DNA of 26,020 nt, from positions 1 through 26,020 of the IMG/VR virus record IMGVR_UViG_3300031951_001072; one strand, written 5' to 3'. The position numbers were made by a program, and so were the translations under genes. The stretch is from a virus. The notes below the pieces were generated by a model. That model was not told the origin of the DNA and did not search any database. It saw only the letters and a list, made by a program, of their open reading frames with translations. This document shows, in pieces, positions 1 through 26,020 of the stretch; the first letter of the stretch is position 1; each line of letters begins with the position of its first letter.

Positions 1-205
1 CTACTTTTACGTTTGGATCGGCATGGATGGTTGCCAACGCATTGCGCTGTTGCATACCGCGCTGATACTCTTGCATCTTCAGCGCATTCATTTGCGAGGC
101 TTCTTGCGCCCCACGCAGTTGCGCAATAGCAGCCATTTGGTTTACTGGCGATTCGATTTGAATCGGCCGAAACCCCATTGCAATAGACGGATCAATCTGT
201 GCCAT
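1..205 (-). CDS. N-terminus of probable internal virion / DNA injection protein (partial)
   Basis: The frame opens at an ATG at 205 and stays open to the window edge, so only the first 68 codons are present. The protein begins MAQIDPSIAMGFRPIQIESP and continues with a Gln/Ala/Met-rich stretch typical of a long amphipathic helix or coiled coil. It is the last gene of the late operon here, 9 bases after the gp7-like gene. In P22-like phages the genes after gp7 encode the large ejection proteins gp20 and gp16, and this start resembles the N-terminus of long coiled-coil virion proteins I know from environmental podoviruses. The role is inferred from position and composition. The upstream AAGAGA is a modest ribosome site. 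Confidence 0.6.
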   Translation of the reverse strand, partial: MAQIDPSIAMGFRPIQIESPVNQMAAIAQLRGAQEASQMNALKMQEYQRGMQQRNALATIHADPNVKV

Positions 206-214
206 AGTCGTCTC

Positions 215-910
215 TTATCTTGAGTAATACGAGCTGCTTGCGTTGTTTACTGGAGCGGTAGAAACCGCTGGTTGCGGAAACATGCGATTCATCAGTTGCT
301 GGTTCTGGTAATAGTTCAACCCTTGGCCTAGTGCATTAGATATAGCATTTGCGCCGCCTATGTAAGCGGACGCGCGCGCGTTACCGGCGCCGATAAGGTT
401 GGAGCCAATATTTTGGCCTAGTTGGCCCGCTGCGCCAGTCAACGTGTTTGCCGACGATTGGCTCATGCCCGCCAAAGACTGCAAGGGGTTTAGCCGGGCG
501 GCGCGTTCGGCTTGATAGCGGTTAAAGGCGTTAGTAAATTCTTGCGACCCCATCTCTTGGCCGTATTCCGTAATGCCGCGCAGTTGCGCACCGCTTAGCA
601 GCCCGCCTCGGGCGGCGGCCGAGCGGTCGAGGGCTTTTAAACCTTCTTTTAGCCGAAACGCATAGCCTGGGTCGGCTTGGAACTTAGCCATCGTAAATGG
701 CTCATACTTAGACGCAGCGACTAGCTCGGGCAGCGCGTTAACGCCTGCTTGGCGAAACGGCTCTTGCAGCTCTACCTGCCGCTCAAACATGCGTTCCTGC
801 GCAGCAGTGCTTTCCGCTGCTGCGCGTTCTTGCGATTTAGCTGCGCTTTTAGAGGCGCTCGCGCCAATTACGGCGCCCCCTACAATTGCGGCTGCTGTCC
901 ATCCGGCCAT
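215..910 (-). CDS. gp7-like DNA transfer (injection) protein
   Basis: A 231-residue protein. Residues 1-20 are a hydrophobic Ala/Gly segment (MAGWTAAAIVGGAVIGASAS), followed by an Ala/Gln/Glu/Arg-rich helical region. A middle motif with DPGYAFRLKEGLKALDRSAAARGG lies near residue 80, and an Asn/Gly/Gln-rich helical tail follows. The DPGY-RL-EG-ALDRSAAARG signature is common in phage proteins annotated as DNA transfer or internal virion proteins, the counterpart of P22 gp7, which are ejected to help DNA cross the cell envelope. The ribosome site is AAGGAAT. It overlaps the preceding gene by 31 bases in another frame, suggesting coupled translation. Function comes from family and position. Confidence 0.72.
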   Translation of the reverse strand: MAGWTAAAIVGGAVIGASASKSAAKSQERAAAESTAAQERMFERQVELQEPFRQAGVNALPELVAASKYEPFTMAKFQADPGYAFRLKEGLKALDRSAAARGGLLSGAQLRGITEYGQEMGSQEFTNAFNRYQAERAARLNPLQSLAGMSQSSANTLTGAAGQLGQNIGSNLIGAGNARASAYIGGANAISNALGQGLNYYQNQQLMNRMFPQPAVSTAPVNNASSSYYSR

Positions 911-1401
911 GACAATTCCTTCACACTTTCAGTTTCATTTTTAAGCGCCAGCCGTTTACGGGCGTCACCTAGCCCACAGTCTGGCACTACGTACAAACGC
1001 TCTTCAAGTACGTCTAAATCTTGGCAGTCATCTGGATTGTCATAGATATCTACCCAAACAACTTCATCGTCAAACACACGCCCCGCGCGTTGTTCACCTG
1101 CTTTTGCATCAAACTCAACTGGCGCTGTTAGCACAACTACTTCTGTCTCACGGTTTACCGCAATCGTGCCTTTTTCCAGCCGCACGCGATAACCTGTTTT
1201 ATGCGCGGCCCCGGTCAATACTGTCCAAGGCGGCACGGTAATTTTACGTTCGTACACGCCGGGCAAAAATGTGTGCGTGGTCACAATACCGGCCTGCGGC
1301 ATTTCTAACAGCACATCTTGCAACGCAACAACTTTTTCACGCATGACTTCTGCGGTAACTACCGCAGTGCCATCCGCGTCAAAAAGTTCAATCGCGCCCA
1401 T
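880..1401 (-). CDS. Conserved phage virion-region protein, unknown function
   Basis: A 173-residue, beta-rich, acidic protein starting MGAIELFDADGTAVVTAEVM. The middle third contains a stretch (TFLPGVYERKITVPPWTVLTG) that looks like a cupin or jelly-roll strand pattern. The C-terminal part (LEERLYVVPDCGLGDARKRL) becomes helical. I associate proteins of this type with podovirus tail clusters, always unassigned. It starts three bases after the stop of the 111-residue gene and overlaps the gp7-like gene, so it is co-translated with tail and ejection proteins. The ribosome site is weak, consistent with coupling. A structural or assembly role is inferred from position only. Confidence 0.65.
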   Translation of the reverse strand: MGAIELFDADGTAVVTAEVMREKVVALQDVLLEMPQAGIVTTHTFLPGVYERKITVPPWTVLTGAAHKTGYRVRLEKGTIAVNRETEVVVLTAPVEFDAKAGEQRAGRVFDDEVVWVDIYDNPDDCQDLDVLEERLYVVPDCGLGDARKRLALKNETESVKELSWPDGQQPQL

Positions 1402-1404
1402 ACT

Positions 1405-1740
1405 TTACGTCACTTCGCGGCCAGATGCCCGAATATTAATAGCACTTGCAGTCCCCGCGATAGTAGAGATAAAGCCGCTTGGCAGCAAGACTTGCCCGAC
1501 AATTTCAGGGAACGTGTACACCTCAGACGGCTGCAATGTTTTCGTTTTGGTAATCAAGTTTGCGTTGCCTGCCGACCCTCCGCTTGTTACCAAGTTGACA
1601 CTAATGGTAGCCGCGCTGGCGCTGTAGTTGGTCGCCGTAAACTTGTCGATGATGGTCGTCACGCCAGCAGCCGTGTACTGCGTAGTCTGGGTATTCTCCG
1701 CCGTCTTGGCGGGTATAAGAACGGTAACAGTGACGGTCAT
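1405..1740 (-). CDS. Small beta-rich virion protein, unknown function
   Basis: A 111-residue Thr/Ser/Ala/Val-rich protein beginning [20 protein letters not shown], with alternating hydrophobic residues typical of an all-beta fold and no charged core. The ending ([18 protein letters not shown]) resembles small phage head or tail proteins that may form a beta-sandwich. The ribosome site AAGGAGT is strong. Its ATG overlaps the TGA of the upstream C1q-like tail gene (ATGA). No catalytic motif is visible. A minor virion component is plausible from the Ser/Thr-rich composition and location, but the exact function is unknown. Confidence 0.65.
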
Positions 1741-2771
1741 GCTGAAACTCCTTGAAGCGTTGGTTTAGACACTAAATCCACCGTAACAATAGCGGACGGT
1801 GCGGCAGGTCGAACCGGCCCCGTTTGCGCGGCTATGTACTCAATTGTAGTAGAGGTGTCGGTAGTTGCCCACATCAACTCAATGTACTCATCAGCCGCTA
1901 ACTCAACAAACAGGTTTAGCGCGCCAATTAAATGCCCATCTATGCTGCCGTGCCTGTTGGGTACAGAAAACTGGCTGTTGGTATCCGCTACGTTCGTGCC
2001 GTTTTTACGCATCCAAATATCTGTGTCATGGATATTAGAGCTGGTATTTACAAACTGAACACTAAATTGCACGTTATAAACGCCTGCAATTTCCGCTTTT
2101 AGCTTGGATTTGCAAGTGCCCGTAATAGTAGTAGACGCCACTGTCTGAGACGCGCTGACAACATAATTTCCCGTGCTGCCGTCCGTGCCCGTGGTTTGTG
2201 AAACTATGTACGTTCCAGCGGTCACACCTGTACCCGTAATCACCATGCCTGGGTAGATCGGCCCCGACGCAATAGCTGTTACCGTCATGGTCGTACTAGC
2301 TGGCCCGATAGATGCCGTAAACACGGCAGTTCTATCTTCTAACGTGACGTTTTTACTGTACGCCGTAGTGTCGTACACAATAGGGTACGCCGTAGTGCTA
2401 GAGCCGTCGGGTTGGTTGGCGGTGCTGTAAAAAGCCCCGTACACCAATTGTAAAACTTGAGGCGTGGGAAAAGGCGCTGACAACAAGGCGTCGACTTGCT
2501 TTTGCATCTCTGCAATTTGTTCGACCGCTGACTCTTCAGTCGGTTGTGTTTTAACTCCGTCAAGCTCAAGACTAATGGTCGTAAAACTCTCTTGGTTTGG
2601 CGGCGGCCCTATCTGAAGATCAACCAATGAGGTCTGGTTAGTGCCGCTGCCCGTCAACGTGAAAAGGTTAAGAAAGAACCTGTACCATTCCCGCGAAATT
2701 AGCCCCGTACGCTCGTCAATAAGCGGTACGCGGGGCGGCGTAATGTTGGTGGCATTGATTGGGCTAGTCAT
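1737..2771 (-). CDS. Tail protein with C1q-like jelly-roll C-terminus
   Basis: A 344-residue protein. Residues 1-40 ([20 protein letters not shown], then SREWYRFF) form a short N-terminal motif common in podovirus tail genes. A helical linker (about 75-95, [15 protein letters not shown]-type) follows. Residues from about 105 to 344 look like a C1q/TNF-like jelly roll: [37 protein letters not shown] and ADEYIELMW are its strands. A Gly/Thr-rich module (about 150-216) interrupts this domain. Such proteins may be trimeric tail or neck appendages that contact the host or other virion parts. It starts eight bases after the gp10-like gene without a clear ribosome site. The role is inferred from fold pattern and position. 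Confidence 0.65.
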
Positions 2772-2779
2772 GGGCTGCG

Positions 2780-4210
2780 CTAGGCGTTGGTCGGGCTAAG
2801 CAATAGCTCAGCGCCCATGATCGCGGTCTTGACCGGGTCGGTCATCGACAGCTCGTACACCCGGTCGCGCAGCTTTAACGTCATGCCCAGCCGACGCCAG
2901 AACACGCGGCGGTAATATTCGCCAATCTTTCCAATCTTAGCGGTATGGTAGTTAGACCAAGTGTGACCGCCATCGTCCGACCAGCGCAACATGACTTCGG
3001 GGTCGCTGCCTTGGCCGACGTTTAGCCCCACACCCGACTCCACGTCAAGCTGCAAACTGTGGTGCGCGGTACGTTTCAGATTGTTCTGGCCGGTGGGCAG
3101 TGCCCGCCATGACCGCAGCCACTTTTGGATCTGACCGTTGTCGCTGTAGTCGTCTAAGTCAAACGCGTAAATATTGCCGTTTTCAAAATCGCCCACAATA
3201 ACTTCGCTGTTAAACGCCATCTGGCAGTTGCTGCGGTGCCGCGTGAACGACCCATTAGACCAACCAGCGCGTTCATGCCAAGCTTGCGTGGCCGCATCGT
3301 AAACCCAAGTTGTGTTGGCGGTAGGGAAGATCAGCACATAAAAGCTATGCCCGTCCTGCTGGTAGGTGTAGCCAATCGCATCAGACAGGTTGCCGTACTG
3401 CTGGATCTGCCATTCGATGGCGTGGGTAGACACACGCACGCCCGTGTAACCGTTGGCGCGGTACACAATGCCCCGCCCACGGGCGTCAGCACCCAGCCAA
3501 AAAATACTGTTGTCAAGCTTTGCAACCGAGTAAGGTGCGACGCAACCAATTTCGTTAAACGCACCTTGGATACGCTGCAGCGGGAACGCCACGTTGCCCG
3601 CGTCGTACCAAACCTCAACAGAGTTAGTGCCAAACAGCCAAGCCTCGCGGTGATCGACAATCAACGCTACTAAGCCATCGGGCGAACCCTCGGCGCTGGC
3701 AAAGTCCAACGGGTCAACGGACAAACCGTCAAGCAGGCTAGTTACCCAGACCTTTTGGCTATTAGGCTCGTTAAAAACAAAATAGCCGTCTAGAAAGCCA
3801 ACAGTTACCGCACCCGGAAAGTCGGGGTCGGTGATCTGTTGAAACGCGTTAGTGGTGGCGTTGTAGATGTAGCTGGGGCCGTTAGCAGCAACAAATAGCT
3901 GCGTGCCGTTGTCAGCCATAGACACGGGGCCAGTGCCAGCTATTGTGCCTAACAACGTGCTGGCGTAATTGCTATCAATTTTGTATAGGCTGTTGCCCGA
4001 CACCGCGTAGCCGTAGCCGCCGTACGACCACAGCCCACGAATCGGCCCAAACCCTACTGTTGCTAACAGCCGCAAGCCTGGCGCGCGCAGTAGAAAAGCA
4101 GGTTCTTTACCGCCTTCCGGGACGATCTCCGGAAACAAATTGACCATCCGCGCGTCTGCAGCATTGACGCTGCGGGCAACATAAGTTGATCCAAGGATAG
4201 GCGTCTTCAC
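2780..4210 (-). CDS. gp10-like packaged DNA stabilization / tail hub protein
   Basis: A 476-residue protein beginning [20 protein letters not shown] and then [20 protein letters not shown]. The start codon is GTG. This opening, followed by a series of beta strands with [26 protein letters not shown] and [14 protein letters not shown], marks the P22 gp10 family: beta-propeller-like tail hub proteins that close the portal channel after packaging and hold tail parts. Length matches P22 gp10 (about 470 residues). It follows the gp4-like adaptor by three bases, the same order as in P22. The family call is strong; the precise partners are inferred from P22. Confidence 0.82.
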
Positions 4211-4213
4211 GGC

Positions 4214-4927
4214 TTAATAGTTACCTGCGTAGATGTTAAACCGCTGACGAGTCGCAACCAACGAGTAAGGCATTGACATGATGTCGTCAGGATTGTTGAT
4301 CCGTTTCAGGTTGCGCTTAGACGTCATTGCAATCCGAACAACTTGCGGCGACGGCTCAACGCCAAACTCTGGCGCAAACTCCATAGCCAAGTTGTACACA
4401 AACGCGCGCAGGTAACCCGGCGGGAAATGTAACTGCGTAGCAAGATTAGCCGGTTGGGTCAGCTGCTGCACCGACACAAAGTGCCACTCCAAAACACGCG
4501 TTGGCTTGGGGTAGATCGTCATGGTGATGTCTGGAAACGTGTTGTTCACAAACATAACCTGCGGGTAGGTGCTGGTCACCGTCTTAACCGCAATCCCGTT
4601 GTATTGCTGCTGGTTGATTAGCTTAATGCCGTACGAGACATTTGTCTGCGGGTCACGGAAATACGTTGCGTCGTCAATCAAAACCGGACGATTACCGACG
4701 AAGTCGCCGGTTGGCCCCAACGTGCGTGTGATCTCGTTGGGCGGCCACAAAAACACTTGGTCTTCGGTACAAAACACGGCCAGACGCTCCGTGTTCCATG
4801 AGTCGATCATTTGATTTAAAGCGGTCAAACCATCTTGCATTACCGAAGCTGAAGACGTCTCGCCTTCGGCCAACACACCCAACAACCGCAACGCTCTGTT
4901 GATTTGATCGCCAGCAGTAGTGGCCAT
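4214..4927 (-). CDS. gp4-like head-tail adaptor (head completion) protein
   Basis: A 237-residue protein. The N-terminal segment MATTAGDQINRALRLLGVLA followed by SASVMQDGLTALNQMIDSWN is the helical signature of P22 gp4-type tail accessory factors, which bind under the portal ring and start tail assembly. A beta-rich middle and the helix LRAFVYNLAMEFAPEFGVEP follow. P22 gp4 is about 166 residues; this longer form is common in environmental phages. The ribosome site AAAGGAG sits eight bases before the ATG. Position directly before the gp10-like gene supports the assignment. No catalytic residues for the peptidoglycan activity proposed for P22 gp4 could be confirmed by eye. Confidence 0.78.
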   Translation of the reverse strand: MATTAGDQINRALRLLGVLAEGETSSASVMQDGLTALNQMIDSWNTERLAVFCTEDQVFLWPPNEITRTLGPTGDFVGNRPVLIDDATYFRDPQTNVSYGIKLINQQQYNGIAVKTVTSTYPQVMFVNNTFPDITMTIYPKPTRVLEWHFVSVQQLTQPANLATQLHFPPGYLRAFVYNLAMEFAPEFGVEPSPQVVRIAMTSKRNLKRINNPDDIMSMPYSLVATRQRFNIYAGNY

Positions 4928-4937
4928 GCCTGCTCCT

Positions 4938-5165
4938 TTAAGATGCTGCGCCTACAGAAGGTCGACCGCGACGACGTTTAACCTCTAGCTCATTGGTGGG
5001 CGCCGCTACTTCAGGCGCCGCTACTTCAGGCGCTTCTATCTCAGGCACTGAAGGCGTGTCAGGGTCGTATCGCTGCCAACCGTTTTGTTCATCAGACTCA
5101 GCTTCCATTTCCATGGTGGCAATTTTGAAGCCGTGAACCGGGTGCTGTAAGTAGATAATAGGCAT
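4938..5165 (-). CDS. Small phage protein with C-terminal AT-hook-like motif
   Basis: A 75-residue protein. Residues 1-35 (MPIIYLQHPVHGFKIATMEM, then DEQNGWQRYDPDTP) match a compact pattern I recognise from many phage structural clusters. A Pro/Glu/Ala linker with an EVAAP repeat follows, then a basic end VKRRRGRPSVGAAS whose RGRP core resembles an AT-hook that could touch DNA. The start has no Shine-Dalgarno site: it lies just after a GC hairpin, 29 bases past the upstream stop. I kept this ATG because homologous-looking proteins begin with the same YL-HP-HG motif. Function is unknown; a minor head protein contacting DNA is possible. Confidence 0.62.
   Translation of the reverse strand: MPIIYLQHPVHGFKIATMEMEAESDEQNGWQRYDPDTPSVPEIEAPEVAAPEVAAPTNELEVKRRRGRPSVGAAS
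4999..5028. repeat. Exact 15-bp tandem repeat inside the AT-hook-like gene
   Basis: The unit GGCGCCGCTACTTCA occurs twice back to back (4999-5013 and 5014-5028), followed by a diverged third copy. On the minus strand it encodes the EVAAP linker repeat, so copy-number changes would lengthen the linker without a frameshift. Confidence 0.85.
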
Positions 5166-5173
5166 AGGGTAGG

Positions 5174-5189
5174 CGGGGCCGAAGCCCCG
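5174..5189 (-). other. CUUCGG-loop hairpin between decoration and AT-hook genes
   Basis: On the minus strand CGGGGC-TTCG-GCCCCG forms a 6-bp GC stem closed by a C(UUCG)G tetraloop. It has no T-run after it, so it is more likely an mRNA stability or processing element than a terminator. It lies between the 5195-5713 stop and the ATG at 5165. Confidence 0.75.
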
Positions 5190-5194
5190 TTTAG

Positions 5195-5713
5195 TTAAGC
5201 AACACTAAAGTTCAAACGGTAAACCGGAAACGTCACCGAGTTAGCTAGCGTACCGGTGGCGGCTGCGCGAATACGCAGACGATCACCAGCGGCTACTACC
5301 AAGTTAGCTGCCGTGCCGTTTAGCGTCAGGGTGCGAGCTGCGTTAGCAGTTAGCGCCGTGCCGCCGGTAGACTTGGTCGTGTTGGCGTCAGTTGCAGCAA
5401 GCATAGCCGCTGTACCGGAACCGCTAGTTCCAAGGTTGGTGATGGAAAAAGTAACGTAGTCCGTGTTACTGGCCGCTAGCGCGTCTACACCCGAAAAAAC
5501 AGCGGACGTCAACGTGCCAGCAGCAGGCGCGATGATAAAAACATCACTGTTACCGGTTGTCGCAATCGTTGCGCCCTGCTGCGAAGCAGTTTGACCGCTC
5601 GGAATGTTAGACAACACTTTCGTGGTGCTATCGATAGTTGCGCCCGTAATGGTAGTGCCAGAAGTTAGTTCAGGGTCGCTAAACGCAACCCCCACAGCTT
5701 TGGTGTTAGGCAT
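5195..5713 (-). CDS. Probable capsid decoration / head protein
   Basis: A 172-residue protein with almost no charged residues, rich in Thr, Ala, Gly and Ser, and alternating strands (NSDVFIIAPAAGTLTSAVFS, DYVTFSITNLG, AARTLTLNGTAANLVVAAGD). It ends in PVYRLNFSVA. The pattern fits an all-beta outer head or decoration protein. It sits two genes after the coat gene and just behind a hairpin with a T-run. The ribosome site AAAGGAT is strong. The strong site and isolating hairpins suggest high, separately set expression, as expected for a decoration protein made in many copies. The assignment is by composition and position, not a recognised catalytic family. Confidence 0.62.
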   Translation of the reverse strand: MPNTKAVGVAFSDPELTSGTTITGATIDSTTKVLSNIPSGQTASQQGATIATTGNSDVFIIAPAAGTLTSAVFSGVDALAASNTDYVTFSITNLGTSGSGTAAMLAATDANTTKSTGGTALTANAARTLTLNGTAANLVVAAGDRLRIRAAATGTLANSVTFPVYRLNFSVA

Positions 5714-5725
5714 GATCTATCCTTT

Positions 5726-5749
5726 AAAAAACGGGGGCCGAAGCCCCCG
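5726..5749 (-). terminator. Intrinsic terminator-like CUUCGG hairpin with T6 tail
   Basis: Minus-strand CGGGGGC-TTCG-GCCCCCG (7-bp stem, 5732-5749) is followed directly by TTTTTT (5731-5726). The T-run merges into AAAGGAT, the ribosome site of the next gene. It could act as a partial terminator that lowers downstream transcript, or as a 3' end protector. Confidence 0.8.
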
Positions 5750-5754
5750 AGGCA

Positions 5755-6186
5755 TTAGGCAGTACGGTACAAAGTCCAGGTTGTGTCGCTGGTTTTACGC
5801 GCAACAAACGAAGCCGAAGTTTCGTTATTGATCGTCAAAGAACCAACAATCGTCCAACCCGTACCAGTACCTGCGGCCATCGTAATGTCGCCGGTAGTTG
5901 TACCAATGTTAATGATAGTCCAGTTAAAAGTGCTGCCAACTTTAGCGCTAGACACCAGATCGTTAACGCCTGTGGTAGCGCCCGACGTTACCACGATAGG
6001 CATCGTGTAGGTAGTGCCAGTCGTACCGGGGTTAGCAATCAAAATGCCGCCGGTTACTTCGGCAGCGGTAAGGGTGACAGTAGAAGTGCCAGTCTCCGTA
6101 AGCGGAGCGGGCAAATAGCCCATGACTGGTTCGTTAAGGTTGCCATCGCCGAGCTGATAGCCGCCTGCGCCGTTAGGAAGTGCCAT
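5755..6186 (-). CDS. Probable capsid decoration / head fiber protein
   Basis: A 143-residue protein beginning MALPNGAGGYQLGDGNLNEP, then Thr/Gly/Val-rich beta strands (TSTVTLTAAEVTGGILIANP, TFNWTIINIGTTTGDITMAA) and the ending TSASFVARKTSDTTWTLYRT. The Gly-Tyr-Gln-Leu-Gly-Asp-Gly-Asn opening is common in small phage proteins directly following the coat gene. The core resembles a trimeric beta domain of head fibers or decorations. It is the first gene after the coat protein, with ribosome site GAAAGGAAA, and is bracketed by two CUUCGG hairpins. The function is inferred from place and fold pattern. Confidence 0.65.
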   Translation of the reverse strand: MALPNGAGGYQLGDGNLNEPVMGYLPAPLTETGTSTVTLTAAEVTGGILIANPGTTGTTYTMPIVVTSGATTGVNDLVSSAKVGSTFNWTIINIGTTTGDITMAAGTGTGWTIVGSLTINNETSASFVARKTSDTTWTLYRTA

Positions 6187-6215
6187 GATAATTTCCTTTC
6201 AAATAAAGTCGTCAA

Positions 6216-6233
6216 TGGGGGCCGAAGCCCCCA
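6216..6233 (-). other. CUUCGG-loop hairpin after the coat gene
   Basis: Minus-strand TGGGGGC-TTCG-GCCCCCA forms a 7-bp stem with the extra-stable C(UUCG)G loop, seven bases past the coat stop codon. No T-run follows directly, so a role in mRNA 3' protection or weak attenuation is more likely than full termination. Confidence 0.78.
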
Positions 6234-6240
6234 CCAGTGC

Positions 6241-7443
6241 TTAGCCCCAGATGCGGCAAGCCATTTGCGGACGGATGGTGCTAAAGCCGTACAGAACGTC
6301 AATACGGCAAGGCAGACGGTCGTTGTTGATGTCGTACTGACGAACAATACGCATCGAGATACCGTTGTGGACTTGGCGAGAAGCCATATCCACGCCTTGA
6401 GGCATCAACAGATCGGCGGTAGCAAAAGTGATCGCGTCCTTGTGGTAGACCAAGTTTTGAGCATACTGGCCAGTTGCGTTACCCAGCATGGTGACGGCCG
6501 CACTTGCCGCAGGCAACGAAGTAACGGTTGCCAGTGCTTGGGTTGCTGAGAACAGCGCAGGGCTGATCGACAGGGTTGCTGTGGAGCTACCAGTTGCAGC
6601 GGCAGTTACGGTGAACTGCTGCAGCGAGCCGGTGGACTCACGAGTTTGTGGGTTAACTGCAAACACGCCAGCGATGGTGAACACGTCGCCCACGTTCCAA
6701 GTCTTCGACGAGCCGGTAAAGCTAATCGGCAGAGTCGACTGACCTTCGGTGGTGACAGTCGAGGTCACGGTGATGCCGGTGCCCCAGTCGCCGTTGGTGT
6801 GCTGCTTGATCGACTGCGACATGTTGACTTCGTCGAAGCCCAGCACGCCCATGCCCATCATGCCGTTCTTAAACTGGCGGCTGATGGTGTCGGTCGGGTT
6901 GAACAGACCTTTCATGCCTTCGACCAGACCAGCGTTAGCGGCTGGGTTGACGGTGGCATACCGTGGCGACATCACAGCAGCGTTTTCGTTCAGCTTCTGC
7001 TGAGCTTGCAGCAGAACGAGCGAAGTCGATGGAGTACTGCCTGGGGTGCCAACCGAGTTGAACACGTTTTTGTACGCATTTGCAACGTCAGCGTCAATGG
7101 AAGACGCAAGCTGCGAAATACGAGGCTTTAGAACACGCTCTGCAAAGTCATCCAACTGCATGGTGAGTTCGGCAGAGGTAAAGTTCACGCCGATGTGCTT
7201 CTGCGAAGCAACGGTCAAAGTGGTGAACTGTTCGTTGTCGTCCTGAACTTGCAGGGCGGCACCGTCGGTTACCAACGCGCGATCTGGTAAACGGATACGC
7301 AGGGTGGAACCAATTTTTGCGCCTTCAACGGCGAAAGAATCGTCGTATTGACGATTGACGTTACGAGTGATCACCAGGTTGTTCTCGAGGATCTCGAGCG
7401 CTTTGCGGGTGATCATGTCGATAGTAAGAATCGAGTTTGCCAT
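6241..7443 (-). CDS. Major capsid (coat) protein, P22 coat family
   Basis: A 400-residue protein. It begins MANSILTIDMITRKALEILE, followed by RNVNRQYDDSFA and GAKIGSTLRIRLPDR, then HIGVNFTSAELTMQLDDFAE, the N-arm and spine helix pattern of the P22 gp5 coat family with its HK97-type fold. Residues about 225-320 form a Thr/Ser/Val-rich inserted beta domain (SFTGSSKTWNVGDVFTIAGV) at the place where P22 coat carries its I-domain. The end returns to the core fold (ISMRIVRQYDINNDRLPCRI). Length is near P22 coat (430). It lies 17 bases after the scaffold gene with ribosome site AAGGAC, the expected scaffold-coat order. Confidence 0.88.
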   Translation of the reverse strand: MANSILTIDMITRKALEILENNLVITRNVNRQYDDSFAVEGAKIGSTLRIRLPDRALVTDGAALQVQDDNEQFTTLTVASQKHIGVNFTSAELTMQLDDFAERVLKPRISQLASSIDADVANAYKNVFNSVGTPGSTPSTSLVLLQAQQKLNENAAVMSPRYATVNPAANAGLVEGMKGLFNPTDTISRQFKNGMMGMGVLGFDEVNMSQSIKQHTNGDWGTGITVTSTVTTEGQSTLPISFTGSSKTWNVGDVFTIAGVFAVNPQTRESTGSLQQFTVTAAATGSSTATLSISPALFSATQALATVTSLPAASAAVTMLGNATGQYAQNLVYHKDAITFATADLLMPQGVDMASRQVHNGISMRIVRQYDINNDRLPCRIDVLYGFSTIRPQMACRIWG

Positions 7444-7460
7444 GATAGTCCTTAAAAAAA

Positions 7461-8234
7461 TTAGCGGTTACGTTGAGCTTCCAACTTCCGAATCTGACGC
7501 TGGCGCTCCGCTTCGATCCATTCTGACGTCGACATGTTCTTGATAGAACGTGGGTCGGTCGTATCGTAAGCCGGTGCTCCAGTGCCACGGCCACTAATGG
7601 GCGCGATCGGCGGTGGGGCGCTTGTCGTTTTCTTGACCGGCGGATTGTCGCTTAACTTAGCTTCAATCTTGCCAATCTCTTTGGCTTGCATATACGGCGA
7701 CAGACGAGAAATACGATCAGCTTCTTTCGGGTTGGTGCCAAGGTAATACGCTAAGTCTGGCCCAACATCCGACGCTTGGATTGTCTCAGCCATCACGGTC
7801 GTGATCGGTAGGTTCGGGTTGTACGCGACTTGTTCAAAGTCTTCGTACTTGCCTCTAGCCTCTTCCTCACGGTCGTGGTAAGCCTCGAGCGTTTCCATGC
7901 GCGCGCGATCAGCTTCTCGCTTAGCAAGCAACTCTTCTGCCTTTTGAGCAGCCAACGCTTCCGCGTACTGATCAACCGACTCAAATTGCTCTAACGAAGG
8001 AGCTGGCGCGGGCGGTGCAGTCTCCTGCTGTCGCCGAGCTTGTTCTCTTTCCCACTTACGCTGTTCTCTTGCAAGCCGCTTGCCAATCGCAGCGTCCAAC
8101 TCTTCTTGTGTGAAGGTCTTGGCCGATTTTGGCTCTTCAGTTTCCGGCGCTGTTACTTCGGGTTCCGGTACTGCCGTTAGTTCCGGTTCCGGCGCGGGCA
8201 CTGCCGCTAGTTCATTTTGTTGCTCTTCTGACAT
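7461..8234 (-). CDS. Scaffolding protein
   Basis: A 257-residue, highly charged protein. Residues 1-38 are Pro/Glu/Ala-rich and disordered. FTQEELDAAIGKRLAREQRK starts a long coiled coil (about 40-125). A linker with AYNPNLPITTVMAETIQAS follows, and a basic end (SEWIEAERQRQIRKLEAQRN) could bind the coat protein, as the helix-turn-helix end of P22 scaffold does. Composition, coiled coil and position directly before the coat gene make a scaffold near certain as a class. It directs procapsid assembly and leaves before packaging. A sigma70-like promoter lies just upstream. The ribosome site is AGGAAT inside a small GATTC-TTCAG-GAATC inverted repeat. Confidence 0.8.
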   Translation of the reverse strand: MSEEQQNELAAVPAPEPELTAVPEPEVTAPETEEPKSAKTFTQEELDAAIGKRLAREQRKWEREQARRQQETAPPAPAPSLEQFESVDQYAEALAAQKAEELLAKREADRARMETLEAYHDREEEARGKYEDFEQVAYNPNLPITTVMAETIQASDVGPDLAYYLGTNPKEADRISRLSPYMQAKEIGKIEAKLSDNPPVKKTTSAPPPIAPISGRGTGAPAYDTTDPRSIKNMSTSEWIEAERQRQIRKLEAQRNR

Positions 8235-8282
8235 TGTCGATTCCTGAAGAATCCCCGGTCTACTGGGCCGGTACAGTGGTTA

Positions 8283-8310
8283 ATACTACATTAAGAATTC
8301 TGTATGTCAA
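8283..8310 (-). promoter_or_regulatory. Sigma70-like promoter for scaffold-coat genes
   Basis: On the minus strand a perfect -35 TTGACA (8310-8305) is followed after 16 bp by TAGTAT (8288-8283), a 4 of 6 match to the -10 consensus. The -35 overlaps the stop codon of the upstream gene. It would give the scaffold and coat genes their own transcript. Confidence 0.5.
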
Positions 8311-8732
8311 ACACCTAGGTTACCGGCGGCAACAAAAGTATTGGCCACGGGGGTGATTAGCGAAATAACCGCGTACTGGCCCATCGTGCTAAACAGGCTG
8401 GAGTAGCTGACCAGCGTCTGCCCGCCAGCGGCTATGGTTACCTTACCCGCGCCGCCTTGGATAATGGTGCAGTTAAAGCCAACGCCCAAACCGGCCGCGC
8501 AAGTGATAGTTACCGCAGACCCGCTAGTGCAATAAATGACTTTCTGGTTGTCCGCTGCGCTCAGAGTGCGTGTGGTGCCCGTTTCGGTGACGATGTTGGC
8601 TGCCAACTGCGCCGCAATCATTTCGCTTACGGTCACTTTTTTAGTCGTGCTAGATTGCACGATTGGCAACACCTCAGTGCCCGCTAGCGGAGTAGTAACA
8701 GGCGTTAGTTGCGAAATTTTTAAGTCGGCCAT
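8307..8732 (-). CDS. Short tail-type protein with MADLKISQL N-terminus
   Basis: A 141-residue protein. Its start, MADLKISQLTPVTTPLAGTE followed by VLPIVQSSTTKKVTV, is a widespread N-terminal anchor of phage tail fiber and tailspike proteins. Here it carries only a small Thr/Gly/Ala-rich beta domain (NQKVIYCTSGSAVTITCAAG, GFNCTIIQGGAGKVTIAAGG). It may be a minor tail or head appendage, or a reduced fiber. The ribosome site AAGGAT is good. The first nine codons are nearly repeated 317 bases upstream in a truncated 23-codon frame, hinting at recombination in this adhesin cassette. The exact role is unknown. Confidence 0.62.
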   Translation of the reverse strand: MADLKISQLTPVTTPLAGTEVLPIVQSSTTKKVTVSEMIAAQLAANIVTETGTTRTLSAADNQKVIYCTSGSAVTITCAAGLGVGFNCTIIQGGAGKVTIAAGGQTLVSYSSLFSTMGQYAVISLITPVANTFVAAGNLGV

Positions 8733-8741
8733 GTCAAATCC

Positions 8742-8981
8742 TTAGATGGTTAGTCCTGATACAAACCCCGCAGCCCCACCCAGTAAGGTAGCCACGGCAT
8801 CCCATAAGTCAGGCGTATGCTTATCGCGGTTCATGTAATCGTACACTTCCTTGCCCACAGCAGCGACAGTTACCGCAATCATGCCCACGACAGGGCTGAC
8901 AAAGTGTGCGGCAGCGTAAATAAGGACGCCGACGATAAAGTGCAGCGCTTTGTCGTGAGGCAATTTATTTAGCGGGTTCAT
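8742..8981 (-). CDS. Small membrane protein, DUF2279/YfiM-like; possible lysis role
   Basis: A 79-residue protein. The start MNPLNKLPHDKALHFIVGVL has the DKxxHF motif, followed by a hydrophobic span (ALHFIVGVLIYAAAHFVSPV and a second stretch to about residue 42). Then come GKEVYDYMNRDKHTPDLWDA and a last hydrophobic segment (VATLLGGAAGFVSGLTI). The DK-HF, KE-YD, DL-A-LLGG pattern is seen in DUF2279/YfiM-like small membrane proteins and in phage proteins near lysis genes. A holin-like or other envelope role is possible, but no endolysin lies next to it. Its ATG overlaps the stop of the 23-codon remnant (ATGA). Confidence 0.62.
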   Translation of the reverse strand: MNPLNKLPHDKALHFIVGVLIYAAAHFVSPVVGMIAVTVAAVGKEVYDYMNRDKHTPDLWDAVATLLGGAAGFVSGLTI

Positions 8982-9049
8982 TTACGCGCCTTTGCCACGG
9001 CAAACGGGGCGGTGACGGCGGTTAGTCGTAAAATTTTTAAGTCGGCCAT
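8978..9049 (-). pseudogene. Truncated duplicate of the MADLKISQL gene start (23 codons)
   Basis: An ATG at 9049 opens MADLKILRLTAVTAPFAVAK and ends at a TGA overlapping the next ATG. The stretch 9021-9049 matches 8704-8732 at 26 of 29 positions, covering the first nine codons and beyond. No good ribosome site is present. It is either a scar of a lost tail gene or a short upstream peptide coupled to the membrane protein gene. Confidence 0.6.
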
Positions 9050-9092
9050 AGTCAGTTTGTATACGTTTTGGGTCGGGTGCAAGATTGGTTAA

Positions 9093-10658
9093 TCATTCGA
9101 TGCTGTATGCGTAATTTTCGGTGCCAGCAAATGAGCCGGTTGATGGTGTAATTGTAAAATCTACACCGACAGTAACAGCGGACACAAAAACAGGTTTTGC
9201 TGCGCCCGCTGCGTTAGTGCCCCAAACAGTAATTCGAGAAACTGATTGCGCGCTGGTGTTGGAAACCGTGTGCGTTGCGCCAGCACCAGCGGTGAAAGAC
9301 GAGCCGCTAAGTACACCAGTACCGATTTTGTTTAATCTGCGGGTGTAAACGGGCGTGGATGTGTCAAGAATTCCATTGGTTTTATTTCCAGATACATCAT
9401 TGTTGACAACTGTATTGCTTGACCCGCCAACCATTTGAATGCCGGTAGTCTGAGTACCGCTAACACCTGCGCTGTCGTAGCAACGGTTGTTGGAAATAAT
9501 ACAACCTGTCGCGCTTTGCAGGAAAATTCCCGCATTTGCGGCGCTTGTCACGCAGTTGTCAAAACATGTGTTCTCGGACACTATTGCGTTCAGCGCGGTT
9601 GCGCCAATATAAATACCAGACGAATATGCGCCCGACACTGTGTTGCCAATTACCTTGTGACCTGTACCACCATCAAGAGTAATTCCCACCGCGCCTACGC
9701 CAGAACCACCATTAATAGTATTGCCCATAATTGTGCAATAGCTGGCTTGAGTGCGAACACGGATGTTATTTCGCACATTGTCATGAACTTGATTGCCAAT
9801 AACAGAAACTCGCGCAGAATTTTCTACATAAATTCCGTCTAGCGTATTTAAACGGCAAATGTTGCCTATAACTTTTGCGTCAGACCCATCTGCGCTACTG
9901 GTTTCGCCAATTGCAATGCCTGCGCCGGTGTTCGAATAACTTAAATTTCCAATGACTCGGGCACGCAAACATGAAGCGTTTAATCCGCTAAAGTTGCCCG
10001 CCGATCCGTTGTTATACGTCTGGTTGCCTTCAAACTCAGCATTTTCGCAATCTTTACCAGAAATGCCAGAGCCGGCGTTGTCATAGCAAATATTACGGAC
10101 AAACTTATTTCTCGCTCCGTTTCGATAATAAATAAACGTGCGGTCGTTGTCGTATCCGATGTTGTCTTGCACTAGCACGTCGGAGCAGTCATAAACATAA
10201 ATGCCCGCGCCGGTTTCGTTGTTGATTGTTTCCACAACTGTGCAACCTGTAATTTCAGAGTTGCCAGTTACGTTAATGAAACTAATACCTGAAAATCTGT
10301 CCGCAGGATTTACCGGAGAAAACCCATCAGCTACAGCGTTACCATTGACAAAAAGATCACGCACTTTAATGTTGACGTTGCCGCCGACCTGATTGCTGTT
10401 TTGAAACATATCAAAAGCGCCAGATCCTGTTTTGCGTTTTACAGTTGCAGTTTGACCTAAAATTAACCGATTTGACGGAATAGTAACTGTAGACGTTAAA
10501 AGATACGTTCCGGAAGAAAACAATACGACAGAAGACGAATTAATAGCCGCTTGAATTGCGGAAGTGCTATCAGTTGTGCCGGTAGAATCAGCACCATAAT
10601 CAAGAGGATTTGCCGGAGTTCCGACAATCATGCTGTACGTTACTTTGGTAAGCGACAT
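9093..10658 (-). CDS. Beta-helix tailspike-like protein (pectate lyase type)
   Basis: A 521-residue protein. After a very short N-terminus (MSLTKVTYSMIVGTPANPLD) comes the pectate-lyase-3-type opening YGADSTGTTDSTSAIQAAIN. Rungs of a right-handed parallel beta helix follow, with repeated GNxx-NN/DN motifs (ITGCTVVETINNETGAGIYV, VIGNICRLNTLDGIYVENSA). The last 90 residues (from about TGVLSGSSFTAGAGATHTVS) form a separate beta domain. Such proteins bind or degrade host surface polysaccharide. It lacks a head-binding domain of its own, so it may attach through the larger spike encoded upstream. Catalytic acids cannot be assigned by eye. The ribosome site is GAGGG. Confidence 0.78.
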   Translation of the reverse strand: MSLTKVTYSMIVGTPANPLDYGADSTGTTDSTSAIQAAINSSSVVLFSSGTYLLTSTVTIPSNRLILGQTATVKRKTGSGAFDMFQNSNQVGGNVNIKVRDLFVNGNAVADGFSPVNPADRFSGISFINVTGNSEITGCTVVETINNETGAGIYVYDCSDVLVQDNIGYDNDRTFIYYRNGARNKFVRNICYDNAGSGISGKDCENAEFEGNQTYNNGSAGNFSGLNASCLRARVIGNLSYSNTGAGIAIGETSSADGSDAKVIGNICRLNTLDGIYVENSARVSVIGNQVHDNVRNNIRVRTQASYCTIMGNTINGGSGVGAVGITLDGGTGHKVIGNTVSGAYSSGIYIGATALNAIVSENTCFDNCVTSAANAGIFLQSATGCIISNNRCYDSAGVSGTQTTGIQMVGGSSNTVVNNDVSGNKTNGILDTSTPVYTRRLNKIGTGVLSGSSFTAGAGATHTVSNTSAQSVSRITVWGTNAAGAAKPVFVSAVTVGVDFTITPSTGSFAGTENYAYSIE

Positions 10659-10667
10659 TTTTAACCC

Positions 10668-11936
10668 TCAATTAGTGAATGCTTGAAGCTCTGCGTTTAA
10701 AAGTCGCAAAGGGAAAAAAGAAATTTTGCGTATTAAGGACGCGCCAAATACGCCGCTAAAAGAAGCACCAATTCTAAATGTAGAAACTGTTGGTATAGCG
10801 CAAGAATTATCGCCCGCTCCAAGAGTTGCATTTGCGCTTAGCTGAATATCGTTTGTTTTGTAAGCAAAACCGCTATTTTGAATTGACGCGCCGCCATAAG
10901 ACACCGAAAAATCAGCTTGAGAAACTGACGAGACAGTACTTATGCACCTAAAAGATGTTGAGGTGGTGATTACAGTAAGTCGATCCCCTTCACCTCCGGC
11001 ATCGGCTTGCCATACACGAGTTGCGCCGCTCGCGCCCGTCCCCAAAAATATGCCTTGAGTAATAAAAGTACCTTCAGATTGGTTATACCAATCGCTGAAG
11101 TTCGTCCCCGTCATCGTTGCCACATCGGCGTTGCGGGTGACTTGGGATGCGACTGTCGGGATGTAGCTGGTGGCAAAAGCTCCGGCTTCTAATTGAGCGC
11201 CCCACACTGTTGCCAACCCTGTTGCTGAAGTTGATATTGAAGTCCCGTTGCTAGATATCGCCGGGTATAAAACAACTCTACACTGCGTGTTGGATGCCGA
11301 ATCTTGGAAGTTAACTTGCAAACGCCAGTAGTTACCATAATCGACAACTGTAATGACTTGGGTGTTTATGTTGCTTGACGAATCAAACACAGCCGTACCA
11401 GCGGTGGTATTTAAGATGGCGTATGCAGCCCTAGTTGCTACGCCAGTTAAAGCAATTCCTATGGCTGGGTAGTTTGTTATAACCCCGCTAGTCTTTTTGA
11501 AAAAAACTGATGCTGCATACGCAGCATTTGCAGTTATTGTTTGTACTGCTTGTCTTGACGCAGATTGAAATGCAGCGGCGCTAGTGTCGTTAAGTAAAAA
11601 CGCCGTGTTAGTTCCGTCTGGCGCTAATTCAGTTGAACTATTAATAGTTGCGTTTGTTGTCCATACAGCGTTGCTATAGTCAGAAGAATATGTCAACAAA
11701 TTTGTTCGCGATTCTTCAATTAACAACCCACGGCACACAAGCGTCACGGGGTTAAAATCAAAACGCGGTAAGTCAGCATTAATTCCAACAATTAAACCAC
11801 TTGAGTTAATAACTGTTGCTGTGTTTCCCGACCTAGTAAATGTAACCCGCGAATCAAGGCTTGCTGTAGTAAAATCAAGTGCTAATTTAGGTAGCACTCG
11901 TTCTGTGGCAGTTAACGCATAAGATGGTGTAATCAT
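10668..11936 (-). CDS. Tail protein with lectin/concanavalin-like carbohydrate-binding domains
   Basis: A 422-residue protein. Residues about 18-75 carry LDFTTASLDSRVTFTRSGNT, SGLIVGINADLPRFDFNPVT and CRGLLIEESRTNLLTYSSDY, the recurrent opening of a widespread phage tail family. A jelly-roll carbohydrate-binding-like domain follows (about 75-255, ending in WGAQLEAGAFATSYIPT), then a second beta-sandwich (LamG/concanavalin-like, about 280-420). Such proteins probably recognise sugars on the host or decorate the spike. It overlaps the upstream tailspike gene by one base (TAATG), so the two are translated together, suggesting assembly in one adhesin complex. No enzyme motif is visible. Confidence 0.7.
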   Translation of the reverse strand: MITPSYALTATERVLPKLALDFTTASLDSRVTFTRSGNTATVINSSGLIVGINADLPRFDFNPVTLVCRGLLIEESRTNLLTYSSDYSNAVWTTNATINSSTELAPDGTNTAFLLNDTSAAAFQSASRQAVQTITANAAYAASVFFKKTSGVITNYPAIGIALTGVATRAAYAILNTTAGTAVFDSSSNINTQVITVVDYGNYWRLQVNFQDSASNTQCRVVLYPAISSNGTSISTSATGLATVWGAQLEAGAFATSYIPTVASQVTRNADVATMTGTNFSDWYNQSEGTFITQGIFLGTGASGATRVWQADAGGEGDRLTVITTSTSFRCISTVSSVSQADFSVSYGGASIQNSGFAYKTNDIQLSANATLGAGDNSCAIPTVSTFRIGASFSGVFGASLIRKISFFPLRLLNAELQAFTN

Positions 11937-14254
11937 TACGCCGCCTGATAAGTAATTGTCAAATACAGTGAGGTATTGTTGTTAACTTGTCCAGCATCTA
12001 TTTGAGACAATGCAACGTTATCTCCAGATTCCCAAATAAATATGTCCAAATCATTAGTCTGCATATAACAATGTGTTTGTGTATATCCAGCATCAAAATT
12101 CAAACTGCCAGACATACATAGGCCAACTGCGGTGTAACTTGTTAAAGTTACTGGAGTTAAAACGGATGGAACCCCGGTAATTCGCAAATTACCTGCGGCA
12201 GTACCGTCTTTAGCAGAAAGCACAATTGTGGCAAACAATGTAACCATATTGCCAACACGAAGATATCGGCCAACTTGAGTTGTGTAAGTTTGCGTACCAG
12301 GGGTTGTGGTAAATGAAACCACTGGAGTCCAAGACCCCATTTCGGTAAAACCACGGCCTACGTTAGCGGCAAGTGGGCCAAAAAAATCAGTCCCTGTAAT
12401 AGACGCATGGTTTACTGAATTGCCTGTATTTTCTACGCTTGCACCTGAATCAGCAGCAGAATAGATGTACAAACCAAAAGTTTGAGTTGGAACAGTTTGA
12501 TCGTCATAACATTGGTTTTCAGCTAGCCTGTTTTGCGTTGCATAAGCGTACAGAGCAATGCCGCCGCGAGTAGCAAGTGTGATACCGGCCTGATTATTAT
12601 TACGCGCAATGTTACCTACGATTGAACTGTTTTTAGTCTGTTGGAATTGAAAGCCAACCAAATCGCAGGTTTCAGCAATGTTTCCTTGGACAATCAAACC
12701 GTCGCACATTGCGGGATATGGCGCGCTCGCATTATCAATACGAAAACCATACCCACAACTTCTAGCAGTGTTTCCGATAAATTGTGTGCGGCTTTGCGGG
12801 ACATGAATGCGAAACCCCATGTTTCCGCAGTCTATAGCTATGTTGTTTGATATGCAGCTGCGCTCGTTATACGCGACCGCAAATCCAGAACCGAAATTGT
12901 TTCCATACGCTAAACAATTTGTGACCCGCAAATCATTACCGAGAACGTAAAACCCATCGTCAATAAACCAGTCATATGCGCGGCATGAATCCATAACTGC
13001 ACCGCTGGCATCACCAAAATAAAATCCAGTTGCACTGTTGATACTTTCGCAATTGAAAACTAAGCCACCAGATAGAAACAAGATGCCTCTTGGACGACCA
13101 GGATTACCAGTTTGTGACCATGCTTGCGCCCGTAAAATTTTACAGTTTTTAACGGAGTTATTGGCTTTGTATAAAGATACGCCAGTTGGTGATTGAGTAA
13201 CAACAATGCCACTCCAAGTATCTTGAGTAGATATATTATCTAAGATGCAATTTGCAATATAGCCAAGATATACACCACCAACACCCTTGTTTGCAGATGT
13301 AATTACAGTTGCATCGGATTGCTGAACGGTATTAATACCAACAATTGAAATATTGTCAATTTTGATTCCGGTATTGCCCGTAACAGAATTCCAATTTTCA
13401 TTGTAAATAGCTGCTACACCGTAGGCGGAATTAGCCCCAGTCAAAGTAAGCGTGGCGTTGGCAAACCAAGTATTTGTTCTGGCTACCAATGACGCAGCAA
13501 TAGCGTAGTTATCGCCGCCGCCGTCAAGCCAAACCCCGGGGGAAGCATCAATAGCAGCTTGAATTGCAGCCGTATCATCGGTCACCCCATCACCCACAGC
13601 GCCAAAGTCTTTGACGCTGACCGTTTGTGCCAATTTATCTTCAACATTTGTAGGCACCGAACCAACAAACGGTGGGTCATAAGACACTTGTGCAGCATCT
13701 ACCGCGCCGCTGCTGTTTAGCTGTGAAGTGGTAAATTTAACGGACGCGCCAACGTGCAAACCAGACACAAAAGTTACCGTGTCGCTGTCAGTCTCCACAT
13801 ACGCATACAGGGCGCCTGGGCCGTACTGATTTACGCCATCCACAAACACCGACAGGCTGTTAGTGCCTGGCTGGTACTGCATGGTGGTTAGATTGAAAAC
13901 CGTTTGTCCAGCAGTAGCAGTTTGAATCTCTTGTTCGTTGGTGAAATTAACGAAATTAGAGTTGATGCCGATGATGTTGTCGTAGGTGCCAATCAACACA
14001 TCGTTGCTGTCGGTAATGACAAACTTGTATGCCAGCCCGTCAGTCAACCAGATTTCACCGCTTGGCACGCGGCCAGCAGAGTCAAGAATAATCGGGTTGG
14101 CGTGCGCAGTGCCACCAGATGCGCTGGTGTAAGTGGGTTGATTGGTGGTTGTACCGGCAGAATAGGTAAAAATCTTGCCGCCCGACAGGGGGTTGCCGTT
14201 GTTGTCGAAAAACTGACCGGCGACGCCGCCGACCGGGGAAAGATTGACGGCCAT
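11936..14254 (-). CDS. Main tailspike with head-binding domain and beta helix
   Basis: A 772-residue protein. Residues 1-100 (MAVNLSPVGGVAGQFFDNNG, NPLSGGKIFTYSAGTTTNQP, GEIWLTDGLAYKFVITDSND) form a tailspike head-binding domain of the P22 type. About 105-200 is a linker domain (TAGQTVFNLTTMQYQPGTNS). VKDFGAVGDGVTDDTAAIQA near residue 215 opens the pectate-lyase-3 beta helix that runs to about 640. The C-terminal domain (MGSWTPVVSFTTTPGTQTYT onward) is the beta-sandwich often found at the end of phage spikes. It is the likely receptor-binding enzyme. A GGAG site spans the stop of the preceding 54-residue gene. Confidence 0.85.
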   Translation of the reverse strand: MAVNLSPVGGVAGQFFDNNGNPLSGGKIFTYSAGTTTNQPTYTSASGGTAHANPIILDSAGRVPSGEIWLTDGLAYKFVITDSNDVLIGTYDNIIGINSNFVNFTNEQEIQTATAGQTVFNLTTMQYQPGTNSLSVFVDGVNQYGPGALYAYVETDSDTVTFVSGLHVGASVKFTTSQLNSSGAVDAAQVSYDPPFVGSVPTNVEDKLAQTVSVKDFGAVGDGVTDDTAAIQAAIDASPGVWLDGGGDNYAIAASLVARTNTWFANATLTLTGANSAYGVAAIYNENWNSVTGNTGIKIDNISIVGINTVQQSDATVITSANKGVGGVYLGYIANCILDNISTQDTWSGIVVTQSPTGVSLYKANNSVKNCKILRAQAWSQTGNPGRPRGILFLSGGLVFNCESINSATGFYFGDASGAVMDSCRAYDWFIDDGFYVLGNDLRVTNCLAYGNNFGSGFAVAYNERSCISNNIAIDCGNMGFRIHVPQSRTQFIGNTARSCGYGFRIDNASAPYPAMCDGLIVQGNIAETCDLVGFQFQQTKNSSIVGNIARNNNQAGITLATRGGIALYAYATQNRLAENQCYDDQTVPTQTFGLYIYSAADSGASVENTGNSVNHASITGTDFFGPLAANVGRGFTEMGSWTPVVSFTTTPGTQTYTTQVGRYLRVGNMVTLFATIVLSAKDGTAAGNLRITGVPSVLTPVTLTSYTAVGLCMSGSLNFDAGYTQTHCYMQTNDLDIFIWESGDNVALSQIDAGQVNNNTSLYLTITYQAA

Positions 14255-14259
14255 CTACG

Positions 14260-14424
14260 CTACTCCAAAAGAATTAAACCGTTGTCTTCTTGCACCAAAA
14301 AATCACCGTTTTCAGCAAGAAGATTGCTTTGTGCTTGCTCGCTATTGCGCCCGCCAAACAGCGAAATGATGCCGCCTAGCCCAATGGCTACAGCATTACG
14401 CACATCCGGGCCAAAGAAGCTCAT
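14260..14424 (-). CDS. Small protein (54 aa), unknown, membrane-prone N-half
   Basis: An ATG at 14424 opens a 54-residue protein starting MSFFGPDVRNAVAIGLGGII with a hydrophobic stretch to about residue 24, a Gln/Ser/Asn linker, and the ending ENGDFLVQEDNGLILLE. The FLVQED-LLLE ending is common in small phage proteins. Its ATG overlaps the TGA of the previous gene (ATGA), and its stop region supplies the GGAG ribosome site of the tailspike. This coupling and the typical tail motif support a real gene despite its size. Function is unknown. Confidence 0.62.
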   Translation of the reverse strand: MSFFGPDVRNAVAIGLGGIISLFGGRNSEQAQSNLLAENGDFLVQEDNGLILLE

Positions 14425-14729
14425 TGCTTGTTAATCGGCTTGCAGTACGCCGTACCGTCAGTCGATCCAATACGCAGCACGCTAACTCGCCAAGGCGCGC
14501 CAGTTGAATTGATTGGCACAACAAAAGGAATCGGCGTGTAGGCTGGAATCGGTGTGCTGGCGTTGGTTGCCGTAGCCGCCACGCCCACTTCGACGTAGCA
14601 AGGCTGGTCGCACCACACAACCACACCTTGCGGGCCGGGCTGCCATGCTGTGGTATTGCCTGCGGTTGCGCCTGCGGTGGCGGTGTAGGCTGGATAATCA
14701 GCCTTGGTCATTGGATTAAGCAATTCCAT
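14421..14729 (-). CDS. Small conserved virion-region protein, unknown function
   Basis: A 102-residue protein beginning MELLNPMTKADYPAYTATAG, rich in Ala, Thr and Pro, with the motif VVVWCDQPCYVEVGVAATAT and the ending WRVSVLRIGSTDGTAYCKPI. The alternating pattern suggests a small beta-sandwich. Proteins of this shape occur in podovirus structural clusters beside tail or head genes. It sits between the DUF5856-like gene and the tailspike cassette and is coupled to the 54-residue gene by an ATGA overlap. The three cysteines are unusual for the cluster. Role unknown; a minor virion part is the best guess. Confidence 0.65.
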   Translation of the reverse strand: MELLNPMTKADYPAYTATAGATAGNTTAWQPGPQGVVVWCDQPCYVEVGVAATATNASTPIPAYTPIPFVVPINSTGAPWRVSVLRIGSTDGTAYCKPINKQ

Positions 14730-14738
14730 AGTTATTCC

Positions 14739-15101
14739 TTACGCCAAAAATTTCAGTTTGTACAGAGTTGACAAATACAGCCCGACGATCTCATCGATGA
14801 TGTTCTGCAGCGGGGTGTCCGACTTGTCGACCACCTTGTAGCGCATAGCCTCAATCTCTTCAAGTTGATCTTGCAAGAACTCGACGATGTTGCCGGGTTT
14901 CTTGGTCGACTGCAGCGAGATAGCGCCAATCAGTCCGTGACGGCCTTGGTAGGCTTCAGCGAACTTGTCTGCTAGGTCGACAATTCCGTTGTAAAACTTG
15001 CCTAACGCCTTGTGTTTAGCGTAGCTGCGGGTGTTCAGATGCACCGAATGGGCGACATCCCGGCCTAAAAACAAAATGCCTACGAAGTTTGCGCAGCTCA
15101 T
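14739..15101 (-). CDS. DUF5856-like helical protein
   Basis: A 120-residue, mainly helical protein. The core FLGRDVAHSVHLNTRSYAKH, KALGKFYNGIVDLADKFAEA and YQGRHGLIG is the signature I associate with the DUF5856 family of phages, a four-helix arrangement with a Dps/ferritin-like look (several His, Asp and Glu at helix positions). Metal binding has not been shown to my knowledge. It starts inside the portal stop (ATGA overlap), so it is made together with the portal. Its role may be virion-related or host-directed. The family name is from memory and should be tested by a profile search. Confidence 0.65.
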   Translation of the reverse strand: MSCANFVGILFLGRDVAHSVHLNTRSYAKHKALGKFYNGIVDLADKFAEAYQGRHGLIGAISLQSTKKPGNIVEFLQDQLEEIEAMRYKVVDKSDTPLQNIIDEIVGLYLSTLYKLKFLA

Positions 15102-17374
15102 AGTCGTGGTTCCTCGGGCGGCATTTCTGCCATTTCAGGCGGCATCATACCCATTTCAGGCGGCATTTGTTGCATTTCTGGTGGCATTTGTTGCATTTCT
15201 GGTGGCATTTCCTGCATCGGCATCTCGCCTGGCAGCTCTAGGCCACCTTCGCTCATCGCCAAGTCGCCAGTAGTCATTACGTCGCGTAGCGTCTGCATGA
15301 CGACGTCTTGCACCTGATCCGGCGTCATAGCGCCAGATACGGCAGACAGGCGCTGTGTCTCTGCTTGGTACGCCTTGATCTCGGCTTCGAAGTTCTTGCG
15401 CTCCAAGTCCTGCACCTCGATCGACTTGCCGACGTTCTGCAGCATCTGCTGGAGCTGATCCATCTCCTGCCCCATCGCTTGCATCTGCTGCTTGGCCATC
15501 TGCATCTCGGGCGAGTCGTCCGAACCGTCGCCCAGCACCTTCGGGTCGATGACGCGAGCAAACCGCTCGGCCATCTCCTGCGCGCCTGGCCAGTCCATGT
15601 TCTTGATAAACAGGTCGCCTGCGACTTGCCAGAGCTGCGGGTTGGATTGCAAGATCATGCCCATCGCGTCCAGTGCCTCCTGACGCTTGGTCATGTAGGA
15701 CGGGCCTGTGGTTACCACGACGTCGTACTTACCGACGCTCGGGTTGTAAATCTTGTCAATCTCAATGCCCTGCTGGTTGACGATCTTCTTGACCGGCTCT
15801 TGTTGGGTAGGATCGAGCTTGACCATGTCGGTGTCGCCGTCCACACCAATGATGCGAGCAACCCGCTGGGTGTCGTAAATCTTTGGGATTATGTCAACAA
15901 TTTGGCGGGTAACGTGCCGAATAGCCCGCGCCAAATTGTCCACGTAATGATAAGTGCCAGTATCAGACTGACGCTCCCGCGCCATAATTGCCTTGCCCGA
16001 TCGCTCATTCGATGTCGCTCCCAGACTGGTGTCGTACTGCCCTGTGGTCGACTTGATGTCATCCGACGCGCCCATCTTGGCCTGAATCAGACCGGTCTGT
16101 GGCAGCGGTGGGGCTGCCCGTTGGGGCAACGGCAACACAGCGCCTGAACCGTCGGTGACGTCCGGGTTGACCTCCAGATACGGCCAGTTCTGCGTGTTGG
16201 CCGTCTTCCACTGCATCTCGTAGCCTTCAAACTGGCCACCGTAGCCGATAAACGGCGCTTTCGGTGCCAAAGCCAGCATTTCAGCTTCTTGGCTCGTCCA
16301 GTAGTTGTACATGCGCTGCGCATCTTTAGCGTTACGCACCAAACCAGAGACGTAAATCTTACCGTCGACCTCGAACTCGTTGCCAACCACGCGTACGACC
16401 GGAATCCACTTGCCGACCCAGTCACGCTCTTCCAGCATCTCGTAGCCGTTGGTCTTGCACCACTTGACCCGCTTGGCGTGTACCTGACGGGTGCGGATAG
16501 GCTTGATGCCCATCTGCTTCATCTGCTTGGCCTCGGGCGAACCTTCGAACGCCGTCATATTGCCGGGGTACAGGTTCAGCGTCGCGTTGTCGTACTCGAC
16601 GTAGTAATACTCAGCAATCCGCACGGTATCCTGGTTGATCCAGACCGAGATTGACTGGTCACCAATGCCCTGCGCCTGTAGGGTTGTCAGCGGGCTGGCG
16701 TCTGGGAACAAGCGCTCGAATTCGGAACGCTGCAGGTCTTCGGTGATGAAGCACCACTTAGCATCCGCACCGCACGGGTCTTGGATGGTCGGATCCATGT
16801 AAACCGAAAACGAGTTGCGCACACGCGCAATCTTGATGTCTTGGTCGAACGTGTCGTCGTCGCAGTATTCCGTCAGGATGCGGATGTAACCTTCGCCGTA
16901 AGAAACTTGGTTTTCGCAAGCGGTGTCGTAGGCGACGTCGGCGTCCGAGATGTACTCGATGTGCCTGACCATGCCGTTGTAGATTTCGGCGACTTCCGGG
17001 TCGGCGTTGTCGTCAGCAGGAATAACTTTGCCGCTTGGACGGTTTTGTCTTTGATCATTCGTCACCTGCCGCACGTGTTGCGGCAGCTTGTTGATGGTCA
17101 GGCAAGGCCGCGCGTTGATCGTCTGGCCTTGCACTGCGCCACGGGTTGCCAGCACGTCGGCTGGCCACTGCCAATGGTTGTCGGGCGAACCGGCATAGAA
17201 CCGCAGGTCGTCTAGCTCATCTTCCCGCGTCTCCGACATGGCAGATAGCGCCATTTGCAGGCGCTTTCGCATGGTCGACAGCACATCCTGTGTGTCTTTC
17301 TTGATGTCGTCCGGCGGCGGGTTTCCGCCTACATCCGCGACTTTTGCTGCCTTATTTATGCCGGTATAGTCCAT
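15098..17374 (-). CDS. Portal protein, P22 gp1 family
   Basis: A 758-residue protein. The N-terminal helix (DTQDVLSTMRKRLQMALSAM) and EDELDDLRFYAGSPDNHWQW, then RPCLTINKLPQHVRQVTNDQ, match the wing and clip of P22-type portals. A long helical crown follows (about 560-690, MQMAKQQMQAMGQEMDQLQQ). The last 45 residues are a Met/Pro/Glu repeat (MPPEMQQ). Length is close to P22 portal (725). It forms the dodecameric DNA channel at one capsid vertex and docks the terminase. The ATG is adjacent to the stop of the upstream basic peptide gene (TAAATG). Confidence 0.88.
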   Translation of the reverse strand: MDYTGINKAAKVADVGGNPPPDDIKKDTQDVLSTMRKRLQMALSAMSETREDELDDLRFYAGSPDNHWQWPADVLATRGAVQGQTINARPCLTINKLPQHVRQVTNDQRQNRPSGKVIPADDNADPEVAEIYNGMVRHIEYISDADVAYDTACENQVSYGEGYIRILTEYCDDDTFDQDIKIARVRNSFSVYMDPTIQDPCGADAKWCFITEDLQRSEFERLFPDASPLTTLQAQGIGDQSISVWINQDTVRIAEYYYVEYDNATLNLYPGNMTAFEGSPEAKQMKQMGIKPIRTRQVHAKRVKWCKTNGYEMLEERDWVGKWIPVVRVVGNEFEVDGKIYVSGLVRNAKDAQRMYNYWTSQEAEMLALAPKAPFIGYGGQFEGYEMQWKTANTQNWPYLEVNPDVTDGSGAVLPLPQRAAPPLPQTGLIQAKMGASDDIKSTTGQYDTSLGATSNERSGKAIMARERQSDTGTYHYVDNLARAIRHVTRQIVDIIPKIYDTQRVARIIGVDGDTDMVKLDPTQQEPVKKIVNQQGIEIDKIYNPSVGKYDVVVTTGPSYMTKRQEALDAMGMILQSNPQLWQVAGDLFIKNMDWPGAQEMAERFARVIDPKVLGDGSDDSPEMQMAKQQMQAMGQEMDQLQQMLQNVGKSIEVQDLERKNFEAEIKAYQAETQRLSAVSGAMTPDQVQDVVMQTLRDVMTTGDLAMSEGGLELPGEMPMQEMPPEMQQMPPEMQQMPPEMGMMPPEMAEMPPEEPRL
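15162..15203. repeat. Exact 21-bp tandem repeat at the portal C-terminus
   Basis: The two units 15162-15182 and 15183-15203 are identical, and diverged partial copies flank them. They encode MPPEMQQ repeats at the end of the portal, where the chain should extend from the crown or barrel inside the head. The 21-bp period keeps the reading frame. Confidence 0.88.
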
Positions 17375-17521
17375 TTACTTCATCTTTTTCGCTGGTTTGG
17401 CGGCTGCGCGCTTAGTAGCGTACGCGATCGCCACGGCCTGTTTGACCGGTTTGCCGCTTTTGACCTCGGCGCGGATGTTTTGCTTGAACGCCTTTTCGGA
17501 TTTTGACTTAATCAGCGGCAT
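17375..17521 (-). CDS. Tiny basic protein (48 aa), conserved phage type
   Basis: An ATG at 17521 opens MPLIKSKSEKAFKQNIRAEV, then KSGKPVKQAVAIAYATKRAA and a Lys/Ala-rich end. About a third of the residues are Lys or Arg. The KAF-NI-E-GKP-KQAVAIAY pattern is familiar from small phage genes next to terminase and portal. It may be a nucleic-acid-binding or packaging accessory protein, which is inferred only. The stop abuts the portal ATG (TAAATG), giving coupled translation. Too short for many gene finders, but the coding pattern and operon fit make it convincing. Confidence 0.7.
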   Translation of the reverse strand: MPLIKSKSEKAFKQNIRAEVKSGKPVKQAVAIAYATKRAAAKPAKKMK

Positions 17522-17522
17522 T

Positions 17523-17678
17523 TTACTTCCCCTTTTTAGCCGTTTTCGCAGATTGCTTGAAATCTTTCGCGGTTGGGGCGCCGGGCGAGCCGGGTTTCCT
17601 CATCTTTTCGCCGGAACCGGCCTTGATGCGCTCACGTTTTGCGTGAATGTTTGCGTACAACCCTGGTTTCGTTGCCAT
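17523..17678 (-). CDS. Tiny basic protein (51 aa), conserved phage type
   Basis: An ATG at 17678 opens MATKPGLYANIHAKRERIKA, then GSGEKMRKPGSPGAPTAKDF and a Lys-rich end. The PGLYANIHAKRxRI-GSGEKMRKPG motif is a distinctive conserved small phage protein that I have seen repeatedly near terminase genes, without known function. Its high positive charge suggests binding to DNA or to acidic virion parts. It starts two bases after the stop of the 86-residue gene and ends one base before the 48-residue gene, so all three basic genes form one tight cluster between terL and portal. Confidence 0.72.
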   Translation of the reverse strand: MATKPGLYANIHAKRERIKAGSGEKMRKPGSPGAPTAKDFKQSAKTAKKGK

Positions 17679-17680
17679 AG

Positions 17681-17941
17681 TCAGCACTTCCATCGTTTAA
17701 GTGACGCTTTCGCGCGTTCGCCGTCCTTCGCCTTGGCGGCAACGGCTCCCATCCGGGCGCAGAACGACTTTTTACGCCCTTCATCCGCTTTTGTTTGCGG
17801 ATTCGGTGCCGGTGCCTTTAAGTTCGAGCCCGTTGCTGCGTTGTACTTCGCTCGCCCCTTGGCGGTTAGCCCTGCACCCTTGCTGACCGGCAGCTTCTCG
17901 CCCCGGCCTACGCTCAATGACACGCCTTTTTTCGTTGCCAT
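17681..17941 (-). CDS. Small basic DUF6321-like protein (86 aa)
   Basis: The likely start is the ATG at 17941, right behind the terL stop (TAAGATG), giving MATKKGVSLSVGRGEKLPVS. An upstream in-frame start inside terL is possible but less likely. The core GAGLTAKGRAKYNAATGSNL, then KSFCARMGAVAAKAKDGERA and the ending LKRWKC, resembles DUF6321-type small phage proteins (family name from memory). It is Lys/Ala/Gly-rich with two cysteines. Function is unknown; packaging accessory or DNA contact is a guess based on charge and place between terL and portal. Confidence 0.72.
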   Translation of the reverse strand: MATKKGVSLSVGRGEKLPVSKGAGLTAKGRAKYNAATGSNLKAPAPNPQTKADEGRKKSFCARMGAVAAKAKDGERAKASLKRWKC

Positions 17942-17942
17942 C

Positions 17943-19481
17943 TTAGTTCCCCATCCAGCCAGTTGCAACCGCTGTCTGCTGATACATGCGCGGGGCCGCT
18001 CGCGCTGCACGTTCTACGCCTGATTCACGGCTGGCTACCGGGAACGCGAACGTCACCGCTAGTGCATCCGCCGCGTCTGGTGAGGCCAGCCCGCGCGACT
18101 TCATCTCTTTCTTACCTTCCAGATAGATCGTCCCCGACGAGTCAGGCTTCTTCATCGGGCCTGTCAAGTCCGCCTTCAGTTGCCGATCGTTCGGGATGCT
18201 GGCCGTCTTCAGCCACTCCTTCATCGCGCCCCACATCTCGGCGCGCTTGTTACCCCACATGACCGGCTTGCTCGACTTCCAGCCGAAGTTCACTCCCCGC
18301 ACCTTGTATCGCTGTTCTTTTAACCTGTCAAGTATGCCGTAGCCAAGACCACCTTCGTCGATGATTGTCAGTGCGGGTCGGTACTCTTCAATCGCATCAA
18401 TCACCCGTCCGACGGTCGTCATGGTGTCCTCGCCGTGGTAGCGTTTGATCGCTACCAGGTCGCGTCCTTGTCGGACGACGATGACGGTTGCGTCCGCGCC
18501 GCCGCGAGCTGGGTCAACGCCGATAACAATTGGCGCCGTTTCGTCCTTGTAGCGTGGCCGATTGGCGGCGTCGTCGATAACACTCGCACCAATAAACTGA
18601 TCTTCGCCAGCCGATGGAAATTCACCGTAGACTTCAACCCGAGCCTGCGGCGAATCTTCGCCATACTCCGCAATGATCTGCTCATATATCTGCTTGTCCG
18701 TATCTTCGACTGTGCGTGAGTCGATGTTCTCCGTCTGCCAAAAGTTGCGCTTGGCGTGGAAACATTCGTAGAAGTAGCCCTGATTACGCCGGGGGTTCGA
18801 AAACGCAAACCAATACCGGTCTAGGATCGGTTCGGTAAAGAAGCCCGCACCGACCGACCAGATGGCGTCCGGAATACCAGACGCCTCATCAAAGATCAGC
18901 ATCATGCCGTCGTGGTTGTGCACACCGGCGTAGCTGTCTGGATTCTCTTCCGACCAGAGCTTGCCCTCAGCCGCCCAGTAGCGCGTACCTTTCTTCAAGT
19001 CACGCTCGACCAGCTCAGTTAGCCACTTGGCAGGCGTCAGCTTAGTTGCGCTGATCTCCCACCAGTGGTTGTTGATCACCATCGCTTGCCACTTAGTCAA
19101 CTCACCCCAGGTCACTGAGCGGAGCTGCGCCTCACTGTTAGCGGACACGATTACGGACGAACCAATGCGGGTCGTCAGCATCCACAGCACCAACCAGCTG
19201 ACTAGCGCCGACTTACCGATACCCCGACCAGACGCGACCGCAGTTCGCAACGCGTCCATGTCGACTTGACCTTTGTTGGTCTTGATGTGCGTGGCGATGC
19301 GTCGCAGTATCTTGCGCTGCCAGGTGCGCGGGCCTTTGAACTTGGCCAACGGCGTATTTTGTTGCCCCCACGGGAACGCGAACAGCACGAACGCCTCGGG
19401 GTCGTCGGCTATCTGTGGCGCCCATAGGCGCGCCATCAGTAGCTGTTCGCCCTCGGCGTCATAGATCGGCTGTTGTGCCAT
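17943..19481 (-). CDS. terL: Terminase large subunit (packaging ATPase-nuclease)
   Basis: A 512-residue protein. The Walker A loop is SGRGIGKSA (84-92) and Walker B is LIFDEA (195-200). RNase H-like nuclease acids are at GVDPARGGAD (D323), TIIDEGG (D375) and SPDAADAL (near D469/D472). It cuts concatemers and pumps DNA through the portal. The family is closest to the P22-like/headful or related podovirus terminases, but the packaging type cannot be read directly. The first 23 bases overlap terS in another frame, coupling the subunits. Length is usual for the family (about 500). Confidence 0.93.
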   Translation of the reverse strand: MAQQPIYDAEGEQLLMARLWAPQIADDPEAFVLFAFPWGQQNTPLAKFKGPRTWQRKILRRIATHIKTNKGQVDMDALRTAVASGRGIGKSALVSWLVLWMLTTRIGSSVIVSANSEAQLRSVTWGELTKWQAMVINNHWWEISATKLTPAKWLTELVERDLKKGTRYWAAEGKLWSEENPDSYAGVHNHDGMMLIFDEASGIPDAIWSVGAGFFTEPILDRYWFAFSNPRRNQGYFYECFHAKRNFWQTENIDSRTVEDTDKQIYEQIIAEYGEDSPQARVEVYGEFPSAGEDQFIGASVIDDAANRPRYKDETAPIVIGVDPARGGADATVIVVRQGRDLVAIKRYHGEDTMTTVGRVIDAIEEYRPALTIIDEGGLGYGILDRLKEQRYKVRGVNFGWKSSKPVMWGNKRAEMWGAMKEWLKTASIPNDRQLKADLTGPMKKPDSSGTIYLEGKKEMKSRGLASPDAADALAVTFAFPVASRESGVERAARAAPRMYQQTAVATGWMGN

Positions 19482-19908
19482 GCGTCAGTTTGGTGGGTAA
19501 CGTGTGCGGTTGCTGTTCGGTAATCAGACCGTCGATTACGCGTTCTTGCGCTTGTTGCAGCGCCTGCGTGATGCTGATCCGGTTCGTGATGTCGACACTA
19601 ATCTCTTGACGTGCTGTCCAGCCGTGGCTGTGCTGCAGGATAGCCAGCGCCGCCTTGCTGTCGCCAGCACGGGCTGCCTCACGCAAGTGCATGGACGCCT
19701 CCATCTCGGAGTCAGCGCGACCCTTCTGTTCGGCCATTGCAGCCACCGGATCCAACTCGCACAGCTGTCTGTATTCAGTAGGCAGCAATCCAGCCGCTAA
19801 CGCCAGCGAGTCGCCCTTCAGACCTAAAGCAGCGGCGTCATAGATCGCCTGGAGACGCGCCTCTGTCGCCTCCACTTTGCGTGGGGTGAACGGGATGGAT
19901 TTGAACAT
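19459..19908 (-). CDS. terS: Terminase small subunit
   Basis: The preferred start is the ATG at 19908 (149 residues): MFKSIPFTPRKVEATEARLQ, then AALGLKGDSLALAAGLLPTE. This last part is a helix-turn-helix-like DNA-binding segment typical of phage small terminases, followed by QKGRADSEMEASMHLREAAR (oligomerisation helix) and ALAILQHSHGWTARQEISVD. It recognises the packaging site and feeds DNA to TerL. The open frame reaches back to 19995, but that stretch crosses an A/T tract (19926-19949) and reads unlike a protein of this family. No good Shine-Dalgarno lies at 19908, while a GGAGG lies farther upstream (near 19960), so the true start remains slightly uncertain. Confidence 0.82.
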   Translation of the reverse strand: MFKSIPFTPRKVEATEARLQAIYDAAALGLKGDSLALAAGLLPTEYRQLCELDPVAAMAEQKGRADSEMEASMHLREAARAGDSKAALAILQHSHGWTARQEISVDITNRISITQALQQAQERVIDGLITEQQPHTLPTKLTHGTTADL

Positions 19909-19985
19909 GGCTTGATGGTAACGGATTTTTTTAAAAAAATAAAAAATTTCGCGTAACACCTCCGTGGTCGTGACCGGCCAGGCGC

Positions 19986-20004
19986 GGGCCCCCACCCCCC
20001 ACCC
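19986..20004 (-). other. G-rich tract in the terS leader
   Basis: Minus-strand GGGTGGGGGGTGGGGG lies upstream of terS. Its G-runs (3, 6 and 5) could form a two-layer or bulged G-quadruplex in the mRNA or in single-stranded DNA. It is followed by GGAGGTG and then the A/T palindrome TTTTTTTAAAAAAA at 19926-19939. Confidence 0.5.
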
Positions 20005-20008
20005 AAAA

Positions 20009-20094
20009 GTTAGTGAGCACTTACTTCACGCAGCCAGGTTAGTGAGCACTAACTTACAGTTGTCAGCCTGACAAGTTAGTGAGTACTTACTAAC
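20009..20094. promoter_or_regulatory. Three 20-bp near-palindromic operator-like repeats
   Basis: Direct repeats start at 20009, 20038 and 20075. Each begins GTTAGTGAG and reads as an imperfect palindrome; the third, GTTAGTGAGTACTTACTAAC, has arms that match except at one position. Between copies two and three lies a perfect 15-bp palindrome, TTGTCAGCCTGACAA (20060-20074). On the minus strand TTGTCA there could serve as a -35, but no good -10 follows, so the late promoter may need an activator. The sites sit between the divergent late and early units. Confidence 0.7.
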
Positions 20095-20137
20095 ATCTGT
20101 GGGCGGTTTAGGCTGCCAACGCTAGGTGCGCAGATAC

Positions 20138-20167
20138 TTGTAGCGTTATTATTTCTAACGTTATAAA
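20138..20167 (+). promoter_or_regulatory. Early promoter for the 85-residue gene
   Basis: TTGTAG (20138-20143) and TATAAA (20162-20167) are separated by 18 bp, a reasonable sigma70 promoter. Two operator-like 17-bp units (20144-20160 and 20159-20175) fill the spacer and cover the -10, so a protein bound there would block RNA polymerase. Confidence 0.55.
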
Positions 20168-20175
20168 ATGTAACG
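20144..20175. repeat. Two overlapping CGTTA-N7-TAACG operator units
   Basis: CGTTATTATTTCTAACG (20144-20160) and CGTTATAAAATGTAACG (20159-20175) share two bases and repeat with a 15-bp period. Each is a 5-7-5 inverted repeat. They overlie the early promoter. Close copies in inverted orientation lie at 20515-20563. Confidence 0.75.
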
Positions 20176-20200
20176 CCTACTAACTTTGAAAGGAAACATT

Positions 20201-20458
20201 ATGGCAACCAAGCAAACCATTCTAGAGGGCCGGTATCAGCACAAGGTAGACCTAGTGGATGACGTTAACGCGCTTGATTCGTTGACCGGTTCGCAGGTCT
20301 ATTCAATCCTGCTTTGCGTAACCGATCTGTTACCTGCGCAAATCAAATTGGAGCAACGCAGTCCGAAGGGGCCGATAGACCTATCTGTGGATAACTTTCG
20401 CTTTAAGATCAATCAGCGGGCAAAAGTTAGCCAACGATATGAAATACGCCCGATTTGA
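20201..20458 (+). CDS. Unrecognised 85-residue early protein, candidate autoregulator
   Basis: The chosen start is ATG 20201, five bases after the strong site GAAAGGAAA; an in-frame TTG at 20186 lies upstream of that site and is rejected. The protein begins MATKQTILEGRYQHKVDLVD and contains LTGSQVYSILLCVTDLLPAQ (a helix that could pack a dimer) and SVDNFRFKINQRAKVSQRYE (basic beta-like end). I do not recognise the family. The basic C-terminal end and the four CGTTA-N7-TAACG units flanking the gene make a DNA-binding autoregulator plausible. This is inference; no classic helix-turn-helix or ribbon-helix-helix motif is obvious. Confidence 0.75.
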   Translation: MATKQTILEGRYQHKVDLVDDVNALDSLTGSQVYSILLCVTDLLPAQIKLEQRSPKGPIDLSVDNFRFKINQRAKVSQRYEIRPI

Positions 20459-20514
20459 TTTGTAGGCAATGTTGGCGCTTTTTTTGCCAACTCAAGTTAG
20501 CCGACCCCTACAAA

Positions 20515-20563
20515 CGCTACATTTTCTAACGCGGCTATTGTAGGGGCGTTACAAATAATAACG
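20515..20563. repeat. Two CGTTA-N7-TAACG type units, inverted relative to the first pair
   Basis: Units lie at 20515-20531 (CGCTACATTTTCTAACG) and 20547-20563 (CGTTACAAATAATAACG). Read on the minus strand, the second matches the 20144-20160 unit at 16 of 17 positions, and the first matches the 20159-20175 unit at 15 of 17. The arms of an 8-bp inverted repeat separate and flank them. Confidence 0.75.
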
Positions 20564-20713
20564 TTTTACCGATAATTTAACTTCTAACAGTCTAATAACA
20601 ACATAGCCAACAAAAAGCCAAAAGCCTGACCCAGCCTCGCATCCCACGTTGGCAAACCACGCGCCCACAATAGCCAACAATCCGCCCAAACCGCCCACAA
20701 AACCGCAACGCAA
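20549..20713 (-). CDS. Doubtful small membrane protein (54 codons, TTG start)
   Basis: An open minus-strand frame from a TTG at 20713 (or farther upstream) encodes two hydrophobic stretches, GFVGGLGGLLAIVGAWFANV and SGFWLFVGYVVIRLLEVKLS. It would fit a two-span peptide and its stop codon lies in an operator unit. However, the strand is very G/T-rich, which produces Gly/Val/Leu/Trp by chance; the start is poor, and the frame farther upstream runs across an opposing promoter. Listed only as a candidate. Confidence 0.2.
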   Translation of the reverse strand: MRCGFVGGLGGLLAIVGAWFANVGCEAGSGFWLFVGYVVIRLLEVKLSVKRYYL

Positions 20714-20731
20714 ACTAATGTAAAATAATCC

Positions 20732-20760
20732 TTTACACTTTTTATTTTTTCGCGTATAAA
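20732..20760 (+). promoter_or_regulatory. Strong sigma70-like promoter of the early operon
   Basis: TTTACA (20732-20737) and TATAAA (20755-20760) are separated by the ideal 17 bp in an A/T-rich setting. Each hexamer is close to consensus. The first gene of the early operon begins about 60 bases downstream. No CGTTA-N7-TAACG unit overlaps it, so it may be unregulated by that system. Confidence 0.72.
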
Positions 20761-20821
20761 GATATCTGCAGCACAATGATTTACAGAGTAACTGACTATT
20801 TTTTAAGCAAGGGAGCAAAAA

Positions 20822-21025
20822 ATGATTACTTTCGCTGAATATATGGCCTTCTTTGATCGTTGGATCAACTATCAATTCTCACGTGCCGAAGATGCGGCGC
20901 ACGTCAACGAAATTCTGCAGGCAGTGGGCCGGATTGTTTCCGATCCTGATGAGTTAGCGTATTGGGCCGAGCGCGACAATTGGTCTATGTATCACTGCGC
21001 AAAAGAGGTTAGCCATGTTCAATAA
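20822..21025 (+). CDS. Unrecognised early protein (67 aa)
   Basis: A 67-residue protein with a strong site (AGGGAG) before the ATG. It begins MITFAEYMAFFDRWINYQFS, then AEDAAHVNEILQAVGRIVSD, DPDELAYWAERDNWSMYHCA and ends KEVSHVQ. It is aromatic-rich, acidic and helical, without a familiar motif. First gene behind the strong early promoter, where phages often place small host-takeover or anti-defence proteins; that role is inferred from position only. The next gene's ATG lies inside its 3' end. Confidence 0.7.
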   Translation: MITFAEYMAFFDRWINYQFSRAEDAAHVNEILQAVGRIVSDPDELAYWAERDNWSMYHCAKEVSHVQ

Positions 21026-21101
21026 AATTCTCGAAATCGTCGCGGCGCTGTTCATCGGCGCTTGGATGTACATCATGCTCGTTTTCATAATGTCAATGTG
21101 A
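21015..21101 (+). CDS. Tiny single-span membrane peptide (28 aa)
   Basis: MFNKILEIVAALFIGAWMYI followed by MLVFIMSM: a 28-residue peptide that is almost wholly one transmembrane helix with a short basic/acidic N-terminus. The ribosome site AAGAGG lies just before the ATG and the frame overlaps the preceding gene by 11 bases. The next gene's GAGGAG site starts at its stop. Tight spacing and a complete hydrophobic profile support translation. Possible roles are membrane-active early peptide or regulator of a host membrane protein; none can be assigned. Confidence 0.55.
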   Translation: MFNKILEIVAALFIGAWMYIMLVFIMSM

Positions 21102-21111
21102 GGAGCGCATC

Positions 21112-21327
21112 ATGAGAGAAACTGAACTATTCGGGCACGAACAATTCGTATGCTATTGGCGCTGCGGTATTGACGATCACGTCACGGAAATTCACAGCGC
21201 CGATTTTTTCACTCAGGAAAACGGTTATTCGGCCGACGACATCGAAGCCCTTGCCAATATATTGATCGGCGAATCGGCGGATATCAGCGGCCCGACTCAG
21301 TCGCATTACGTCCTGCGCATTGTGTAA
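21112..21327 (+). CDS. Unrecognised early protein (71 aa)
   Basis: A 71-residue acidic protein beginning MRETELFGHEQFVCYWRCGI, then DDHVTEIHSADFFTQENGYS and a helix ADDIEALANILIGESADISG, ending QSHYVLRIV. The strand-helix-strand layout and the GYSADDIEAL segment could form a compact alpha/beta fold, but I recognise no family. It has a good GAGGAG ribosome site and sits in the same early operon. A GC hairpin with a T-rich tail follows it and may lower transcription of downstream genes. Confidence 0.7.
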   Translation: MRETELFGHEQFVCYWRCGIDDHVTEIHSADFFTQENGYSADDIEALANILIGESADISGPTQSHYVLRIV

Positions 21328-21338
21328 TCAAACCCGCC

Positions 21339-21355
21339 GCCGGACGGCTTCCGGC
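21339..21355 (+). terminator. Weak attenuator-like hairpin in early operon
   Basis: GCCGGA-CGGCT-TCCGGC forms a 6-bp stem followed by TTTACTTTT. The T tract is interrupted, so partial termination is more likely than a full stop. It separates the 71- and 132-residue genes. Confidence 0.5.
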
Positions 21356-21378
21356 TTTACTTTTGGGAGATTGTAAAA

Positions 21379-21777
21379 ATGAAAACTACACACACTATCG
21401 ACAATACCGAAGACCTCATTGATAGCCGCGACGTCATCGCGCGCATTGAAGAATTGCTTGACGAGATGCCGGATGATGACGCAGACGCGCGGCGGTGGGA
21501 TGGGTGGGCGGAACTGCAGACGTTAGAAAAACTCGCCAAAGAGGCCGAATGCGCGCCTGACTGGTCTTATGGCGAGACGCTGATTCGCCGCTCTTACTTT
21601 GTCGACTATACCGAGCAATTGATCAATGACTGCTATGAACTACCTAAAGAAATGAACTCGGGCCAATGGCCCTACCGGCACATGACCATCGACTATGAAG
21701 CCGCCGCGCGTGAGTTAGAACATGACTACACGTCCGTCGATTTCGATGGTGTTGAATACTTGATCCGTTACGTCTAA
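21379..21777 (+). CDS. Acidic early protein (132 aa), conserved phage type
   Basis: A 132-residue, strongly acidic protein. Residues 1-33 (NTEDLIDSRDVIARIEELLD) are helical, DDDADARRWDGWAELQTLEK follows, then DWSYGETLIRRSYFVDYTEQ and LINDCYELPKEMNSGQWPYR. It ends with TIDYEAAARELEHDYTSVDF and DGVEYLIRYV. The YGETLI-YF-YTEQL-D and IDYEAAARELEHDY-VDFDG motifs are conserved in many small phage and plasmid proteins I remember near early or anti-restriction loci, but no proven function is known to me. Its charge might mimic DNA. The ribosome site is GGGAG. Confidence 0.75.
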   Translation: MKTTHTIDNTEDLIDSRDVIARIEELLDEMPDDDADARRWDGWAELQTLEKLAKEAECAPDWSYGETLIRRSYFVDYTEQLINDCYELPKEMNSGQWPYRHMTIDYEAAARELEHDYTSVDFDGVEYLIRYV

Positions 21778-21795
21778 CCTCAGGAGACTAAGACC

Positions 21796-22077
21796 ATGCA
21801 AACATTACACATTGACGGCACCACCTACCGCGTCAAGTTCGATCGCGATCCGCTCGAATTAGCGAAAGCGGCCCGTAAACCCTATAAAACCAAAAAGCCT
21901 AAAGATATACGCAAATTTCCGGTGTATACGGCCGGCGTCACGTCGACGGCCGAGTATATAAAGCGGTTCGATTCGCTTAACTGCCTACAGTCCGTCAAAT
22001 ACCACGGCGCGAGCGCCGTCACGGCCGCTCAGTATGATCCGTCAATTCCACTATTCGAGGTGCTCAATGATGAATAA
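21796..22077 (+). CDS. Unrecognised early protein (93 aa)
   Basis: A 93-residue protein beginning MQTLHIDGTTYRVKFDRDPL, then ELAKAARKPYKTKKPKDIRK (basic helix) and FPVYTAGVTSTAEYIKRFDS. It ends IPLFEVLNDE. The mixed basic middle and small size suggest a protein or nucleic-acid binder, but no motif is certain. AGGAG precedes the ATG. Its 3' end overlaps the following gene by 11 bases, giving coupled translation. Confidence 0.7.
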   Translation: MQTLHIDGTTYRVKFDRDPLELAKAARKPYKTKKPKDIRKFPVYTAGVTSTAEYIKRFDSLNCLQSVKYHGASAVTAAQYDPSIPLFEVLNDE

Positions 22078-22348
22078 CGCACGCGACGACGCGCGCGCTG
22101 TCGCTGGCGCAAAAAATCGGCCCTATCCGCATTATTTGGAGCGCGTAGAGCTATTGCTTGACGACGTGATGTTCCGGCTATGGGTAGACTTCGAGCCCGC
22201 TGATCGGGCCGTGGGCGTCAATGCCACCGCTTGGATTGTGCACGCCCACGTGGGCGACAGCCCGGCGGATATCGCGGACTATTTGAACGATGCGACGATT
22301 AGCCGCTTAGAAGCGGAAGCGGCCGATTATCTATCCGGCGGTGACTGA
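22067..22348 (+). CDS. Unrecognised early protein (93 aa)
   Basis: The start is the ATG at 22067 in a double ATGATG behind GAGGTG; a longer frame from 22034 lacks a ribosome site. The protein begins MMNNARDDARAVAGAKNRPY, then PHYLERVELLLDDVMFRLWV and DFEPADRAVGVNATAWIVHA, ending in an acidic helix (ADYLNDATISRLEAEAADYL). It is acidic and mixed alpha/beta; the central strands could bind a partner. Family unknown. It overlaps the previous gene by 11 bases and the next tiny gene by one base (TGATG). Confidence 0.7.
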   Translation: MMNNARDDARAVAGAKNRPYPHYLERVELLLDDVMFRLWVDFEPADRAVGVNATAWIVHAHVGDSPADIADYLNDATISRLEAEAADYLSGGD

Positions 22349-22407
22349 TGGCCGCGCTCATAGGATTGTTTCTTGCGGCACTTTTCGCAATCCTGCTAGG
22401 ATTGTGA
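22348..22407 (+). CDS. Possible 19-residue hydrophobic membrane peptide
   Basis: An ATG overlapping the previous stop (TGATG) opens MAALIGLFLAALFAILLGL, entirely hydrophobic, then stops. GGTGA lies upstream but re-initiation is the likelier mode. The exact length of one membrane span, its place at the end of the operon and a hairpin just behind it favour a real peptide, but a chance frame cannot be excluded. Confidence 0.42.
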   Translation: MAALIGLFLAALFAILLGL

Positions 22408-22428
22408 CGCCGGGCGCTCCCCCCGGCG
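22408..22428 (+). other. GC hairpin before the early terminator
   Basis: CGCCGGG-CGCTCCC-CCCGGCG forms a 7-bp stem directly after the stop of the 19-residue frame. No T-run follows, so it probably protects the mRNA 3' end or pairs alternatively with the terminator stem 17 bases downstream, which shares GCCGGG. Confidence 0.55.
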
Positions 22429-22444
22429 ATCAGTGCCACTTTTG

Positions 22445-22471
22445 GCCCGGCTATACGCCGGGCTTTTTTTT
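22445..22471 (+). terminator. Intrinsic terminator of the early operon
   Basis: GCCCGGC-TATAC-GCCGGGC (7-bp perfect stem) followed by T8. The T tract overlaps the stop codon of the convergent primase-helicase gene. It is strong in the plus direction only. Confidence 0.9.
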
Positions 22472-24779
22472 ACTTGACCAAGCGCACGGCCAATGGCGCT
22501 GGAGTTTCTTCGACCATGCGGCGCAGCTCCGACTTGCTCGCGTTGACCATATCCGGCGCGCAGAATATATGCTTCTTGGTGCTAAATTCCCGCGACGCTA
22601 AGCGGCCCATATCGACCCAGCCCGCCTCGCGCAGCGCGTGTAAGAGCGCCTGCTGGTATATCTTGGCATTTCCTGAGTTACCCTGCAGGCGATCGCATAA
22701 CGCGTGGAACGGCCCGCCGATCACGCCCGCTGAGAACTCACCCAGACGGCGCTCCATCATATCGACCAAGTAGGACTCGCCTGCGCTGCGGCCTTGCTCG
22801 ACCATGATGATTTTGGCCTCGGTAAGCGGTGGGGTTGCGCCCGGATTGAATCGACGCACGTCACGCTTATACAGCCAGTCAGCGGCCACGGCCAGCCCGC
22901 CCGCCTTATACCAGTCCCAAATGGCCACGGCCTCGGCCTCGGTCATCCTAGGCGCCTCGGAGTACGTCACGAACCATCGGCGATCGTCACCGGCCAGCGA
23001 GAGCGGCACGCGCTCATTCGAAAACGCAAGCACGAAAATACGGTTCAATGCTTGGTACGGGTGCAAGCCCTTGCGGTTAATCGACAGAAACTCCGGCGGC
23101 GCTGCGATGATCGGCTTAAGATGGTTCTCGAGCGCGCGGCGATCCTTCGCCTCGGACTGGCGCAGCTCTTCGAAGACCATTACCTCACTTTCCAACGCAT
23201 AGCCCCACTGCGACGTGATTTCCTCGTTGCGCACTATCTTGACATTCGCCAGTGCCGCGCCACCGATACCCCATAGAAACGGTTGCCACATGGTGTCTTT
23301 GCCCGAACCTGGAAAGCCAATATGCAGCACGGCGTGATTGATCTTCTGATTCGGGTGTTGCAGCTTATACGCCATCACGTCGAGTACATGCTCACGCTCG
23401 ACCGGGTCAGGCATCATCCGCTCGACGTGCGCAAGCCACGGCGCTGCGTCCCCGGCCACGGGTGTCGGGCGCTGGTTGATCCAGCGGTTGCCGTACACTT
23501 GGCCCTCACGCGACACCAACACGCTCTCGCCTGCGGCGTAGGTCACTCCGGTGACGGCGAGCGCCCCTTTGGCCTGTCGGTTCTCGTCAAAGCATACAGA
23601 CGCCTCAATTCGGCGCTTGCCCGATTTCGTCGGGTGGATCGAATAGCAGGTGACGTGTCGAAAGAGTGCATTAAAAGTACCGCGCGCAACCTCGCGCCGA
23701 TCCTGTAAATCGAAGTACGCGTCATCCTCCTGAATGTACGCAAAGCGCTCATACCATGCCTCCTTCGTTGTCCGATCCAGTTGTTTGCGCTCGACCTCAG
23801 CGATCACCTCGGCGCCCTTATCAGGAAACGCTTCGGTCGGCTGCAGTTTGGCAAGCGTCTGATCCATGACAGCCGCTAGCAGCTCGTCACGCAAGCCTGG
23901 CGCGTGTTTCGGGCCGCCCTGCGCGGCCACCCAGTCAAGAAACGTGTGCGAGTCGAACTCGAGGCAGTGCGAGTGCAGGCAGCAGTAGGCACGCATAGCC
24001 GGGTTGTAGCGGCCCTCAGGGTTGCCATCGGTGTGCTCGCCACTGTTCGGGCAGATGACGCCTGCCCACCCTTGCGGGTTCGGGCGCGAAAGTAGCAGCC
24101 CCTGCCCTGAGAGCCACGCCATCACGTCGTCGGCGCCGTCATCCGACAATCGGATCGGGCGCAGTGTCAGCGAGTCGGCAGGTGCTGGCGTCACGCCTAG
24201 CCCTGCGCAGAGCTCGGCCAGCGTGTACTCGCGCTCGGGATGAAACTCGACCAAACGGGCCGCGAAGCGGTTCTTGTTCGGCTTTAAGTTGATCGAGCCG
24301 GGTAATCGGAAGTTGCGCACAGGGTTGCAGGCGCCTGGATCGGTGTAGCCAGCATCAGCCACCGCGCGGATCGCTGCGGCGTACTCGCCCTTCGTCGGCT
24401 GCTCGGAAAAGGTGTAGCCCCACTGGTACGAGCCCTCAGACGTCTCGATGATCCACGTCGGTGGCACGGTCGGGGTGTTGGGCGCTTTCTCAGGATCACC
24501 CACGTCATCTAAGACCATCACGAGCACGTACTCGCAATTGGCAGCGGACGCGCTCACATGGCCGTTATCGAAACGGTCGATGATGAATGACGCCGTGTTG
24601 CCGTAGATGGCCCAATCAGGCTTGATGTTGTGGCTTGGCAGGTACGCAGGCCACGTGCACTTGATGGCGCCGTCGGCGTGAAACTGCAGCTCGCCAGCTT
24701 TGAGTTGTGGCTTCTGGCGCACAATCAGCGCCGTTTCGCCTTCGGGCGCTAATTTCTGATAGTATTCAATAAAATCCAT
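22470..24779 (-). CDS. Primase-helicase (RepB-type primase plus SF3 helicase)
   Basis: A 769-residue protein. The N-terminal half is a RepB/AEP-type primase: VLVMVLDDVG (85-94) holds catalytic Asp candidates and NPVRNFRLPGSINLKP (152-167) is the usual signature. CPNSGEH...YCCLHSHC (243-272) can bind zinc. The C-terminal half is an SF3-type helicase (DUF5906-like): Walker A GFPGSGKDT (488-496), Walker B EVMVFEEL (532-539), and the FVLAFSNE...GDDRRWFV sensor/arginine segment (582-604). It primes and unwinds phage DNA, working with the polymerase encoded just upstream. The ribosome site is AAGGA. Length is typical for fused primase-helicases. Confidence 0.88.
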   Translation of the reverse strand: MDFIEYYQKLAPEGETALIVRQKPQLKAGELQFHADGAIKCTWPAYLPSHNIKPDWAIYGNTASFIIDRFDNGHVSASAANCEYVLVMVLDDVGDPEKAPNTPTVPPTWIIETSEGSYQWGYTFSEQPTKGEYAAAIRAVADAGYTDPGACNPVRNFRLPGSINLKPNKNRFAARLVEFHPEREYTLAELCAGLGVTPAPADSLTLRPIRLSDDGADDVMAWLSGQGLLLSRPNPQGWAGVICPNSGEHTDGNPEGRYNPAMRAYCCLHSHCLEFDSHTFLDWVAAQGGPKHAPGLRDELLAAVMDQTLAKLQPTEAFPDKGAEVIAEVERKQLDRTTKEAWYERFAYIQEDDAYFDLQDRREVARGTFNALFRHVTCYSIHPTKSGKRRIEASVCFDENRQAKGALAVTGVTYAAGESVLVSREGQVYGNRWINQRPTPVAGDAAPWLAHVERMMPDPVEREHVLDVMAYKLQHPNQKINHAVLHIGFPGSGKDTMWQPFLWGIGGAALANVKIVRNEEITSQWGYALESEVMVFEELRQSEAKDRRALENHLKPIIAAPPEFLSINRKGLHPYQALNRIFVLAFSNERVPLSLAGDDRRWFVTYSEAPRMTEAEAVAIWDWYKAGGLAVAADWLYKRDVRRFNPGATPPLTEAKIIMVEQGRSAGESYLVDMMERRLGEFSAGVIGGPFHALCDRLQGNSGNAKIYQQALLHALREAGWVDMGRLASREFSTKKHIFCAPDMVNASKSELRRMVEETPAPLAVRLVK

Positions 24780-24799
24780 TGCAGTCCTTGTAGTGAAAG

Positions 24800-24824
24800 A
24801 GCCACCCCGCCAGGTGGCTTTTTT
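24800..24824 (+). terminator. Terminator-like hairpin between polymerase and primase genes
   Basis: AGCCACC-CCGCCA-GGTGGCT followed by T6 (the first T belongs to the stem) is a good terminator in the plus direction; in the minus direction only CTCTTTC follows. It would stop antisense transcription towards the polymerase gene, while the replication operon can read through. Confidence 0.68.
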
Positions 24825-24825
24825 G

Positions 24826-26020
24826 TTAACCTTTGCCGTAGCGGTTCATGACTGCTACTTCGGCATTCAATGGCAGACCAGCCGCCCAATCAGGCGGCGT
24901 GCACATCACTTGTTGCAGGGTATTGGGTGCATCGGGATTGGCCGTCTCCAGAACGATCTCATCATGTACGTGCAGCACTACATCATCCAGCTGGCGTAAA
25001 GCATGCCGTAGCAGATCGTTGGCGACTGCTTGCGTAATATTCTCACAGGCAAGCCCACGCCACAAGCGAGCACGCGGCCATTCCTTCGCATCAGCTGCCG
25101 GTTTCCACGCCGCCTTCACATAAGTGATCTCATCACCCTCGAACTTAGCAAATGGATAGCACAGCACACGGCCCGATGGCAGCGCGTACCAGAGATGCTG
25201 CTTGTCGTACAGGTACGTCACCCGCCCCGCTGAAAACTCACGCCCAGGGTTGCGCAGAGCGCGTGTGTACGCCTCTTCGAGCTTGGCCCAGTAGCGCACA
25301 GCCCATGCGTTTGCCCGCCGCCAAGCGTCAACAATCCGGCGAGCATCCGACTCCGGCATGATGACGCCGTAGTTGCGGCCCATCGCCGCGAACGCACCGA
25401 CCGAGCCACCGAAACCAAGCGAGAGAATCGCAACCTTGCCAATCTGGCGCTGCTCCTTGTCGACGCTATCCTCGGCCACGCGGTAGATACCGGCGGCCTC
25501 ACGCTTATAGATGTCGCGGCCATCGCGGAAAACCTGCAGCACGTCATCGGCCTGCGGGTCAGCGGACGCCCACGCGGTCACCCGTGCTTCAACGGCAGAC
25601 CAGTCAGCGACAACGAATTGTTTACCGGGCGCAGGGATCAGTGCGGGCCGGAGCATTCCCTTGAGAACATCAGTAACGCATTTTCCAAATCTTGGGGTGA
25701 TGCTGTGGCCTCTGACCATAGCGTGCCTAACAGCCTCGGGGTCATCTGCGCACTTGCGCGCGAAATTGTGAAATTGCGCCCCGTAACTTGATGCGCGTCC
25801 AGTGGCAGAGCCTCCAGCGAAGACAAAAGCACCTCGTACTCGGTGATCGTCTTCATCTGCCAAGCTCGCAAGTTTGCTGAACTTCGCAACCGCACTCGCC
25901 CATAAGTCACTTGCGCATTGAATGACGTCCGCAACATGGGTCGGAATCTCATCGGGGTTTTCCTCTGCAAAAGCCAGTAGATTGGCGCGTACCGCCTTAT
26001 CGATACTGTACTTCTTTTCG
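24826..26020 (-). CDS. DNA polymerase, family A (5' part outside window)
   Basis: The frame is open from the window edge, so 397 C-terminal residues are present (26019-24826). The apparent TTG start at 25863 is not a real start because coding continues upstream (KKYSIDKAVRANLLAFAEEN). Motifs of family A polymerases: SATGRASSYGAQFHNFARKC, motif A VVADWSAVEAR (Asp near residue 139), motif B RQIGKVAILSLGFGG (about 191-205), motif C HVHDE (about 350-354). The catalytic acids are present. It copies the phage genome together with the downstream primase-helicase. The exonuclease domain, if any, lies beyond the window. Confidence 0.92.
   Translation of the reverse strand, partial: EKKYSIDKAVRANLLAFAEENPDEIPTHVADVIQCASDLWASAVAKFSKLASLADEDDHRVRGAFVFAGGSATGRASSYGAQFHNFARKCADDPEAVRHAMVRGHSITPRFGKCVTDVLKGMLRPALIPAPGKQFVVADWSAVEARVTAWASADPQADDVLQVFRDGRDIYKREAAGIYRVAEDSVDKEQRQIGKVAILSLGFGGSVGAFAAMGRNYGVIMPESDARRIVDAWRRANAWAVRYWAKLEEAYTRALRNPGREFSAGRVTYLYDKQHLWYALPSGRVLCYPFAKFEGDEITYVKAAWKPAADAKEWPRARLWRGLACENITQAVANDLLRHALRQLDDVVLHVHDEIVLETANPDAPNTLQQVMCTPPDWAAGLPLNAEVAVMNRYGKG

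Follow-up and report, generated by a model that had tools for sequence, protein, structure and literature searches.

The early gap between the two divergent gene blocks of a 26,020-bp virus record (hereafter the window, meaning this whole stretch of DNA) holds four 17-bp palindromic units that flank a gene for an 85-residue protein. This arrangement raises two questions, namely whether the units form an operator system serving the enclosed gene, and which protein would read them. The window is probably a fragment of a viral genome, and its phage is a P22/epsilon15-like podovirus of freshwater. Terminase identity is 72% with phage DSL-LC05 and 67% with MW202483, two podoviruses whose genomes were assembled from the water of lakes and springs (PMC10611076). 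Terminase and structural genes run leftward from 19.9 kb and small early genes run rightward from 20.2 kb, followed on the minus strand by a primase-like gene and a family A DNA polymerase gene. One of the early proteins, of 132 residues (21379-21777), gives a weak match to the antirestriction protein ArdA, below the curated cut-off, and falls in a PHROG of unknown function. The units and the gene that they enclose are arranged as follows.

20138-20167, plus strand: putative promoter of the 85-residue gene, TTGTAG-N18-TATAAA, proposed from its conservation in the relative L005; overlaps units 1 and 2
20144-20160, no strand: unit 1, CGTTATTATTTCTAACG, exact CGTTA-N7-TAACG, between the -35 and -10 of this promoter
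20159-20175, no strand: unit 2, CGTTATAAAATGTAACG, exact CGTTA-N7-TAACG, spanning the -10 and having 2 bases in common with unit 1
20190-20196, plus strand: Shine-Dalgarno-like AAGGAAA, recognised by sequence and preceded by a short leader
20201-20458, plus strand: 85-residue gene, ATG at 20201; orphan family, apparently under purifying selection
20515-20531, no strand: unit 3, CGCTACATTTTCTAACG, one arm mismatch (CGCTA)
20547-20563, no strand: unit 4, CGTTACAAATAATAACG, exact CGTTA-N7-TAACG

The sequence bears out the four positions given in the first-pass annotation, with three exact units and one single-mismatch unit. In a scan of the full 26,020 bp, exact CGTTA-N7-TAACG occurs at units 1, 2 and 4 only, and one further copy within one mismatch lies outside the set, at 13936. 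Arms as short as 5 bp could suggest that AT-rich palindromes have merely clustered by chance, but 200 dinucleotide shuffles give an expectation of 0.055 exact units per window, against three observed. Three identical-arm palindromes within 450 bp, present in the real sequence, arose in none of 60 whole-window and 600 1-kb-region shuffles, in which any 5+5 palindrome sequence with a gap of 0-12 was accepted. The shuffles and the layout kept in L005, described below, already refute chance clustering, to which we give practically no credence. The inverted-orientation matches reported earlier were likewise reproduced, units 1 and 4 being identical at 16/17 positions (94%) and units 2 and 3 at 15/17 (88%). 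Because the same spacer-level pairing is weaker in L005, whose units were read directly (15/17 and ~12/17), the pairing of 1 with 4 and of 2 with 3 probably reflects AT-rich spacers (47 of 56 spacer bases) rather than a designed symmetry.

A terminase search recovered 80 related loci, and the early region adjoining the small terminase gene could be examined in 59 of them; these regions are not all independent (44 are distinct among closer relatives), and L091 is the L005 locus reversed. Three of the 59 regions encode the 85-residue protein, belonging to the window, to L004, which is nearly identical to it, and to the diverged L005. Exact units occur in the same three regions, and gene and units are both absent from the other 56. 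The first-pass annotation had named many unlinked copies as a possible refutation; neither the rest of the window nor 864,308 bp of sequence from gene-less relatives contains an exact unit, which leaves the operator reading unrefuted. In L005, units 1 and 2 keep the same 15-bp register over an equivalent promoter (TTGTGG-N18-TATAAA, in the same register to both units), the two downstream units begin 53 bp beyond the stop codon, against 57 bp in the window, and unit 3 again carries one arm mismatch. Between the two phages, the arms are identical at 38 of 40 bases and the spacers at 19 of 28 (Fisher p = 0.005), the promoter block is identical at 42 of 50 bases, and synonymous sites at ~32%. Since the backbones of the window and L005 differ (terminase dS 0.63, dN 0.04; different repeated words), the sites track the gene and not the backbone. 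Because this diverged relative keeps the layout, the sites almost certainly regulate the gene, with which they form a selected cis-regulatory module. The proposal that the palindromes serve the enclosed gene thus finds support in gene-site co-occurrence in 3 of 59 regions and in the 2+2 layout and promoter kept in L005.

The cassette is more diverged than the terminase, and the close relatives of each cassette carrier are devoid of it, which suggests repeated gain or loss, or else fast evolution of the cassette. This patchy presence, together with the inverted arrangement of the two pairs, might be taken as the mark of a mobile cassette whose palindromes are terminal inverted repeats. We consider this very improbable: compared with the gene-less L025, the segment has been replaced, with no clean insertion or target duplication; the DnaA-box element described below continues inside the gene; the spacer-level pairing weakens in L005; and both cassettes, in which no recombinase gene is found, occupy the same relative place. 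Wider scans for the promoter-plus-unit pattern returned 77 stretches, with no cluster of at least three units among the new ones, and then 5 stretches, of which the three new ones had neither the gene nor clustered units in the part inspected. In species genomes, the tandem-unit pattern occurs at 39 loci from diverse taxa, many of them Actinobacteria and Paracoccus. Three tandem-pattern matches, L006, L007 and L008, were rejected as relatives, being unrelated and having other spacers; no homologue of the gene is found among the listed ORFs of L007 and L008, and L006 resembles L007.

The ORF enclosed by the units behaves as a real protein gene under purifying selection, as indicated by a dN/dS of ~0.17 and by codon-position differences of 28/14/44 between the window and L005. 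The two proteins are 56% identical, and their genes differ at 68% of the synonymous (dS 1.8) and 25% of the non-synonymous sites, which places the former near saturation. Comparison with Pfam, PHROGs, NCBIfam, PADLOC and PDB sequences gave no match for the protein, and its L005 homologue likewise has no Pfam, NCBIfam or PADLOC match. Searches with either protein or an alignment of the two, covering viral contigs, species genomes, and phage and plasmid records, returned only the window, L004 and L005, so that the family counts two independent members, a small sample. The fold was modelled, as the first-pass annotation had advocated. AlphaFold, run twice on an alignment of two sequences, gave a strand-helix-helix-three strands topology both times, at low overall confidence, as only one of five models per run reaches a moderate score (pLDDT 79.5 and 71.3). 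Foldseek searches with these low-confidence models gave no hit under E 0.2 and no fold recognisable as DNA-binding. The predicted structure neither supports nor excludes DNA binding by the protein.

The surroundings of the gene include a second promoter-like sequence and two hairpins.

20471-20491, plus strand: stem-loop GTTGGC...GCCAAC, directly after the stop codon
20505-20546, no strand: inverted repeat CCCCTACAA / TTGTAGGGG, whose loop encloses unit 3
20732-20760, plus strand: main early promoter-like sequence, TTTACA-N17-TATAAA, recognised by sequence; no CGTTA unit

The first pair of units had been described as sitting on the early promoter, with the -10 inside unit 2. A putative promoter does lie there with its -10 in unit 2, but it is the gene's own promoter (which a strict consensus promoter scan does not list) and not the main early one, found ~570 bp beyond it. 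The TGYAAA-N7-TTTRCA dyad of the main early promoter is also present in several gene-less relatives that have no CGTTA units. In L005, a hairpin of other sequence stands at the equivalent of 20471-20491, and unit 3 is also flanked by an inverted repeat, CGCTACTG / CAGTAGCG (4565-4605, minus strand). RNA-folding z-scores for the hairpins at both places are -2.2 and -6.5. Although the stem sequences differ, both phages thus have unit 3 within an inverted-repeat loop. In four gene-less relatives (L025, L017, L012 and L023), a terminator-like hairpin, GGGCC-GAG-GGCCC-TTTTT, is located near the equivalent of the cassette promoter, with no gene before it.

The best explanation, to which we assign a probability of roughly 55%, is an autoregulated cassette in which the 85-residue product binds its own flanking operators. 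Such a cassette would be self-contained, comprising a promoter, one gene and units 1-4. A dimer of the protein would bind each 17-bp site, whose CGTTA half-sites lie about one helical turn apart on either side of an AT-rich spacer. On units 1 and 2, which overlap, two dimers would sit ~1.5 turns apart on roughly opposite faces of the DNA, and would block the -35 and -10 of the promoter that drives the gene. The downstream units 3 and 4 would add affinity or repression, and could pair with units 1 and 2 through a DNA loop of ~360-400 bp. We infer that the units are operators, that binding represses, that the pairs cooperate, and that the gene product is the binder. The operator role rests on the fact that promoter dyads with half-sites about one turn apart are the classic form of operators, and the identity of the binder on the sites accompanying the gene in different phage backbones and being missing wherever the gene is missing. 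However, gene and sites would also travel together with another protein as the binder. DNA looping between the pairs is possible. The spacing of units 2 and 3 is 356 and 358 bp in the two phages, near-integral at 10.5 bp per turn (33.9 and 34.1 turns; 36.95 and 36.1 for units 2 and 4) and non-integral at 10.4 or 10.6. As this phasing depends on the helical repeat that is assumed, it is not used as evidence for looping.

Autoregulatory operators of phages are exemplified by OR and OL of lambda, bound by CI and Cro. As in OR/OL, several near-identical 17-bp dyads are found here, with a close-packed group over a promoter, and copies on both sides of the gene could permit looping over it. Unlike CI and Cro, the enclosed protein has no recognised HTH or other known DNA-binding domain, the operators are arranged 2+2 around a single 85-residue gene, and no copy is present at the main early promoter. 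Among the proteins scanned, no lysogeny genes were recognised. Auxiliary operators are also known at a distance, such as the flanking sites FL and FR of phage 186 CI, or those inside or behind the gene start in gal and lac. The downstream pair resembles these in lying a few hundred bp away, compatible with looping; here, however, the protein is a different one, the auxiliary pair stands directly behind the regulated gene, and looping is only possible.

A third comparison concerns the graTA operator of Pseudomonas putida, where two dimers of the HigA-type GraA antitoxin on opposite DNA faces read a TAACGTTA core (PMC6393540). The junction of units 1 and 2 (20156-20163), read from the sequence, is this same 8-bp TAACGTTA, and the upstream pair combines it with distal half-sites in a manner compatible with two dimers on opposite faces. 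In contrast to graTA, the distal half-sites here consist of specific CGTTA/TAACG arms, and further dyads, each standing alone, follow the gene. The resemblance is one of operator layout, not of protein: neither the 85-residue protein nor its L005 homologue has a Pfam, NCBIfam or PADLOC match to a HigA/XRE-type antitoxin, and there is no sign of a toxin partner, the gene standing alone before the hairpins and the next gene (20822-21025) having no toxin match.

The GraA core nonetheless lends some weight to a tentative alternative, namely that the units are true operators for another binder, such as a host regulator (e.g., a HigA/GraA-type repressor) or a protein from the missing part of the genome, with the gene as a regulated, moron-like accessory. 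The protein falls into no assignable DNA-binding family or fold, and the window is a fragment where related phages reach ~37 kb, both of which are consistent with a binder encoded elsewhere. Yet a host or common phage protein predicts copies in gene-less relatives, where none is exact in 864 kb; two of the units stand behind the gene, where promoter-like matches are weak only; and the 39 cellular tandem loci have no visible link to the phage group. We therefore regard this alternative as possible but doubtful, and retain the autoregulated cassette as the preferred reading.

The region around the cassette also has the appearance of a replication origin, with a DnaA box and further repeats.

20386-20394, minus strand: DnaA box TTATCCACA, perfect, inside the 85-residue gene; the window has no other match within one mismatch
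20009-20024, 20038-20053 and 20075-20090, plus strand: three GTTAGTGAGYACTNACT palindromic repeats, a separate repeat system

The DnaA box is also found in the L005 gene and, in relatives, at the corresponding non-coding position. Relatives such as L017 have the surrounding ATCTGTGGATAACTTT there as well, and 35 of the 59 regions contain TGTGGATAA. This suggests that the coding gene has incorporated an origin-like element, the cassette having become part of an origin-like region. The palindromes could in that case be iteron-like initiator sites, with the gene embedded among them as the lambda O gene is embedded in ori-lambda. The position of the sole DnaA box inside the gene, its conservation at the nucleotide level, the frequency of TGTGGATAA, and the hairpins and other repeat families that crowd the region would all fit. 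But the other 56 regions have neither units nor gene, and since many of them show the same origin-like features, the units are not needed for an origin; units 1 and 2, moreover, coincide with a promoter, a typical operator position. A role as initiator sites is thus unlikely. GC skew has no clear turning point and says nothing either way about replication starting here. A composite idea, in which the protein founds a new DNA-binding family and bridges the two pairs into a loop around the DnaA box, throttling both its own promoter and the phage origin, is a long shot.

Other repeats of this region vary among relatives. Most relatives, whether or not they encode the 85-residue protein, have 1-5 copies of the GTTAGTGAGYACTNACT palindromes adjoining their small terminase gene. 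Between its terminase and early genes, each phage has a 9-bp word in up to about 8 copies, which run in both orientations (20098-20700 in the window, and the L012-L066 equivalents). The words differ between phages (GTTAGTCAT, GTGGGTCAT, GTGGACAAT, GTTGGCTAT, GTAGGCAAT, GCACGTCAT), at times even between those with almost identical terminases, and several are similar to the DnaA box TGTGGATAA. They look like a diversifying binding-site or origin-specificity system. A search for a protein co-varying with the word gave no convincing candidate, the top families being apparently antisense or alternative frames. Next to the primase of MW202483 lies a gene (7083-7379) for a small DnaA-like HTH protein, and the equivalent intergenic region of this phage has many TTTACATAAAC repeats; the HTH gene has no BLAST match in close relatives.

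Judged by its conservation, the locus is a genuine regulatory module of a familiar kind built around an orphan gene. Sequence conservation alone defines here a compact gene-plus-operator cassette, composed of an orphan protein and a clear 17-bp target, within the origin-like region of a phage group common in freshwater. Should the protein bind these units, it would represent a new small DNA-binding family and provide a ready-made repressor/operator pair. The patchy distribution of the cassette suggests that such regulatory cassettes are gained or lost between otherwise near-identical phages.
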